Assembly (NCBI GenBank): GCA_014872815.1
Contig: WKFK01000012.1
Span: 310,001 to 374,000 of the forward strand
Reading direction: 5' to 3'
Source of the DNA: Paracoccaceae bacterium
Lineage (GTDB): Bacteria; Pseudomonadota; Alphaproteobacteria; Rhodobacterales; Rhodobacteraceae
Length of the DNA: 64,000 nucleotides
Translations under genes and position numbers: made by a program
Part shown: piece after piece, positions 1-64,000 of the stretch
Position numbering within the stretch: the stretch's first letter is position 1
Layout: every line of letters begins with the position of its first letter
The notes under the pieces: generated by a model
Seen by the model: the letters and a program-made list of their open reading frames with translations, nothing else
Told to the model about the DNA's origin: nothing
Databases searched by the model: none

Positions 1-80
1 CTTTGTAACGGGTTGAAACATGGCTGTAACAAATCGGCAAAACACCGCGCACAATCAAACAACCTCATGATTATAAAAAG

Positions 81-106
81 AAAAAGGCCGCCCAGGTGAG
101 CGGCCT
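81..106 (-). terminator. Rho-independent terminator after ftsZ
   Basis: Read on the minus strand, a 7-bp GC-rich stem (AGGCCGC paired with GCGGCCT, arms 100-106 and 85-91) with an 8-nt loop is followed by a T tract. It lies 25 bp past the ftsZ stop and should end the ftsA/ftsZ transcript. Confidence 0.85.
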
Positions 107-130
107 CTTCACAGATATTTCACAAAGAAA

Positions 131-1789
131 TTAGTTGGCTTGGCGACGCAGGAAGGCTGGGATTTCAATCCGTTCCTGATCTTCATCCATCTGAGGCGCC
201 GCTTCGTTGGACTGAACAGCTGGCTGCTGACGCACCGGCTGCTGCGCGGCTTGGGGCATCCCCTGCTCCGCACCATGGCCGGTCATCTTGTTGATCAGCG
301 AGTTGATGCCAAAGCGCGGACGCTCTTCTGCGCGTGGTTCAGGCGCTGGGGCCGCCGGACGGGCCGGAGCCGCTGGTGCCTTCTCCACAGCAGCCTGCAG
401 GCGCTGCATCAGCTGCGGCGTGGGGGTGCCAGGCGCTGGACGCTGAGGTGCGACAAACTCTTGTGGCTCCTCTTCGAACATTTCTGGCTGCACAGCCTGC
501 GCGCGGGTCGGCTGATATGCCGGAGGAGGCACATCTGCACCTGCGGACGCCGCGTCAAAGGCAGGCGCTGTAGGGGCTGTTGCAACGGCTGGCGCTTCCT
601 CTTCGAAGATATCTTCCATCTGCTCCTGCGCGGCCACCTGCTGGGTGTCCATTTGCGGGAAGAGGGATGGTTCAGACACAGGCGCTTCAGGAGCCGCCTC
701 AACCGGAGCCGCCGGAGCCACCTGCTCTTCTGCGGGCGCCTGCTGCGCAGTCTCGATGGTTGGCGCAGTGGTCAGTGGCTCACGCATGGAACGACGCGGC
801 AAAGGCATCGCAGAAGTGGTTTCCGCCGCATCGATACCGGTTGCCACAACGGACACCCGCATGCCGCCGTCCAGCGTTTCGTCCATGGTGGAACCCACGA
901 TGATGTTGGCGTCTGCATCGACTTCTTCGCGAATGCGGTTGGCCGCTTCGTCCAGTTCGAACAGGGTCAGGTCGTGACCGCCGGTGATGTTGATCAGAAC
1001 ACCCTTTGCGCCGCGCAGCGAGATCTCGTCCAGCAGCGGGTTGGCAATTGCCTTCTCTGCCGCCTGGATGGCGCGATCTTCACCGTCAGCTTCGCCGGTG
1101 CCCATCATCGCTTTGCCCATCTCGTCCATCACAGCGCGTACGTCTGCGAAGTCGAGGTTGATCAGGCCCGGACGCACCATCAAGTCGGTTACACCTTTCA
1201 CGCCCTGATACAGAACGTCGTCGGCCATGGAGAAGGCTTCGGTAAAGGTAGTTTTTTCGTTGGCCAGGCGGAACAGGTTCTGGTTTGGAATGATGATCAG
1301 CGTGTCGACCATCTTCTGCAGCTGTTCCACGCCCTCTTCGGCCTGACGCATGCGCTTTGCGCCTTCGAATTGGAACGGCTTGGTCACAACACCTACGGTC
1401 AGAACACCCAGCTCACGCGCTGCCTGCGCGATGATTGGCGCGGCGCCGGTACCGGTACCACCGCCCATACCGGCGGTGATGAAGCACATGTGCGCGCCTG
1501 CGAGGTGATCCACAATCTGCTCGATGCTCTCTTCGGCAGCGGCTGCACCAACGGTTGCGCGCGCCCCAGCGCCCAGACCTTCGGTGACCTTCACGCCCAA
1601 TTGCACGCGGCTTTCAGATTTACTCTGCTGCAGAGCTTGCGCGTCGGTGTTCGCAACCACGAACTCCACGCCCTCAAGCTCTTTGTCGATCATGTTATTG
1701 ACCGCGTTGCCACCTGCACCGCCAACACCAAACACGGTGATGCGGGGTTTCAGATCACCCTCGTCGGGCATCGTCAGATTCAATGTCAT
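131..1789 (-). CDS. ftsZ: Cell division protein FtsZ
   Basis: Tubulin-like GTPase that polymerises into the cytokinetic ring at midcell. The 552-residue product has the N-terminal nucleotide-binding [10 protein letters not shown] segment, the tubulin signature GGGTGTG near residues 109-115 and the T7 loop NLDFADVR near 211. A linker of about 210 residues rich in Pro, Ala, Gln and Glu follows, then the conserved C-terminal peptide ending [12 protein letters not shown] that binds FtsA and other partners. The linker is much longer than in E. coli, as in other alphaproteobacteria. An ATG at 1789 is preferred over a GTG at 1819 because AGGCGGA sits 6 bases before it. It is the last gene of the dcw cluster. 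Confidence 0.98.
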
Positions 1790-1848
1790 AGAACTGTCCG
1801 CCTGTTGTTTACCCGCCACAGCGGGCTATTTTCTGCCTACTCACCCCC

Positions 1849-1877
1849 ATTATTAGCAGGCTTTCCAGAATCGTCAT
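1849..1877 (-). promoter_or_regulatory. Candidate ftsZ promoter with a GANTC methylation site
   Basis: On the minus strand a TAATAA(T) -10-like hexamer (1850-1855) is preceded by 16 bases and an ATGACG -35-like hexamer (1872-1877). A GATTC (GANTC, the CcrM target of alphaproteobacteria) at 1868-1872 lies inside the promoter. It is about 60 bp from the ftsZ start. The hexamers are imperfect, so the promoter call is inference. Confidence 0.4.
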
Positions 1878-2093
1878 CCCAAAAAGCGCATTTCGCCACA
1901 AAATATGGGGTAAAAATGTGAAAACTAGCGGCATCTTGCCGAAACCGCCAGATTTTGCGGGGCAAGACAAGTGTCACACAACACTAAACAGACACCCAAG
2001 ACGCAAAGCGCGCCGCAGGAGTTTGCTATGTTTATGTTTGGAGACCACTGCTCGGCGCTCCGGACCCGCGTTTTGATCGCGGTTATCCGGAAC

Positions 2094-2108
2094 TTAACCA
2101 AGGCTTAA
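2094..2108. promoter_or_regulatory. CtrA-type binding site (TTAA-N7-TTAA)
   Basis: The bases TTAACCAAGGCTTAA form a perfect TTAA-N7-TTAA motif, the consensus for the response regulator CtrA. It lies 40 bp past the ftsA stop and about 305 bp before the ftsZ start. In Caulobacter CtrA binds the ftsZ promoter and represses it; use of this site here is inferred. Confidence 0.6.
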
Positions 2109-2147
2109 TCAGAGGTCACCCCCAAAAACGCGTCCGCGCCCCCTTTC

Positions 2148-3482
2148 TCACCAATTCTCTTTGAACCACCGCACCGCCTTGCCAAACGGCCGTGTGTTGT
2201 AACGATCCACCGGCAGGTCGAAGTCCCACCATTCGTCCTGCGGATGTGTTGCGTAGAGGCACATGCCCACGGTTGCGGCAAAGCCTGGGCCGGTGGCGGC
2301 CTGTGGCAAGCCATGCACACGCATCGGACGGCCAAGGCGGACCTGCTGCCCCAGAATCTTGGAGGCCAACCCATCGAGCCCCGGGATCTGGCTTCCGCCG
2401 CCGGTCAAAACAATCTGCTGGCTTGGCAGATGCTCAAAACCCGCCGCATCCAGACGCGCGCGCACTTCTTCGAGGATTTCCTCAACACGAGGGCGCATGA
2501 TGCCAATCAGTTCCGCCCGGCTCACGGTACGACGGTCATGTTCCCAGTCGCCAGTGTCTCCGGACAGTTCGATCATATCGCGGTCATCCATGCCGGTGGC
2601 GACAACGCCGCCGTAGAAGGTCTTGATGCGTTCCGCCGTCGCGGTTGGCACCTGCAGGCCCATCGAGATGTCGCCAGTCACGTGATCGCCGCCCATACGT
2701 ACGGTGTCCGCAAAGATCATGTGTTTCTTCATGAAGATCGACAGGCTGGTCGCCCCGCCGCCCATGTCGATACAGGCTGCGCCGAGCTCTTGTTCATCTT
2801 CCACCAACGCCGACAGGCCAGAGACGTAAGCCGAAGAAGCAATCCCCGCGAGTTCGAGATCGCAGCGGCGAATACAATGTACGAGGTTCTGCACCGCTGC
2901 CTTGTCCACGGTCAGCATGTGCATGTCAGTGGTCAAAGTCTGCCCCACCTGCCCACGCGGATCGCCCAGGCCAGAGCGGTGGTCGAGCGCAAAGTTCACA
3001 GGCTGCGCATGCAGCACTTCACGGTCCGCGCCGTAGTCCGGCACATCACAGGCCGCGAGCACGCGGGCCACATCCTGATCGTCAACGGTTTGGCCCTCAA
3101 GCTCGATTTGCCCGTCCAACCCATAAGAGCGCGGTTCTGCACCAGAGAAACAGGCGATCACATGATCCACTCGGATTTTTGCCATCTTCTGCGCCGCCTG
3201 CACCACCGTGCGAATGGCGCGTTCGGTTTCCTGCATGGTGTCTATTTCGCCAAACTTCACACCACGGGACATAATGGTGTTGGCGCCAATCACACGATAG
3301 CCAGACTGCCCAGCCATGGAGCCAATGCCTTCGACACTTGCCAGACGGTCGGTTCCATCAAACCGCAACACCAGACAAGCAATCTTGGACGTCCCCACAT
3401 CCAAAACCGCAATCACACCGCGCTGCATGGCTGCTTTGCGCATCGCGCGCATGGCGCGCTGGCTCTGATAAAGCTCTGTCAT
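2148..3482 (-). CDS. ftsA: Cell division protein FtsA
   Basis: Actin-like ATPase that anchors FtsZ filaments to the membrane and recruits later division proteins. The 444-residue product shows the phosphate-1 motif DVGTSKIACLV near residue 30, the 1C domain in the middle, the second phosphate and adenosine motifs (IDMGGGATSLS, VLTGGGSQIPGL) and a C-terminal basic, aromatic tail (VRWFKENW) typical of the amphipathic membrane helix. The ATG at 3482 overlaps the ftsQ stop as ATGA, so translation is coupled; an ATG at 3521 inside ftsQ is less likely. It lies in the ddl-ftsQ-ftsA run. Confidence 0.97.
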   Translation of the reverse strand: MTELYQSQRAMRAMRKAAMQRGVIAVLDVGTSKIACLVLRFDGTDRLASVEGIGSMAGQSGYRVIGANTIMSRGVKFGEIDTMQETERAIRTVVQAAQKMAKIRVDHVIACFSGAEPRSYGLDGQIELEGQTVDDQDVARVLAACDVPDYGADREVLHAQPVNFALDHRSGLGDPRGQVGQTLTTDMHMLTVDKAAVQNLVHCIRRCDLELAGIASSAYVSGLSALVEDEQELGAACIDMGGGATSLSIFMKKHMIFADTVRMGGDHVTGDISMGLQVPTATAERIKTFYGGVVATGMDDRDMIELSGDTGDWEHDRRTVSRAELIGIMRPRVEEILEEVRARLDAAGFEHLPSQQIVLTGGGSQIPGLDGLASKILGQQVRLGRPMRVHGLPQAATGPGFAATVGMCLYATHPQDEWWDFDLPVDRYNTRPFGKAVRWFKENW

Positions 3483-4357
3483 TGTCCCACTGTCCCTGTC
3501 GTCATCTGGCTGGCTTGCCACCAGGCATCTACGGCCTGTTCTGTTAGTTGTACCGTGGGCCGATGTGCCAAACGCATATCGACCACTTTGATGTCCCGCT
3601 CCAAAAGCTCTTCGGCGTGGTTCAGCGCGACCACGCGGTCCAGCGCTTCCTCCGCACCTCGCTCCGGCAGTTTGATCCGCTGCCCCCGATCCAGAACCAA
3701 ATCCCAGCGCCGCTCTCCCACGCGCACCAGACCAATCACCCGATCCGCCAATGGGGCTGCCGCCGAAAACAGGCGCAGCGCTTCTTGCACATGGAGCTCC
3801 GCCCCCTCGCCCGCGATCAATGGCATCTGCGCATGCGCTGCGCGGGAAATGGCTGGGCCGGTGACGTTGCCTTCCGGATCGACCAGCGTCAGCCCCTCAT
3901 GGGTGCGCCACACCACAACCGGCGTACGCTCCGCGACGTTGAGTTCCAGAATGCCGCCCGGACGCACTCGCACGGCCACGCTGGCAATCGCAGGCAGCTC
4001 TTCGACACGTTCGCGGATCGCTGGCAGGTCCAGATCAAAGGAGCTTGTTGGGAAGCTCAATGAAAGAATGTCGCGGATGTCTTCAGACGTACCTTGGGAC
4101 GCGCCATCCACGGTCATCGCAGACACCATAAACTCCGGCCGCGTGGCGATCTCACGGCGCAAATCGTTCACCGCCAGGTTCAGGCTCTCGCGCCGATCCG
4201 CGTCAGACAACCAGACCGTCGCGGCCCCAGCCACAACCACAAACGGCACCACCACCCGCAAGAACAGACGGAACAGTGGGGTCAACATCAACCGCTCAAA
4301 CCGGTACGCCCACCGGGAAGGCGCATTATCGCGGCGGCCTGTCGTCAACGGTCGCAT
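3479..4357 (-). CDS. ftsQ: Cell division protein FtsQ
   Basis: Bitopic membrane protein that links the Z ring to septal wall synthesis through FtsL and FtsB-type partners. The 292-residue product has a short basic cytoplasmic N-terminus, one membrane segment near residues 25-50 ([20 protein letters not shown]), then a periplasmic POTRA-type domain and a beta domain ending near [18 protein letters not shown]. The start at 4357 is chosen because GGAGG lies 7 bases upstream, and this overlaps the ddl 3' end by 13 bp. FtsQ is poorly conserved, so position between ddl and ftsA supports the call. Confidence 0.94.
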
Positions 4358-5265
4358 GAAGCGTCCTCCACCATCCAGGCACAAAAGTCAGAGAAGGACA
4401 TCCCGATAAGTTCGGCCTGCTCGGGGCTCAGCGATGTTGGCGTCATACCCGGCTGGGTGTTCACTTCCAGAATGATCAGCCCGTCCAAACCGCGGCTTTC
4501 GTCCCAGCGGAAATCGGTGCGCGACACACCGCGACAGCCCAATGCCTGATGCGCGCGCACGGCGTAGTCCATGCAGGCGTCATAAATCTCTTGCGGAATG
4601 TTGGCCGGCACCTCGTGGCGGGAGCCTCCCTCAGCGTACTTGGCCTCATAGTCATACCAACCATCGGTGATGATATCGGTCACGCCAAGCGCGCGATCCC
4701 CCATCACCGTGGTGGTCATTTCACGTCCCGGTGCGAAGGTTTCCACCATCACCTCATCGGGCATGGTTTCCGCCAGTTGCGGCGGCGTGTTGGCACCTTC
4801 GTTGACAATATAGATGCCAACCGAACTGCCCTCATTGTTGGGTTTCACCACATAAGGCGGCGCCATCACATGACGCTTGGAGACCTCTGCCTTGTCGGCA
4901 ATCACGCTCTCCACAACCGGCAGCCCCGCCTGCTTAAACGCTTCTTTTGAGCGCTGTTTGTCCATCGCCAAAGCAGACGCCAGCACGCCGGAATGCGTGT
5001 AAGGAATGCGCAACCATTCCAGCAGACCTTGCACACAGCCATCTTCGCCCCAGCGGCCATGCAGGGCATTGAACACAACATCCGGCTTGATCTCTTGCAG
5101 GCGAGCAACCAAATCGGGGCCGGCATCGACCTCGACAACGTCCAATCCTGCGTCCCGAAGGGCAGCGGCGCATTCACGCCCTGACGACAGTGACACCTCT
5201 CGTTCTGCTGAGGGGCCGCCCATCAATACTGCCACCTTGGGGTGTGTCTGCTCTGACAGTCCCAC
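4345..5265 (-). CDS. ddl: D-alanine--D-alanine ligase
   Basis: ATP-dependent ligase that makes the D-Ala-D-Ala dipeptide used by MurF. The 306-residue product has the N-terminal [19 protein letters not shown] motif, the ATP-grasp core with [13 protein letters not shown], and the metal-binding end [16 protein letters not shown]. The length fits the family. It is the first gene of the ddl-ftsQ-ftsA run and has a 240-bp upstream gap with a CtrA-type site, so it probably begins a transcript distinct from murB. Confidence 0.97.
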
Positions 5266-5472
5266 TGTGCCTCAATGTCCCGGACCCTTTTTGGCCCTGT
5301 TCTTATGCGAGCCCTTTACGGACTCAGTTATCACAGCCACGTTGGACTGCTCTTTTTATCATCAGGCACGAAATGCCTGCTCGGGGTGGGCACATGGCCC
5401 TGCGCTCAATTGGGTCTTTGACCCTGAATTCGGGCTTTGCGCCCTTGTTTTCTTAGTGGTCTCAGTTCTTGG

Positions 5473-5487
5473 TTAATGACCGCTTAA
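5473..5487. promoter_or_regulatory. CtrA-type binding site (TTAA-N7-TTAA)
   Basis: TTAATGACCGCTTAA, followed by C, is a perfect TTAA-N7-TTAA(C) motif about 210 bp before the ddl start, in the 240-bp gap after murB. In Caulobacter CtrA activates ftsQA, and this is the matching position. A GACTC (GANTC) also lies nearer to ddl at 5321-5325. Confidence 0.6.
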
Positions 5488-5505
5488 CGGGTCCAAACTG
5501 AGTTA

Positions 5506-6432
5506 TCATTCCGTCGCCGGTTCGCCGACGCGCATGATTTCCCACTGTAGGTCTATTCCGCTGTTTTGGAAAACCCTTTTTCGAACTTCCTCGCCAAGAT
5601 TTTCCAAATCTGCGGCAGTTGCGTCACCGGTGTTGATCATGAAGTTGGAATGCATCTCGCTCATCTGCGCCCCACCAACGCGCGCACCACGCATGCCGGC
5701 ATCATCAATCACTTTCCACGCCTTCAGATCATGCACGTCATCCGCCTTCCCCGTCGAAGAAAAGCCCGCCGGATTGCGGAAGGTGCTGCCCGCGCTGCGG
5801 TCTTTGGTTGGCTGTGTGGCGTCGCGTTTGGCAAGTTGATCTTCCATGCGCTGCGCCAGCTCTTCAGGATCCCCGGATGGGCCTTTTAAAACCGCCTCCA
5901 CAATGACCCAGCCTTCGGGCAAATCCGACTGACGGTACTGGAAGTTCAGATCTTCCGCCGTGAGCGTCACAATCTCACCGGCTCGCGTCACTGCCGTGGC
6001 CTCAACAAACACATCCGCTGTGTAGCTGCCATAGCAGCCCGCATTCATCCGCACCGCGCCTCCAATGGCACCCGGAATGGTCCGCAAGAAGGTCAAATCC
6101 ACGCCCGCCTGCGCCGCTTTGCGCGCCACATGGGCATCCAACGCCGCCACACCGGCCCGCACCCGATTGCCCTCAATCTCTATGTGATTGAAACCACGCC
6201 CCATCCGGATCACAACGGCCCGCAAGCCGCCATCACGTACGATCAGGTTGGAGCCAACGCCCATCGGAAAAACGGCCACATCTTCAGGAAGCGCCTTCAG
6301 GAAAGTGGCCAGATCGTCCACATCCGCTGGCTGGAACAAATAGTCCGCCGGACCGCCCACACGCAACCACGTCAGGCCGGAGAGCTCTTTGCCTTCGGTC
6401 AACTTTCCACGTGGGGTGGGCAATGTGGTCAT
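5506..6432 (-). CDS. murB: UDP-N-acetylmuramate dehydrogenase MurB
   Basis: FAD enzyme that reduces UDP-GlcNAc-enolpyruvate to UDP-MurNAc with NADPH in the cytoplasm. The 308-residue product has the FAD-binding run [26 protein letters not shown] and [16 protein letters not shown], then the C-terminal catalytic segment GSTFRNPAG. Its length is that of the short, type II MurB form. It lies 77 bp downstream of a small membrane-protein gene and upstream of the ddl control region. Confidence 0.97.
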
Positions 6433-6509
6433 GGTATTTCCTTGAAATCAAAATGCCGGTTGCGCACCGATACCGAAGCCGGACTTAGGCGGCAAGCGTT
6501 TCCACAGCA

Positions 6510-6824
6510 TCAGCGGCGCGCACGCAGGGCTTTGCCCATCACAAACAACCCCCAACCAAGCGCCAAACTGCCGGAGGTGCCAAAGAACAGCCAGGAGCGA
6601 TAGCCTTGCAGAACAGTCAGCTCCTCGCGATCCGCATCCGAGGCAAAGACAGTCAAGGTCACTTCCAACGTCAACAACGCCACGACTAGACACACAATCA
6701 GCAGACTGGCCCGCATCATCAAATCGCGTCGCACCTTATAGCCAGTGATCAGCCCGTACAGCGGCAGGATCAATGTCGCAAACCAGATCAGCGCATTCAA
6801 AGCGAGGGTAAAATCAAGGATCAC
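6510..6824 (-). CDS. Small conserved membrane protein, unknown function
   Basis: I do not recognise a named family. The 104-residue product has about three hydrophobic segments (an N-terminal one ending near LYGLITGYKV, one near ASLLIVCLVVALL, and a C-terminal one near LALGWGLFVMG) and a basic end, ALRARR. The GTG at 6824 is preferred over a GTG at 6842 because GGAGA lies just before it. It overlaps the preceding DUF2484 gene by 11 bp, which suggests translational coupling. It is the third of three tiny membrane proteins between the APC permease and murB. Confidence 0.75.
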   Translation of the reverse strand: MILDFTLALNALIWFATLILPLYGLITGYKVRRDLMMRASLLIVCLVVALLTLEVTLTVFASDADREELTVLQGYRSWLFFGTSGSLALGWGLFVMGKALRARR

Positions 6825-7080
6825 TGGGGGTCTCCATACCACTCACACGTTTGAACCAGCGCCACAGGTAAATCACGGGCCAGCGCATGATCCACGCGCC
6901 CATGCCCAACAGCACCAACGCCAACCAGATGCTATTCTGGATAGCAACGCCAATCAGGATCGGAATGCCAATTGCGATCATCACGTAAGCAAATTTCCAG
7001 TGGTGATCCCTGGACGGGAACATCGCCCGCAGGTTCGCCACGATGAGCCAGACAAATGCTGCTGTGATCGAAATCGTCAT
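6814..7080 (-). CDS. DUF2484 family membrane protein (second copy)
   Basis: An 88-residue protein of the DUF2484 type known from Rhodobacteraceae dcw clusters; its function is unknown. It has three predicted membrane segments and the shared pattern of an N-terminal (A/C)VWxxxANLRAMxPxR motif and a C-terminal RWPxxYLxRxxK segment. Its ATG overlaps the stop of the first copy as ATGA. The two copies probably arose by duplication, although their sequences have drifted far apart. Confidence 0.8.
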   Translation of the reverse strand: MTISITAAFVWLIVANLRAMFPSRDHHWKFAYVMIAIGIPILIGVAIQNSIWLALVLLGMGAWIMRWPVIYLWRWFKRVSGMETPSDP

Positions 7081-7346
7081 GCATCGCCCTCCGGCTCATG
7101 ACGCTCCGCAGGTAGACCGAGCGCTTTACGGCCAAAATACAGAAGAGGCCGCCGGAACATCGATACAAAGCCAAACAGAGCCGCACATCCCAACAGAACG
7201 CCGTGCTCATAAAAGATCACGCCTATCAGCACCGGAGCGGCCATCAACAAAGCCACACCCGGCACATATTGTCTGCGCATTGGCAAGGCCGCCACCAGAG
7301 CTGACGCCAACACCCAAACGCAGGCAAGGATCAAAGACAGGCTCAT
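7077..7346 (-). CDS. DUF2484 family membrane protein (first copy)
   Basis: An 89-residue protein resembling DUF2484, with an N-terminal ACVWVLASALVAALPMRRQ motif, two or three membrane segments and a C-terminal RRPLLYFGRKALGLP segment. The start at 7346 gives a one-base TGATG overlap with the permease stop. A longer frame reading back into the permease gene is rejected because the family starts here. Function is unknown; its position next to a transporter and mur genes suggests a role at the inner membrane. Confidence 0.8.
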   Translation of the reverse strand: MSLSLILACVWVLASALVAALPMRRQYVPGVALLMAAPVLIGVIFYEHGVLLGCAALFGFVSMFRRPLLYFGRKALGLPAERHEPEGDA

Positions 7347-8533
7347 CAATAGACTCCCAGATACAGAACCAAAGCGCCCACCGACAACAGCAATCCCACC
7401 ACCGGAACGGCCATCGGCACCACAAATGGGGCATCCGGCGCACGCCGTTTTATGCGGATCAACGCCAAGTTCATCACACAGAACGCGGTCAGCAGGATCG
7501 CCGAGGTGACCTCGGCCAGTTGCGCCACATTTAATGTCAGCGCCCCGGCCACAACGCAACCGCCAATCAGGACTGTCGCCAGAACTGGCGTTCCACGTGT
7601 GGGATGCACCTTGCGAAAGACATCGAGCGACTTTGCGCGACGCCCCAGCCCATACAGAACACGACTGGCCATAACAATCTGCGCCAGAACACCATTGAGT
7701 GCCGCAAACACAGCTATGGCGGCAAGCGTCGCTCCGTGCCCCTCTCCTTGCCAGGCTTGGAACACCAAGGCCAATGGCCGCTCACTCACCGCCAATTCGG
7801 AAAGCGGCACCACCCGCACGGTCACATAGGTCACCAGCGCATAAATGACCGTTGTGATCCCAAGCGACAGAAAGATCGCGCGGGGAATGGTACGCTCCGG
7901 ACTGCGCACCTCCTCCGCCATGTTGACGATGTCCTCAAACCCAATGAAGGCGAAGAAGGCCAGAACAGCCCCCGCGCTCACGCCAACCCAAACAAGTGGC
8001 TCCGGTGTTACAAAACTCTCCACCACCGGCGCCTGCGATCCGGCCCAGACAACCAAGCCAAGCCCCACAACCTCAATGGCAGTGAACACCGCCGCCACCG
8101 CGAGGCTTTCCAACACGCCATACAACGCCACAAAAGTCAGACTCAGGCCCAAGCCCAAAATCAAAACATAGGACGGCACATCCGCTATGGTTTGCAAATA
8201 TCCAGCGCCACCGCGCAGCACGGCTGCGGCGGACACAGTGCCCGTGGCGACAATGGCAAGCCCAACCAAAACCGCAAGAAGCTGCGATCCAAATCCCTCT
8301 GCGGCAAAAGCGGCTTCCCCTGCGGCTTCAGGGTATCGAGAAGACAATTCGGCGTAACTTAAAGCTGTCGGCGCGGCGACCAACCCGGCCAAAAGAAATG
8401 ACACAGGCGCCCAAACACCCGCCTTCGCCGCAACAGCGCCCACAAGCACATAGATGCCCGCCCCGACCATAACGCCGACGCCATAGGCGGTCAGCAACCC
8501 CAAGCCCACAGAACGTTTTAATTGAGTACTCAC
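7346..8533 (-). CDS. APC-superfamily amino acid permease
   Basis: A 395-residue secondary transporter of the amino acid-polyamine-organocation superfamily. It shows about 11-12 hydrophobic segments, the TM1 unwinding motif GVMVGAGIYVLVG near residue 20 and the conserved cytoplasmic segment FIGFEDIVNMAEEVRSPERTIPRAI near 200. The substrate cannot be read from the sequence. The GTG start has a strong AGGAGGGTGAC leader. It sits inside the dcw cluster between murC and murB and is translationally linked to three tiny membrane proteins, which is not a standard dcw arrangement. Confidence 0.88.
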   Translation of the reverse strand: MSTQLKRSVGLGLLTAYGVGVMVGAGIYVLVGAVAAKAGVWAPVSFLLAGLVAAPTALSYAELSSRYPEAAGEAAFAAEGFGSQLLAVLVGLAIVATGTVSAAAVLRGGAGYLQTIADVPSYVLILGLGLSLTFVALYGVLESLAVAAVFTAIEVVGLGLVVWAGSQAPVVESFVTPEPLVWVGVSAGAVLAFFAFIGFEDIVNMAEEVRSPERTIPRAIFLSLGITTVIYALVTYVTVRVVPLSELAVSERPLALVFQAWQGEGHGATLAAIAVFAALNGVLAQIVMASRVLYGLGRRAKSLDVFRKVHPTRGTPVLATVLIGGCVVAGALTLNVAQLAEVTSAILLTAFCVMNLALIRIKRRAPDAPFVVPMAVPVVGLLLSVGALVLYLGVY

Positions 8534-8599
8534 GTCACCCTCCTGCCCTTCGCCACAAGCAAAGATCAGGACAGCTCAAATATCCAGTGCCTTTTTGTC

Positions 8600-10006
8600 T
8601 CAGCCCAAATGCCCCGGCAACGCATTGGCCCAGGCGCTGATCGAACCTGCGCCCAAGCAGACCACGATATCACCCGGTTTGGCCGCGTCTTTCACCAAGG
8701 CCACTAGGTCAGCCTCTTCGCCAATCGCCACGGCCTGGCGATGCCCATGGGCCACAAGACCGGCAATCAGATCATCGCGACTTGCGCCTTCTATCGGTGC
8801 TTCGCCAGCGGCAAAAACATCCGCAATGCCCACAACATCCGCTTCATTGAAGCAGGTGCAGAAATCTTCGAACAGAGAGTGCAAACGCGAATACCGGTGC
8901 GGCTGATGCACGGCAATCACCCGGCCACCGCTGTCGCCCAACGCCTGTCGCGCCGCCTTCAATACGGCGGCAATCTCGACCGGATGGTGACCATAGTCGT
9001 CAATCACAGGCACGCCGCCCATAACTTCACCCACTTTAGTGAAGCGACGGTTCACCCCGCCAAAGGCAGCCAGCGCGGCGCGGATTTCCTCAAGTTTCAT
9101 GCCCAGGTGCCGCGCAATCGCCACGGCAGACAAAGCGTTAGACACATTATGGTCGCCGGGCATCGGCAAGGTGCAGCCTTCAATGACCGCATCTTCATTT
9201 TGCAACTGGATATCAAAATGCGCCACACCCGCCTTGTAGGTCAGGTTCACGGCCCGCACATCCGCCTGCGCATTAAAGCCAAAGGTCACGACGCGGCGAT
9301 CGGTGATCTTCCCCACCAGCGTTTGAACGTCGGGGTCATCGGTGCAGCACACCGCCAAGCCATAGAACGGAATGTTGGACACAAAATCATAAAAGCCTTG
9401 ATGCAGCGCCTCTTCGGTGCCCCAGTGTTCCATGTGCTCTGGGTCGATATTGGTCACAATCGCAATGGTTGCGGGCAGTCGGTTAAACGTGCCGTCGCTT
9501 TCATCGGCTTCCACCACCATCCACTCTCCCTCGCCCACACGGGCGTTAGATCCATAGGCGTGGATGATGCCGCCGTTGATCACCGTTGGATCAAGTTTGC
9601 CGTGATCCAGAACTGCAGCCACCATGGTTGTGGTGGTGGTTTTGCCATGAGTGCCTGCCACTGCGATGTTGGACTTTAGGCGCATCAGCTCCGCCAGCAT
9701 CTCGGCCCGACGCACAACTGGCAGCCCCTTCAAACGCGCTTCATCCAGTTCAGGATTGCCCGGCTTGATGGCCGATGAAATCACAACCACTTCGGCATTG
9801 GCGAGGTTTTCGGCCCGCTGACCTTCAAAGATGGTCGCGCCCATGCCCGCCAAACGCTCGGTGATCTTAGTCGACTTCAGATCAGACCCTTGCACAGTAT
9901 AGCCGTGATTGAGCAGCACCTCGGCGATGCCAGACATACCAATGCCGCCAATGCCCACAAAATGGATCGGGCCGACGTCGCCGGGGAGTTTGGTTGCTGC
10001 GTTCAT
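8600..10006 (-). CDS. murC: UDP-N-acetylmuramate--L-alanine ligase MurC
   Basis: Cytoplasmic ligase that adds L-alanine to UDP-MurNAc. The 468-residue product has the N-terminal Rossmann motif [16 protein letters not shown], the Mur ligase P-loop [12 protein letters not shown] near residue 115, the central [11 protein letters not shown] motif and the C-terminal [10 protein letters not shown] motif. The start at 10006 lies one base after the murG stop with AAGGAC upstream, so it is tightly coupled to murG. Length fits the family. Confidence 0.97.
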
Positions 10007-10007
10007 C

Positions 10008-11105
10008 TTATCGGTCCTTCTTTGCCAGTTCTTCGACCAGCGCCACAAGGGTCTCGGTCGCATCCGGCTTGCCTGCCGACAAAGCAGCGGTCGCCATTTG
10101 GGTGGCGCCTGCTGCGTTGGACAGGATGGTTGTCATATTCTCTGTGAGCGTTGCTTCTGTGAGGAGGCTTTCGGGGATCACAATCGCTCCGCCTGCCTCA
10201 GCAAGCCCGCGTGCATTCGCAGTCTGGTGATCGCCAGCCGCCGCGGCAAAAGGCACCAAAATAGATGGGCGTCCAATGATGCTAATGTCCGCCACAGAGC
10301 TTGCACCTGATCGGGACACCACCAATTGCGCTTCGCTCATCCGGGCGGGCACATCCTGAAAGAATGGCTGAACATCGGCCGCGATGCCGTGATCCTCATA
10401 GAACGCGGTCACGCGATCCAGATCCTCGCCACGCGCCTGATGGCTTACCCGCAAATTATGCAGGATGTCGGGCGGCAAATGCGAAATGGCCGCAGGTACA
10501 ATGTCGCTCAGAATGCGCGCGCCTTGAGAGCCACCAATCACCAACAGCGACATGGGATAATCGCCCGGTGCGATATAGCCTGCACCGGCACGATCCATCA
10601 CCGCTTTGCGCACGGGATTGCCCACCGGCACACCCTCCACGCCCTCAGGCAATGTGGTCGGCCAAGTGCCACAGGCCACCACGTCCACCTTCTTAGCAAA
10701 GACCTGATTGACCCGGCCCAAAATGCCGTTCTGCTCATGGATCATCCGGGGCAGCTTCATCAGCCACGCTGCGCCCATCGCTGGAATGGTTGGATATCCG
10801 CCAAAACCGACAACCACATCGGGGCGATCTTTGCGCATCTTGGACATGGCGCCGAGCACGCCGCCCAAAATCTTGAACGGCACCGCGAGCTTGGCCAACG
10901 CTCCGCCGCGCGCGAAGGTCGCTGAGCTCATTTCTTCGATCTCAACCGTGTGCGGAAAGCCACCCGTGTAGCGCGCGCCGCGGGCATCGGTGGAGAGCTT
11001 CACCCGCCAGCCTTTGCGCAGCATGACCTCCGCGAGCGCTTGCGCAGGAAACATATGGCCGCCGGTCCCCCCGGCAGCGATTACTAAAAGAGGCTGTTTG
11101 CTCAT
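10008..11105 (-). CDS. murG: UDP-GlcNAc:lipid I transferase MurG
   Basis: Peripheral membrane glycosyltransferase that converts lipid I to lipid II on the inner leaflet. The 365-residue GT28 protein has the glycine-rich N-terminal loop [14 protein letters not shown], a second loop [11 protein letters not shown], the [11 protein letters not shown] motif and the nucleotide-sugar pocket VIGGSQGA and [14 protein letters not shown]. The ATG at 11105 is preferred to a GTG three codons earlier. It lies 12 bp after ftsW and one base before murC. Confidence 0.97.
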
Positions 11106-11117
11106 CGCACCCACCTG

Positions 11118-12284
11118 TTAACGGGTTTGACCCCGTAAAATATCACTAATTTCGCCCTGTGGGCGGCTGCGGGTAAACGCCAAAATCATGCCAACTGCAA
11201 TCCCCCCTGCAATCAGGGACGAGCCGCCATAGCTGACAAATGGCAAAGTCATGCCTTTAGAAGGCAGTAGCCGCACTGCCACCCCCATATTGACCAGCGC
11301 TTGTACGCCGAAGATCGCCACAAGGCCGGTACCTGCGAGTCGAATGAACGGGTCGCGCTCTCGCATGAGTCGGAAGTATGACCGCAAAACGATGGTCGCG
11401 TAGAGGATCATGATGGCAAAGACGAGGACCAAACCATATTCCTCCGCCGCCACGGAAATGATGAAATCCGTATGCGCATCCGGCAGGGACCACTTCACCT
11501 GCCCCTCACCTACCCCGACACCAAACAGACCGCCCTCGCGAATGGCCTCGGTGGCATACCCAATCTGGGTTGTCGGATCGACCGAACGATCCAGAAACCC
11601 ATCAATGCGGCGCGCAAAGTGCTCGGAATTATTATAGGCAAAATTCGCCACCGGAATGAGCGACAGGCAAATCCCCCCAATCAACAACATCGGCGCGCCG
11701 GAAACAAAATACATCACGCTCCAGCCAAACAGGATCAGGCAGGCTTGCCCAAAATCTGGCTGCATGGCGAGCATGAAGACAATGGTCATCATCAACAGGA
11801 ACGACCAACGCCGCCCCGGCGGCCCGTTGATTTCTTCATTGGCGGCCATCAACCACGCAGACACCACCACGAATCCGGGCTTGAGGAACTCAGACGGTTG
11901 CAGAGACGCAAAGCCCAGCGAGTACCAGCGTGTCGCTCCTTTGCCAAAGTCAGTGCCAAAAATCGGCAACAAGGCTAGCGCCACCATGGTCACAGCAAAG
12001 CCCATCACCGCCAACCGGCGCACCAGCTGCGGCGACATCATCGAGGTGAGCACCATCGCGAGCAAAGCTGCGCCACCAAACACCACCTGTCGCTGTACGT
12101 AGTGAAACGGCGCAAAGCCGTTTTTGGCCGCCAAGGGCGGGCTCGCCGCCATACCCAGCATCAAGCCAATCAAAAACAACATCATAATGGACGCCATCGT
12201 CCATTTGTCTAGGGTTTGCCACCACTTGGGGAGCACGGGCTCACGCGCCTGCGAAGGCAACGCGCCATACACCATCTCTGTCAT
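11118..12284 (-). CDS. ftsW: Septal peptidoglycan polymerase FtsW
   Basis: SEDS-family glycosyltransferase that polymerises lipid II at the septum together with FtsI. The 388-residue polytopic protein has about ten membrane segments, the conserved QPSEFLKPGFVV and QPDFGQACLI motifs (the latter contains the catalytic Asp of SEDS proteins) and the C-terminal GMTLPFVSYGGSSL signature. It is the first gene of the ftsW-murG-murC run and is divergent from the flavoprotein gene, so its promoter should lie in 12285-12456. Confidence 0.97.
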   Translation of the reverse strand: MTEMVYGALPSQAREPVLPKWWQTLDKWTMASIMMLFLIGLMLGMAASPPLAAKNGFAPFHYVQRQVVFGGAALLAMVLTSMMSPQLVRRLAVMGFAVTMVALALLPIFGTDFGKGATRWYSLGFASLQPSEFLKPGFVVVSAWLMAANEEINGPPGRRWSFLLMMTIVFMLAMQPDFGQACLILFGWSVMYFVSGAPMLLIGGICLSLIPVANFAYNNSEHFARRIDGFLDRSVDPTTQIGYATEAIREGGLFGVGVGEGQVKWSLPDAHTDFIISVAAEEYGLVLVFAIMILYATIVLRSYFRLMRERDPFIRLAGTGLVAIFGVQALVNMGVAVRLLPSKGMTLPFVSYGGSSLIAGGIAVGMILAFTRSRPQGEISDILRGQTR

Positions 12285-12456
12285 CGGGAACCGCCGATCT
12301 CTGCCTCAAAACGCCCGTTTTCCGGGTCTGTGAACGAACTGTAACACCCAAACCCCTTTATGGAAAGTAAAGAGAACCACCGGCGGCGCTTTCACGCCCA
12401 CGCCTCTCGCGCCCTCGGCTCTTGACGCAGACCGTCACATCGGGCACCCCGCGCCC

Positions 12457-13641
12457 ATGACTTGGGACACCATCATTTTAGGCGCAGGCGCCGCGGGCAT
12501 GATGTGCGCCACGCAAACTGGCGGGCGCACGCTTGTGCTTGACCACGCCAAGGCACCGGGCGAGAAAATCCGCATCTCCGGCGGCGGGCGTTGTAATTTC
12601 ACAAATATGTACGCCGGTCCCGAGAACTTCCTGTCCGGCAACCCGCATTTCTGCAAATCCGCACTCAGCCGCTACACACAATGGGACTTCATCGACATGG
12701 TGGCGCGCCATGGCATTGCCTACCACGAGAAGACCTTGGGGCAGCTCTTCTGCGACAATTCCGCAAAAGACATCATCGCCATGCTGCGCACGGAGTTGGC
12801 ACAAGCCGGCGCTGAATTGTGGCTGGAAACGCAGATTGTTCAGGTCGGCCATGACGGCACTGGTTTCTCTGTTGAGATCGAAAAATCCGGCCGCCGCGAC
12901 ACGCTCTCTTGCCGCAACCTCGTGCTGGCGACCGGCGGCAAGTCTATTCCCAAAATGGGCGCTACAGGTCTGGCTTATGACATCGCCCGCCAGTTTGATC
13001 TGAGGGTCACGGACACCCGCGCCGGGCTTGTGCCCTTCACCTTTTCCGATGGCCGCTTCAAAGCCATCTCCGGCGTGGCCCATCCTGTGCGCGCAACGGC
13101 CAACGGCACCGCCTTTGAGGAGGCCATGCTGTTCACACACCGCGGCCTCTCCGGCCCGGCGATGCTGCAAATCAGTTCCTACTGGCGAGAAAGCCAGCCG
13201 ATCCACATCAACCTCTTCCCGGACAATGACCCGTTTGAGGAGCTGCGCACCCGCCGTCAGGCGCAAGGCCGCCGCAACCTCACCACCGAACTCGCCACTT
13301 TGCTGCCGGGCCGATTGGTCGAGCATCTGGCTGGCGAAATGAATATCTCCGGCAACCTCGCAGATCAGTCTGATCTAGCGCTGCGAACCCTCTGTGACGC
13401 GCTAAAAAATTGGGAAATGACACCCACTGGCACCGAAGGCTACCGCACTGCAGAGGTCACTTTGGGCGGGATCAACACGGACGGGCTATCCTCCAAGACC
13501 ATGGAAGCGAAAACGGTGCCTGGGCTCTATGTGATTGGCGAAGCGGCTGATGTGACAGGTTGGCTTGGCGGCTTCAACTTCCAATGGGCCTGGTCCTCAG
13601 GATGGGCCGCCGGACAAGCAATCTCGGCAGAACAGAAGTAA
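12457..13641 (+). CDS. NAD(P)/FAD-dependent oxidoreductase, BaiN/HI0933 family
   Basis: A 394-residue flavoprotein of the HI0933/BaiN family whose physiological substrate is not settled. It has the N-terminal dinucleotide loop LGAGAAGMMCA, the family signature KIRISGGGRCNFTN near residue 40, NLVLATGGKSIPKMGATG near 150 and the C-terminal FAD motif GLYVIGEAADVTGWLGGFNFQ. It is the only plus-strand gene within the dcw cluster and splits ftsW from murD. It is divergent from ftsW and convergent with the small ORF at 13660. Confidence 0.92.
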   Translation: MTWDTIILGAGAAGMMCATQTGGRTLVLDHAKAPGEKIRISGGGRCNFTNMYAGPENFLSGNPHFCKSALSRYTQWDFIDMVARHGIAYHEKTLGQLFCDNSAKDIIAMLRTELAQAGAELWLETQIVQVGHDGTGFSVEIEKSGRRDTLSCRNLVLATGGKSIPKMGATGLAYDIARQFDLRVTDTRAGLVPFTFSDGRFKAISGVAHPVRATANGTAFEEAMLFTHRGLSGPAMLQISSYWRESQPIHINLFPDNDPFEELRTRRQAQGRRNLTTELATLLPGRLVEHLAGEMNISGNLADQSDLALRTLCDALKNWEMTPTGTEGYRTAEVTLGGINTDGLSSKTMEAKTVPGLYVIGEAADVTGWLGGFNFQWAWSSGWAAGQAISAEQK

Positions 13642-13659
13642 GAGCACTCCGTTGAGGAG

Positions 13660-13839
13660 TCAGTGTTCCCAAACAGCATTCACAAACAAAACCACAATAA
13701 AATAGGCGAGGATCATATTCCAACTGACCTGTTTTCGCTCTTCGTCGGTAACAAGGCCCGTGACAATCATGAAAAACTTGGTCACAACCAGCGCCACAAC
13801 AATAATAACCGTATGCGCTAAGTCAAAATGCAAAGCCAT
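13660..13839 (-). CDS. Small membrane protein, 59 residues, unknown function
   Basis: A short ORF from an ATG at 13839 encodes 59 residues. It begins MALHFDLAHTVIIVVALVVT, then a charged middle (TDEERKQVSW), then a second hydrophobic segment (NMILAYFIVVLFVNAVWEH). Two membrane passes with a charged turn are typical of real small membrane proteins. GAGG lies close before the ATG, with short spacing. An in-frame stop just upstream fixes the start. It follows the hibernation-factor terminator and faces the flavoprotein gene. I do not recognise the family. Confidence 0.6.
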   Translation of the reverse strand: MALHFDLAHTVIIVVALVVTKFFMIVTGLVTDEERKQVSWNMILAYFIVVLFVNAVWEH

Positions 13840-13869
13840 TTCCTCAGTCGTTCAGAAAAAGCTTAACAC

Positions 13870-13899
13870 AAAAATGGCGCCGCCAAAGCTCGGCGACGC
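13870..13899 (-). terminator. Rho-independent terminator after the hibernation factor gene
   Basis: On the minus strand an 8-bp GC-rich stem with one G-U pair (arms 892-899 and 877-884 of the 13 kb block) and a 7-nt loop is followed, after CA, by a run of five T. It lies 36 bp past the hpf stop. Confidence 0.75.
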
Positions 13900-13934
13900 T
13901 ACATCATTTTGACTTCTTGAGATTGCCCCCTGGC

Positions 13935-14252
13935 TCAGTGGTGCTTGTCGGCCTTGCCAAACTCGCTGGTCAGGCGGGTGCGCAACTTTTTCGCCGCGCC
14001 TTTTAGCGCCGCCTGAATATCCGCCGCTTCATGGTGGGCAGACAGCGGGCCTTTGCCACGTGGACGTGCTTCCATGGTGCACAGAATATGATCCGGCCCG
14101 TGCTTATCTGCGTTCTGATCTTTCAGGTGCACTTCCACTCGGGTGAGACGGTCACTCATGTGCTCCAGATCGTTGGAAACAGCCAGTTCAGCCACCTCGA
14201 TCACACGCTCGTCCCCATGAATGAAGTTGTCAGTATTCACCTGAATTTGCAT
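13935..14252 (-). CDS. Ribosome hibernation promoting factor (HPF/RaiA family)
   Basis: A 105-residue protein of the short HPF/RaiA type, which binds the small ribosomal subunit and silences or pairs ribosomes during growth arrest. It shows the alternating beta pattern MQIQVNTDN and TRVEVHLKDQN, the DHILCTMEARPRGKGPLSA strand region and the helix DIQAALKGAAKKLRTRL. It lacks the C-terminal dimerisation domain of the long form. A perfect FNR box about 120 bp upstream suggests induction or repression by low oxygen. The gene lies between murD and the flavoprotein, outside the usual rpoN neighbourhood. Confidence 0.88.
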   Translation of the reverse strand: MQIQVNTDNFIHGDERVIEVAELAVSNDLEHMSDRLTRVEVHLKDQNADKHGPDHILCTMEARPRGKGPLSAHHEAADIQAALKGAAKKLRTRLTSEFGKADKHH

Positions 14253-14368
14253 CGTCAGATCCTTTCATCGTTACACTACAGACCTATGAAGGCCTGCGTG
14301 ATTTACAAGGAACAAGCTCTTCATTTCCTTGCGTGAATTCAGGATATACAGGCCATTTCCCGCCCACT

Positions 14369-14382
14369 TTGATGTTGATCAA
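14369..14382. promoter_or_regulatory. FNR/FnrL-type binding site
   Basis: TTGATGTTGATCAA is a perfect TTGAT-N4-ATCAA palindrome, the consensus for FNR-type oxygen sensors such as FnrL. It lies between the murD stop and hpf, centred about 123 bp before the hpf start. Binding is inferred from the motif and its intergenic position. Confidence 0.65.
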
Positions 14383-14414
14383 ACCGGCTCAAAAAGGCCT
14401 AGCAGCGTCCACCT

Positions 14415-15815
14415 TTAGGAGAGCGCTTGCTCCACACATTTAGCAAAATCGTCGCCACGTTTCTCAAAGCTGTTGTACTGATCAAAGCTCGCCGCCGCCG
14501 GGGCCAACAAGACCGTATCGCCCGCCTCCGCCTCCGCCGCAGCCTTGGCAACAGCCGTCGCCATATCGATGCAAACCTCAGCCTCCACACCCTTGAGCTG
14601 CATCGCAAAGCTGGCTGCCTCGCGCCCAATCACATAGGCCTTTTTTACGCCACCGGCACTCTCAACCAAATCGCCCAGACCGCCCTCTTTCTCCAGCCCG
14701 CCACAGATCCAGCGGATGTTTTTGAAAGCCGACAGCGCCTTCTTGGCGGCATCGACGTTGGTTGCCTTGCTGTCATTCACATAGGTCACACCGTCCTGCT
14801 CCGCGATGATCTGGCTGCGATGCGGCAAGCCCCCAAAGGAGGCAAACCCGGCCTCAATCACCCGCGGGGCCAAGCCCAAAGAGCGACAGACCGCATAGGC
14901 GGCGCAGGCGTTTTGATGGTTGTGTGTCCCGGGCAGGCCTTTGATGGCACGCAGATCAATCGACCCGGCCTGACGGCCTTTGCGATACTCACTCAGGTAG
15001 CCTTTACGGGCAAAGACATTCCAGCCTGCACCGGTCAGCTTACGCTCGGTGGAAATTCGCATCACCCGATCATCCGCAGGTCCTTCCGACAGCTGCCCCG
15101 CCAGATACCGGCCCTCAATCTCGTCCACTCCAATAATCGCGCGGTCCGGCCCGCCCTCGGCAAACAGGCGACGCTTGGCGGCAAAGTAGCCCCCCATGCC
15201 CGCGTGCCGATCAAGGTGATCCGGGCTCAGGTTGGTGAAAACCGCCACATCCGGTGTCAGGCTCCGCGCCAGATCGGTCTGATAGCTCGACAACTCCAGC
15301 ACAACGACATCGCCATCTTCCGCTGGATCAATGTCCAGCACCCCGCGGCCAATATTGCCTGCGAGCTGCGTGCGCCGCCCCGCCTCGCTCAGCACATGAT
15401 GGATCAGCGCTGAGGTCGTTGATTTCCCGTTGGATCCGGTCACCGTCACCACCTTGGGCGTGACTTCAAAACTTTCCCATTGCCGCGTGGCAAAGCTGCG
15501 GAAAAACAGACCAATATCGTTGTCCACCGGCACGCTAGCCTCCAAGGCTGCGGCCACAACGGGGTTCGGCTCTGGATACAAATGCGGAATGCCCGGCGAG
15601 ACAATCAGGCTGGCAATATCCTCAAACGCGCCTTGTCGAGACAGATCACGACAGGTGAACCCTTCCCCATCGGCAGTGTCCCGCGCTGCTGGGTTGTCAT
15701 CCCAGCAGATCGCTTCCGCACCCCCTGCGCGCAAAGCGCGCGCCGTTGCAAGGCCTGACCGCCCCAAGCCCAAAACAGCCACCTTTGCGCCGTCAAATCC
15801 CTGCACTGGAATCAT
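14415..15815 (-). CDS. murD: UDP-N-acetylmuramoylalanine--D-glutamate ligase MurD
   Basis: Cytoplasmic ligase that adds D-glutamate to UDP-MurNAc-L-Ala. The 466-residue product has the N-terminal UDP-binding [17 protein letters not shown] motif, the P-loop [16 protein letters not shown] near residue 125, the [10 protein letters not shown] motif and the C-terminal [17 protein letters not shown] motif. A terminator separates it from mraY, so it probably has its own promoter in 15816-15930. The FNR box and hpf follow it. Confidence 0.97.
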
Positions 15816-15930
15816 GTGATATCCCCCACGTCATCTTGGCCGCACAGTGCCTTTCCAAAAGCGGCGGCACAAGTGGCAGCTTGGGGATGCCTCCGGCGGG
15901 GATTCTTTGAGACTGTGAACAGCAAGACAC

Positions 15931-15954
15931 AAAAAAGGGCGCCTGTGGCGCCCT
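15931..15954 (-). terminator. Rho-independent terminator after mraY
   Basis: On the minus strand AGGGCGCC and GGCGCCCT form a perfect 8-bp stem with a 3-nt loop, followed by six T. It lies 18 bp past the mraY stop and 115 bp before the murD start, so it divides the dcw cluster into two transcripts. Confidence 0.9.
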
Positions 15955-15972
15955 CTATCCGTGGGATTTGGC

Positions 15973-17055
15973 TTAGCGCAGTTTCAGTGTCGCCAGACCG
16001 ATCATGGCCAGGATCACCGCAACGATCCAGAAGCGGATCACAATCTGAGGCTCCGACCAGCCTTTTTTCTCATAGTGGTGATGGATCGGCGCCATCAGGA
16101 ACACACGCTTGCCGGTGCGTTTGAAGTAGAGCACCTGAATGATCACGCTAAGCGCCTCGACCACAAACAGGCCTCCTATGATGCCCAGCACCAGCTCGTG
16201 TTTTGTGGACACAGCAATTGCGCCCAACGCGCCGCCAAGTGCCAAAGAACCGGTGTCGCCCATGAACACCGCTGCCGGTGGCGCGTTATACCAAAGGAAG
16301 CCCAAACCGCCGCCAATCAGACCTGCGACAAAGACCAGGATTTCGCCCGTGCCCGGCACATAGTGCACGTCCAGATATTGCGTAAAGTCGACACGACCCA
16401 CCGCATAGGCGATCACACCCAGCGCGCCAGCGGCGATCATCACCGGCATAATCGCGAGACCATCCAGACCATCGGTCAGGTTCACCGCATTGGCCGCGCC
16501 CACCACCACAAACATGGCAAAGGGAATATAGGCCCAGCTCAGGTTGATCAGCACCTCTTTGAAGACCGGCACAGCCAACTGCAATTGCAGGGCTTCCGGC
16601 TGCAAATAAGTCGCCCAGACGCCGGCCACAGCGGCAATCACAAAGCCCAAAAGCAGGCGCACCTTGCTCGACACGCCTTTGGTGTTTTGCTTGGAAACCT
16701 TGGCATAATCGTCGGCAAAACCGATCAGCCCATAGGCCAGTGTCACAAACAGTACCAGCCAAACAAATCCATTGTCCCAGCGCGCCCAGAGCAGTGTAGA
16801 GGTCACCAATGCGCCCACAATCAGCAATCCGCCCATCGTTGGCGTACCCGCTTTGGCAAAATGCCCCTCCGGCCCGTCATCACGGATCGGCTGGCCTTTG
16901 CCTTGCTTGCGGCGCAGCACATTGATCAGCGGCTTGCCAAAGATAAAGCCAAAGATCAGCGCGGTCATAAACGCACCGCCTGCGCGGAAGGTGATATAGC
17001 GAAACAGGTTAAAAAAATCACCGCCGTCTGACAGACTGGTCAGCCAATAAAACAT
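15973..17055 (-). CDS. mraY: Phospho-MurNAc-pentapeptide transferase MraY
   Basis: Polytopic enzyme that moves phospho-MurNAc-pentapeptide onto undecaprenyl phosphate to make lipid I. The 360-residue product has about ten membrane segments, the conserved [10 protein letters not shown] motif near residue 75, the catalytic FADDYAKV Asp pair near 115, the [13 protein letters not shown] motif near 195 and the [11 protein letters not shown] loop near the C-terminus. Its ATG overlaps the murF stop as TAATG. A strong terminator follows. Confidence 0.98.
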
Positions 17056-18497
17056 TACGCGTCCTCGTTCTTGGATTGCGGGGCGGGATGGCCCAGTTTG
17101 CGGATGGCGTCAACCACCTTGGACAATGCCATGGACAGGCTGCCCTTTGCCATGACCACGTCGCCCGCATCCACCAGCTTGCGCACATCCGGCACCAACT
17201 CGGCGCTTGTCTCGGCCCATTGCCCTTGCTTTTCTTCCGGCAAGGCGGCGTGCAGATGTTGCATCAACGGGCCAATGCAATGCACCACGTCGATGTCTTT
17301 CATCGCAGTGTGGTCCGCCAAATCCGCATGCATCTCAATCTCTTGCGGGCCCAGCTCTTTCATGTCGCCGACAACGGCAATCCGCCGCCCCTTGCCAATG
17401 CGCCCCACGCCGTTGGAAGGCGTCGCCGCGGCGAGCACCTCCAAGGCTGCGCCAAGGCTCGTTGGGTTGGCGTTGTAGGCCTCGTCGATCAATTCCAACG
17501 TGCGTGCGGTTTCCACCGGGTCCAAATAAATGGTTTCCCGCGCGCCGCGCCCGACAAAAGGCGTCCACCGGCCCAAAGCAGCCACCGACAGCGCCAAGTC
17601 CGCGCCCAAAGCCTCGGCAGAGGCCAAAGCGCCAAGCCCGTTCATGGCAAAGTGCCTCCCCGCACTTTGCACTTTGAACATCACCGGACCACCGCCATGA
17701 ATGGCACGTGCCACTGTGACGTTACCGGTCAGCTTAACATCGCCCAGTTGCCAGTCCTTCGCGGTTTCACCAAACTCTTCGATCTCCGCGGACAGGCTTT
17801 GCGCATGAGCGCGCATCACGTCAGCGGTCTCAATATCCGCGTTCACAATCGCCACGCCGCCAGGTTCCAACCCGTCAAACACCGCCGCTTTTTCCTGCGC
17901 GATGCCCTCCACATTCTCAAAGGCTTCCAGATGCACCGCCGCCACCGTGGTCACCAGCGCCACATGCGGGCGCGCCATCATGGCGAGCGGAGAAATCTCA
18001 CCAGGATGGTTCATGCCGATTTCAATCACCGCAAACTCTGTGTCCTGCGGCATCCGCGCGAGGGTAAGTGGCACCCCCCAATGGTTGTTATAACTCGCCA
18101 CCGACGCATGGGTTCGCCCCTGCCCTTCCAGAATGGCGCGCAGCATTTCCTTGGTCGAGGTTTTGCCAACCGAGCCGGTTACCGCCACAACCCGCGCCTC
18201 GGTGCGGGCGCGTCCGGCTTTCCCGAGCGCTTCAAGACCCTCAAGCACATCATCGACAATCAACAAAGGCGCATCCGGTGACACGCCTTCCGGCACGCGG
18301 CTCACCAAGGCCGCCGCCGCGCCTTTCTCCAGCGCCTGCGCCACAAACTCGTGCCCATCCCGCGCCGCGGTCAGCGCCACAAACAAGTCGCCCGGCTCTA
18401 GGGTACGCGTGTCAATTGACACACCGGAGCATTCCCATTCAGTGGTGGCTTTCCCGCCAGTTGCCTCGGCGGCAGCCTCAGAAGTCCACAGGCTCAT
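17055..18497 (-). CDS. murF: UDP-MurNAc-tripeptide--D-Ala-D-Ala ligase MurF
   Basis: Adds the Ddl product D-Ala-D-Ala to the UDP-MurNAc-tripeptide. The 480-residue product has the N-terminal [16 protein letters not shown] motif, the P-loop [14 protein letters not shown] near residue 110, the [12 protein letters not shown] motif, the IGMNHPGEI segment and the C-terminal [12 protein letters not shown] motif. It overlaps murE as ATGA and mraY as TAATG. Its end is a proline- and charge-rich tail. Confidence 0.97.
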
Positions 18498-19975
18498 GCG
18501 ATCCCCCCGTCCAGAGCAGCCACGGCCACGCTGGCCTGTTCACAATCATCAAATGGCAACACGTCATCGCCCACAATCTGGCCAGTTTCATGGCCTTTGC
18601 CCGCGATCAACAACGTATCCCCTGGCCCCAACGCATCCACCGCCAGCAAAATGGCTTTGGCACGGTCATCCACCTCAGTGGCCTCTGGCGCGCCTTCCAT
18701 CACGGCGGCCCGGATCGTTGCAGGATCTTCGGTACGCGGATTGTCATCGGTGACATAGACCACATCGGCATTTTGCGCCGCCGCCTGCCCCATCAAGGGG
18801 CGTTTGGCAGCATCACGATCCCCACCCGCGCCCACAATCACAATCAAGCGCCCCATCACATGCGGGCGCATCGCCTGCAGCGCTGTGGCCACCGCATCCG
18901 GCGTGTGGGCGTAATCCACAAACACCGCCGCGCCGTTTTCCCGTGTGGCCGCCAGTTGCATCCGCCCACGCACGCCTTTGAGTTCGTGCAGCGCCTCAAA
19001 CACGCGTTCCGGCTCTGCGCCACAGGCAATCGCCAGCCCTGAGGCCAGCAAAACGTTCTCGGCCTGAAATCCGCCCAGCAGGTTCAACCGTTGTTGATAG
19101 GCCTTGCCTCGGAAAGTAAAGCGAATGTCCTGCCCGGTGGCATCAAACCGCTGCGCCATCAACGCGATGTCGGCCTCACCTTTGCCCACAGTGATCACAC
19201 CCTGACCGCGCCCCCCGGCAATGATCGCCATATCCAGTCCACGCGGATCATCGACATTGATCACCGCCGTGCCATCATCTGGCAACACCCGGCCAAACAG
19301 CCCTGCCTTGGCGTTGAAATACTCTTCAAATGTCTCGTGGTAATCGAGGTGGTCCTGCGTGAAGTTGGTGAACCCCGCCGCCTTAAGCTGCACCCCATCC
19401 AACCGGCACTGCGCCAACCCATGCGAGCTGGCCTCCATCGCCGCAAAGCCAATCCCGGCCTCCGCCGCGGCCGCCAACGTGCGGTGCAACGTGATCGGCT
19501 CCGGCGTTGTGTGATTGAGCGGCGCGGTGAAATCCCCCTCGACCCCAGTTGTCCCAAGGTTCACCGCCTCAAGACCCAGCTCTTGCCAGATCATTCGTAG
19601 GAAGGTCGCCACCGAAGTCTTGCCATTGGTGCCCGTGACTGCCGCCATGATCCCCGGCTGCTTGCCAAAATAGAGCGCCGCCGTATAGGCCAACGCCTGA
19701 CGCGGATCCTCGGCAATCACCAGCGCAGCGTCACTTGCCGCCAGCTCCTGTTCGGCAATTTTGGCACCCGCCGCATCGGTCAGGATCGCCGCCGCGCCCA
19801 TACGCAAGGCAAATTGGATAAACGTACCGCCATGCACCCGCGTGCCCGGTAAGGCCGCAAAGAGAAAACCCTCTTTGACTTCACGGCTGTCCACCGCCAA
19901 TCCGGTGATCGCCGGGTTCAGCCCCCCCATGGCTGTCAGACCCAATTCCGAAAGCTGTTTTGTGCCTGCTGCCAT
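18494..19975 (-). CDS. murE: UDP-MurNAc-L-Ala-D-Glu:meso-diaminopimelate ligase MurE
   Basis: Adds the third residue of the stem peptide. The 493-residue product has the N-terminal LAVDSREVKEGFLFAALPG motif, the P-loop VTGTNGKTSVATFLRMI near residue 115, the MEASSHGLAQ motif with the carbamylated-lysine region, and the substrate-selecting TDDNPRTEDP motif near residue 405. DNPR in that motif points to meso-diaminopimelate rather than lysine. It lies 21 bp after ftsI and overlaps murF. Confidence 0.97.
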   Translation of the reverse strand: MAAGTKQLSELGLTAMGGLNPAITGLAVDSREVKEGFLFAALPGTRVHGGTFIQFALRMGAAAILTDAAGAKIAEQELAASDAALVIAEDPRQALAYTAALYFGKQPGIMAAVTGTNGKTSVATFLRMIWQELGLEAVNLGTTGVEGDFTAPLNHTTPEPITLHRTLAAAAEAGIGFAAMEASSHGLAQCRLDGVQLKAAGFTNFTQDHLDYHETFEEYFNAKAGLFGRVLPDDGTAVINVDDPRGLDMAIIAGGRGQGVITVGKGEADIALMAQRFDATGQDIRFTFRGKAYQQRLNLLGGFQAENVLLASGLAIACGAEPERVFEALHELKGVRGRMQLAATRENGAAVFVDYAHTPDAVATALQAMRPHVMGRLIVIVGAGGDRDAAKRPLMGQAAAQNADVVYVTDDNPRTEDPATIRAAVMEGAPEATEVDDRAKAILLAVDALGPGDTLLIAGKGHETGQIVGDDVLPFDDCEQASVAVAALDGGIA

Positions 19976-19996
19976 CTGTGAATGCCCTTATTTGGC

Positions 19997-21781
19997 TTAG
20001 TTTGATGTCAGCGTTATATCAGCCAAAGGCGCAGGCTCAACCTCGGGACGCAGCCCCAAAAGCGGCGCCACGCGCGTGATCATCTCTGCCGCCACCGGCA
20101 CTGCCGTCCAACCGGCGGTGCGACGCGGTTCATCGCCAGAAGTTTCCACCGGCTCATCCAAGCTCAGGATCAACACATATTTGGGATCATGTGCCGGGAA
20201 CATGGCCGCAAAGGTGGCAATCACCTTATCGTCATAATATCCGCGCCCGTTTTCCAGCGGTTTGTCGGCCGTCCCGGTTTTGCCCCCCACCGCGTAGCCC
20301 GGCACTTCTCCAAAGGACGCAGTGCCTTCGCTCACCACCTTGCGCAACATCAAGCGCGAAGCTTCGGCACTTGCCGCGCTCATCACGCGCGGACCTTTGG
20401 CCACCTCATCCTGCTTCAGGATCGTTGGCACCACCTTGGTGCCCCCATTGGCAATCGCCGCATACCCTGCCGCCAGGTGCAGCGGGCTGGCGGACATGCC
20501 GTGGCCGTAGGAAATTGTCATGGTCGAGAGTTCGGACCAGTTTTTGGGCAACAGCGGCTGCGCGCCTTTGGCCTCGACCAACTCCACAGGCGTGGGTTCA
20601 AAAAAGCCAAGCTGCTTGAGGAACTCCTGCTGGCGTACCGCGCCAATCACCTGCGCCATGCGTGCGGTGCCGATGTTGGACGACTTCACGATCACCTTTG
20701 TGACGGTGAGTTGCGCGCCGTAGTTGCGGAAATCGCGGATTTTGAACTTGCCCCACCGCAGTGGACCCGCAGTGTTGATCTTAGTCTCTGGATCCGCCAG
20801 CCCAAGCTCCATCGACTGCGCTGCCGTGAAAATCTTAAAGGTCGAGCCCAGTTCATAGAGCCCCTGCACCGCGCGGTTGAACAACGGGCTGTCCGCCGCC
20901 TGCCCCTGCACCGGAGGATTTGGCCGGTTGTTTGGGTCAAAGTCCGGCAGGCTCACCATAGAAACAATCTCACCGGTGTGCGCATCCATCAAAACCGAGC
21001 TTGCGCCCTTGGCGTTCATCAGCTTCATGCCGCCCCAAAGCACGCGCTCGGCTGCGGCTTGCACCGTCAGATCAATGGAGAGCGTCAGCGCCTTGTCGCC
21101 ATTGGCCGGATCACGCAGCGCATCGTCGAAGTATTTCTCAACGCCCGCGACACCCACAAGTTCAGCGTCATGCACGTCTTCTTCACCAAATGACGCCCCA
21201 CCCAGAATGTGCGCCGCCAAGCGCCCATTCGGATAAAGCCGCATCTCACGACGCCCAAACAGCAAGCCCGGCTCACCAATGTCATGCACCGCCTGCTTCT
21301 GCTCAGGGGAGATTTTTTTCTTCACCCAGTAGAACTTACGACCGTCTTTGAACCTACGCTCCAGCTTCTCGGCATCCAGGTCAGGGAAGATTTCCGCCAG
21401 TTTCTGCGCGGCATAAGCCGGATCAATCATCTCATGCGGATGGGCATAGATGGAGTGTGTTTCCAAGTTGGTCGCCAGAATGCGGCCTTTACGGTCGACA
21501 ATATCTGCCCGCTCCGCCTGAATTCGACTGCCCGCGTAGCTGGTGCGCGGCTCGGTTGCCTCAGACATGCTGACCACAGCCATCCGTGCGCCAACCGTCA
21601 AAAACGCGCCGGCAAACAGCGCGCCCATGATCAGCAACCGCCCCTCGGCCCGCGCACGCCCTTTGTTGCGCATCTCCTCATGACGTTCGCGCAGGTTGGC
21701 GCGCTCAATCTGATCCGGGTTTTCCCCGGCACTGCGCGCATGCAGGACCGATGCCAATGGACGCAGCGGCTTGCGGATCAT
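19997..21781 (-). CDS. ftsI: Septal transpeptidase FtsI (PBP3)
   Basis: Class B penicillin-binding protein that cross-links septal peptidoglycan and partners FtsW. The 594-residue product has a basic cytoplasmic N-terminus, one membrane segment near residues 47-70, a dimerisation domain with IVDRKGRILATN, and the transpeptidase triad: Ser-Thr-Phe-Lys in YELGSTFKIF, Ser-Ser-Asn in VKSSNIGTARM and Lys-Thr-Gly in VGGKTGTADKP. It overlaps the ftsL stop as ATGA. Confidence 0.97.
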   Translation of the reverse strand: MIRKPLRPLASVLHARSAGENPDQIERANLRERHEEMRNKGRARAEGRLLIMGALFAGAFLTVGARMAVVSMSEATEPRTSYAGSRIQAERADIVDRKGRILATNLETHSIYAHPHEMIDPAYAAQKLAEIFPDLDAEKLERRFKDGRKFYWVKKKISPEQKQAVHDIGEPGLLFGRREMRLYPNGRLAAHILGGASFGEEDVHDAELVGVAGVEKYFDDALRDPANGDKALTLSIDLTVQAAAERVLWGGMKLMNAKGASSVLMDAHTGEIVSMVSLPDFDPNNRPNPPVQGQAADSPLFNRAVQGLYELGSTFKIFTAAQSMELGLADPETKINTAGPLRWGKFKIRDFRNYGAQLTVTKVIVKSSNIGTARMAQVIGAVRQQEFLKQLGFFEPTPVELVEAKGAQPLLPKNWSELSTMTISYGHGMSASPLHLAAGYAAIANGGTKVVPTILKQDEVAKGPRVMSAASAEASRLMLRKVVSEGTASFGEVPGYAVGGKTGTADKPLENGRGYYDDKVIATFAAMFPAHDPKYVLILSLDEPVETSGDEPRRTAGWTAVPVAAEMITRVAPLLGLRPEVEPAPLADITLTSN

Positions 21782-22128
21782 GGTTTGGCCTCCTCAGAGG
21801 AGACTTCCACCGCATTCTCAAAGGTGATCGGTGCGTCATTGGACGGAAACGCCACCTGCTCGATCCGGCCAAACTGATCCGGGCGCAGTGGCAAAAGCTG
21901 CATGTCGTTGTAGTTGATTTCCGTCAGATCGCGCAGCCGGTCTGGGCGGTTGAGATAGGCCCACTCCGCCTTCAATACAGCCAGACGCGCCCGCGCCTCG
22001 CCAATCTCACGCTGCAACCGCTCTGTTTCGCCAATCATCGCCTGGGTGCGATAATTCTCTTGATAGGCCCACACCGACAACCCAATCACCATCCCTGCGG
22101 CCAGGACAAACAACACCATCCGCATCAC
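21778..22128 (-). CDS. ftsL: Cell division protein FtsL
   Basis: Small bitopic protein that forms the FtsQLB-type complex controlling septal synthesis. The 116-residue product has an N-terminal membrane segment ([20 protein letters not shown] region), then a periplasmic coiled coil with heptad Leu/Ile ([20 protein letters not shown]) and the [10 protein letters not shown] segment typical of FtsL. Sequence conservation in this family is low, so the position between rsmH and ftsI is a main support. It overlaps both neighbours by 4 bp. Confidence 0.92.
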
Positions 22129-23117
22129 TTACGCCCCCCAAGTGTCGGCATTCCAATGGCTTTTCCAGCGATTTCACCGGACGGCGCATCAGTACGCCGC
22201 GCCACGCGCAACTTCGCAGATCGCGCCCGCGGGTTGTCTTCCAACTCATCTGGGTCCGGCCCAACCGCTTTACGGGTGATCAACTCAAACGCCGGCTTTT
22301 CCTGCTCTGTCTCAGGCGCATAGCGGTTCACATTACCGGTTTTCCCGGCACGGCTCTGCAGGAAGCGTTTCACCATGCGATCTTCCACGGAATGGAAAGT
22401 CACCACCGCCAGCAAACCGCCCGGTTTCAACGCCCGCTCCGCCGCCATCAACCCGCGAAAAAGTTCGCCGTATTCGTCATTCACGGCAATCCGAAGCGCC
22501 TGAAAGCTACGCGTCGCGGGATGGCTTTGACCCGGTTTAGCCCGTGGCAAGCATCCCTCAACAATCTCCGCCAACCGCAAGGTTGTGGTGATCGGTTCTG
22601 CCTTGCGCTCACGCACAATCGCCTTGGCAATCCGTCGGCTCGCGCGCTCTTCACCGTATTGATAAATGATATCGGCCAGATCGACCTCTTCGGCTTCATT
22701 CACCAGATCTGCGGCAGACGGCCCTTCTTGGCTCATGCGCATGTCCAGCGGGCCGTCCTTCATAAAAGAAAAGCCACGCTCGGCCAGATCCAACTGCATC
22801 GAGCTCACACCAAGATCCAGCACTATGCCGTCCAGGTCCTGCGCATACTCATCCATCTTGGAAAAAACACCGGCAACCAATTCAATCTGTTCGCCGTACT
22901 CGCCCACCCATGGCGCCGCCATCTCAAACGCCAGCGGATCGCGATCCACGCCATACACCTTGCTGGCCCCAGCTTCGATCAGTCCACGGGTATAGCCCCC
23001 AGCCCCGAATGTGCCATCCAGCCAACGACCAGACACCGGCGCCACTGCGCGCAAAAGCGGCGCAAGCAGGACTGGAATGTGAGGACGTTTGGCGGCGGGT
23101 TCGTCAGTCGTCGCCAT
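22125..23117 (-). CDS. rsmH: 16S rRNA (cytosine-1402-N4) methyltransferase RsmH
   Basis: S-adenosylmethionine-dependent enzyme (also called MraW) that methylates N4 of C1402 in the 16S rRNA P site. The 330-residue product starts with the [10 protein letters not shown] motif, carries the SAM-binding [17 protein letters not shown] and GVDRDP motifs, the [10 protein letters not shown] segment, the DMRM motif and the C-terminal [15 protein letters not shown] motif. It starts 2 bp after mraZ and overlaps ftsL by 4 bp. Confidence 0.97.
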
Positions 23118-23119
23118 GG

Positions 23120-23620
23120 TTAGAAATCCTCGTCGCCATCAAGGTAGATCGACGGATCGGCGTCCGGATCAAAATCCTCATCCGCCTCAAGCGCTTCTTC
23201 TTGGGTGGCGTCATATGTCTCTGGGTTCCAGATCTCAAATGTATCGCCTTTACCGGCGAAGAACGCCATGCCTTCCAACCCAATCTTGTCGCGTTGCTCT
23301 TTGGGCAACACCAACCGGCCGGTTTCATCCACCGACACTTCCAACGATTGAGTGAGGTACAATTTGCTCAGCGCCAGGCGCTTCTTGCTGCCGCGGGGCA
23401 TTTTCATGATGCGGCTCACCACATCATCCATCGCCTCAACCGTGAAGCATTCCAGAAAATCGCGGGTCTTTCCGCCGTAAACAATCACCAGGTTGGGGTT
23501 TTCGCCGCTTTTCCACTCAGGGTCTCCTGCTTCAAGCACACGGCGGAACTTGGCCGGAATCGACATCCGTCCCTTGCTGTCCACCTTGTTACGGCTTTCG
23601 CCGCGAAACATGAGCGCCAC
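23120..23620 (-). CDS. mraZ: Transcriptional regulator MraZ
   Basis: DNA-binding protein of the SpoVT-AbrB type, usually the first dcw gene and a regulator of its own operon through TGGGN repeat boxes. The 166-residue product has two tandem SpoVT-AbrB half domains: one with [19 protein letters not shown] at the N-terminus and one with [18 protein letters not shown] near residue 100, plus an acidic tail. The start may be the GTG at 23620 or the ATG at 23611; neither has ideal spacing. It is preceded by a long structured leader and repeat arrays that look like its operators. Confidence 0.95.
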
Positions 23621-23672
23621 TGCCTATGGCCCCTTTCAACCTGTTGTCCCGCCCCTCCCCGGGGCTGGAAGC

Positions 23673-23879
23673 GAAACGGCGGATTGATCTGCTGCCACTG
23701 ATCAATCCGCCGCCCTCGTCCCGCTTTTGCGGGTAGTCCAGTTGCGCGTGCCACCTGGGGGGATGTTCTGCTCGCCCACGCACCGGATCTCTTTTTTTCG
23801 ATGAAAGCGGGTGCCTGTATGAAACCTGACTTGGGATCGGAGGTCTTAGCGCCTCTCTTTATGTCCCGTCCTCATCGTG
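23673..23879 (-). ncRNA. Structured mraZ leader, UpsM-like small RNA candidate
   Basis: The stretch upstream of mraZ carries two strong hairpins on the minus strand: CCCGC-AAAA-GCGGG (23720-23733) and a perfect 13-bp stem with a 10-nt loop (arms 23700-23712 and 23677-23689), followed by a short TTT. In Rhodobacter sphaeroides the dcw cluster is preceded by an unusually long 5' leader that yields the abundant small RNA UpsM by early termination. Position and architecture match, but I cannot align the sequences. Both ends given here are estimates: the 3' end just past the hairpin, the 5' end from a CTACAC -10-like hexamer. Confidence 0.5.
23677..23712 (-). terminator. 13-bp perfect hairpin in the mraZ leader (attenuator-like)
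   Basis: The arms CGGCGGATTGATC and GATCAATCCGCCG pair perfectly around a 10-nt loop, 57-92 bases before the mraZ GTG. Only TTT follows before CG, so full termination is not certain; partial termination or RNase processing would fit a leader-derived RNA. Confidence 0.55.
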
Positions 23880-23884
23880 TAGAC

Positions 23885-23929
23885 AGGGATGCCATGGGAA
23901 TTCATGGAAATCAACAGGAATTTGTGGAC
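23885..23929 (+). promoter_or_regulatory. MraZ-box-like array, five repeats of 10-bp period
   Basis: Five pentamers (AGGGA, TGGGA, TGGAA, CAGGA, TGGAC) start at 23885, 23895, 23905, 23915 and 23925, exactly one helical turn apart. MraZ is known to bind TGGGN direct repeats separated by 5 bases. The array abuts the inferred start of the leader transcript, so it overlaps the likely promoter. The repeats are on the strand opposite to mraZ. Confidence 0.55.
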
Positions 23930-24066
23930 AAAAGTACCTCACGCGCGACCAAAGCTCACCAAATCTCGCGATTTCGAGAGCAAAATTGTGGGTGACGACA
24001 CCATATTTAGGATATCACTTCAGAAATGACCACCAAATGAAGCACACTCCTGGGCGCCAAACTTTT

Positions 24067-24092
24067 TCCCAAGTTTTCCCAACTTTTTTCCA
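24067..24092 (-). promoter_or_regulatory. MraZ-box-like pair (TGGGA, 10-bp spacing)
   Basis: On the minus strand TGGGA occurs at 24077-24081 and 24067-24071, 10 bp apart, with a weaker TGGAA 11 bp before. The strand is the same as mraZ. A TTTTCCACA sequence overlapping the edge resembles a DnaA box with one mismatch. Confidence 0.4.
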
Positions 24093-24180
24093 CAGAAGGT
24101 CAAGAGCGCCCCATAACCGCCCGCGCATAGGGGCAAATCTTCGCCGTTCTCAAACCGATTCGGCGCGATCCCGCTGCCAT

Positions 24181-24240
24181 TCCCATACGGCTCCCATGAG
24201 TTCCCAGCGCGACATCCCATATCCTTCCCACAAAATCCCA
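24181..24240 (-). promoter_or_regulatory. TGGGA repeat array, six copies in 60 bp
   Basis: On the minus strand exact TGGGA pentamers lie at 24236, 24226, 24215, 24202, 24192 and 24181 (lowest base of each), with spacings of 10, 11, 13, 10 and 11 bp. It is the densest of three TGGGA clusters between the NUDIX gene and mraZ. The near-helical phasing suggests cooperative protein binding; MraZ is the obvious candidate. Confidence 0.5.
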
Positions 24241-24344
24241 AACCGCACCGCAACACTGAGAAACGAAGCACATCTAACCGCTTGGCCTCACCCCACACGC
24301 CTTCTAGGGTGCCCCCACCAGAGCACCGGACTTTTGGAGATAAC

Positions 24345-24827
24345 ATGGGCCTGCTTGACCCGACCGCCACGGCCAGCATGATCCGCAAGGCACAGAAACG
24401 CGGCAAACACATCCAGTTTGCCGCCCTGCCGTACCGCATCCACAAAGGAAAACCCGAAGTGCTGCTGATCACGTCACGCGGCACCCGCCAATGGCTGCTG
24501 CCCAAAGGCTGGCCGATGGCGGAGCTAAAGCCCCACAAAACCGCCGCCCAGGAAGCCTGGGAAGAAGCGGGCATTTTGGGCCGCGCGCGCAAGCACTGCC
24601 TGGGCACCTACCGCTATCGCAAAACCCGCGGCCCCAAGCGCGGTCAAACCATTCGCGTGCTGGTATTTCCTCTGGAAGTGAACAAGCTCGCGCGCGTTTA
24701 CCCTGAGACAGGCCAACGGGACCGCAAATGGCTGCGCCCCAAAAAGGCGGCCAAACGCATCGCCCACCCCGAACTCGCCAAACTGGTGCGCAACTTTGAC
24801 CCTGCGACCATCTCCGCCAAAGGCTAA
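24345..24827 (+). CDS. NUDIX hydrolase
   Basis: A 160-residue NUDIX-fold hydrolase that probably cleaves a nucleoside-diphosphate-linked substrate or diphosphoinositol/dinucleotide polyphosphate. The Nudix helix appears as KGWPMAELKPHKTAAQEAWEEAG near residue 60. The EEAG end is intact, but the usual Arg before it is Gln and the first Glu of the box is displaced; this PKGWPM-type box looks like a family variant. The ATG at 24345 follows GGAGATAAC, so the longer frame upstream is rejected. It is divergent from mraZ. Confidence 0.88.
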   Translation: MGLLDPTATASMIRKAQKRGKHIQFAALPYRIHKGKPEVLLITSRGTRQWLLPKGWPMAELKPHKTAAQEAWEEAGILGRARKHCLGTYRYRKTRGPKRGQTIRVLVFPLEVNKLARVYPETGQRDRKWLRPKKAAKRIAHPELAKLVRNFDPATISAKG

Positions 24828-24899
24828 GCGCCGTCGCTTGATCCCAACCGCCCCCACGCCTATGTTCGCGCCACTGAACATGGGCATCATCACAGCACA

Positions 24900-25373
24900 A
24901 TGATCAACTACACTCTGAAATGCGCCAACGACCACCGCTTTGACAGCTGGTTTCAATCCGCTGCCGCCTTTGACAAACTCAAGGCTGCTGGCATGGTGGC
25001 TTGCGCCGTCTGTGGTGACACCAATATTGAGAAGGCGATGATGGCCCCACGCGTGCGCCCCGCCCGCTCCGCCGCCGCCAAACCGCAAGAGACCACACCA
25101 GCCCCGACACCTGAAGCCGCAAGCGCACCCGGCCCGCTGAGCCAACCCGCCTCTCCTGCAGAACAAGCCCTCAAAGAGCTGCGCGATCATGTCGAGGCCA
25201 ATTCGGACTATGTTGGCAAAGACTTCGCCAGCGAAGCCCGCGCCATGCATGACGGCGATGCCCCTGAACGGCCGATCTATGGCGAAGCCAAGGTTGAAGA
25301 GGCCAAGGCCCTGATCGAAGACGGCGTGCCCGTCGCCCCACTGCCTTTTAACATCGGCCGCAAAACCAACTAA
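24900..25373 (+). CDS. DUF1178 family protein
   Basis: A 157-residue protein of the alphaproteobacterial DUF1178 family, function unknown. It has the N-terminal LKCANDHRFDSWFQSAAAFD motif and a CxxC pair (CAVCGDTNIEKAMMAP) that suggests a zinc ribbon, then a Pro/Ala-rich linker and a C-terminal YVGKDFASEARAMHDGD and RPIYGEA segment. It is 72 bp after the NUDIX gene, a pairing that suggests a shared transcript. The ribosome binding site is weak. Confidence 0.88.
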   Translation: MINYTLKCANDHRFDSWFQSAAAFDKLKAAGMVACAVCGDTNIEKAMMAPRVRPARSAAAKPQETTPAPTPEAASAPGPLSQPASPAEQALKELRDHVEANSDYVGKDFASEARAMHDGDAPERPIYGEAKVEEAKALIEDGVPVAPLPFNIGRKTN

Positions 25374-25399
25374 TCTCACACACATACAGGAGCCACCCC

Positions 25400-26044
25400 A
25401 TGCATGTCCTCATCACCGGCGCCAACCGCGGCATTGGACTGGCCCTCGATCAAACCCTGCGCGCCCAGGGCCATCAGGTCACCGGCACCAGCCGCGCTGG
25501 CGGAGAGTGCCTGCAACTGGATGTGACGGACGCGCAGAGTCAGCGCGCGATGGCCCAAGCCCTCGACACACAGCCGATTGACCTGCTGGTCTGCAATGCC
25601 GGCGTGTATCTGGACAAAGGCCAGAACCTCGCGGACGGCTACGGCCCGGACCTCTGGACCAAGACCTTTGCCGCCAATGTCACCGGGGTGTTCCTGACCG
25701 TGCAAAACCTGCTGCCAAATCTGCAACTGGCGCAAAACCCCAAAATCGCGATCATCTCGTCGCAAATGGGCTCCTCCACCAAGATCGGCGGCGGCAGCTA
25801 CATCTACCGCGCCTCCAAGGCCGCCGCCCTGAACCTCGGCCTCAACCTGGCAGAAGACCTCAAACACATCGGCATCGCCGTGGGCATCTATCATCCCGGC
25901 TGGGTGAAAACCGATATGGGCGGTGACGGCGGCGACATCACTGTGAGCGAGTCCGCCACTGGCCTCGTCGATCGTTTTCATGCTCTGAGCCTTGAGACCA
26001 CCGGCTGCTTTGAAACCTGGGACGGCCGCGCGCACCCGGTCTGA
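25400..26044 (+). CDS. Short-chain dehydrogenase/reductase
   Basis: A 214-residue NAD(P)-dependent oxidoreductase of the SDR family. It shows the glycine-rich cofactor loop TGANRGIGLAL at the N-terminus, the LDVTD segment, the NAG motif (VCNAGVYLDKG) near residue 72, the catalytic Ser in ISSQMGSS and the Tyr-x-x-x-Lys pair in YIYRASKAA. The substrate cannot be inferred. It has an AGGAG binding site and lies 26 bp after the DUF1178 gene. Confidence 0.9.
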   Translation: MHVLITGANRGIGLALDQTLRAQGHQVTGTSRAGGECLQLDVTDAQSQRAMAQALDTQPIDLLVCNAGVYLDKGQNLADGYGPDLWTKTFAANVTGVFLTVQNLLPNLQLAQNPKIAIISSQMGSSTKIGGGSYIYRASKAAALNLGLNLAEDLKHIGIAVGIYHPGWVKTDMGGDGGDITVSESATGLVDRFHALSLETTGCFETWDGRAHPV

Positions 26045-26080
26045 CCCCACATTCTCATTCCCTAAATTTCCCGGGGAGGA

Positions 26081-26117
26081 GGCACATCCCATGTGCCGGA
26101 GGGGCTGGCCCCTCCTC
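26081..26117 (+). terminator. Paired hairpins after the SDR gene, upstream of lysC
   Basis: GGCACAT-CCC-ATGTGCC (26081-26097) is followed directly by GGAGGGG-CTGG-CCCCTCC (26098-26115) and a pyrimidine-rich tail with TTTT. The second hairpin looks like a terminator for the SDR transcript. An upstream GAGGAGG (26076-26082) can also pair with CCTCCTC (26111-26117), giving an alternative fold in the lysC leader. Confidence 0.5.
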
Positions 26118-26237
26118 TTCCCTTTTCCGCGAAGCCTTGCGCCACTGCCACATGCGCCGCCCTGCCGCGCCAATCCGCCTTGCTTCGACGGCCCCAACCG
26201 CGTACACCGCCTGCGATCTACGAACTAAGGACGCGCC

Positions 26238-27476
26238 ATGCCCGTACTTGTGATGAAATTCGGCGGCACCTCTGTCGCCAACCTGGACCGCATCCGCCGC
26301 GCCGCCAAACGCGTCGGGGTTGAGGTGGCCAAAGGCTATGATGTGATTGTCATCGTCTCCGCCATGTCCGGTGAAACCAACAAACTTGTGGGCTATGTGG
26401 ACGAAACCTCGCCACTTTATGACGCCCGCGAGTACGACGCAGTGGTCAGCTCCGGCGAAAACGTCACCGCCGGCCTGATGGCGCTGACCTTGCAGGAAAT
26501 GGACGTGCCCGCGCGCAGTTGGCAAGGCTGGCAAGTGCCGCTCAAAACCTCCTCCGCCCACAGCCAGGCGCGGATCGAAGAGATCCCAACCGACAACATC
26601 AACGCCAAGTTTGGCGAAGGCATGCGTGTCGCCGTGGTTGCCGGCTTCCAGGGCATCTCTGAGGAAGGCCGCATCACCACACTCGGGCGCGGCGGATCGG
26701 ACACCACAGCAGTGGCCTTCGCCGCCGCCTTTGATGCAGAACGCTGTGACATCTACACCGATGTGGACGGCGTCTACACCACCGACCCGCGCATCTGTGC
26801 CAAGGCGCGCAAACTGGACAAAATCGCCTTTGAAGAAATGCTGGAACTGGCCTCTCTTGGCGCCAAGGTCCTGCAAACACGCTCTGTCGAGCTCGCCATG
26901 CGCTACAAGGTGAAACTGCGCGTGCTCAGCTCATTTGAAGAACAATCCGACGAGGCCGGCACGCTGGTCTGCGATGAGGAGGAAATCATGGAATCCAATG
27001 TTGTGGCCGGTGTGGCCTACTCCCGCGACGAAGCCAAAATGACCCTACTGTCCGTGGCCGACCGCCCGGGCATCGCCTCCATCATCTTTGGGTGCCTGTC
27101 TGATGCGGGCGTGAACGTCGACATGATTGTGCAGAACATCTCCGAGGATGGCCGCACAGACATGACTTACTCTCTGCCGACAGACCAGGTGAAACGCGCC
27201 GAAACCGCGCTGGACGAGCTCAAATCCTCCGGCGGGCTGAACTTCGCAGAGCTGGTAATCGACGAAGATGTCTCAAAAGTCTCCGTTGTGGGCATCGGCA
27301 TGCGCTCCCAGTCCGGGGTCGCGGCCAAGATGTTCAAAGTGCTCTCTGATGAAGGCGTGAACATCAAGGTGATCACCACCTCGGAGATCAAAATCTCCGT
27401 TCTGATTGACCGCAAATACATGGAACTGGCAGTGCAGGCTCTGCACGACGCCTTTGAGCTGGAAAAGCTGGCGTAA
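26238..27476 (+). CDS. lysC: Aspartate kinase
   Basis: Phosphorylates L-aspartate in the first step of lysine, diaminopimelate, threonine and methionine synthesis, so it also feeds MurE and ThrC encoded in this window. The 412-residue product begins with VMKFGGTSVANLDRI, has the kinase motifs VVAGFQGISEEG, TTLGRGGSDTTAVA and YTDVDGVYTTDPR, and two C-terminal ACT domains from about residue 265 that usually bind lysine or threonine for feedback control. Length fits the alpha form. The leader carries two alternative hairpins. Confidence 0.96.
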   Translation: MPVLVMKFGGTSVANLDRIRRAAKRVGVEVAKGYDVIVIVSAMSGETNKLVGYVDETSPLYDAREYDAVVSSGENVTAGLMALTLQEMDVPARSWQGWQVPLKTSSAHSQARIEEIPTDNINAKFGEGMRVAVVAGFQGISEEGRITTLGRGGSDTTAVAFAAAFDAERCDIYTDVDGVYTTDPRICAKARKLDKIAFEEMLELASLGAKVLQTRSVELAMRYKVKLRVLSSFEEQSDEAGTLVCDEEEIMESNVVAGVAYSRDEAKMTLLSVADRPGIASIIFGCLSDAGVNVDMIVQNISEDGRTDMTYSLPTDQVKRAETALDELKSSGGLNFAELVIDEDVSKVSVVGIGMRSQSGVAAKMFKVLSDEGVNIKVITTSEIKISVLIDRKYMELAVQALHDAFELEKLA

Positions 27477-27492
27477 TTGCTCCCGAAGCTTC

Positions 27493-27522
27493 AAACGCGC
27501 GGCGCTACAGCCGCGCGTTTTT
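27493..27522 (+). terminator. Rho-independent terminator after lysC
   Basis: AAACGCGCGGC and GCCGCGCGTTT form an 11-bp stem with a 6-nt loop, 16 bp past the lysC stop, followed by further T residues. Confidence 0.9.
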
Positions 27523-27797
27523 CGTTTTGACCCAATACCGCACATATTTGCGGCAAATCGCCACTTTGGCACGCACTTCTCAAATTTATCGAAACCGCTT
27601 TGCTACGCCGCAGCATTCAAGCCCACACCAAGAACACGCAACCTTTTATATCGACGGCCCGCATTTTCGCTTATCCCCAGACAGGATCGCTGCATTGCGG
27701 CGTATATTTGCCGCTAAGGCAAACGCATAAACCGTTTTGATTCCACAAGTGTTGTGATCTATTCGGCCCCGAGTACTGACAAGGACCACACCTCACC
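27523..27797 (+). other. lysC-ptsP intergenic region
   Basis: No gene is seen. The region is AT-richer than its neighbours. It contains the palindrome ATTTGCGGCAAAT near 27545 and a related ATTTGCCGC next to an upstream GCGGC near 27700, which could be operator sites for ptsP. The ptsP ribosome binding site AAGGAC is 11 bases from the ATG. Confidence 0.5.
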
Positions 27798-30041
27798 ATG
27801 GTGCAAAAAACAGAGACTGAGAGCCGCAAACTTTTGGGGCGCCTGCGTGATGCCTTGGCCGAGGATAGCGCCGGTCAGGAGCGTCTGGACAAAATCACCC
27901 ATCTGATTGCCTCCTCGATGGGCACGGAGGTGTGCTCGATCTACCTGTTTCGCGACGAAGACACGCTGGAACTCTGCGCCACCGAAGGTCTGAACGCAGA
28001 AGCGGTCCACCAAACCCGCATGCGCGTCGGCGAAGGCCTTGTCGGCCGTGTGGCCCGCACCTCCAAAGTGGTGAATACCGACGACGCGCCCAGCGCCAAA
28101 GGCTTTCGCTACATGCCGGAAACCGGCGAAGAAATTTACTCCAGCTTCTGCGGTGTGCCGATCCAGCGCCTGGGCGAGAACCTGGGTGTTTTGGTGGTGC
28201 AGTCCAAAGACAAGCGCGGCTACTCCCCTGACGAAGTCTATGCCCTGGAAGTGGTCGCCATGGTCCTCGCAGAGATGACCGAGCTGGGAGCCTTTGTGGG
28301 CGAAGGTGCGGCCATGAGCGCCCGACACCAACAATCCGAGCTGTTCCGTGGCACCTCTGGTCAGGAAGGCGCTTCCGAAGGCCACGTCTGGTTGCATGAG
28401 CCACGTGTCGTTGTCACCAATCCTGTGGCGGACGATCCCGACGTGGAACTCACCCGCCTCAATGACGCGGTCGATGAGCTGCGCGTGGGTGTGGACAAAA
28501 TGCTCGACGGCGCCAAACGCGGCGACAAAGAACAGTTGGAAGTGCTCGAAGCCTACCGCATGTTTGCCAACTCCAAAGGCTGGATGAAGCGTATGGAGCA
28601 GGACATCGCCCGTGGCCTGTCCGCCGAGGCCGCTGTAGAGAAAGAGCAATCCACCGCCCGCGCCCGGATGGAGCAGGTCACCGACCAGTACCTGCGCGAA
28701 CGCCTGCACGATCTCGACGACCTGTCCAACCGCTTGCTGCGCATTCTGACCGGCCAAGGCAGCGAGACCGGCGCGGACATGCCATCCGATCCGATCCTGA
28801 TCGCCCGCAACATCGGCCCCGGCGAGTTACTGGAATACGGCCGAAAGCTCAAAGGCATCGTGCTGGAAGAGGGCTCTGTGGGCAGTCACGCCGCCATCGT
28901 GGCGCGCGCTTTGGCAATCCCTCTGGTGATCCACGCCGACAAAATCACCACCGAAGCGCTCAACGGCGACCACATCATGGTCGACGGCGATCAGGGCGTG
29001 GTGCACCTGCGTCCGGACGACACTGTCGTGACCGCTTTCCGTGACAAAATCGCAATGGCCGCACAAGCGCAGGAACGCTACGCCAGCATCCGCGACAAAG
29101 AAGCCAAGAGCCGCGACGGCGCGGTTGTGCACCTCACCATGAACGCGGGCCTCATGGCCGACCTGCCGTCGCTCGCGTCTTCTGGCGCCGAAGGCGTGGG
29201 GCTGTTCCGCACCGAGTTGCAATTCCTGATCCGCAACCAAATGCCAAAACGGACCGAACTGGCGCAACTGTATTCGCGCGTTATGGACGCTGCGGACGGC
29301 AAACGTGTGGTCTTCCGCACGCTCGACATCGGTTCAGACAAAGTCCTGCCCTACATGGCGCCGCAGGATGAGCCCAACCCGGCGCTTGGCTGGCGCGCGG
29401 TCCGTGTGGCCTTGGACAAACCCGGCGTGATGCGCATGCAACTTCAGGCGCTCCTGCGCGCCGCCAATGGCCGACCGTTGACCATCATGTTCCCCTTCAT
29501 CGCACAGTATGAAGAATACAAAATGGCCCGCGCAGAAGTGGACAAGGCGATTGAGCGTGAAATGATCCTTGGCCATCCACTGCCGTCGGAGATCGAGGTC
29601 GGTGCGATGCTGGAAACACCTTCCTTGGGTTTTGCGCCCAAGAAATTCTATGAAGAGGTCGATTTCCTCTCCATCGGAGGCAACGACCTGAAACAGTTCT
29701 TCTTTGCTGCAGACCGCGAGAACGAGCGGGTGCGCCGCCGCTATGACACGCTCAACGTCAGCTTCCTGACCTTCCTGGAGGGCATCGTGAACCGTTGCGT
29801 CGACACCGGCACGCCGCTCAGCTTCTGCGGCGAAGACGCAGGCCGCCCGATTGAGGCCGTTTGCCTCGCCGCCATGGGCCTGCGCAACCTGTCGATGCGC
29901 CCAGCCTCCATTGGCCCGGTGAAAAGCCTGATCCGTCGGGTCGATCTTGCAGAGCTGCGCCGCGTAATCCACGCCGCGCGTGACCGAGGGGAGCAATCCG
30001 TGCGCCCTGATGTCATGGAGTATCTGCGCAACAGTGGCTAG
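27798..30041 (+). CDS. ptsP: Phosphoenolpyruvate-protein phosphotransferase, enzyme I Ntr (PtsP)
   Basis: First enzyme of the nitrogen phosphotransferase system, passing phosphate from phosphoenolpyruvate to NPr and then to EIIA-Ntr. The 747-residue product has an N-terminal GAF domain (about residues 20-165), a PEP-utiliser N-terminal domain with the phospho-histidine in GSVGSHAAIVARAL near residue 357, and the PEP-binding barrel with GVGLFRTELQFL, FRTLDIGSDK and SFCGEDAGRP. The GAF domain separates it from sugar-PTS enzyme I and often senses glutamine. It meets the EcsC gene tail to tail with a 4-bp overlap. Confidence 0.96.
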   Translation: MVQKTETESRKLLGRLRDALAEDSAGQERLDKITHLIASSMGTEVCSIYLFRDEDTLELCATEGLNAEAVHQTRMRVGEGLVGRVARTSKVVNTDDAPSAKGFRYMPETGEEIYSSFCGVPIQRLGENLGVLVVQSKDKRGYSPDEVYALEVVAMVLAEMTELGAFVGEGAAMSARHQQSELFRGTSGQEGASEGHVWLHEPRVVVTNPVADDPDVELTRLNDAVDELRVGVDKMLDGAKRGDKEQLEVLEAYRMFANSKGWMKRMEQDIARGLSAEAAVEKEQSTARARMEQVTDQYLRERLHDLDDLSNRLLRILTGQGSETGADMPSDPILIARNIGPGELLEYGRKLKGIVLEEGSVGSHAAIVARALAIPLVIHADKITTEALNGDHIMVDGDQGVVHLRPDDTVVTAFRDKIAMAAQAQERYASIRDKEAKSRDGAVVHLTMNAGLMADLPSLASSGAEGVGLFRTELQFLIRNQMPKRTELAQLYSRVMDAADGKRVVFRTLDIGSDKVLPYMAPQDEPNPALGWRAVRVALDKPGVMRMQLQALLRAANGRPLTIMFPFIAQYEEYKMARAEVDKAIEREMILGHPLPSEIEVGAMLETPSLGFAPKKFYEEVDFLSIGGNDLKQFFFAADRENERVRRRYDTLNVSFLTFLEGIVNRCVDTGTPLSFCGEDAGRPIEAVCLAAMGLRNLSMRPASIGPVKSLIRRVDLAELRRVIHAARDRGEQSVRPDVMEYLRNSG

Positions 30042-30823
30042 TCGGACTTCTTGTCCAAGTCTTTCCCAAGCCGCTTGCGCATACCCTGGACAAGCTGCTC
30101 CGGCGCCACATCCGCCTCTACGGCCAGCCTGCGCAAACCAAAATGCACATGCGCGATGTCCTGATAATAACTGGTGTAAGCGTAATTCGTCGCCGCCCCA
30201 GCCGCTGCGCCAATCACCGGCACCATCTGCGCCGCCAGCTTTTGCCCCAACACCGGCGCCAGCTTGGGCACGATCACCGTGCTGATCCATTTGGTGCCGC
30301 CCATCGCCAGCCCGGCCCGCTGCTCCAGCATCGCCAGATCGGCACCACGATCTTCTTCAAACGGCCCATTGGCCGCGAGCACCCGCACACAATCAAACCG
30401 CACGCTCTCATGGCTGGGATCAAACCCATATTGCACCGACACGCCCTGAATGGCCCGCAACAGCACCGTCACCGTGATCGGCAGCTCGGCCAACGAAGAC
30501 GTCACACCCCCGGCCCCGCCCGCCGCGCCCAGCGCCGCAATAACAGACGCGTTGATCCAATCCGGCTGATCCTTGACCATACCTCGGCTGCCATCGGCCC
30601 ATTTCACCGCCTGCATCAAGGCGACCTCTGTGGCCCCGCCCAACCCGTCCTGCACATCATTTGGCAGCGTCTTAAGCAACCCGCTCACGGGCATGCCCAA
30701 AACGCCCAGAACCTTCATGCCCAAGCCACTGGCATTGGTGTAGCGCGCGGCCAGCGCGTCTAGTTCAGAATTTACGTCAATGTCTTGGTCCGGAACGTCC
30801 GGCAAAATCTCGATTTGGGTCAT
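30038..30823 (-). CDS. EcsC family protein
   Basis: A 261-residue member of the EcsC family, whose biochemical role is unclear. It has an acidic N-terminal segment, several Gly/Ala-rich hydrophobic stretches (LGAAGGAGGVTSSLAELPITVTVLLRAI and a second near [31 protein letters not shown]), and the family end with a basic tail. The ATG at 30823 is taken over a GTG six codons earlier; neither has a clear ribosome binding site. The gene shares its last 4 bases with the convergent ptsP gene. Confidence 0.82.
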   Translation of the reverse strand: MTQIEILPDVPDQDIDVNSELDALAARYTNASGLGMKVLGVLGMPVSGLLKTLPNDVQDGLGGATEVALMQAVKWADGSRGMVKDQPDWINASVIAALGAAGGAGGVTSSLAELPITVTVLLRAIQGVSVQYGFDPSHESVRFDCVRVLAANGPFEEDRGADLAMLEQRAGLAMGGTKWISTVIVPKLAPVLGQKLAAQMVPVIGAAAGAATNYAYTSYYQDIAHVHFGLRRLAVEADVAPEQLVQGMRKRLGKDLDKKSD

Positions 30824-30876
30824 ATTTAAGAGGTAGGGCACCCCGAACCGGGTTCAAGTTCTATAGCCGAACCAGC

Positions 30877-31398
30877 TCAACTCACTTGTTTCAAACCAGC
30901 GCACCTCGGCAGGTGGCATGGCACATCGGGCGCGCATTTTACACTCATCGGGATATTGCAGCAGGCTGTTTGCTGAAGAACAAAAAGCGGCACGTCCAGA
31001 AACGTCAAAGCCTCCTCTATGTCCATTTCCGTGTGCACAGTCATGACGCTGTCACCGGCTTCTGAAAACGCCTTAAACATCTTCGCGACGCTGCGCCCCA
31101 TGATGCGGTCCCCGACAAAACAGATGTGCACGGGCCTTTCTCTGGCGCACAAGCGGGCATTGGCCCGCTCAACAAAATCAAACATTTCTTTGAAACCAAA
31201 GTCAAAATCCATCACGCGATTTTCGTCTATGATGACGTTTGTTCCGGGGATGTAATCTGGATTGGCAAACAGCGACACGTTGTCGGCTTCAATTTCTTCA
31301 ATAGAAATGATCCCGCATACTCTGCGGTACAGCAGTCCATACTCACTAAACAATACACTTTCTATCGGCACTTGCGAACTCCTACGAGACACAACCAC
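30877..31398 (-). CDS. Unrecognised soluble protein, Cys-rich tail
   Basis: A 173-residue protein I cannot assign. Its central pattern, with an N-terminal GLLYRRVCGIISIEEI strand-helix region, NPDYIPGTNVIID, and VHICFVGDRIMGRSVAKMF, recalls SpoIIAA/STAS-like single-domain proteins, but this is only a fold guess. The last 30 residues hold five cysteines (CCNIP, KCAPDVPCHLPRC). Only GTG starts are available, at 31398 or at 31392, where GGAG spacing is better. It stands alone between EcsC and a long AT-rich gap. Confidence 0.6.
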   Translation of the reverse strand: MVVSRRSSQVPIESVLFSEYGLLYRRVCGIISIEEIEADNVSLFANPDYIPGTNVIIDENRVMDFDFGFKEMFDFVERANARLCARERPVHICFVGDRIMGRSVAKMFKAFSEAGDSVMTVHTEMDIEEALTFLDVPLFVLQQTACCNIPMSVKCAPDVPCHLPRCAGLKQVS

Positions 31399-31830
31399 CT
31401 CTCCGATCCTTGCACGCGCAGTGGTCCTATGGACGAAGCGGGTGACATTTCAGCGGTGGTCAAAGTTCCAGCGCAAGACAATACCCGCGCCAGTAGTCAT
31501 TCGTGTTCACGTATTAAAACACACAATTCGAATATATCTATGTTTATGTTAAAAAGGGGTTAGCAAATCAAGCCAGAGTTTAAGAAAGATCTATCGACCA
31601 GAGTCGCACCGCGCCCGCCCTCACCGCCCAAAGTCAAACCGCCCCCCAAAAACGCCACCGCTCTTAAACGTTTGGCGATCCCGACTCTTCGTTTAGGCAA
31701 ACAAAGCCTTGGCTAAAATTTTTGTGGAAATCATCTCTAAAGGTCAAAACTCGAATTTGTCTTTTAGGGTTTTGGAAACCGCACGGCGACTAGGGCTCTG
31801 GCCAGACAAAAAACCTAATCGAGAGCCACA
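31399..31830. other. Gene-poor AT-rich gap
   Basis: This 432-bp stretch has no ORF I can support. It is AT-rich in 31480-31560 and 31700-31800. It should contain the divergent promoters of the unrecognised gene and the TctC-type gene. No repeat or transposon end is visible. Confidence 0.55.
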
Positions 31831-32814
31831 ATGCCTGACATCACAAAACGCGCTGTTTTTCAAAACCTCAAAACTTCCGCAGTCGCGGCCGCCGTTGCGC
31901 TTATGACCTCCGGAGCTGTCGCGGCCGAAACCCCCAACGTAAACTTCCTGATCCCAGGCGGTGCTGGCGGCGGTTGGGACACAACCGCACGCGCCGTGGG
32001 TTCGACCCTCGAAGCGACCGATCTAGCGACCGTGTCAAACTATGAAAACTTCACCGGCGGTGGCGGCGGACGCGCCCTTGCCAGCTTTGCCACAGAGGCT
32101 GGAAAATACGACGGGACTTTGATGGTGCAATCCACACCATTGATCATGCGAGCCCTGAGCGGCGTGTATAAAAACGACTGGCGCGACACCAAGCCGGTTG
32201 CAATCATGATTTCCGCCTACCAGGCCATCGCCGTTCCAGCAGACAGCGAATACCAAACGCTGGAGCAACTGATCGCGGCCATGCGTGACAATCCAAAAGA
32301 CATGGTTGTTGCCGGTGGCTCTGGCCGCTTATCGCTGGATCACGTAACACTTGGGTTGATTGCACAGGCCTCCGGTATTGATCTGAACTCCTTGCGCTAC
32401 TCCCCCGCTGAAGGCGGCGGCGAAGCGTTGGACCGTATGCTTGATGGCGGCCAGGTTAAGGCTGTGGTTAGCGGCGTAGGCGAATTGCTGGCAGCCGCAG
32501 AAGCCGGCAAAATCCGCATTTTGGGAGTCTCCTCCGAAGCCCCTCTGTCTGGCTTGGATTATCCAACATTCAAAAGCCAGGGCGTTGACGTTGTCTTCTC
32601 CAACTGGCGCGGGTTCTTCGCCGCTCCGTCTACATCTGACGCAGATGTTGCAGCTTATGAACAAATGCTGGTGGACCTGTCACAGACGGGTGAGTGGGCC
32701 GAAACGCGCGCCACAAACAAGTGGGAACCACTTGTGATTGTTGGCGATGAGTTGGACGCCTTCCTCGCCTCCCAAGAAGCCGCTCTGGGCGACATCCTGT
32801 CCAAGCTTCAGTAG
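31831..32814 (+). CDS. TctC/Bug-type tricarboxylate transporter binding protein
   Basis: A 327-residue periplasmic solute-binding protein of the tripartite tricarboxylate transporter (TctC, Bug) family, which binds carboxylates for a TctAB permease. It has a signal peptide of about 30 residues ending in VAA, the family motif NFLIPGGAGGGWDTTARAVG, the central VAGGSGRLSLDHVT and YSPAEGGGEALDRMLDGG segments, and a C-terminal helix. No tctA or tctB gene is nearby, so it is an orphan binding protein that may serve a distant permease or a sensor. It lies in an accessory-looking, AT-richer region. Confidence 0.88.
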   Translation: MPDITKRAVFQNLKTSAVAAAVALMTSGAVAAETPNVNFLIPGGAGGGWDTTARAVGSTLEATDLATVSNYENFTGGGGGRALASFATEAGKYDGTLMVQSTPLIMRALSGVYKNDWRDTKPVAIMISAYQAIAVPADSEYQTLEQLIAAMRDNPKDMVVAGGSGRLSLDHVTLGLIAQASGIDLNSLRYSPAEGGGEALDRMLDGGQVKAVVSGVGELLAAAEAGKIRILGVSSEAPLSGLDYPTFKSQGVDVVFSNWRGFFAAPSTSDADVAAYEQMLVDLSQTGEWAETRATNKWEPLVIVGDELDAFLASQEAALGDILSKLQ

Positions 32815-32846
32815 CTGTCTTCTCAAAATCGCTAGATACTAAGGTA

Positions 32847-32874
32847 CGTGACGAGGGCAGTGCACTTCGTCACG
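32847..32874 (+). other. Hairpin after the TctC-type gene
   Basis: CGTGACGA and TCGTCACG form a perfect 8-bp stem with a 12-nt loop, 33 bp past the stop. No T tract follows, so it may be a Rho-dependent end or a protein site and not an intrinsic terminator. Confidence 0.4.
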
Positions 32875-32972
32875 GACAAACACGACACGCGTCTCAGAGT
32901 GTAAGACCACCCCAGAGAGCGCTCGCGCCAACCTACCGCATAAGAGTTCCGGATAATCTGCGCACCGCGCCA

Positions 32973-33467
32973 CTAAGTAGAGACCGCGACACTCTCCACA
33001 TCCCCGGTGACACCATCCCAAGCGCCTTCCACAAGCGCCCTGCCCAGCACCCGCTCCGGATTGGTTGGTGGTGGCATCACCACGTCCTCCAGCTTCTCAA
33101 AGCCAAACCGCCGATAATACGGCGCATCCCCAACGAGCATCACACGTTCCCAGCCCAGAGGCTGCGCCCGCTGCAAGCTGTCTTCTATCAGCAAACCGCC
33201 CAAGCCTTCGCCCTGATGCGTTGGGTGCACCGCCACCGGCCCCAGCAACAAGGATTGAACAGCGCCAATCTTCACCGGCCAATAGCGGATCGCCCCCGCC
33301 AGTATCCCCTCGGCATCGCGCGCCGTCAGCGACAGCCCCGCCACAGGGTCCACACCATCGCGCAAACGGTAGGACGACAAGGCCTCACGCCCCGGCGCAA
33401 AGCAAAGGTCGTAAAGCGCCTCCACTTCCCACCAATCGTCCTTTGTTTCCACTGCCAGCGTAAACAC
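32973..33467 (-). CDS. GNAT family N-acetyltransferase
   Basis: A 164-residue acyltransferase of the GNAT superfamily. It shows the acetyl-CoA pyrophosphate loop in VHPTHQGEGLGGLLI near residue 85, the preceding strand LLLGPVAV, and the YYRRFGF motif near 118 that closes many GNAT domains of the YhbS type. The substrate is unknown. The start is a GTG at 33467 with AGG seven bases before it. It is divergent from the flavin-reductase-like gene. Confidence 0.85.
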   Translation of the reverse strand: MFTLAVETKDDWWEVEALYDLCFAPGREALSSYRLRDGVDPVAGLSLTARDAEGILAGAIRYWPVKIGAVQSLLLGPVAVHPTHQGEGLGGLLIEDSLQRAQPLGWERVMLVGDAPYYRRFGFEKLEDVVMPPPTNPERVLGRALVEGAWDGVTGDVESVAVST

Positions 33468-33558
33468 CTGCGCGCCTCATGCCCGTCTGAAATTTTGCGG
33501 TTTCCTCGCCCCTAACATGGCGTTACGACTGCCTGCAAACCAATATGGAGTCAGTCCG

Positions 33559-34164
33559 ATGTTCTATCAGCCCAAAGACGGCCACGGCCTGCCGCACAAC
33601 CCGTTCAAAGCCATTGTTAGCCCGCGCCCGATCGCCTGGGTCTCCACCCAGGATGCAAACGGCGTGCGCAACCTCGCACCTTATTCGTTTTTCAACGCCC
33701 TTGCGGACAACCCGCCGCAGGTGATGTTTGCCTCGACCGGCAAGAAAGACGATCAGGCCGAGGGCAAGGACAGCCTGTCCAACATCCGCGCCACCGGTGT
33801 GTTCTGCGTAAACATCGTCGAAGAGAGCATTCGCGATGCGATGAACATCTCGTCCGGACCGCTGGGCAAAGATGAGGACGAGTTTATGGCCGCAGGCCTA
33901 GAAGCCGCCCAATGTGACACCATCGACTGCCCGCGCCTTGTGGGTGCGCCCGCCTCGCTGGAATGCCGCCTGACCCAGATTGTGCCTCTCCTGGGAGAGA
34001 ACAACTATATGGCCATTGGCGAAGTGACCGGCGTGCACCTGCGCGACAATTGCATTGTGGATGGTATCTTTGACGTCACCACCTACCGCCCTCTCAGCCG
34101 CCTCGGCTACAAGGACTATGCGGTGGTCGACAACACCTTCACCCTCGCCCGCCCCGATCAGTAG
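33559..34164 (+). CDS. Flavin reductase-like domain protein
   Basis: A 201-residue protein of the FMN-binding split-barrel flavin reductase family. It has the N-terminal NPFKAIVSPRPIAWVSTQD motif, the flavin-contacting NLAPYSFFNALADNPPQVMF and the KDSLSNIRATGVFCVNIV segment. The partner or substrate is unknown. The ATG at 33559 follows GGAG at 8 bases, so the longer TTG-type frame is rejected. It is 44 bp before the hexapeptide acetyltransferase and probably shares its transcript. Confidence 0.9.
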   Translation: MFYQPKDGHGLPHNPFKAIVSPRPIAWVSTQDANGVRNLAPYSFFNALADNPPQVMFASTGKKDDQAEGKDSLSNIRATGVFCVNIVEESIRDAMNISSGPLGKDEDEFMAAGLEAAQCDTIDCPRLVGAPASLECRLTQIVPLLGENNYMAIGEVTGVHLRDNCIVDGIFDVTTYRPLSRLGYKDYAVVDNTFTLARPDQ

Positions 34165-34208
34165 ACCGGGGCCCTCAGGCGCGAGGGACATTTGACAAGG
34201 AGGGCGAC

Positions 34209-34841
34209 ATGCCCCTTCCCGATCCCAAAACCGCCTTTCCGATCACCCTGCCAGATGGCAGCAAACACGCCGGCACCGTGCTGCTGTCTGCAGTGATGGA
34301 TCATCCACAATTTGACGTCGGAGACTTTACCTATGCCTCCGACTTCAGCACGCCGGACGACTGGGCGTCCCATCTGGCACCCTATCTCTTCCCGTTCAGC
34401 GCGGAGACCCTGCGCATCGGCAAGTTCTGCCAGATTGCCCACGGCGTACGCTTCATCACCAGCTCCGCCAACCACGCCATGGACGGGCTGAGTTGTTACC
34501 CCTTCCCAGTGTTTGGCCACACGGTACCGGAGGGCTATCAGCCGGACACACGCGACACCGTGGTGGGGCATGACGTCTGGCTTGGCTACGGCGCGATGGT
34601 TCTGCCCGGCGCACAGATCGGCCACGGCGCCATCATCGGGGCCGGTGCGGTGGTGCGCGGCACAGTACCGCCCTATGGCATCGTCACAGGCAACCCCGGC
34701 ACGGTCGTGAAAAAGCGCTTTGACGACGCCACCATTGCTGAGATTTTGGATGTCGCATGGTGGGATTGGCCCAAGGAAAAGATCGAGCGCGCAATCCCGG
34801 CCATCATGGCTGGGGATATCGTCGCGCTAAAAGGTATCTAG
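34209..34841 (+). CDS. CatB-related O-acetyltransferase (hexapeptide repeat)
   Basis: A 210-residue left-handed beta-helix acyltransferase related to the xenobiotic acetyltransferases (Vat/CatB). It has LRIGKFCQIAHGVRFITSSANHAMDGLSCYPF with the catalytic His, then the helix rungs TVVGHDVWLGYGAMVLPGAQIGHGAIIGAGAVV and the closing PPYGIVTGNPGTVVKKRF. The family includes antibiotic-modifying and sugar-modifying members; nothing here decides the substrate. An AAGGAGGG leader lies before the ATG. Confidence 0.9.
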   Translation: MPLPDPKTAFPITLPDGSKHAGTVLLSAVMDHPQFDVGDFTYASDFSTPDDWASHLAPYLFPFSAETLRIGKFCQIAHGVRFITSSANHAMDGLSCYPFPVFGHTVPEGYQPDTRDTVVGHDVWLGYGAMVLPGAQIGHGAIIGAGAVVRGTVPPYGIVTGNPGTVVKKRFDDATIAEILDVAWWDWPKEKIERAIPAIMAGDIVALKGI

Positions 34842-34847
34842 TACTTT

Positions 34848-34924
34848 GCTCGGCAAAGCCGAGCTGCGCCCGACCCTCCCCATGGGAGGGCGCTTTTAGC
34901 CCCCCCCAGGGTCAGGCGCAGCTC
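34848..34924 (+). repeat. Palindromic intergenic repeat, copy 1
   Basis: A small hairpin GCTCGGC-AAA-GCCGAGC (34848-34864) is followed by a larger fold closed by GAGCTGCGCC (34861-34870) and GGCGCAGCTC (34915-34924), with CGACCCTCCCCATGGGAGGGCG inside. A second copy lies inverted at 35900-35975 with compensatory changes in both stems. Confidence 0.75.
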
Positions 34925-34932
34925 CTCCCTCT

Positions 34933-35844
34933 TTAAAACACCACCTCAGCCAGAGTGATCCACACCGGCAGGCTCACGGCCCCCAACAAAGTTGTCTGCG
35001 CCACCAATGTCGCGGACAACTCCCGATCTGCACCAAAACCCGATGCCAAGACATGCGCCGCGCTCGCGGTTGGCAAGGCCGCCCAGATCACCAGCACCAC
35101 CGCCACGCCGCTCTCCAGCCCCAACGCCAAGGACAGCACCAGTGCCGCCACCGGCATCACCAAAAGCTTAGTGGCGCAGATAATGCCGCTGAACGCATCC
35201 AAGCGCGCCAAGGCGCCCCAGTTCATCGTCGCCCCCACCGAGATCAAAGCAATCGGGATCGCCGCAGCCGCTAACATCTCCAACGGCGCCAAGACGGGTG
35301 CTGGGATCGTCATGCCCGACAGGCCCACCAGCACGCCCCCCAACGAAGCGATCAAAAACGGATTAAGCGCCACTTTCTTGACCGTGCCCCACAAGCCAAA
35401 GCTGCCCCCCCGGCTCAGCGCGCTAACGGCAAACACATTGGCCATCGGCACCGCCATGCCAATCGCCACCGCCATCACGCCCGCGTCGGCCTTATCTGTG
35501 GTGGCAATCGCAATAAACGCCAGCGCGGTGTTGAACCGCCACGCGGTCTGCCAAGCTCCGGCAAAGTCCAGAAACCGCTCCGGCCCAAACCGCCGCGCGC
35601 CATAGCCCACAACCAAACCCACCGCCAACAGCGCCCAAACCAAGGGCGCAATGCCCACCACCTGCCCCACTTCCAAAGGCCGCTGGCTTGCCGCCACAAA
35701 CAACAATGCCGGAAACAGGATCTCAAAGTTGAGCTTGTCCAACCCTTGCCAGGCATTGGCCGACAAACGCTTGCGCAGCAGCCCACCCAATCCAACGAGC
35801 AGGAACGACGGCAAAAGCCCGATCAGAATGGCAAGAAAAGTCAT
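34933..35844 (-). CDS. AEC family transporter (auxin efflux carrier type)
   Basis: A 303-residue polytopic protein of the AEC family, bacterial members of which export or exchange small organic acids such as malate. It has about ten hydrophobic segments in two halves, the N-terminal PSFLLVGLGGLLRKRLS region, and the central VALNPFLIASLGGVLVGLSGM break that is typical of the family. The ATG at 35844 follows GGAGCG at about 8 bases. The gene stands alone between two inverted copies of an intergenic repeat. Confidence 0.88.
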   Translation of the reverse strand: MTFLAILIGLLPSFLLVGLGGLLRKRLSANAWQGLDKLNFEILFPALLFVAASQRPLEVGQVVGIAPLVWALLAVGLVVGYGARRFGPERFLDFAGAWQTAWRFNTALAFIAIATTDKADAGVMAVAIGMAVPMANVFAVSALSRGGSFGLWGTVKKVALNPFLIASLGGVLVGLSGMTIPAPVLAPLEMLAAAAIPIALISVGATMNWGALARLDAFSGIICATKLLVMPVAALVLSLALGLESGVAVVLVIWAALPTASAAHVLASGFGADRELSATLVAQTTLLGAVSLPVWITLAEVVF

Positions 35845-35899
35845 AAGAGTCGCTCCGGTGTGTCCCACCTCTATTGCGCCTGTTCAGCCCAAGAAACAA

Positions 35900-35975
35900 G
35901 AGGCGCGCCTGCCCCTAGGTGGGTGCGAAGCGCCCTCCTGTGGGGAGGGTCGGGCGCGCCTCGGCTTCTCCGAGG
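35900..35975 (-). repeat. Palindromic intergenic repeat, copy 2 (inverted)
   Basis: Read on the minus strand it begins with the hairpin CCTCGG-AGAAG-CCGAGG and continues to the fold closed by GAGGCGCGCC and GGCGCGCCTC, with CGACCCTCCCC and AGGAGGGCG inside. It is colinear with copy 1, and the stem differences keep base pairing. Confidence 0.75.
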
Positions 35976-35990
35976 CAAGAGACGGCAACA

Positions 35991-36021
35991 AAAAAGGGCC
36001 AGCCCCTCGGCCAGCCCTCTT
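35991..36021 (-). terminator. Possible terminator after the SulP gene
   Basis: On the minus strand a GC-rich stretch with repeated GGCTGGCC units runs into six T, about 45 bp past the SulP stop. The stem is irregular and built partly from direct repeats, so the call is weak. Confidence 0.35.
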
Positions 36022-36042
36022 CTTGGTCGTTGGATGCTGCGA

Positions 36043-37689
36043 TCAGTGCCCGCCGCCAAACACCCCGGTTTTCACCGGATAGTCCACGGCCACCTGATAC
36101 TCAGGGTCATCGTCACTATCGACCATCAGGTTGCCCGCTTTGGTTAGCAACTCGTGACAATCCCGGCTCAGGTGACGCAGCACAACCTGCTTACCTGCCG
36201 CCTCATACTTGGCCGCCACCGCTTCAATCGCCTGAAGCGCGGACTGATCCACCACGCGAGAACGGGCGAAGTCCACAATCACGTGCTCTGGATCGACGTC
36301 CACAGTGAACAACTCGCTGAAGCCCTCAGCAGAGCCAAAGAACAGCGGCCCTTCGATCTCATAAACCTTCGCGCCTGGATCGCTCTCACTCTCACGGGTG
36401 TTCGCGTGGATACGCCGCGCGTTCTGCCAGCTGTAGGCCAGCGCGCTCACGATCACGCCAACAACCACCGCCACCGCGAGGTCTTCCAGCACGGTCACAA
36501 CCGTCACCAGCACAATCACAAAGGCATCCATACGTGGCACACGGCGCATGATCTGGAAGCTGTTCCAGGCAAAAGTGCCGATCACCACCATGAACATCAC
36601 GCCCACCAGCGCAGCCAATGGAATTTGCTCAATCAACGGGCTTGCCACCACAATGAACAGCAACAGGAACAGCGCCGCGCAAATCCCTGCGATCCGCGTC
36701 CGACCACCAGATTTCACGTTGATCATGGACTGACCGATCATCGCACAGCCGCCCATGCCGCCAAAGAACCCTGTCACAACATTCGCCGTGCCTTGCGCGA
36801 TACATTCTTGCGACGCGCCACCACGTTTGCCGGTCATCTCACCCACAAGGTTCAATGTCAGCAGGCTCTCTATCAGGCCAATCGCCGCCAGGATCACCGC
36901 ATACGGCAGGATGATATACAGCGTTTCAAGGTTAAATGGCGCCAACAGCGCAGGTGGGTAAATCCCCTCACCCTCGCCAAATGGAATGTGGAAGCTCGGC
37001 AGACCACCCTTGATCGAGGCCATATCGCCCACGGTTGGCACGTTGATACCAAAGACAATCACGATAATCGCTGTGATACCGATGCCCGCCAAAGGCGCCG
37101 GAATGGCTTTGGTCAGCTTTGGCAGCCCCCAGATGATACCCATAGTCAACGCCACAAGGCCCAACATCATCGCCATCTGCGGACCTGCCAGCCATGCGTC
37201 TGTGTTGGCTGGATCTTTAAACTGCGTCAGCTGCGCCAGGAAAATCACAATCGCCAGACCGTTCACAAAGCCCAGCATCACCGGATGCGGCACAAGGCGG
37301 ATGAATTTTCCCCAATGCAACGCCCCTGCGATGATCTGCAAAATCCCCATCAGGATCACGGTCGCAAACAGATACTCCACACCGTGCTCGGCGACCAAGG
37401 CCACCATCACCACCGCCAGCGCACCAGTCGCGCCGGAGATCATGCCCGGACGCCCGCCAATCAATGCGGTGATCAGACCAACCAAGAACGCCGCATACAG
37501 GCCCACCAGCGGGTGCACGCCCGCCACAAAGGCAAAAGCCACAGCTTCCGGCACAAGCGCCAGCGCCACGGTGAGACCGGAGAGCACTTCGGTCTTGATC
37601 CGGTTCGGGGTGAACCCTTCGTCCTGCATGATCGAAAGGTTGGGAGGAGAAATATTCTTGGCCAGCATGGCCAACGCCGCGCGTCTCAT
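36043..37689 (-). CDS. SulP family inorganic anion transporter
   Basis: A 548-residue SLC26/SulP transporter for sulfate, bicarbonate or another anion. It has about 12-14 membrane segments, the N-terminal family pattern ALVPEAVAFAFVAGVHPLVGLYAAF, the central GMGGCAMIGQSMINVKSGGRTR motif, and a C-terminal cytoplasmic STAS domain from about residue 440 (EGPLFFGSAEGF and VIVDFARSRVVDQSAL). The ATG at 37689 follows CAGGT; a longer upstream frame has no family support. The substrate cannot be chosen from sequence alone. Confidence 0.92.
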   Translation of the reverse strand: MRRAALAMLAKNISPPNLSIMQDEGFTPNRIKTEVLSGLTVALALVPEAVAFAFVAGVHPLVGLYAAFLVGLITALIGGRPGMISGATGALAVVMVALVAEHGVEYLFATVILMGILQIIAGALHWGKFIRLVPHPVMLGFVNGLAIVIFLAQLTQFKDPANTDAWLAGPQMAMMLGLVALTMGIIWGLPKLTKAIPAPLAGIGITAIIVIVFGINVPTVGDMASIKGGLPSFHIPFGEGEGIYPPALLAPFNLETLYIILPYAVILAAIGLIESLLTLNLVGEMTGKRGGASQECIAQGTANVVTGFFGGMGGCAMIGQSMINVKSGGRTRIAGICAALFLLLFIVVASPLIEQIPLAALVGVMFMVVIGTFAWNSFQIMRRVPRMDAFVIVLVTVVTVLEDLAVAVVVGVIVSALAYSWQNARRIHANTRESESDPGAKVYEIEGPLFFGSAEGFSELFTVDVDPEHVIVDFARSRVVDQSALQAIEAVAAKYEAAGKQVVLRHLSRDCHELLTKAGNLMVDSDDDPEYQVAVDYPVKTGVFGGGH

Positions 37690-37936
37690 GAGTGTACCTG
37701 CGTAAATCTGGGAGTGTTCGCTTTGCGGCCTCCCTAGCCGGTTTGCCCTTAACAAACAATAGCGGCGACTGGCCCGACGCCCCGTCAGAGGCTTTTGCAC
37801 CACGTTCTGCCGCGCCACTACCCCCGCTGCCGCCCAATTCCGCATTTCCCTCACAGATTGCTGACCCCACGTGATTGGACAGCCAAGCCTCTGAAATGAA
37901 GAGTGCAGTCAACGCGTACCGTTTCAGGAGTCCCCC

Positions 37937-38494
37937 ATGCGCTGGCTCGCCGCCCTCACTCTTATCGCCTCTCCCCTTGCCGCTCAGGATCAGGCAGGCA
38001 ACAACCGCCCATCTAATTGGCGGGTCACCCACCACGCGATCCACGACATCTGGAACACGCTGTGTGATGAGCGCGACGAAAACGGCACGTTGGTACAACG
38101 CTGCTATATCAGACGCGTGGATGTGTTCTCACCACAACCCAACTTTGCCGCGCAGTTCTTCTTCCTGACCCAAACCAAAGACCGCCGCCCTGAAATCGAG
38201 TTCGGACTGGAGCTAGGCACCCTCATCGCGCCCGGCAACTTCCGCATCGAACGTGACGGCACCTCTGTCTGGCACACCAATCGGGTCGGCTGTCTAACCG
38301 GCACCGGATGCACTTTCGACGGCGACCCCGCAGAAACTTTGCTGGCGGAGATGCGCGCTGGTGGTGACTTCCGCTTCACCTTCCGCGACCGCCATGGCGC
38401 CTCCCGAGACCTGACATGGCCGCTAACAGGCTTCGAAGCCGCTTTCGCCGATTACCGTGCCCAGCTCACAAAACGCGGCTTGTCCCAGCCCTGA
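37937..38494 (+). CDS. Secreted protein, invasion-associated locus B (IalB)-like
   Basis: A 185-residue exported protein with a signal peptide of about 16-18 residues ending in LAAQ. The mature part has paired cysteines (one near NTLC, one in QRCYI, and a CLTGTGC pair near residue 120) and the closing LTGFEAAFADY helix, a pattern like the IalB family of alphaproteobacterial envelope proteins. Similarity is judged by pattern only, so the family call is moderate. It is a single gene between the divergent SulP gene and mtnP. Confidence 0.6.
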   Translation: MRWLAALTLIASPLAAQDQAGNNRPSNWRVTHHAIHDIWNTLCDERDENGTLVQRCYIRRVDVFSPQPNFAAQFFFLTQTKDRRPEIEFGLELGTLIAPGNFRIERDGTSVWHTNRVGCLTGTGCTFDGDPAETLLAEMRAGGDFRFTFRDRHGASRDLTWPLTGFEAAFADYRAQLTKRGLSQP

Positions 38495-38512
38495 AGCCAT
38501 CCAAATTTGCGC

Positions 38513-38545
38513 CGACGCGATACCGACGCATTACAGACGCGTTAC
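38513..38545 (+). repeat. Three 11-bp tandem repeats upstream of mtnP
   Basis: CGACGCGATAC, CGACGCATTAC and AGACGCGTTAC are consecutive 11-mers, followed by a partial fourth (CGACCC). They end 75 bp before the mtnP start. Helical-turn spacing fits an operator array. Confidence 0.6.
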
Positions 38546-38620
38546 CGACCCGCCTTTGCCTTGCAATTCCGGCCCCTTGTGCGCACAACTTTGCTCAGCA
38601 ATTAGCACTGGGAGACGGGC

Positions 38621-39511
38621 ATGAATGAGGCCACCAAAGAAACCATGATCGCCGTGATCGGCGGCTCCGGCATCTATGACATCGACGGGTTGGAAGACGC
38701 CACATGGCAAGCGGTCGAAAGCCCCTTTGGCACCCCGTCTGACGAGATCCTCACCGGCCGTCTTGGCGGCGTCAAAATGGCCTTCCTGCCACGCCACGGA
38801 CGTGGGCACGTGCACACGCCAACCTCCGTGCCCTACCGCGCCAATATCGACGCGCTCAAACGTCTGGGCGTGACCGATGTGATCTCTGTTTCTGCCACCG
38901 GCTCTTTCCGTGAGGAAATGGCACCGGGCGATTTTGTTATTGTCGATCAATTCATTGACCGCACCTTCGCGCGTGAAAAATCCTTCTTTGGCCCCGGCCT
39001 TGTCGCCCACGTCAGCGTCGCGCATCCAACCTGTCCGCGCCTCTCAGACGCCTGCTTCACCGCCGCCACCGATGCAGGCATCACAGTGCACAAAGGCGGC
39101 ACTTATCTCGCCATGGAAGGCCCACAGTTCTCCACTTTGGCCGAAAGCAAAATGTACCGCGAAAGCTGGGGCGCGGATGTGATCGGCATGACCAACATGC
39201 CCGAAGCCAAATTGGCCCGCGAAGCCGAACTCTGCTACGCCTCGGTGGCCATGGTCACCGATTACGACAGCTGGCATCCGGAACACGGCGAAGTGGATGT
39301 CACTGAAATCATTTCCACATTGACTGGCAACGCCGAGAAAGCCCGCAATTTGGTGCGTGGTCTGCCAGCCCTCTTGGGTGCCGAGCGCTCCGACTGTGAA
39401 CATGGTTGCGACAAAGCACTGGAATTCGCGATCCTGACGGCGCCGGACAAACGTGACCCAGCCATGATCGCCAAGCTGGATGCGGTCGCCGGTCGCGTGC
39501 TCGCAGGCTAA
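38621..39511 (+). CDS. mtnP: S-methyl-5'-thioadenosine phosphorylase
   Basis: Splits methylthioadenosine, a polyamine and quorum-signal by-product, into adenine and methylthioribose-1-phosphate. The 296-residue nucleoside phosphorylase has the N-terminal MIAVIGGSGIYDIDGLED motif, the LPRHGRGHVHTPTSVPYRAN phosphate site, the YLAMEGPQFST motif near residue 165, and MTNMPEAKLAREAELCY with VTDYDSWHP near 200. GGGAGACGGGC precedes the ATG at 38621. The adenine product is the substrate of apt encoded 1.1 kb downstream. Confidence 0.95.
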   Translation: MNEATKETMIAVIGGSGIYDIDGLEDATWQAVESPFGTPSDEILTGRLGGVKMAFLPRHGRGHVHTPTSVPYRANIDALKRLGVTDVISVSATGSFREEMAPGDFVIVDQFIDRTFAREKSFFGPGLVAHVSVAHPTCPRLSDACFTAATDAGITVHKGGTYLAMEGPQFSTLAESKMYRESWGADVIGMTNMPEAKLAREAELCYASVAMVTDYDSWHPEHGEVDVTEIISTLTGNAEKARNLVRGLPALLGAERSDCEHGCDKALEFAILTAPDKRDPAMIAKLDAVAGRVLAG

Positions 39512-39548
39512 TTCCCGCTAGACCAAAACCCATTTCACCTGTTTGATA

Positions 39549-39578
39549 GGGCCTGCTGATTCAATTGCAGGCCCTTTT
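39549..39578 (+). terminator. Rho-independent terminator between mtnP and the LysE gene
   Basis: GGGCCTGC and GCAGGCCC form a perfect 8-bp stem with a 10-nt loop and run into TTTT. The T tract ends one base before the ATG of the next gene, so the only Shine-Dalgarno-like AGG is inside the stem. Confidence 0.8.
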
Positions 39579-39579
39579 C

Positions 39580-40209
39580 ATGTCCCTTGATCTCTGGCTG
39601 ACCTTTGTCGCCGCCTCCACCGCGCTTTTGCTGATCCCCGGCCCCACCATTCTGTTGGTGCTGAGCTACGCGCTCACACAGGGACGCAAAGTCGCCGTCG
39701 CCACCGCCGCCGGTGTGGCGCTCGGCGATCTGATTGCTATGACCGCGTCGCTGATGGGACTAGGCGCCATTGTGCTGGCCTCTGCCACCGCATTTATGAT
39801 CCTCAAATGGATTGGAGCGGTTTACCTCTTGTGGCTTGGCTACAAAATGCTGCGCAGTGCCGGTCAGGCGCACCTGGGCGAAATCAGCAAATCCGCAGAC
39901 CTGCCCGCGCGCGGTGTGTTTGGGCATGCCGCCGCCGTCACCGCCCTCAACCCCAAAAGCATCGGCTTTTTCATCGCCTTTGTACCGCAATTCATCGACC
40001 CGGCTGCTGCCATGCTGCCGCAGTTCACCGTTCTGATCAGCACCTTTGTCACTCTCGCCGCCTTGAATGCGCTGGCCTATGCGCTCTTGGCCGACCGGCT
40101 GCGCAGCCGCATAGAAAAGCCTGCCGTCATGCGCGGTCTCACCCGCGTCGGTGGCGTCACCCTGATGGGGATGGGCGTCTTGACAGCAACCTTGAAACGC
40201 GCCTCTTAA
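39580..40209 (+). CDS. LysE/RhtB family exporter
   Basis: A 209-residue membrane exporter of the LysE/RhtB family, which pumps amino acids or homoserine lactones. It has six hydrophobic segments, the N-terminal TALLLIPGPTILLVLSYAL motif, AAGVALGDLI near residue 45 and ALNPKSIGFFIAFVPQF near 125. The ATG at 39580 is the natural start, but it directly follows a terminator hairpin. It ends in a 4-bp tail-to-tail overlap with the next gene. The substrate is unknown. Confidence 0.9.
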   Translation: MSLDLWLTFVAASTALLLIPGPTILLVLSYALTQGRKVAVATAAGVALGDLIAMTASLMGLGAIVLASATAFMILKWIGAVYLLWLGYKMLRSAGQAHLGEISKSADLPARGVFGHAAAVTALNPKSIGFFIAFVPQFIDPAAAMLPQFTVLISTFVTLAALNALAYALLADRLRSRIEKPAVMRGLTRVGGVTLMGMGVLTATLKRAS

Positions 40210-40448
40210 CGTTTGTTTTTCTTCATAAACTTGCGAATGAAACCGCGGATTTCGCGGGCGGCGCTGGTGTCCAGCTCTTTGCACAGATCCACAAAAGCAT
40301 CGCGCTCTTTCTTGTCCAGACGAAGGATCAGCTGACTGTCCTTCTTGGCCTTGGACTTCGCCTTGGGTTTGCTTTTGGCTTTGGATTTGCCCTTTGACGG
40401 GGCCTTGCCCGCGCCCACAGTCGGCTGTGTCTCAGTTTCTGATCCCAC
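40206..40448 (-). CDS. Small basic protein with ribbon-helix-helix-like C-terminus
   Basis: An 80-residue protein, not recognised by name. The first half is low-complexity Lys/Ser/Ala (alternating SKAKSKPKAK-type units) and very basic. The second half, LILRLDKKERDAFVDLCKEL then SAAREIRGFIRKFM, has the strand-helix-helix pattern of a ribbon-helix-helix DNA-binding domain. A basic disordered tail plus RHH fold would suit a nucleoid-associated or regulatory DNA binder; that is inference. The start is a GTG at 40448 with GGTGG upstream. Confidence 0.65.
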   Translation of the reverse strand: MGSETETQPTVGAGKAPSKGKSKAKSKPKAKSKAKKDSQLILRLDKKERDAFVDLCKELDTSAAREIRGFIRKFMKKNKR

Positions 40449-40609
40449 GTGACGCCCACCCGTCCTGATGCCCTGTCTTAAGTCTGATTACCGACACCGC
40501 CCCGTCTTCGTCCAGAGCAAACTCTTGCCCCGCGACAAACTCCGCCCTTGCGCGCCGCTCTTGCATCCGCCAAACCTGCTGCGTCTGAAATTTAACCCCG
40601 GAACCCAAG

Positions 40610-41149
40610 ATGCCCAAAAGCGCCGACGTCAAAGACTACATCCGCACCATTGTCGATTTCCCGCATGAAGGCATCATGTTCCGCGATGTCACCACGCTCT
40701 TTGCCGACCCGCGTGGGTTTCGCATGGCGATTGACCAAATGCTGCACCCCTACGCCGGCACCCGCATCGACAAGGTGGTTGGTCTTGAGGCACGCGGGTT
40801 TATCCTCGGCGGTGCCATTGCCCACCAGCTGAGTGTTGGGTTCGTGCCCATCCGCAAAAAAGGCAAACTGCCCGGCACCACCATCTCGCAGGACTACAAA
40901 CTTGAGTACGGCGAAGCGATTGTCGAAATCCACGACGACGCCATCCAGCCCGGCGAGCAAATCCTTGTGGTCGATGACCTGCTCGCCACCGGCGGCACCG
41001 CAGAGGCGGGCATCAAGCTGATCGAGCGTCTCGGTGGAGAGATCATTAGCTGCTCTTTCATCATCGACCTGCCGGAACTTGGCGGCCGCAAGAAACTTGA
41101 GGCCATGGGCATGGATGTCTCCGTGCTCTGTGAGTTTGACGGTCTGTAA
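40610..41149 (+). CDS. apt: Adenine phosphoribosyltransferase
   Basis: Converts adenine and phosphoribosyl pyrophosphate to AMP. The 179-residue product has the N-terminal [18 protein letters not shown] motif, the [15 protein letters not shown] loop near residue 60, the flexible loop RKKGKLPG, and the PRPP-binding signature [15 protein letters not shown] near residue 122. It can recycle the adenine released by mtnP 1.1 kb upstream. It is followed by an intergenic hairpin repeat. Confidence 0.96.
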
Positions 41150-41150
41150 G

Positions 41151-41205
41151 AGGGGCTTCGCCCCGTCGCCTTAGGCGACACCCCAGGATATTTGCAGAAT
41201 GAGAA
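41151..41205 (+). repeat. Hairpin plus GGATATTTG intergenic element, copy 1
   Basis: Two adjacent hairpins, GGGGC-TTC-GCCCC (41152-41164) and GTCGCC-TTA-GGCGAC (41165-41179), are followed by ACCCCAGGATATTTGCAG. A related element follows the GNAT gene at 44003 on the other strand. It fills the gap between convergent apt and the oxidase gene. Confidence 0.6.
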
Positions 41206-41208
41206 GAC

Positions 41209-42618
41209 CTAGGGCGCGAGCACCGCGCCCGGGTTCATGATCCCCTTGGGGTCCAGCGCGGTTTTGATGGCGCGCATCGCCGCCAGCCGCGCCGGGTCCG
41301 CATATGTCTCCAAATCACCAACCTTCAACCGACCAACACCATGTTCGGCGCTGAACGAGCCACCATAATGGTGCACCAGATCGTAAATCTGCGCGCTCAG
41401 ATCATGGCGGATATCGTCGTAGTCATGCCGATCGCCGCCCTGTGGCGGGAACAGGTTATAGTGCAGATTGCCATCCCCAAGGTGCCCAAAGCAATTGATG
41501 CGCAGCGGGCATTGTGCAGTGATTTTGGCGCTCATCTCCGTGATAAACTCTGGCAGCGCTTCCAGAGGCAGGGAAATGTCGTGGCTCGCCACCGACCCAA
41601 TCGCCTTGTTGGCCACCGGAATATGCTCACGCAGATTCCAGAAGTCGTCCCGCTGACGCGCGCTCTGCGCAATCAACCCGTCTTCCACCAAGCCTTCTTC
41701 AAGCGCTGCGCCGAACAACTCTTCGAGCAGGTCCTCCGCCCCCGATCCGGTGCCCACTTCGATCAGCACCGACCACTCCGGCGGTGTGTCAAACGGCAGG
41801 CGTACGTCCGGCAAGGTCTCAGCTACAAAATCCATGCCCGTGCGATGCATCAGTTCAAACGCCGACACGGACTCCCCGGCGATGTCTCGCGCCATGGCCA
41901 GCAAGCGCAAAGCCGCCGTTGGGTCTGTCACCACCATGATCGCCGTGGCCACCGATTTGGACCGCGCAAACAGCTTCAGCGTCGCCGCTGTGATCACACC
42001 CAAGGTGCCCTCCGCGCCCACCAAGAGGTTGCGCAGATCATAGCCTGTGTTGTCCTTACGCAGCCGCGTCAGCCCGTGCCAGATATCACCATTGGGCAGC
42101 ACCGCTTCCAGCCCCAAGCACAGGTCCCGCGCGTTACCATAGCGCAGCACATTCACGCCGCCGGCGTTGGTCGCCAGATTGCCACCAATACGCGCTGTGC
42201 CTTCCGCGCCAAGCGACAAGGGGAACAATCGATCCACCGCCGCGGCCGCCGCCTGCACATCCTGCAGGATCACCCCCGCCTCCGCGATCATCACGTTTTC
42301 CAGCGGGCGCACATTGCGCACCTTGTTCATCCGCTCAAGCGACAAGATCACCGGCTGGGCGCCGTCCGCCAGTATCTGCCCACCAACAAGGCCGGTGCCA
42401 CCGCCGTAGGGCACCACGGGCACGCTGGCCGCGTGACACGCCTTCACAATCGTTGACACCTCTTCCGCCGAGCGCGGCAAGGCCACCATGCCACCATTGC
42501 CAAAAGACCGACCACGCGGCTCTTCCAAGTACCGCGGCTCCGGGCTGCGTAACGTGTTTTCCGGCAACTGCTCGGACAGGGACTGCACAAATTCGGGGGA
42601 GGCATCATGTAAACTCAT
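41209..42618 (-). CDS. FAD-linked oxidase, GlcD/D-lactate dehydrogenase type
   Basis: A 469-residue flavoenzyme of the vanillyl-alcohol-oxidase fold that oxidises a 2-hydroxy acid such as D-lactate or glycolate. It has the FAD-binding PCMH motifs PYGGGTGLVGGQI near residue 75 and GTARIGGNLATNAGG near 140, LVGAEGTLGVITAATL near 200, and the C-terminal FGHLGDGNLHYNLFP and SAEHGVGRLK motifs. The ATG at 42618 is used; a GTG at 42654 has a well-placed AAGGG and remains possible. Substrate is not decided. Confidence 0.9.
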   Translation of the reverse strand: MSLHDASPEFVQSLSEQLPENTLRSPEPRYLEEPRGRSFGNGGMVALPRSAEEVSTIVKACHAASVPVVPYGGGTGLVGGQILADGAQPVILSLERMNKVRNVRPLENVMIAEAGVILQDVQAAAAAVDRLFPLSLGAEGTARIGGNLATNAGGVNVLRYGNARDLCLGLEAVLPNGDIWHGLTRLRKDNTGYDLRNLLVGAEGTLGVITAATLKLFARSKSVATAIMVVTDPTAALRLLAMARDIAGESVSAFELMHRTGMDFVAETLPDVRLPFDTPPEWSVLIEVGTGSGAEDLLEELFGAALEEGLVEDGLIAQSARQRDDFWNLREHIPVANKAIGSVASHDISLPLEALPEFITEMSAKITAQCPLRINCFGHLGDGNLHYNLFPPQGGDRHDYDDIRHDLSAQIYDLVHHYGGSFSAEHGVGRLKVGDLETYADPARLAAMRAIKTALDPKGIMNPGAVLAP

Positions 42619-42664
42619 GGCCTTGATGTACGCTGCCCCGGCGGCAAGGTCCACGCAAAATCCC

Positions 42665-43474
42665 TTACGGGTCTTGCAGATAGCGCGGCGAAAGCACTTT
42701 AATGGTGGGCCGGTCCGGCAGGTCTCGCAGGCTGACCGTCAGGCTGGACCGGCCGTCGTTATCGATCAGATATTCATCTGACATACCGGTCAAAAACGCG
42801 CTCAGAGTCCATTCCTCAAACCAATGCATCGGGATCACCACCTGCGCCTTGAGCCGCTTGAGCACCCGCATCATGGTCGGCACATCCAAGCTCATGCCGC
42901 CATCCACAGCAGCCATCACAACGTCCAACCGCCCAAGGGCGGCATATTGCGCGTCATTGGGCTCATGATGCAAATGCCCCAGATGGCCGATACACAGGCC
43001 CGCAACTTCAAAAACAAAGATCGAGTTGCCCTTTTCCTCCACCCCGCCAAAGCTGCGAATGTCCGTGGACACATTGCGGATCAGCATCGAGCCCAAATCC
43101 AGGTGGTGTTCAATCCCCAGCCCATAATCTCCCCAGCCCGGCAGGACGTTGGGGATCGCCGGATCGGGATTGGCTGTCCAATGGGTAGAATGCGCATGGT
43201 TCATCGTGACCACATCCGGCACCAGCGTGGTAGCGCCCAGAAAACCGGTGTAGTCGGTGACCACATCAACGCCGTCGTGGCTCTGGATCAGGAAAGACGC
43301 ATGACTGATATAACTGATCCGCACCGCGTGCTTTTCCACCGGCTCGCGAAAGGATGCTTGGTGCAAGTATTCAATGCCAGGCACCTGCGCCAAAGCGATA
43401 CAATGGCTGGGCCGCCGATCCTGCGCATGTGCCGCCGTCGCCCACATCAGTCCCAGAACAACCAGAAACCGCAT
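42665..43474 (-). CDS. Exported MBL-fold metallohydrolase-like protein
   Basis: A 269-residue protein with a signal peptide of about 17 residues (ending AAHAQ) and a metallo-beta-lactamase fold of the UlaG-like type. The metal-site region appears as VVTMNHAHSTHW, a variant of HxHxDH in which the Asp is replaced by Thr, with later GHLGHLHHEP and IPMHWFEEWT histidines. The altered motif makes the metal content and activity uncertain. It lies 46 bp upstream of the oxidase gene on the same strand. Confidence 0.78.
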   Translation of the reverse strand: MRFLVVLGLMWATAAHAQDRRPSHCIALAQVPGIEYLHQASFREPVEKHAVRISYISHASFLIQSHDGVDVVTDYTGFLGATTLVPDVVTMNHAHSTHWTANPDPAIPNVLPGWGDYGLGIEHHLDLGSMLIRNVSTDIRSFGGVEEKGNSIFVFEVAGLCIGHLGHLHHEPNDAQYAALGRLDVVMAAVDGGMSLDVPTMMRVLKRLKAQVVIPMHWFEEWTLSAFLTGMSDEYLIDNDGRSSLTVSLRDLPDRPTIKVLSPRYLQDP

Positions 43475-43527
43475 TCTGCATTCCTCCCTGTTTCAGGCAG
43501 GGTAACAGAAATCAGCGCATTTGGCGT

Positions 43528-43926
43528 TCACGGTTTCTTGGGAAGCTCATCCGCTACGTCCACGATGCGCCCGTCATAGTGAAAATGGCTCAATGACGCC
43601 AAGTCTTCAGGCAGTTTACCAAGGTTTTTGGTCATCAAGTTCTGTGACACCACCCGCCAATCCAATGCGTTGGTGTTGAACATCACCTCGCCGCAGCCCA
43701 CGCAAAAGATCTTGCGCATTTTTAAGTTCGGGTGCTGGAAATCCACCAGTGCCTCCGCCCCTTTGGTGATCTCCACTTGGTCTGGATTATAGGCATTCAC
43801 CGAATGATACGGCACATTTAACAACGTCCGGCAAGCCTGACAATGGCAATGCCCCCGCACCCTCGGCGCGCCGCTCAGCGCCATTTCCACCGCGCCGCAG
43901 TCACACGTCACAACATAGTCGGCCAT
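43528..43926 (-). CDS. GFA/CENP-V family zinc protein
   Basis: A 132-residue protein of the GFA (glutathione-dependent formaldehyde-activating enzyme-like) family. It has the cysteine sets CDCGAVE near residue 8, CHCQAC near 31 and CVGCGEVMF near 84 that bind two zinc ions in this fold. Most family members have no proven activity. The ATG at 43926 follows GGGGGACAGAG, so the longer frame is rejected. Confidence 0.88.
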   Translation of the reverse strand: MADYVVTCDCGAVEMALSGAPRVRGHCHCQACRTLLNVPYHSVNAYNPDQVEITKGAEALVDFQHPNLKMRKIFCVGCGEVMFNTNALDWRVVSQNLMTKNLGKLPEDLASLSHFHYDGRIVDVADELPKKP

Positions 43927-43950
43927 CTCTGTCCCCCTGCATTCACAGTT

Positions 43951-44004
43951 CAGCAATATCTTGGGGGTGAATGGGCCGCAGGTCTAGAGGGGGCAAAGCC
44001 CCCT
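43951..44004 (-). repeat. Hairpin plus GATATT intergenic element, copy 2
   Basis: On the minus strand the hairpin AGGGGGC-TTT-GCCCCCT overlaps the GNAT stop and is followed after about 17 bases by CACCCCCAAGATATTGC. The order hairpin, CACCCC, RGATATT matches the element after apt, with degeneration. Confidence 0.45.
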
Positions 44005-44593
44005 ACACTTGCCCCGCCAAAGTGCGCCCACGCCGGTCATGGCGCAGAGACGCGTACAAAACATGGGTGCGCCAGCGGCCGTTGATCTGCAAATAGCTCT
44101 GCGCCACGCCTTCATATTTGAACCCGGATTTCTCCAACACCCCACGGCTGGCCACATTCTCCGGTAAACAGGCGGCCTCAATACGGCTCAGGTCCAGCCG
44201 GGTGAAAGCATGATGTACCACCGCCTCAATCGCCTCGGCCATAAAGCCCTGTCGCGCAAAAGGCTGCCCTACCCAATAGCCAAGCGTGCCCGCCTGCGCG
44301 GGCCCCCGACGGATATTGTCCAGCGTGATCGCCCCGACCAGCCTGTCATCCTCGCGGCGGAACATAAACAGCGGCACGGCGCTGTCATTACTGATCGAGC
44401 GCTGCGCCCAGTAGACGCGGTTGGTGAAGCTCTTGCGGCTCAAATGGGTGCTGGCCCAGACCGGCTCCCAGGGAATGAGGAAATCCGCACTGGCAGAGCG
44501 CAGCTCCGCCCATTCGCGAAAATCCGCATGGATCGGCGGGCGCAACGTCATGCGCTCGGTCTCGATCCGGACCCTGCGACGCGTCAGAAGCAT
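44003..44593 (-). CDS. GNAT family N-acetyltransferase, RimJ/RimL type
   Basis: A 196-residue acetyltransferase of the RimJ/RimL type, which acetylates protein N-termini or small amines. It shows RIETERMTLRPPIHADFREWAEL at the N-terminus, GTLGYWVGQPFARQGFMAEAI with the acetyl-CoA loop near residue 110, and IEAACLPENVASRGVLEKSGFKYEG near 145. Its ATG overlaps the stop of the M16 protease gene as TAATG, so the two are co-translated. Confidence 0.9.
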   Translation of the reverse strand: MLLTRRRVRIETERMTLRPPIHADFREWAELRSASADFLIPWEPVWASTHLSRKSFTNRVYWAQRSISNDSAVPLFMFRREDDRLVGAITLDNIRRGPAQAGTLGYWVGQPFARQGFMAEAIEAVVHHAFTRLDLSRIEAACLPENVASRGVLEKSGFKYEGVAQSYLQINGRWRTHVLYASLRHDRRGRTLAGQV

Positions 44594-45855
44594 TAAGCAG
44601 CGCGCCTCTCTTCCAAAGCTTCCAATGCAGGCGCAGCGGACACCGGCCCATACAGCGCCATGGCGCTGCGGGCTTTGGTCGCCATCTGTTCGGCCAAGCG
44701 GCGCACATCGGCGTCGCTCACCGCGTCAATGCGTTCCACGGTTTCCGGCAAGCTTGGGATTTTGCCCCAGATCGCCAACATCCGCGCCAAACGTTCCGCG
44801 CGGCTTGACGGGCTTTCAAGCCCCATCAACAAGCCCGCCTTCATCTGCGTGCGCGCCCGCGCAATCTCCACAGGGTTCATGTCTTCCGCGGCGCGCTTGA
44901 GTTCATCAATCGTGATCTCGGCCAGCTCGCCAATCTGCTCGCCAGAGGTGCCTGCGTAAATCGTGGTCATGCCGGTGTCGGCATAAGCCCCGGTTTGGGC
45001 AAAGATCGCATAACACAGCCCGCGCTTTTCCCGGACTTCCTGGAACAGGCGGCTCGACATGCCGCCGCCCAGAGCGCTGGAGTAAATCTGCGCTGTGTAG
45101 ATGTCCGGGCTGCAGTAATCCGGGCTTTCAAAGCCAATCGCAAAATGCGCCTGTTCCAACGCCTTTTCCGTGCGGTACTCGCCACCGGCAAACCGTGCAG
45201 GCACCAGCTCAATCGCCGGCCCGCGTTCCAGATGACCGAACATCTCCTCGGCCATGCGCACGATCTCGTCGTGATCCACAGCACCCGCCGCGGCCAAGAT
45301 CATTCGCTCCGGACGGTAATGCTCAGCGACAAAAGCGGATAGGTCCTCGCGATCAAAGCGGCGCACGTGGTCACCCTCGCCCAGAATGGTCCGCCCCATC
45401 GGCTGATCCGGATAGGCCCGCTCCTGCAGCCAGTCAAAGACCACATCATCCGGCGTATCCAGCGCTTGGCCGATCTCTTGCAGGATCACGCCGCGCTCGA
45501 CCTCGATCTCATTTGGATCAAAGATCGGGTTCAGAACAATGTCACCGACCACATCCATAGCCAGCGCCACGTCGTTCTTCAGAACCCGCGCATAATAAGC
45601 GGTCACCTCGCGACTGGTGTAGGCGTTGATATAGCCGCCCACATCTTCGATGGTCTCGGCAATCTCCAGCGCGGTCCGACGCTCGGTGCCTTTGAAGGCC
45701 ATATGCTCCAGAAAATGCGCGATGCCGTTTTGCGGCGCGCGCTCATGGCGCCCACCAGCGCTCACCCAAATGCCGATGCTGGCGCTTTCCAGCCCCGGCA
45801 TATGTTCTGTTGCGATCTGAAACCCGTTCGCGAGTGTGTGCAGCTTAACTGTCAA
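44593..45855 (-). CDS. M16 family zinc peptidase (processing-peptidase type)
   Basis: A 420-residue peptidase of the pitrilysin family related to mitochondrial processing peptidase beta and bacterial PqqL/YmxG proteins. The inverted zinc motif HFLEH lies near residue 47 in NGIAHFLEHMAFKGTERR, with the third ligand Glu in the VERGVILQEI region near 125. The start is a TTG at 45855 that overlaps the thrC stop (TTGA); no ATG is near. The thrC-M16-GNAT order suggests one coupled transcript. Confidence 0.93.
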   Translation of the reverse strand: MTVKLHTLANGFQIATEHMPGLESASIGIWVSAGGRHERAPQNGIAHFLEHMAFKGTERRTALEIAETIEDVGGYINAYTSREVTAYYARVLKNDVALAMDVVGDIVLNPIFDPNEIEVERGVILQEIGQALDTPDDVVFDWLQERAYPDQPMGRTILGEGDHVRRFDREDLSAFVAEHYRPERMILAAAGAVDHDEIVRMAEEMFGHLERGPAIELVPARFAGGEYRTEKALEQAHFAIGFESPDYCSPDIYTAQIYSSALGGGMSSRLFQEVREKRGLCYAIFAQTGAYADTGMTTIYAGTSGEQIGELAEITIDELKRAAEDMNPVEIARARTQMKAGLLMGLESPSSRAERLARMLAIWGKIPSLPETVERIDAVSDADVRRLAEQMATKARSAMALYGPVSAAPALEALEERRAA

Positions 45856-47240
45856 CGTTGTGCAATCCGTTCCTTGATGAGCGCTTCCAGCGCTCCCAGA
45901 TCATTGGGAACACGGGTCACGCGTTCGTCTTTGTCCATCATATCCGCCATGTGTGGCGGCAGTGCCGGACGTGCCCCCATCGCAGCTTCCACCGCGTCCG
46001 GGAATTTCGCCGGGTGCGCCGTGGCCAAAGTGACCATAGGCACCTCGCCCAGATAGGCACCCGCGACCTTTACGCCAACCGCCGAGTGCGGGCAAAGCAC
46101 TTCTGAGGTTGCGGTAAATTCGGAGGCAATCGTGGCGTTGGTTTCCTCTTCTGAGGCCCGACCGCTGTCAAAATGCTCTCGCAGGGTTTCCATCGCCCCT
46201 TGGGAGATCGCAAAAGAGCCGTCTTTCAGCTCTTCCATCAACTGCGCCACAGCCCCGCCATCGCGGCCATAGGCGTCAAACAACGCGCGCTCAAAGTTGG
46301 AGCTGACCTGAATGTCCATGGACGGGCTGATCGACGGCGTCACACCCTCTTTGGTATAGGCCCCGGTTTCCATGGTGCGGTGCAGGATGTCGTTCTGGTT
46401 GGTCGCAATCACCAGACGGTCAATTGGCAGCCCCATCTTCTTGGCAATGTAGCCCGCAAAAATGTCACCGAAGTTGCCGGTGGGCACGGTGAAGCTCACC
46501 TTGCGATGCGGCGCACCAAGGCTCACAGCGGAGGTGAAGTAGTATACCACCTGCGCCAGCACCCGCGCCCAGTTGATCGAGTTTACGCCAGCCAATTTCA
46601 CGCCATCGCGGAAGTCAAAGTCATTGAACATGTCTTTGAGCTTGGCCTGACAATCATCAAAATCCCCATCCAGAGCCAAAGCGTGTACATTGGAATCCTC
46701 CGGTGTGGTCATCTGCTTACGCTGGATCGGAGACACGCGGCCATGTGGGAACAGGATGAACACATCCACATTGCTGAGGCCCCGGAAGGCTTCAATCGCC
46801 GCAGACCCGGTGTCACCAGACGTCGCGCCTACGATGGTCACACGCTCATTTCGGCGCGCCAGCGAAAACTGGAACAGCTGACCAATCAGCTGCATCGCAA
46901 AGTCTTTAAACGCCAGCGTCGGACCGTGAAACAGCTCCAGCAGGTAGTGATTGGGCGCCAGTTGCACCAAAGGCGCGCGCGCCGCATGGCGGAAGCTCGC
47001 ATAAGCGCGTGCAATGATGCCTTTGAACTCCTCATCCGTGAACGCATCGCCCACAAACGGACGCATCACGACAAAGGCCGCCTCTTCGTAAGACTTGCCT
47101 GCGAGCGCCGCGATCTCATCAGCGGACAGCGTCGGAATGCTCTCGGGCACATACAGCCCACCGTCACGTGCCAGACCGGTCAACATGGCTTCTTCAAAGC
47201 TCAGCTCCGGGGCGTTTCCACGGGTCGAAATATATTTCAC
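45852..47240 (-). CDS. thrC: Threonine synthase
   Basis: PLP enzyme that converts O-phosphohomoserine to threonine. The 462-residue product begins KYISTRGNAPELSFEEAMLTGLARDGGLYVP and carries the PLP lysine in GPTLAFKDFAMQ near residue 110, the phosphate-binding GATSGDTGSAAIEAF near 140 and FTVPTGNFGDIFAGY near 255. Length matches the long gram-negative form. The start is a GTG at 47240, since the conserved N-terminus begins there and the SURF1 stop is 5 bp upstream. Aspartate kinase, encoded elsewhere in the window, feeds this pathway. Confidence 0.95.
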   Translation of the reverse strand: MKYISTRGNAPELSFEEAMLTGLARDGGLYVPESIPTLSADEIAALAGKSYEEAAFVVMRPFVGDAFTDEEFKGIIARAYASFRHAARAPLVQLAPNHYLLELFHGPTLAFKDFAMQLIGQLFQFSLARRNERVTIVGATSGDTGSAAIEAFRGLSNVDVFILFPHGRVSPIQRKQMTTPEDSNVHALALDGDFDDCQAKLKDMFNDFDFRDGVKLAGVNSINWARVLAQVVYYFTSAVSLGAPHRKVSFTVPTGNFGDIFAGYIAKKMGLPIDRLVIATNQNDILHRTMETGAYTKEGVTPSISPSMDIQVSSNFERALFDAYGRDGGAVAQLMEELKDGSFAISQGAMETLREHFDSGRASEEETNATIASEFTATSEVLCPHSAVGVKVAGAYLGEVPMVTLATAHPAKFPDAVEAAMGARPALPPHMADMMDKDERVTRVPNDLGALEALIKERIAQR

Positions 47241-47245
47241 GTCTC

Positions 47246-47923
47246 TCAGGCCTTTTTGGTTTTGCGCATCCGGCGCAGGTAATACAGGGTCATCGCCACC
47301 CAGACAATTGCCAGTCCGTACCATGTAAGGACATATTCAAGGTGATTGTTGGGCAAAGCGGCAGTATCCACCGGCAACGGCGTCGCAATCGCGCCCTGGT
47401 CGCTGTCTTCCCGTACAATCAGCAGCACCGGCTCGGTGTTCAGCACGTCCGCCATCTGATCCACATCACGTGCAAACCAGATGTTGCCATCCACATCATT
47501 GGCCGGGGTAAAGCTGTCGCGCTCATCGGGCCAATGCAGGTTGCCGACCACGTCCACGTCATGGGCCGGTCGCGCGGCGTCTTTGTCCGCGGTCTTGATC
47601 CAACCGCGATCAATCATGATCCGACGGCCCGTGTCTGTCTCAAACGCGGACACCAGACGGTAGACAGCTCCGGCATCCCGCGTGCTGGCCAGCAAGTGGA
47701 TTTCCTCTTCGGTGATGGTACCGGACACAGCTACGGGCAGGTATTTGTCCCGTTCCACGTCAATCGGATCCGGCAGCGCCACAGGATCACTTGCAATTCG
47801 CGCATTGATCTCTGCAATCACGCCCTCTTTCCAAGCCATGCGCTGCAATTGCCATGTGCCCAACGACACCAAAACCACCGTGCCCAAAATGCCAAAGAAC
47901 AAGGGCCAAAACAGTCGACGCAA
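47246..47923 (-). CDS. SURF1 family cytochrome oxidase assembly protein
   Basis: Inner-membrane assembly factor that helps insert heme a into cytochrome c oxidase. The 225-residue product has two membrane segments, one at residues 5-25 (LFFGILGTVVLVSLGTWQLQRM) and one near 195-215 (LTWYGLAIVWVAMTLYYLRRM), flanking a periplasmic domain, as in the family. It lies just downstream of the ctaC-ctaE genes, past a terminator, which supports the role. Confidence 0.93.
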   Translation of the reverse strand: MRRLFWPLFFGILGTVVLVSLGTWQLQRMAWKEGVIAEINARIASDPVALPDPIDVERDKYLPVAVSGTITEEEIHLLASTRDAGAVYRLVSAFETDTGRRIMIDRGWIKTADKDAARPAHDVDVVGNLHWPDERDSFTPANDVDGNIWFARDVDQMADVLNTEPVLLIVREDSDQGAIATPLPVDTAALPNNHLEYVLTWYGLAIVWVAMTLYYLRRMRKTKKA

Positions 47924-47945
47924 GACAGCGATCCTTCTGACAAAG

Positions 47946-47974
47946 AAAAAGCGCGGCAGAACCTGCCGCGCTTT
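47946..47974 (-). terminator. Rho-independent terminator after ctaE
   Basis: AAAGCGCGGCAG and CTGCCGCGCTTT form a 12-bp stem with a 3-nt loop between ctaE and SURF1, followed by TTC TTT on the minus strand. Only 22 bp remain before the SURF1 start, so SURF1 may depend on read-through. Confidence 0.8.
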
Positions 47975-48020
47975 GCTTTAATCGTATCCGCTCTAAAGGA
48001 TCAACCTTTAGCAGGACGCC

Positions 48021-48827
48021 TTATTGGCCCCAGATGTACACGGCCGCAAACAGGAACAGCCAAACCACATCCACAAAGTGCCAGTACCAGGCAGCCGCCT
48101 CAAAACCGACGTGCTTTTCTTTGGTGAAGTGACCCGCGTTCAAACGCAGCAGGCAGACAAACAGGAAGATGGTCCCGATGATGACGTGGAAACCGTGGAA
48201 ACCGGTCGCCATGAAGAAGGACGCGCCATAGATGTTGCCGGAGAAGCTGAACGCCGCGTGGCTGTATTCATAGGCCTGGAAGAAGGTGAAGATCACACCC
48301 AGAACCACGGCCAGGATCAGACCGCTTTTCATGTCTTTGCGGTTGTCTTCATGCGCCAGAGCGTGGTGCGCCCAAGTTGCCGCACAACCGGAGCACAGCA
48401 GGATCAGCGTGTTGATCAGCGGCAGGTGCCAAGGATCAAAAGTCTCGATACCCGCTGGTGGCCAGGGGCCGTCAACCGCAGGGCTGTTACCGTTTGGATC
48501 CATTGGGTACATGCGGTGCTTGAAGAAGGTCCAGAACCAAGCGGCAAAGAACATCACTTCGGACATGATGAACAGGATAAAGCCGTAGCGCAGGCCGATC
48601 TGAACAACCGGTGTATGGTCGCCCACTTTGCTTTCCGCAATCACGTCAGCCCACCAGCCGAACATGACATACAGCACCATTGCCAGGCCGATCAGGAAGG
48701 CCCAAGGACCGCTGTCGTGCATCCAAAGCACCGCGCCAAACAGCATGATGAAACCACCAACGGAGCCCAGGAAGGGCCACCATGAGGGGTTCAGAATATG
48801 ATAATCGTGATCTTTTACGTGCGCCAT
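48021..48827 (-). CDS. ctaE: Cytochrome c oxidase subunit III
   Basis: Seven-helix subunit III of the aa3-type oxidase, which stabilises the proton entry of subunit I. The 268-residue product starts [22 protein letters not shown], has the [16 protein letters not shown] helix III with the conserved Glu, [19 protein letters not shown] near residue 200, and ends [19 protein letters not shown]. It is the last gene of the ctaC-ctaB-ctaG-ctaE run. Subunit I is not in this window, as is usual in Rhodobacteraceae. Confidence 0.97.
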
Positions 48828-48860
48828 TTTTCTCAGTTTCCCTCGTTGGAAGGCTTGCTC

Positions 48861-49436
48861 TTAGTTTTGCTTGTTCTCACCCGCTGTCGTCAAGGACGCC
48901 AGCTCTTCGGGCAAGTCTGTTTCATAAAAGGTGTATCCCAATGTGATCACCTTGATGTATTTCGCGTCCCGGTCATCCACGATTTCCGGATCCACATAAA
49001 AACTCACCGGCATCGTCACCCGCTCGCCGGGTTGCAGCACCTGCTGTTCAAAGCAGAAGCAGTCGATCTTGGTAAAGAACCCACCCGCATCATAGGGCGC
49101 CACATTATAGCTCGCCGTGCCCGCAATCGGACGGTCGGTTGGGTTATAAGCTTCATAAAACGCCAGTCCGGTCTCGCCGATGCGCACTTCCATCTCACGC
49201 TGCATGGGTTTGAACTCCCATGGCATTTCCCGATCAATAGACGCGTCAAACCGCACTTTGATGGTCTTGTCCAAAATCACATCGCTACCAGCATCGGCAA
49301 CATCTGTAACGCCACCAAAGCCTGTCACGCGGCAGAACCAGTCGTAAAACGGCACCGACGCCCAGGCAAGCGCGCCCATGGTCACAACAACGCCCACAGT
49401 CTGAACCAGTGTCTTTGTCTTCGGATCCATCGCCAT
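48861..49436 (-). CDS. ctaG: Cytochrome c oxidase assembly protein CtaG (Cox11)
   Basis: Copper chaperone that delivers Cu(B) to subunit I. The 191-residue product has one N-terminal membrane segment (VGVVVTMGALAWASVPFYDWFC), the family motif FCRVTGFGG, and the copper-binding CFCF motif near residue 125 (KIDCFCFEQQ) followed by MPVSFYVDPEI. Its ATG overlaps the stop of the small gene upstream as TGATG. Confidence 0.96.
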   Translation of the reverse strand: MAMDPKTKTLVQTVGVVVTMGALAWASVPFYDWFCRVTGFGGVTDVADAGSDVILDKTIKVRFDASIDREMPWEFKPMQREMEVRIGETGLAFYEAYNPTDRPIAGTASYNVAPYDAGGFFTKIDCFCFEQQVLQPGERVTMPVSFYVDPEIVDDRDAKYIKVITLGYTFYETDLPEELASLTTAGENKQN

Positions 49437-49603
49437 CAATGCCCCCGCTGAATGCTTGCGTTTTCAGGCTCGTAGTCACCGCGGGTGACTTTCACCACGG
49501 TCAGGCCAAAAACGATAAAAATAAAGCTCAACAGCACCATTGCAACGCCAACGTTGCGGCCAAAGCGGCGCTTGTGCAGTTCGTGTTCCTCGCGAAAGCT
49601 CAT
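49436..49603 (-). CDS. Small membrane protein between ctaB and ctaG (CoxF-like)
   Basis: A 55-residue protein with a charged N-terminus ([16 protein letters not shown]), one membrane helix ([20 protein letters not shown]) and a polar end. Small single-pass proteins at this place between heme O synthase and CtaG are common in alphaproteobacteria and have been called CoxF or Orf3; the exact function is not established. It is 4 bp after ctaB and overlaps ctaG by one base, so it is part of the oxidase operon. The start at 49603 is set by the charged N-terminal motif. Confidence 0.8.
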
Positions 49604-49607
49604 CTGC

Positions 49608-50552
49608 TTACCACCCTCCGAAGCCATAAGGGGCCAAAGTGGCCTCTGCCAAAATCGCACCAAAATGCAGGAACAAATAGGCGAGCGACAAAGCAAAGAA
49701 GCCCTTCTCGCGCTTGTACCCATCCGCTTCGGAAATCTCTTCGTCACGACGCCAGATCGAAATGGCACCGGCCACAAACAGGCCGTTCAGGATCAACGCA
49801 GTGGTCAGGTAAATCGGACCACCAACACCGGTGAAGGCCATGCCAATCGCCACAACTGCGAGCAGGAGCGTGTACACCAGAATGTGGTTACGGGTCACGC
49901 GACGGCCGTGGGTCACGTGCAGCATCGGCACGCCAGCGTCTTTGTAGTCGGACTTCATGAACAGACACAGCGCCCAGAAGTGCGGTGGTGTCCACATGAA
50001 GGTCAGCGTGAACATCAGCACGCTTTCAATCGAAATGCCGCCGGTCACAACCGCCCAGCCGATCATCGGAGGGAAGGCCCCTGCCGCACCACCAATCACG
50101 ATGTTCTGTGGTGTCCAACGTTTGAGCCACATGGTGTAGATCACCACGTAGAAGAAAATCGTAAAGGCCAGCAGCGCCGCCGCCACCCAGTTGGCCGCAA
50201 GACCCAGCATCACCACCGCAAAACCGGACAGCGCCACACCAACGGCCAGCGCTTCGCCCTCGGTGACTTTGCCCGCAGGGATCGGACGGCCTTGGGTGCG
50301 CTTCATCACGCGGTCAATGTCCGCGTCATACCACATGTTCAGCGCGCCGGAGGCACCGCCGCCCACAGCGATAAACAGAATCGAGCAGAACGCCACAAAC
50401 GGATGCACCGAGCCCGGCGCGGCCAGCAGGCCCACGGCGGCTGTGAACACCACCAGCGACATCACTCGCGGCTTCAGAAGGGCGAAATAGTCGCCAAACT
50501 CTGCGTCGCCGTGGCTGGCTCTGGCTTGCGTATTGATGCTTGCGTCGCTCAT
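49608..50552 (-). CDS. ctaB: Heme O synthase (protoheme IX farnesyltransferase)
   Basis: UbiA-family prenyltransferase that adds a farnesyl group to heme b to make heme O for cytochrome oxidase. The 314-residue product has about nine membrane segments, the starting [18 protein letters not shown] motif, the first Asp-rich prenyl-diphosphate site [15 protein letters not shown] near residue 80 and the second Asp-rich loop near [12 protein letters not shown]. The ATG at 50552 follows AGGACAGAGC; an upstream frame into the gap is rejected. Confidence 0.96.
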
Positions 50553-50635
50553 GCTCTGTCCTGTGTGTGAAAGGCGGACACCATAGCCCGCCTTGCGCAT
50601 GACCCCGGCGGTGCCTCGCCCCGCCGACGTCAAAT

Positions 50636-51484
50636 TTAGTCAGCCGAAGCCACTTCGATCGCTGGAAGGGTGGACATGTCACCCGCATACTCTTCGATCG
50701 CGCCTTTCAGCCACTCGTTGTATTTGTCCTCAGACACAACTTCGACCGTGATTGGCATGTAGGCGTGGTCTTTACCGCAGAGTTCAGAACACTGACCGAA
50801 GAAGATGCCTTCTTTCTCAGCTTTGAACCACAGCTGTGCGATACGGCCAGGCACAGCGTCCTGCTTCACACCAAAGGATGGGATGGTCCAGCTGTGGATC
50901 ACGTCCGCGCCGGTCACGTCCATCACAACGGTTTTGCCAACAGGCACAACAACTTTGGTGTCGGTCGCCAGGAGGTATTCATCTTCGTTGTAACCGTTTG
51001 CCGCCAGGTCTTCTTTGGCCAGCATGAAGCTGTCAAAGCCAAACTCGTGGTCGGTGTACTCATAGCCCCAGTACCACTGGTAGCCAGTCACTTTGATGTG
51101 CACTTCACCTTCCGGGATTTCCTGCTGGTTGAACAGAACCGGCAAAGAGAAAGAGCCGATCAGAACCAGCACCAGAATTGGGCCAACAGTCCATGCAATT
51201 TCCAGCGGGGTGTTGTGGGTAAAGGTACCCGGTGTTGGGTTGGCACGGCGGTTGAAGCGCAGAATGCAGAAAACCAGCAGCGCAGTCACAAATACGGTGA
51301 TGAGTGTGATGATGGTCAGAATCAGACCGTCCAGAGAGTGGATCTGGCGGGCCAGTTCGGTGGCCGCCGGCTGAAAGCCGAGGCCCTTGGGCTCAGGTTT
51401 ACCAATGGTTTCGGCGGTCTGCGCAATGGCAGGCGCCGCAAGTGTTGCTGCCATAAGGCCCAGGAATGTCGAGAGAATTCGCAT
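50636..51484 (-). CDS. ctaC: Cytochrome c oxidase subunit II
   Basis: Copper A subunit that accepts electrons from cytochrome c. The 282-residue product has a signal peptide of about 21 residues (ending AIAQ), two membrane helices near residues 50-75 and 95-120, the aromatic [10 protein letters not shown] stretch, and the Cu(A) ligands in VIHSW and [13 protein letters not shown] near residue 235. It is the first gene of the oxidase run, and its upstream gap holds an FNR box. Confidence 0.97.
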
Positions 51485-51632
51485 GTGTCACCCTGATCGG
51501 TTGCGGTGTTGTTCTTGTCGGTTGCACAGAATCCCTGACGCCATTCGGCGGAATCCCGCTGTTGTTTCGCGCCTAAAAACCATATTCTCTCCCGTAGATA
51601 AAGATCGAAGCTTGCGTCAAACGGACGCTTTT

Positions 51633-51646
51633 TTGATTTAGATCAA
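51633..51646. promoter_or_regulatory. FNR/FnrL-type binding site between ctaC and tldD
   Basis: TTGATTTAGATCAA is a perfect TTGAT-N4-ATCAA palindrome in the gap between divergent ctaC and tldD. It is centred about 155 bp before ctaC and only about 26 bp before tldD. Control of the aa3 oxidase by oxygen would make sense; the tldD-proximal position would suit repression. Confidence 0.65.
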
Positions 51647-51665
51647 ATTTAGAGGCTGACAGCAC

Positions 51666-53087
51666 ATGACCCAAACCCGCTTCCAACCCTTTGAAAATGC
51701 AATAGATGAGGGCACCGCCCTGCGGCATTTGCGCGCTGCGACCACGGGGGCAGATGATGGCGAGCTGTTTTTTGAACGCCGCAGTTCGGAAGCTTTGGTG
51801 TTTGATGACGGCCGGATCAAGACCGCAAGTTACGACGCCGCCGAGGGATTCGGCCTGCGCGCGGTCAACGGTGAGGTCGCTGGCTACGCCCATTCCTCCG
51901 AGATCAGCGAAGCCGCGATCAAACGCGCCGTGGACACTGCGCGACTTGCGGTCGGCAACGGCGGCGGCACGCTGGCCGAGGGCCCTACGCCCACCAACCG
52001 GAAACTGTATACAGACGCCGATCCCATTGGCGGCATCGACTTCCCGGTGAAAATTGAAACCCTGCGCGAGATCGACACCTTTGCCCGCGACCTGGATCCC
52101 CGCGTGGTTCAGGTCTCTGCCACATTGGCGGCCTCTCACCAAGAAGTGGTGATCTTGCGCCCCGATGGTCAGGTCATCTCCGACACGCGCCCCATGACCC
52201 GCGTGAACGTGTCCGTTATTGTCGAGGAAAACGGCCGTCGCGAAAGCGGCTCTGCAGGCGGCGGCGGGCGCGTGGGCCTCGATGGCCTTCTGGATCCGGC
52301 GGATTGGCAGGCCAAAACCCGCGAAGCGCTGCGCGTCGCCACGGTGAACCTGACAGCTGTCCCCGCCCCGGCTGGCCCGATGGAAGTGGTGCTTGGCCCC
52401 GGCTGGCCCGGCATTCTGCTGCACGAAGCCGTGGGGCACGGGCTGGAAGGCGACTTCAACCGGAAAGGCAGCTCCAAATTTGCGGGTATGATCGGCAAAC
52501 AGGTGGCCTCCAAAGGCGTCACAGTGATCGACGACGGCACCATTCCAGACCGCCGCGGCTCCATCACCGTGGATGACGAAGGCACACCGTCCGGCAAAAC
52601 CACCCTGATCGAAGACGGCATTCTGGTGGGCTACATGCAAGACCGCCAAAACGCCCGCCTCATGGGTGTCGCCCCAACCGGCAACGGGCGCCGCGAGAGC
52701 TACGCCCACGCTCCCATGCCGCGCATGACCAACACTTATATGGAAGGCGGCGACTCTGATCCGGCTGATTTGGTCGCCTCTTTGAAAGACGGCATCTACG
52801 CCGTCGGCTTTGGCGGCGGTCAGGTCGATATCACCAACGGCAAGTTCGTGTTCTCCTGCACCGAGGCCTATCGCGTAGAGAACGGCAAGGTCGGCGCTCC
52901 CGTTAAAGGCGCGACCTTAATTGGGGATGGGGCCACCGCCATGACCCAAATTAAAGGTCTGGGTAACGATATGGCGCTTGATCCGGGCATGGGTAACTGC
53001 GGTAAAGCCGGTCAGTGGGTTCCGGTTGGCGTGGGCCAACCCACTGTCTTGATGGAGGGTTTGACCGTCGGTGGCGCGGCCACCTAA
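51666..53087 (+). CDS. tldD: Metalloprotease TldD
   Basis: Zinc peptidase of the TldD/PmbA pair, which degrades unfolded or modified peptides such as CcdA antitoxin and microcin B17 precursor. The 473-residue product has the N-terminal DDGELFFERRSSEALVFDDGRIK segment and the zinc motif HEAVGHGLEGD near residue 258, with the third ligand Cys in the C-terminal FSCTEAYRVENG region. The partner pmbA (tldE) is not in this window. The ribosome binding site is weak. Confidence 0.95.
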   Translation: MTQTRFQPFENAIDEGTALRHLRAATTGADDGELFFERRSSEALVFDDGRIKTASYDAAEGFGLRAVNGEVAGYAHSSEISEAAIKRAVDTARLAVGNGGGTLAEGPTPTNRKLYTDADPIGGIDFPVKIETLREIDTFARDLDPRVVQVSATLAASHQEVVILRPDGQVISDTRPMTRVNVSVIVEENGRRESGSAGGGGRVGLDGLLDPADWQAKTREALRVATVNLTAVPAPAGPMEVVLGPGWPGILLHEAVGHGLEGDFNRKGSSKFAGMIGKQVASKGVTVIDDGTIPDRRGSITVDDEGTPSGKTTLIEDGILVGYMQDRQNARLMGVAPTGNGRRESYAHAPMPRMTNTYMEGGDSDPADLVASLKDGIYAVGFGGGQVDITNGKFVFSCTEAYRVENGKVGAPVKGATLIGDGATAMTQIKGLGNDMALDPGMGNCGKAGQWVPVGVGQPTVLMEGLTVGGAAT

Positions 53088-53215
53088 CCCTGCAAAAGGA
53101 ACAATGTGAGCGGAATTCGATTATTTTGGTCTATTCTCAATTTTTTCCTGTTTGGTTTACGCGCTGTTAACCACTCAAAGACTAAACCTAGTCTTGCAAG
53201 CAGGCGGAGTTGCGG

Positions 53216-54358
53216 ATGACCGAAGATCGAATTTCTTCCACTCACCCCCAAATCCCACCCACCACGGAGGAAACGCGATTATCGCGGCTTCGCCTCTTGC
53301 GATCCCGACGTGTCGGGCCAACAACATATCATAGATTGATGCGGGAGCATGGATCGGCCGAGGCGGCCCTAAACGCCCTGCCCGACATAGCAAGAACTGC
53401 TGGCGTGCCCCGGTACACCCCAACATCAATCGACGACGCAAAACGCGAACTGAATGACGGTCGTGCTCTTGGAGCGCGGCCGCTTTTCTTTGAAGACGCT
53501 GACTACCCGACCCTCTTGAAGGAAACACCGGACGCCCCCCCCATGCTCTGGTGTCAGGGCAACACGGACCTGCTATCTCGCCCGACCATCGCCATCATCG
53601 GTGCCCGCAATGCCTCCTCGTTGGGCCTGCGCATGGCCAAACGCCTCGCCAGCGATCTGGGGGATGCCGGTCTCACGGTGGTCTCGGGCCTCGCCCGTGG
53701 CATTGACGCGACGGCGCATGATGCCTCTTTGGACACCGGCACAATCGCAGTCTACGCGGGCGGCCTCAATCGCCCCTACCCATCCAAGAACATCGGCCTT
53801 GCGGAGCAGATCGCTGCCAAAGGCCTCTGCCTCTCAGAACAGCGCCCCGACATGGAGCCCCGCGCCCGCCACTTCCCGGCCCGCAATCGGATCATTTCGG
53901 GCCTTGTCGGGGCCGTCGTGGTGGTGGAAGCCGCCTCCAAATCCGGCAGCCTGCTCACAGCACGCATCGCACTGGACCAAGGCCGCGACGTGCTGGCGGT
54001 GCCCGGTCATCCGTTTGATGCGCGCGCGGCAGGCGCCAATATTCTGATCCGCGACGGCGCCACCCTGGTGCGCGACGCCGACGACGTGCTCGAAGTGCTG
54101 AACACCCTGCCCCTGAGCGCGCCCAAGCAACCGGACATTCCAAAAGCCCCGCCATCCAGCCGCCCGGACCGCAGCCTGCGCGACACCTCGGCCCTGCACA
54201 GTGAAATCCTGCAACGCCTTGGCCCCTCACCAATCAGCGAAGACCAACTGGTGCGCGATATGGTGCTCTCCCCCTCAGAGGTCACACCCGCGCTGCTGGA
54301 TCTGGAAATGCACGGCAAGATCACCCGCCTAGCAGGCGGGCTGCTCTCCAAAACCTAA
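53216..54358 (+). CDS. dprA: DNA processing protein DprA
   Basis: Loads RecA onto incoming single-stranded DNA during natural transformation. The 380-residue product has an N-terminal SAM-like helical domain (LRLLRSRRVGPTTYHRLM), the extended Rossmann fold with IAIIGARNASSLGLRMA near residue 125, VVSGLARGIDATAHDASL, AGGLNRPYP, and FPARNRIISGLVGAVVVVEA, and a C-terminal winged-helix segment with LLDLEMHGKITRLAGGL. GGAG precedes the ATG at 53216 at 6 bases. Confidence 0.95.
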   Translation: MTEDRISSTHPQIPPTTEETRLSRLRLLRSRRVGPTTYHRLMREHGSAEAALNALPDIARTAGVPRYTPTSIDDAKRELNDGRALGARPLFFEDADYPTLLKETPDAPPMLWCQGNTDLLSRPTIAIIGARNASSLGLRMAKRLASDLGDAGLTVVSGLARGIDATAHDASLDTGTIAVYAGGLNRPYPSKNIGLAEQIAAKGLCLSEQRPDMEPRARHFPARNRIISGLVGAVVVVEAASKSGSLLTARIALDQGRDVLAVPGHPFDARAAGANILIRDGATLVRDADDVLEVLNTLPLSAPKQPDIPKAPPSSRPDRSLRDTSALHSEILQRLGPSPISEDQLVRDMVLSPSEVTPALLDLEMHGKITRLAGGLLSKT

Positions 54359-54370
54359 ATGACGGGCGCT

Positions 54371-54814
54371 TTAACGACACCACTCCGTCAGAACGGGGCC
54401 ATAAGCTGCGCAATACTCCGGCGACGCCCACCAGGCCTCGCTCGACGACAGCGTATATTCAACCGCCACCCAGACATTGCCAGACTTCTGGTACATCACA
54501 TCGATATAGGGCTCTTCCCACTCTTCAAAGTAATCTCCTCCCATGCGCCGCGAAATCGGCGTGGCATTCAGATCAATCTTCCCGCCGCCCGGACGTTGTG
54601 CGTAAAGCCGGCCATAGCCCACGTCGCCCGCCACCCGCAGATCCTTGACCACAAACTGCACCGGCGCGCCCAGCCGCCACTCCGCAATCGGACGGATCGC
54701 GCTCATCAAATCTTTACGCATCTGCGTGCCCCGTGCCGGCTCGCTCCAGCTCTGCGCCAAAGCACCGCCAGCCGCCGCCACCATCAAAACACCTGCCAAA
54801 ATTAATTTCTTCAT
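54371..54814 (-). CDS. Secreted protein of unknown function
   Basis: A 147-residue protein with a signal peptide of about 20 residues (MKKLILAGVLMVAAAGGALA then Q). The mature part has RKDLMSAIRPIAEWRLGAPVQFVVKDLRV, reminiscent of lumenal NTF2-like or SH3-like secreted proteins in Roseobacters, and a C-terminal pair of cysteines (EYCAAYG and EWC). I do not recognise a named family. It is convergent with dprA and divergent from topA. Confidence 0.75.
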   Translation of the reverse strand: MKKLILAGVLMVAAAGGALAQSWSEPARGTQMRKDLMSAIRPIAEWRLGAPVQFVVKDLRVAGDVGYGRLYAQRPGGGKIDLNATPISRRMGGDYFEEWEEPYIDVMYQKSGNVWVAVEYTLSSSEAWWASPEYCAAYGPVLTEWCR

Positions 54815-54939
54815 TCGTTAAATTCTCCCTTTATGCCGCACAGCCTTACATGCGAAATTCCGCTATGCATTGACAATCCCCCCTTTCGCCCCACATTTTT
54901 CGCCGCCATAAGGCTCGCGCCGAGTCGAGAGGAAAATGA

Positions 54940-57546
54940 ATGCCAGTCGTTGTCGTAGAATCCCCAGCCAAAGCCAAAACCATTAATAAATACCTTGGCT
55001 CGGACTACACAGTATTAGCCTCCTACGGCCACATCCGGGACCTGCCCGCCAAAAACGGCTCGGTCGATCCCGACGACGACTTTGAAATGACATGGGAGAT
55101 CGCCAACAGCTCCCGCCCGCATGTCAAAGCCATTGCCGACGCTCTTAAAAACGACAACGAACTGATCCTCGCAACCGACCCCGATCGCGAAGGAGAGGCG
55201 ATCAGCTGGCACCTTGAAGAGGCCCTGCGCAAGCGCCGCGCCATCAAGAAGGACACCAACGTGTCCCGCGTGGTTTTTAACGCCATCACCAAATCCGCCA
55301 TCACCGAGGCGATGCAAAACCCGCGCCAAGTGGATCAACCGCTGGTGGACGCCTATCTGGCCCGCCGCGCACTCGACTACCTCGTGGGCTTTAACCTCTC
55401 GCCTGTGCTGTGGCGCAAATTGCCCGGCGCGCGCTCGGCTGGTCGTGTGCAATCCGTCTGCCTGCGCCTGATCGTGGAGCGCGAGATGGAGATCGAGGCG
55501 TTTAACGCCCGCGAATACTGGTCCGTGAAGGCCCAGCTTTCCACGCCCCGCAATCAAGAGTTTGAGGCGCGCCTCACCGTTCTGGGCGGCGAGAAGCTCG
55601 ACAAATACGCGCTGGAAAACTCCACCGCCGCCGAATTGGCGGTGCAGGCGATCCAAAGCCGCGACCTGTCTGTGGCTCGCGTGGAGGCCAAACCCGCCTC
55701 TCGCAACCCGTCTGCGCCGTTTATGACCTCGACCCTGCAGCAGGAAGCCAGCCGTAAGTTTGGCATGGGCGCCAAACACTGCATGAGCACCGCCCAGCGT
55801 CTCTATGAAGCTGGCTACATCACCTATATGCGGACCGACGGCATCGACATGGCGCCAGAGGCCGTGCAAGGCGCCCGCGACGCCGTCGAGGCGCTCTATG
55901 GCAAGGACTACGTACCTGCCAAGCCACGGATTTATAAGAACAAAGCCAAAAACGCTCAAGAGGCGCACGAATGTATCCGCCCCACGGATATGATGCGCAA
56001 ACCCTCCGATCTGAAGGTCTCTGAGGATGACCAGCGCAAGCTTTACGACCTGATCTGGAAACGCACCCTGGCCTGCCAGATGGAAGGCGCGCGCATGGAG
56101 CGCACCACTGTCGACATCGCCTCGGCAGACAAGCAAATCGAGCTGCGCGCCACCGGTCAGGTGGTGCTGTTTGACGGCTTCATGCGCGTCTATGAAGAAG
56201 GCCGCGACGACCAGGTTGTCGATGATGATGACGGCAAGCGTCTGCCGCAAATCATGCAGGGCGAAACCATCGCCAAAAACGCCGTCTCTCCAGAGCAACA
56301 CTTCACCCAGCCACCGCCCCGCTACACCGAGGCGACGCTTGTGAAAAAGATGGAAGAACTCGGCATCGGCCGCCCCTCCACCTATGCGTCGGTGATCACC
56401 ACCATTCAGGACCGCGACTACGTCCGCAAAGAGAAAAACCGCCTCTTCCCCGAGGACAAAGGCCGGATCGTGACGATCTTCCTGGTGAACTTCTTCCGCA
56501 AATACGTTGGCTATGAATTCACCGCCAATCTGGAAGAAGAGCTCGACGACGTCTCCGCCGGCGACCGCAACTACAAAAACGTGCTGTCGCGCTTCTGGAA
56601 AGACTTCCACGCTGCGATTGCCGAAACCAGCGACCTGCGCATTTCCGAGGTGCTTGACATCCTCGATGACGCGCTGGCCCCGCAACTGTACCCACCGCGC
56701 GAAGACGGCACCGACCCACGCGTCTGCCCGAAATGCGGCGCAGGCCAGTTGCACCTGAAAACCTCCCGCACCGGCGGTTTTGTCGGCTGCGGAAACTACC
56801 CTGAGTGCAACTACACCCGGCCGATCTCCGGCGAGGGTGCCGAAGGCTACGAAAAGGTGCTGGGCGAGGACAACGGTGATGAAATCCACCTCAAATCCGG
56901 CCGCTTTGGCCCCTACGTGCAACGTGGCGAGGCCACACCGGAAAACAAGAAGCCACCACGCTCTTCCCTGCCGAAACAAGGCAAAGAGTTCCTGCCCGGT
57001 TGGGGACCCAACGAGGTCACACTCGAACAGGCCGTCACCCTCCTGACCCTGCCGCGCGAGATTGGCATGCACCCGGACGGCGGCATGATCTCCTCCAACC
57101 TGGGCCGTTTTGGCCCCTACATCATGCACCAATTGCCGGATGAGGAAAAACCGATCTACGCCAACCTCAAAGAAACCCTAGATGTCTTTGAAATCGGTAT
57201 GAACCGCGCGGTGGAAATGATCACCGAGAAGCGCAACAACCCGGGCCGTGGCCGCCGCGCCGCCGCCAAGGCGCTGCGTGAACTAGGTGAACACCCCGAT
57301 GCTGGTGGTCCCGTCAACATTATGGACGGCCGCTATGGCCCGTATGTGAAATGGGAAAAAGTCAACGCCACGATCCCCAAAGAGATCGACGTGAAAGACG
57401 TGACCATGGAACAGGCGGTGGAGTGGATCACCGAAAAGGCTGGCAAAAAGCCCACCAAAAAGAAAGCCGCAGCCAAGAAAAAACCGGCCGCGAAGAAAAA
57501 GACGCCTGCCAAAAAGGCCGCCGCTAAGAAGACCAAAGACGAGTAA
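54940..57546 (+). CDS. topA: DNA topoisomerase I
   Basis: Type IA topoisomerase that relaxes negative supercoils. The 868-residue product has the N-terminal Toprim domain with VVESPAKAKTINKYLG and ATDPDREGEAISWHL, the catalytic Tyr in YITYMRTDGID near residue 296, GIGRPSTYASVITTIQ near 475, one C4 zinc finger (CPKCGAGQLHLK to GCGNYPECNY) near 600, several topo C-terminal repeats, and a Lys/Ala-rich basic tail of about 35 residues. Confidence 0.97.
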   Translation: MPVVVVESPAKAKTINKYLGSDYTVLASYGHIRDLPAKNGSVDPDDDFEMTWEIANSSRPHVKAIADALKNDNELILATDPDREGEAISWHLEEALRKRRAIKKDTNVSRVVFNAITKSAITEAMQNPRQVDQPLVDAYLARRALDYLVGFNLSPVLWRKLPGARSAGRVQSVCLRLIVEREMEIEAFNAREYWSVKAQLSTPRNQEFEARLTVLGGEKLDKYALENSTAAELAVQAIQSRDLSVARVEAKPASRNPSAPFMTSTLQQEASRKFGMGAKHCMSTAQRLYEAGYITYMRTDGIDMAPEAVQGARDAVEALYGKDYVPAKPRIYKNKAKNAQEAHECIRPTDMMRKPSDLKVSEDDQRKLYDLIWKRTLACQMEGARMERTTVDIASADKQIELRATGQVVLFDGFMRVYEEGRDDQVVDDDDGKRLPQIMQGETIAKNAVSPEQHFTQPPPRYTEATLVKKMEELGIGRPSTYASVITTIQDRDYVRKEKNRLFPEDKGRIVTIFLVNFFRKYVGYEFTANLEEELDDVSAGDRNYKNVLSRFWKDFHAAIAETSDLRISEVLDILDDALAPQLYPPREDGTDPRVCPKCGAGQLHLKTSRTGGFVGCGNYPECNYTRPISGEGAEGYEKVLGEDNGDEIHLKSGRFGPYVQRGEATPENKKPPRSSLPKQGKEFLPGWGPNEVTLEQAVTLLTLPREIGMHPDGGMISSNLGRFGPYIMHQLPDEEKPIYANLKETLDVFEIGMNRAVEMITEKRNNPGRGRRAAAKALRELGEHPDAGGPVNIMDGRYGPYVKWEKVNATIPKEIDVKDVTMEQAVEWITEKAGKKPTKKKAAAKKKPAAKKKTPAKKAAAKKTKDE

Positions 57547-57553
57547 AAGATCC

Positions 57554-57575
57554 GGCCCCCACTGCGGGGCCTTTT
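57554..57575 (+). terminator. Rho-independent terminator after topA
   Basis: GGCCCC and GGGGCC pair around a 6-nt loop directly after topA and are followed by TTTTC TTT. Confidence 0.8.
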
Positions 57576-57711
57576 CTTTGTCCAGCTTTTTGCAATTGGC
57601 GGCTGACAAGATCGCATTGGACAGTTTTTCTGTAGCGCAATGCAGTACTTGCAAATTATGTTCTTACCTGAAGCGGACCCCCTTTTGGATGCATAGAGGC
57701 AGGGCTTTCAA

Positions 57712-57969
57712 ATGAGTGATGAGGACTGGAAAGCGTTTGCAGGCGCTTGGTTATCTTCAATGACCGACTTTCGTGACGGGAACCTCACACTGCAACAGAC
57801 CTTTGATCTGATTTTGAATTTTGAAGGCGTCGTTGATAAAGAGATAACACAGTTTGCTTGTAACGTAGTTTCTGAAATTGATGGGTACCCTTGTGATTTT
57901 GAAGAAACGCTTGCACTCCTTCAAGACAAGCCAAGCCGGAAAGATGTGCTCAGGTTTATAAATGCGTAG
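57712..57969 (+). CDS. Small acidic protein of unknown function
   Basis: An 85-residue acidic protein, not recognised. It reads as a soluble helical protein with an N-terminal SDEDWKAFAGAWLSSM helix and a C-terminal SRKDVLRFINA helix, and has two cysteines. It is richer in A and T than its neighbours and stands alone after the topA terminator. AGGG lies 7 bases before the ATG. The size, charge and isolation recall orphan immunity-type proteins, but nothing proves that. Confidence 0.6.
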   Translation: MSDEDWKAFAGAWLSSMTDFRDGNLTLQQTFDLILNFEGVVDKEITQFACNVVSEIDGYPCDFEETLALLQDKPSRKDVLRFINA

Positions 57970-58246
57970 TGTCTTCCAACGGGTGTTGGGTATGAGCTCA
58001 CAGTCGACTTTCGACTGCTTTGTACCAATAACTCTATGGACCCAGCTTGGTGACATCGCTGCCGCCATCATGTGTGTCATGCCTACGTGACCCTCAGCTT
58101 CGCACCACTTGCGAACTCATCACCATACAAACACTAAGAACTACCCATAAACGCCCGTAGTAATACCGGACACCCCCTGCTGACGTTGACTCATCCCTGC
58201 CCCAGCGTCACAACTCCCCTCAATTTCCGGATAAGGGGAGACATCC
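57970..58246. other. Gap between the small acidic gene and scoA
   Basis: No gene is supported. It contains a small hairpin, CAGTCGA-CTT-TCGACTG, about 30 bases after the acidic gene and the scoA ribosome binding site AAGGGGAG at the end. Short plus-strand coding-like runs near 58020-58090 may be a gene remnant. Confidence 0.45.
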
Positions 58247-58969
58247 ATGAAAAAGGTATATGCAAATGCCGCCGAGGCGCTGGACGGCGTTCTGAGCGAC
58301 GGCATGTTCATTGCCTCAGGCGGCTTTGGCCTCTGCGGCATTCCCGAGCTTTTGCTTGATGCAATCAAAGACAGCGGCGTCAAAGATCTGACCTTCGCCT
58401 CCAACAACGCAGGCGTCGATGACTTCGGCATCGGCATCTTGTTGCAGACCAAACAGGTCAAAAAGATGATCAGCTCCTATGTGGGCGAAAACGCAGAATT
58501 CATGCGCCAGTATCTCTCCGGTGAGCTGGAGCTGGAGTTCAACCCACAGGGTACCCTGGCCGAACGCATGCGCGCTGGCGGCGCGGGCATCCCGGGCTTC
58601 TTCACCAAGACCGGCGTCGGCACCGTGATTGCCGAAGGCAAGCTGGAAAAGCAATTCCCCACCGGCCCGGATGGCGCGATGGAAGACTACATCATGGAAG
58701 AAGGCATCTTTGCCGATCTCGCCATAGTGAAAGCTTGGAAAGCGGATGAAACCGGCAACCTCGTGTTCCGCAAAACCGCCCGCAACTTCAACGCCCCAGC
58801 GGCGACCTGCGGCAAAATCTGCATCGTGGAAGTTGAGGAAATCGTGCCCACCGGCTCGCTGGACCCGGACAGCATCCACCTGCCCGGCATCTACGTTCAC
58901 CGCATCATTCAGGGTGATCACGAAAAACGTATCGAACAGCGCACCGTGCGCCCGCGTGAGGAGGCATAA
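58247..58969 (+). CDS. scoA: 3-oxoacid CoA-transferase subunit A
   Basis: Alpha subunit of a succinyl-CoA:3-ketoacid CoA-transferase, which activates acetoacetate or a related 3-oxoacid. The 240-residue product has the family signature [16 protein letters not shown] near residue 25, [15 protein letters not shown], the [26 protein letters not shown] motif and the end [15 protein letters not shown]. It lies 2 bp before the beta-subunit gene, forming a two-gene unit with a terminator behind. Confidence 0.95.
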
Positions 58970-58971
58970 TC

Positions 58972-59601
58972 ATGGCTTGGGATCGCAATCAAATGGCGGC
59001 ACGCGCCGCACAGGAACTGCAAGACGGCTGGTATGTGAACCTCGGCATCGGCATCCCGACGCTGGTCTCCAACCACATCCCCGAAGGCGTTGAAGTCACG
59101 CTGCAGTCGGAAAACGGCATGCTGGGCATGGGGCCTTTCCCGATCGAAGGTGAGGAAGACGCCGACCTGATCAACGCCGGCAAGCAAACCATCACCGAAC
59201 TGCCCCAGACCGCGTATTTCGACTCTGCGCAGTCTTTTGCGATGATCCGCGGCGGGAAAATCGCTATGGCCATCCTCGGCGCGATGGAAGTGGCGGAAAA
59301 CGGCGATCTGGCCAACTGGATGATCCCCGGCAAGCTTGTCAAAGGCATGGGCGGCGCGATGGATCTGGTGGCCGGCGTGGGCCGCGTGGTGGTTGTGATG
59401 GATCACGCCAACAAACACGGCGTTTCCAAAGTGCTGAAAGAGTGCACCCTGCCCCTGACCGGCAAAGGCGTGGTCGACCGCATCATCACCAACCTGGGTG
59501 TGCTGGACGTGGTCGAGGGCGGTCTGAAAATCGTCGAATGCGCCGATGGTGTGTCCGAGGACGAACTGCGCGCCGCAACCGAGGCGACCATCGTCAACTA
59601 A
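58972..59601 (+). CDS. scoB: 3-oxoacid CoA-transferase subunit B
   Basis: Beta subunit carrying the catalytic glutamate of the CoA-transferase. The 209-residue product has [19 protein letters not shown] at the N-terminus, the catalytic Glu in [12 protein letters not shown] near residue 46, [21 protein letters not shown] and [20 protein letters not shown]. With ScoA it forms the complete enzyme, probably for ketone-body or polyhydroxybutyrate-linked acetoacetate use. Confidence 0.95.
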
Positions 59602-59624
59602 GCGCGATGCACCGACAAAATGAC

Positions 59625-59654
59625 AAAGCCCCGCCAGATTTGGCGGGGCTTTTT
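59625..59654 (+). terminator. Rho-independent terminator after scoB
   Basis: AAAGCCCCGCCA and TGGCGGGGCTTT form a perfect 12-bp stem with a GATT loop and run into TT. It lies 24 bp past scoB. Confidence 0.92.
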
Positions 59655-59885
59655 GCATCTTAGGGCACCAGCCCGCCCCCAATCGGGACCAAAACACCAA
59701 GGGTCTTGCCTGCTTGTAAGCGCCCACAAAAAGCACGTTTTGTGGCCCCAATTCGGCTTTCAAAGGCTTTAAGTCTTCAAACGTATTCCAGACACAAAAC
59801 GATCACATCCGACTAACGGCTTATTAGCATTCTCATGCTCAGGTGGCGCCGGAACTTAAATGCTCATTTCACTTTTGGAGTCACC

Positions 59886-60587
59886 ATGCAAAAATCCACG
59901 CTTTTTGCTGCTGCTCTTGCAGCGCTTGCAACGACGGCTTCCGCCGAAACCGTCAAACTTACCACTCTTGAATGGCCGCCATACGTCAACGCCGACGGCA
60001 CAGGCACATCCACGGATGCCGTCACCAGTGCCTTCGCCGCGGCAGGCGATGACGTTGTTGCCGAGGTTTTCCCATGGAACCGTGCCGTCAACTTGGCCGC
60101 CAAAAACCCCGACTATCTGGGTCTGTACCCGGAATACTATGACGCAGGCGCCGACGCCGAAAAAGGCGGCGATCGCTGCGTCTACTCCGCCCCGTTTGGC
60201 ACCTCCCCCGTGGGCTTCATTCATCGCAAGGACAACGCCTTTGACTGGTCCGATCACGCCAGCCTGGGCAACTACCGCATTGGCGTCGTTGAAGGCTACA
60301 TCAACGAAGCCCGCTTTGATGCGATGGTCGCAGACGGCTCCTTGAAAGTTGACGCCGGTCCCACCGACGCCTCAAACGTTGAAAAAGTGGCCGCAGGTCG
60401 CATGGATGCGGCTGTGATTGACCGCAACGTATTTGAGCACATGCTGGCAACCGAACCGCGTCTGGCGAAACATGCCGACACGCTGGTGTTCCACGAAACA
60501 CCGCTGGCCAATCACAACCTGCTGGTCTGCTTTGAAAACTCCGACGCCGGCCGCGCCGCGCGCGACCGCTTCAACTCCGGCCTCTAA
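59886..60587 (+). CDS. Periplasmic amino-acid-type binding protein (SBP family 3)
   Basis: A 233-residue exported solute-binding protein of family 3. It has a signal peptide of about 20 residues (ending ASA-E), the start VKLTTLEWPPYVNADGTG, the first-lobe PWNRAVNLAAKNPDYLGLYPEYYD segment, the GNYRIGVVEGYINEARFD hinge and ETPLANHNLLVCFENS. No ABC permease is next to it, so it is an orphan that may serve another transporter. GGAG precedes the ATG at 59886, and a terminator follows. Confidence 0.85.
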   Translation: MQKSTLFAAALAALATTASAETVKLTTLEWPPYVNADGTGTSTDAVTSAFAAAGDDVVAEVFPWNRAVNLAAKNPDYLGLYPEYYDAGADAEKGGDRCVYSAPFGTSPVGFIHRKDNAFDWSDHASLGNYRIGVVEGYINEARFDAMVADGSLKVDAGPTDASNVEKVAAGRMDAAVIDRNVFEHMLATEPRLAKHADTLVFHETPLANHNLLVCFENSDAGRAARDRFNSGL

Positions 60588-60601
60588 AACACCTGCGCAC
60601 A

Positions 60602-60632
60602 AAACGGCGCGCCCCAGCGCGCGCCGTTTCTT
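60602..60632 (+). terminator. Rho-independent terminator after the binding-protein gene
   Basis: AAACGGCGCGC and GCGCGCCGTTT form an 11-bp stem with a 6-nt loop, 14 bp past the stop, followed by CTT. Confidence 0.85.
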
Positions 60633-60677
60633 ATTGCACCTTCCCCTTTGGCCGCGCCTGTGCCATCACTGCGCCCC

Positions 60678-61220
60678 ATGGAACTGCACGCACTCGCCTT
60701 TGATCATGCCCCCGTCGGGCTTTGCATCCTCGAAAACCGGATCATCCAACGGGTGAACCTGCGCTTTGGCGAGATGTTTGGTATCGCGCCGGAAGACTGC
60801 GCCAACCGCTCCATCGCCGACTTCTACGCCTCTGATGAGGATTTCCAGAAACTGGGCGAAAAGGTCTACAGCGCCATGGGCAGCACCGGTCGGTATAGCG
60901 ACGAACGGGTGATGCAACGCCGCGATGGTACGCTCTTCTGGTGCCGTGTACGGGGACAGTCCACCTCACCGGAAAACCCTTTTTACAAAAGTGTTTGGTC
61001 CTTTGCTGACCTGTCTGACGATCGCCCCGTCGTGGAGCTCACCCAACGCGAACGTCAGGTTGCCATTCTGACCTGCCGTGGCATGACGTCCAAAGAAATC
61101 GGGTTGGAGCTGGACCTCTCATATCGCACCGTCGAAGAGTACCGCGCGCGGCTGTTGCGCAAGTTTGGCGCCCGCAAACTGGCCGAACTGGTGGCCAAAT
61201 TGTCCGGAATGCCACTCTAG
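60678..61220 (+). CDS. PAS domain LuxR-type transcriptional regulator
   Basis: A 180-residue regulator with an N-terminal PAS domain (about residues 5-110; FDHAPVGLCILE, RRDGTLFWCRVRG) and a C-terminal LuxR-type helix-turn-helix (LTQREREVxIL-like LTQRERQVAILTCRGMTSKEIGLEL and SYRTVEEYRARLLRKFG). There is no receiver domain and no LOV cysteine motif, so the signal bound by the PAS domain is unknown. The ATG at 60678 is used; the ribosome binding site is weak. It stands alone after the binding-protein terminator. Confidence 0.88.
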   Translation: MELHALAFDHAPVGLCILENRIIQRVNLRFGEMFGIAPEDCANRSIADFYASDEDFQKLGEKVYSAMGSTGRYSDERVMQRRDGTLFWCRVRGQSTSPENPFYKSVWSFADLSDDRPVVELTQRERQVAILTCRGMTSKEIGLELDLSYRTVEEYRARLLRKFGARKLAELVAKLSGMPL

Positions 61221-61368
61221 GGCGGATTCAGGGCTGGAAACTGCGTCCATTTCCCCCCATCTGCCACCCAGTTCAGCTTTCCTAGGGGCAGCTTTTTCTC
61301 TATAAGCGCCGCAGGGGAAACCAATAAGACTCAACAGCGCATAAGCGCGTAGGGGATAGAAACGTAAA

Positions 61369-61875
61369 ATGAGCAACAAAAATCACGACTCTGATGTGGC
61401 CTTTATCTCTGCTTTGGCAGAGCTGCTGCGCGATAACGACCTGACGGAACTGGAAGTGATGCGCGAATACGGCGAAGACGACAGCCTGAACGTGCGCGTC
61501 AGCCGTCAGACCCAAATGGTCGCCGCAGCCCCCGTGGCCGTCGCAGCCCCAGCCGCCGCTCCGGCCCCTGCCGCAGCTGCAGCACCTGCCGCAGCCCCTG
61601 CTGCCGCACCGGTCGCCTCTGACGACGATCCAGCAAGCCACCCGGGTGCCGTGACCTCGCCAATGGTGGGCACCGTGTACCTCGCACCAGAGCCAGGCGC
61701 CGCGCCGTTTGTGACCGTCGGCCAATCCGTGTCCGAAGGCGACACCCTGCTGATCGTGGAAGCCATGAAAACCATGAACCACATCCCGGCGCCAAAATCC
61801 GGTACCGTGAAGCGCATTCTGGTCGGCGATGCCGACACTGTTGAATACGGCGCACCTCTGGTGATCATCGAATAA
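61369..61875 (+). CDS. accB: Biotin carboxyl carrier protein of acetyl-CoA carboxylase
   Basis: Carries biotin between the carboxylase and transferase of acetyl-CoA carboxylase, the first step of fatty acid synthesis. The 168-residue product has an acidic N-terminal domain, an Ala/Pro-rich linker (about residues 50-82), and a biotinyl domain with the biotin-lysine motif EAMKTMN near residue 132, ending [10 protein letters not shown]. It lies 9 bp before accC. The linker makes its DNA locally repetitive. Confidence 0.96.
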
Positions 61876-61884
61876 GGCGGTCTC

Positions 61885-63237
61885 ATGTTTGACAAAATCC
61901 TGATCGCAAACCGCGGAGAGATCGCCCTGCGCGTGATCCGTGCGTGCCGCGAAATGGGCATCAAATCGGTCGCGGTGCACTCCACCGCAGACGCCGACGC
62001 GATGCACGTGCGCATGGCGGATGAGGCCATCTGCATTGGCCCGGCTGCTGGCACCGACAGCTACCTGAACATGGCGTCTATCATTGCCGCCTGCGAAGTG
62101 ACCGGCGCGCAAGCGATCCACCCGGGCTATGGCTTCCTCTCCGAGAACGCCAACTTTGTGCAGATCGTCGAAGACCACGGCCTGACCTTCATCGGCCCAA
62201 CTGCGGAACACATCCGCATCATGGGCGACAAGATCACCGCCAAAGACACCATGATCAAACTGGGCGTGCCTTGCGTGCCTGGCTCTGACGGTGGTGTGCC
62301 CGATCTCGACGCCGCCAAGAAACTTGGCGAAGAGATGGGCTATCCGGTGATCATCAAAGCCACTGCTGGTGGTGGTGGTCGCGGCATGAAAGTGGCCCAG
62401 ACGGCTGCTGACATGGAAAGCGCGTTTATGACCGCCCGTGCAGAAGGCAAAGCCGCCTTTGGCAACGATGAAGTCTACATCGAAAAGTACCTCACCACGC
62501 CGCGCCACATCGAGATTCAGGTCTTCGGGGACGGCAAAGGCAAGGCGGTACACCTTGGGGAACGCGACTGCTCTCTGCAGCGCCGTCACCAGAAGGTTTT
62601 TGAAGAGGCCCCCGGCCCCTCCATCACACCGGAAGAGCGTGCCGCCATCGGTAAAGTCTGTGCGGATGCGGTTGCCAAAATCAACTACATCGGTGCAGGC
62701 ACCATCGAGTTCCTGTATGAAAACGGCGAGTTCTATTTCATCGAAATGAACACCCGTCTTCAGGTGGAACACCCGGTGACCGAAGGCATCTTCGGTGTGG
62801 ACCTCGTACGCGAGCAAATCCGCGTCGCCGCCGGCTTGGACATGTCCTTTGAGCAAGATGAGCTGGAAATCAACGGCCACGCCATTGAGGTGCGCATCAA
62901 CGCGGAGAAACTGCCAGAGTTCGCCCCGCGTCCCGGCAAGATCACCGCGTATCACGCGCCAGGTGGCCTTGGCGTGCGCATGGATAGCGCACTCTATGAC
63001 GGCTACAACATCCCGCCCTACTACGACAGCTTGATCGGCAAGCTGATTGTGCACGGGCGCGACCGGGCCGAGGCGCTGGCGCGTCTGGATCGGGCTTTGG
63101 GTGAGCTGATCATCGACGGCATCGACACCACGACTCCGCTGTTCCACGCCCTGCTTCAGGAAAAAGACATCCACACCGGCGACTACAACATTCACTGGTT
63201 GGAAAAATGGCTCGAAGCCAACATGGCTGAGGGCTAA
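61885..63237 (+). CDS. accC: Biotin carboxylase of acetyl-CoA carboxylase
   Basis: ATP-grasp enzyme that carboxylates biotin on AccB. The 450-residue product begins [20 protein letters not shown], has the ATP loop [14 protein letters not shown] near residue 159, the [32 protein letters not shown] catalytic segment near 270-295, and the biotin-carboxylase C-terminal domain with [12 protein letters not shown]. The length fits the AccC family exactly. The accB-accC-aat order is common in Rhodobacteraceae. Confidence 0.98.
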
Positions 63238-63256
63238 TCCTGCATGGGCGCGCATC

Positions 63257-63883
63257 ATGAGTGAGGTCACTCCAGACCTCTTGATGCGCGCCTACGGCAT
63301 GGGTGTCTTTCCCATGTCCGAAAACCGCGACGATCCGGACATCTTCTGGGTGGACCCGATCCGCCGCGGTATCTTCCCCCTCGACAGTTTCCACATCTCC
63401 CGCAGCCTCGCCAAGCGAATCCGCCGTGGCGGCTACACAGTGTCGCTCAACGCGGACTTCGAAGGTGTGCTGGACGGCTGTGCCGATCGGGAAGAAACTT
63501 GGATCAACGCCCAAATCCGCGCGCTTTACGTGGCGCTCTATGCACGTGGGGAGGCGCACTCTTTAGAGGTTTGGGACCGCGACAAGTTAATCGGTGGGGT
63601 CTACGGCGTCACCTTGGGCGGGGCCTTCTTCGGCGAGAGCATGTTTTCGCGCAAAACTGACGCCTCCAAAATCGCCCTCGCCTATTTGATCGAACACCTG
63701 CGTCGCTGTGGCTTCACACTGTTTGACACACAGTTTGTCACCGATCACCTCATCTCATTGGGGGCCATCGAAATCCCACGTGCGGATTATCACAAGATGC
63801 TGACATGGGCGCTGCGGCATGACGCAGACATCACGGCTCACTCGTTGCCGTCGCCCTCAGAGGTGCTGTCTGCGTCCGCCTGA
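63257..63883 (+). CDS. aat: Leucyl/phenylalanyl-tRNA--protein transferase
   Basis: Transfers Leu or Phe from tRNA to proteins with N-terminal Lys or Arg, marking them for ClpAP by the N-end rule. The 208-residue product has YGMGVFPMSENRDDPDIFWVDPIRRGIFPL at the N-terminus, GEAHSLEVWDRDKLIGGVYGVTLGGAFFGESMFS near residue 110-140 and the FDTQFVTDHLISLGA motif. It starts 19 bp after accC and its 3' end overlaps the convergent DUF2155 gene by 46 bp. Confidence 0.96.
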   Translation: MSEVTPDLLMRAYGMGVFPMSENRDDPDIFWVDPIRRGIFPLDSFHISRSLAKRIRRGGYTVSLNADFEGVLDGCADREETWINAQIRALYVALYARGEAHSLEVWDRDKLIGGVYGVTLGGAFFGESMFSRKTDASKIALAYLIEHLRRCGFTLFDTQFVTDHLISLGAIEIPRADYHKMLTWALRHDADITAHSLPSPSEVLSASA

Positions 63884-64000
63884 GCCATGCCGGTACAGCG
63901 CAGCACCCAGACGTCATAGCGGGCATGATCCAGCGCGCTCAACGCGGGCGAGGACGCCACCATCCAGCCTTGGAACACATTGGCGCCCTCTCCCTGATCT
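63838..64000 (-). CDS. DUF2155 domain protein, C-terminal part (cut by window edge)
   Basis: Only the last 53 codons are in the window; the start is beyond base 64,000. The visible residues include NVFQGWMVASSPALSAL then DHARYDVWVLRC, the C-terminal signature of the DUF2155 family of alphaproteobacterial exported proteins, followed by a polar tail rich in Asp, Glu and Ser. The pairing with accB-accC-aat is typical of Rhodobacteraceae. Its 3' end overlaps aat by 46 bp on the opposite strand. Function is unknown. Confidence 0.85.
   Translation of the reverse strand, partial: DQGEGANVFQGWMVASSPALSALDHARYDVWVLRCTGMAQADADSTSEGDGNE

Follow-up and report, generated by a model that had tools for sequence, protein, structure and literature searches.

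In Caulobacter, CtrA acts on ftsQ or ftsQA and on ftsZ (PMC3751295, PMC2217572, PMC2877005). Activation of ftsQ(A), as given in the original prediction, is stated in PMC2217572 and PMC3751295, and PMC7200025 words it as 'potentially, ftsQA'. Among the Rhodobacterales strains examined by 2014, CtrA was not found to be essential; its loss in Rhodobacter capsulatus did no harm to growth and division but impaired flagella, chemotaxis and the genes of the gene transfer agent, and the CtrA phosphorelay of Dinoroseobacter shibae affects morphology and division (PMC4046655). In a term search, 'fts' and 'ddl' were absent from the main text of PMC4046655 and 'ftsZ' from PMC6473078. No fts or ddl gene is named as a CtrA target of a Roseobacter in the openly licensed literature searched, and no paper on a CtrA binding site in Shimia was found there, both of which are weak evidence of absence. 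For the same gene cluster in Rhodobacter sphaeroides, a 5' leader processed by RNase E has been described together with the sRNA UpsM (PMC8625941, PMC5089854).

The window (the whole stretch of DNA that was analysed, 64 kb) comes from a member of the genus Shimia and carries murB, ddl, ftsQ, ftsA and ftsZ in this order on one strand. The products of murB, ddl, ftsA and ftsZ score above their NCBIfam cut-offs, and ftsQ lies below the cut-off of the FtsQ models.

5506..6432, minus strand: murB, open reading frame above the NCBIfam cut-off
4345..5265, minus strand: ddl, D-Ala-D-Ala ligase, GTG start, proposed first target gene (NCBIfam NF002378, 400 bits, cut-off 243)
3479..4384, minus strand: ftsQ (NF008043, 51 bits, below the cut-off of 366)
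2148..3521, minus strand: ftsA (TIGR01174, 307 bits)
131..1819, minus strand: ftsZ (TIGR00065, 409 bits)
5472..5488, minus strand: CtrA-type full site GTTAA-N7-TTAAC, with TTAAC on both strands (motif match)

The gap between murB and ddl (5266-5505) is 240 bp long, and a single occurrence of TTAA-N7-TTAAC in it had been predicted correctly. It lies in GTTAATGACCGCTTAAC (5472-5488), one place that reads as the full site GTTAA-N7-TTAAC on either strand, as TTAATGACCGCTTAAC on the plus strand (5473-5488) and as TTAAGCGGTCATTAAC on the minus strand (5487-5472), the sense strand of murB and ddl. Along the sense strand, the murB stop is followed by 18 nt, the CtrA-type site, 206 nt and the GTG start of ddl. 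It is the sole such place in the 64 kb, where dinucleotide shuffles of the window give an expectation of 0.07 matches; for a window chosen blind, this is only mildly unusual. We give about an even chance to the view that this is a real, good-quality, clade-specific CtrA-type site which is plausibly functional.

The host encodes CtrA itself (L109:1447-2163, minus strand; NF045991, 430 bits against a cut-off of 350). A cluster of TTAA half-sites, GTTAACCTTTAATCGTTAAGGTTAAC, lies 35-60 bp upstream of the ctrA start (L109:2198-2223, minus strand), as autoregulation would lead one to expect. Genome-wide, the spacing N7 gives 19 matches at 17 places as opposed to a mean of 4.9 for the eleven other spacings; spacings 2 to 13 yield 73 matches in total, and the largest number besides N7 is 11, at N6, a spacing reported to be functional in R. 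sphaeroides (PMC6180460). With a background near 5 matches for each spacing, noise should account for about one in four of the 19 exact matches. The N7 excess is a stronger argument for a meaning of the motif than its rarity in the window, and the exact N7 sites of the host genome are more likely to be CtrA sites than noise. A reversed-pattern control gave 19 matches against 32 reversed ones, which at face value speaks against any excess; as words of the AATT and TTAA types may differ in frequency, it was not relied on, and the spacing control took its place.

Among the 16 other exact places, twelve are intergenic and nine fall within 100 bp of a called start, the gene calls being rough. Genes found downstream of such sites encode a hybrid histidine kinase and a PAS-HisKA-HATPase-receiver kinase, which from its domains we infer to be of the CckA type, as well as a response regulator, a protein with GGDEF and EAL domains, an RTX protein and a glycosyltransferase that carries an MshEN domain. 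Several of the N7 sites are placed ahead of genes of the kind found in CtrA regulons. Because ctrA is present, N7 is in excess and the neighbouring genes are of this type, the exact site between murB and ddl, too, is probably a CtrA site rather than noise.

For its distribution, murB-ddl gaps were collected from the best 80 of 561 matches, of which L040 and L093 had no ddl found beside murB; the remaining 78 made up 103 gaps together with those of 25 Shimia, and removal of 7 duplicates left 96 (25 from Shimia and 71 others). Exact TTAA-N7-TTAA occurs in eight of the 25 Shimia gaps, all of them long (235-242 bp). The gaps of L008 and L009 are also long (232 bp) but lack an exact site, and the 15 remaining Shimia have short gaps (74-120 bp), likewise without one. 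With up to one mismatch, a site is found in all ten long-gap Shimia (0.5 of 10 in shuffles) and in none of the 15 others. In L008 and L009, this is a one-mismatch TTAC/TTAT-N7-TTAA at a shifted place, with 4 nt between it and the murB stop instead of 17-18 nt. The ten long-gap species form one clade in a nine-gene tree (support 100), which splits into a group of seven that includes the window's species (100) and a group of S. marina, L008 and L009 (89). The 71 distinct gaps of the other loci, drawn from the best 80 of the 561 matches, include none with the exact site and three with a one-mismatch site (1.2 in shuffles).

The scan of orthologous gaps that had been suggested thus gave a divided answer, the motif being kept throughout the long-gap clade and absent from the 15 other Shimia. 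The wider expectation of a conserved division-gene target in Roseobacters did not hold, because the motif is missing from sister species beyond the long-gap clade, with no exact site in the 15 other Shimia or in the 71 other distinct gaps (best 80 of 561 matches). For the same reason, a control through this site would be dispensable. The best explanation of this pattern is that a single clade of ten Shimia species acquired the site, or was alone in retaining it.

Other exact sites of the genome were compared at orthologous places, for exact sites only and in three of 24 relatives (S. marina, G005 and G006). Six of the 17 places, the murB-ddl one included, are exact in S. marina; of the 16 others, five are exact in G005, five in G006 and three in S. 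marina, G005 and G006 alike. The murB-ddl site is absent from G005 and G006 and thus behaves like the clade-level sites and not like the more widely shared ones. At L146, L147 and L153, exact TTAA-N7-TTAAC is present at orthologous places in the host's own genome, S. marina, G005 and G006, which makes these sites candidate core CtrA targets of Shimia. A match between L144 and L168 was judged to be a paralogue and was not counted.

The ftsZ end of the gene block was compared over division regions of 14-19 kb (under 19 kb in L116, L118, L126 and L134).

2083..2108, minus strand: two overlapping CtrA-type sites upstream of ftsZ, an exact TTAA-N7-TTAA (2108-2094) and a one-mismatch TTAA-N7-ATAA (2097-2083)

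Upstream of ftsZ, at a place that the original prediction does not mention, lies the only other exact TTAA-N7-TTAA in the division regions of the 25 genomes, and it is present in the window and in five relatives. If one mismatch is allowed, all ten members of the clade have a site 275-291 bp before ftsZ (1.5 in shuffles), and the same test in the other Shimia gave two of 15 (2.1 in shuffles). These companion sites in the same clade suggest that CtrA may act at either end of the block. Almost at this position, 265-279 bp before ftsZ, a perfect DnaA box, TGTGGATAA or TTATCCACA, is found in seven of the 25 Shimia (L124, L125, L128, L130, L131, L135 and L138). None of these seven has an exact CtrA-type site ahead of ftsZ; in L128, the DnaA box and a one-mismatch CtrA-type site overlap. 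It is conceivable, although we regard it as unlikely, that CtrA gained control of ddl-ftsQ-ftsA-ftsZ from either end roughly when the acquisition of a hairpin array made the murB-ddl gap at least twice as long, that the output of the block is set jointly by CtrA and the structured leader, and that the CtrA-type site of ftsZ, in a position occupied by a DnaA box in other clades of Shimia, reflects a swap of cell-cycle regulators.

The hairpins of the leader are features of the murB-ddl gap in their own right.

5461..5502, minus strand: possible RNA hairpin H0, stem CTCAGTT...AACTGAG around the CtrA-type site (-12.0 kcal/mol, z -2.26 in L001)
5432..5444, minus strand: predicted hairpin H1, GGGCGCAAAGCCC; pairs kept in 10/10 long-gap species, with one G-U in L008
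5412..5424, minus strand: predicted hairpin H2, GGGTCAAAGACCC; one pair with a two-sided change in 3/10 species, one broken in 2/10
5388..5400, minus strand: predicted hairpin H3, GGGCCATGTGCCC; two pairs broken in 1/10 species
5363..5379, minus strand: predicted hairpin H4, CAGGCA...TGCCTG; pairs mostly invariant
5333..5350, minus strand: predicted hairpin H5, GCAGTC...GGCTGT; A-U to G-C in 2/10 species
5309..5325, minus strand: predicted hairpin H6, GAGTCC...GGGCTC, from the consensus fold
5282..5297, minus strand: predicted hairpin H7, GGGCC-AAAAAG-GGTCC, family-wide, 8 nt before the Shine-Dalgarno sequence
5270..5273, minus strand: Shine-Dalgarno sequence GAGG of ddl inside conserved GGGACATTGAGGCAC (column conservation)

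The sense strand of the gap is predicted to form a series of small hairpins (z -3.56; each of 200 shuffles was less stable). For the ten species, the RNAalifold consensus comprises seven hairpins and one long-range helix; six of its 40 pairs are changed on both sides in at least one species, five of them within hairpins, and most pairs hardly vary. The last hairpin has counterparts throughout the family. After removal of two of the 96 gaps, which had no recognisable Shine-Dalgarno sequence, 84 of 94 have, within the 42 nt that precede it, a hairpin with a score of 9 or more (13% of shuffles), usually at a distance of 7-8 nt and often followed by GGGACATTGAGGCAC (5268-5303 of the window, minus strand). 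A covariance model, R1, built from 40 sequences including the window's, gave 51.6 bits at ddl and 23.1 bits for the next-best match in the same genome (150 of 2203 candidates scored), and it matches 10 of 17 loci outside its training set (E up to 1). The runner-up lies at L202 (about 1501-1534, 23.1 bits, E 0.087) just before the start of a 393-aa open reading frame that by eye resembles an aminotransferase; the match there may be due to chance. Rfam returned nothing for 5200-5600 of the window (E up to 5) and nothing at gathering score in the loci of six relatives. The hairpin preceding ddl is a candidate for an unnamed RNA element of this gene, and the leader hairpins point to a control or processing of ddl mRNA that would be independent of CtrA.

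Column counts around this hairpin used 82 gaps (14 of the 96 were skipped), 40 of which were aligned in A2. As its loops differ in length, RNAalifold recovered no more than 4 pairs on A2. The idea of a promoter in a constant position ahead of this family-wide hairpin was discarded, since the 82 gaps have only an A-rich linker and neither a -35 nor a fixed -10 element. Scoring hairpins before start codons in the window alone was not discriminating, with 9 for ddl and at least 10 for 11 of 37 roughly called genes, and only the comparison across species carries information. In a scan of six-letter words, CAGGCA was the most over-represented: 48 of 96 gaps have it, as opposed to 6.4 in shuffles. 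In 30 of 96 gaps, CAGGC is part of a hairpin loop. Hairpins with the loop ACAGGCA follow murB in several genera, for example GCGACC-ACAGGCA-GGTTGC (L013, L045, L047, L059, L061, L076, L081 and L098). They were rejected as a dispersed repeat, the exact 17-mer being present once per genome in six of seven genomes and absent from the seventh; four extra copies with one mismatch are spread over three genomes.

As the most likely mechanism, phosphorylated CtrA would bind the site and adjust the transcription that enters ddl-ftsQ-ftsA(-ftsZ) from a promoter inside the gap between murB and ddl. In an activating geometry, the right half-site would lie over the -35 region and be followed by a weak -10 element.

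5450..5455, minus strand: weak candidate -10 element TAAGAA (TAATAA in L003-L007), 17 nt after the right TTAA half-site, 3/6 matches to TATAAT

With this -10 element (5455-5450), transcription might start near 5443 and give a leader of about 180 nt with seven predicted hairpins, and CtrA would act at either end of the block, much as it acts on ftsQA and ftsZ in Caulobacter. No convincing promoter was seen, which counts against this: the candidate -10 hexamers match 3-4 of 6 positions, S. marina has not retained TAAKAA, and a sigma-70 scan came up with no promoter at the gap. The site, its retention in the clade, the presence of CtrA and the excess of N7 in the genome are observed; we infer CtrA binding, the position of the promoter, the sign of the effect and a link to the cell cycle. 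The distance of 206 nt to the ddl start counts against this reading when set beside the nine of 16 other exact places at most 100 bp from a roughly called start, and so do the displaced one-mismatch sites of L008 and L009 within the clade and the fact that the ten species of one clade represent one evolutionary event.

A somewhat unlikely but possible alternative is that TTAA-N7-TTAAC arose by chance in the ancestor of the clade and was kept by recent descent, being functionless or bound without effect. The noise among the exact matches estimated from the spacing background would allow for this; seven of the eight exact-site species are close kin, with murB 94-97% identical to the window's, and the exact site is missing from the other genomes of the genus and family that were examined. 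In a column test, nine of nine site columns were invariant as opposed to 16 of 36 neighbouring ones (p 0.002), a result biased by the choice of the eight exact-site rows. Against chance stands S. marina, which retains both TTAA halves and the N7 spacing despite a diverged left flank and spacer (2 of 7 spacer bases kept), and so do the similar sites ahead of ftsZ in the same clade.

It is improbable, in our view, that the inverted repeat works as RNA and resembles a CtrA site incidentally, forming the first hairpin of a structured intercistronic leader for mRNA processing, stability or ddl translation. The stem of H0 does surround the site (z -2.26 in L001 and -2.51 in L004), the fold of the whole gap is more stable than all its shuffles, the last leader hairpin is family-wide, and short-gap Shimia have hairpins after murB as well (z -2.16 in L013, -2.62 in L014 and -3.91 in L011, only -1.04 in L020). 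However, H0 is no better than shuffles in S. marina (L010, z -0.30) and L007 (z -0.62), as is the corresponding fold in L009 (z -0.17; z -1.73 in L008), and H0 is missing from the RNAalifold consensus of the ten species. The TTAA halves are invariant in the eight exact-site species and have no compensatory change, which points to recognition as DNA. Lower still is the probability we assign to CtrA binding as a repressor or as a roadblock to read-through from murB, a variant in sign of the best explanation whose odds overlap with it. A site 18 nt past the murB stop in a probable operon with no good -10 element at activating distance would agree with repression, but in Caulobacter the repressing half-sites overlap the -10 element and the activating ones lie near -35 (PMC6180460). 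Altogether, we consider it an evenly balanced question whether the site is a genuine CtrA-type site that provides a CtrA input at ddl-ftsQ-ftsA(-ftsZ) specific to one Shimia clade.

If this reading is true, a clade in which CtrA was moved to, or kept on, genes of cell division would offer a natural test of how its targets change, and the pattern of presence and absence across close Shimia offers ready-made comparisons. In R. sphaeroides, the promoter upstream of ddlA in the same cluster is bound by a two-component regulator in ChIP-seq; that regulator is CenR and not CtrA, a search of the authors for its motif at this promoter found none, and an indirect effect or artefact was left open (PMC9275681). 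The UpsM leader of R. sphaeroides is the nearest published parallel found to the leader hairpins of ddl. The CtrA regulon of D. shibae and Rhodobacter covers motility, the gene transfer agent and quorum sensing and has the same regulator and consensus, and kinase and c-di-GMP genes with sites are common to it and to the window's genome. Hyphomonas neptunium is an example outside Caulobacter in which CtrA directly controls division genes, ftsAKQZ (PMC7200025); control there is experimental, whereas the present case is known from sequence alone. The footprinted sites of Caulobacter crescentus are of the same TTAA-N7-TTAA form and lie upstream of ftsQA and ftsZ (PMC3751295, Table 2), and by our own count the ftsQA sequence of that table agrees with the sense strand of the window at 16 of 21 positions. 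The ftsQA site of Caulobacter was footprinted and is one base off the canonical motif (text and table of PMC3751295 differ on the half concerned), whereas the site of the window is exact, lies upstream of ddl and was read from the sequence. On the best reading, CtrA input at division genes is thus of a kind known from Caulobacter and Hyphomonas, and would here be specific to one clade.
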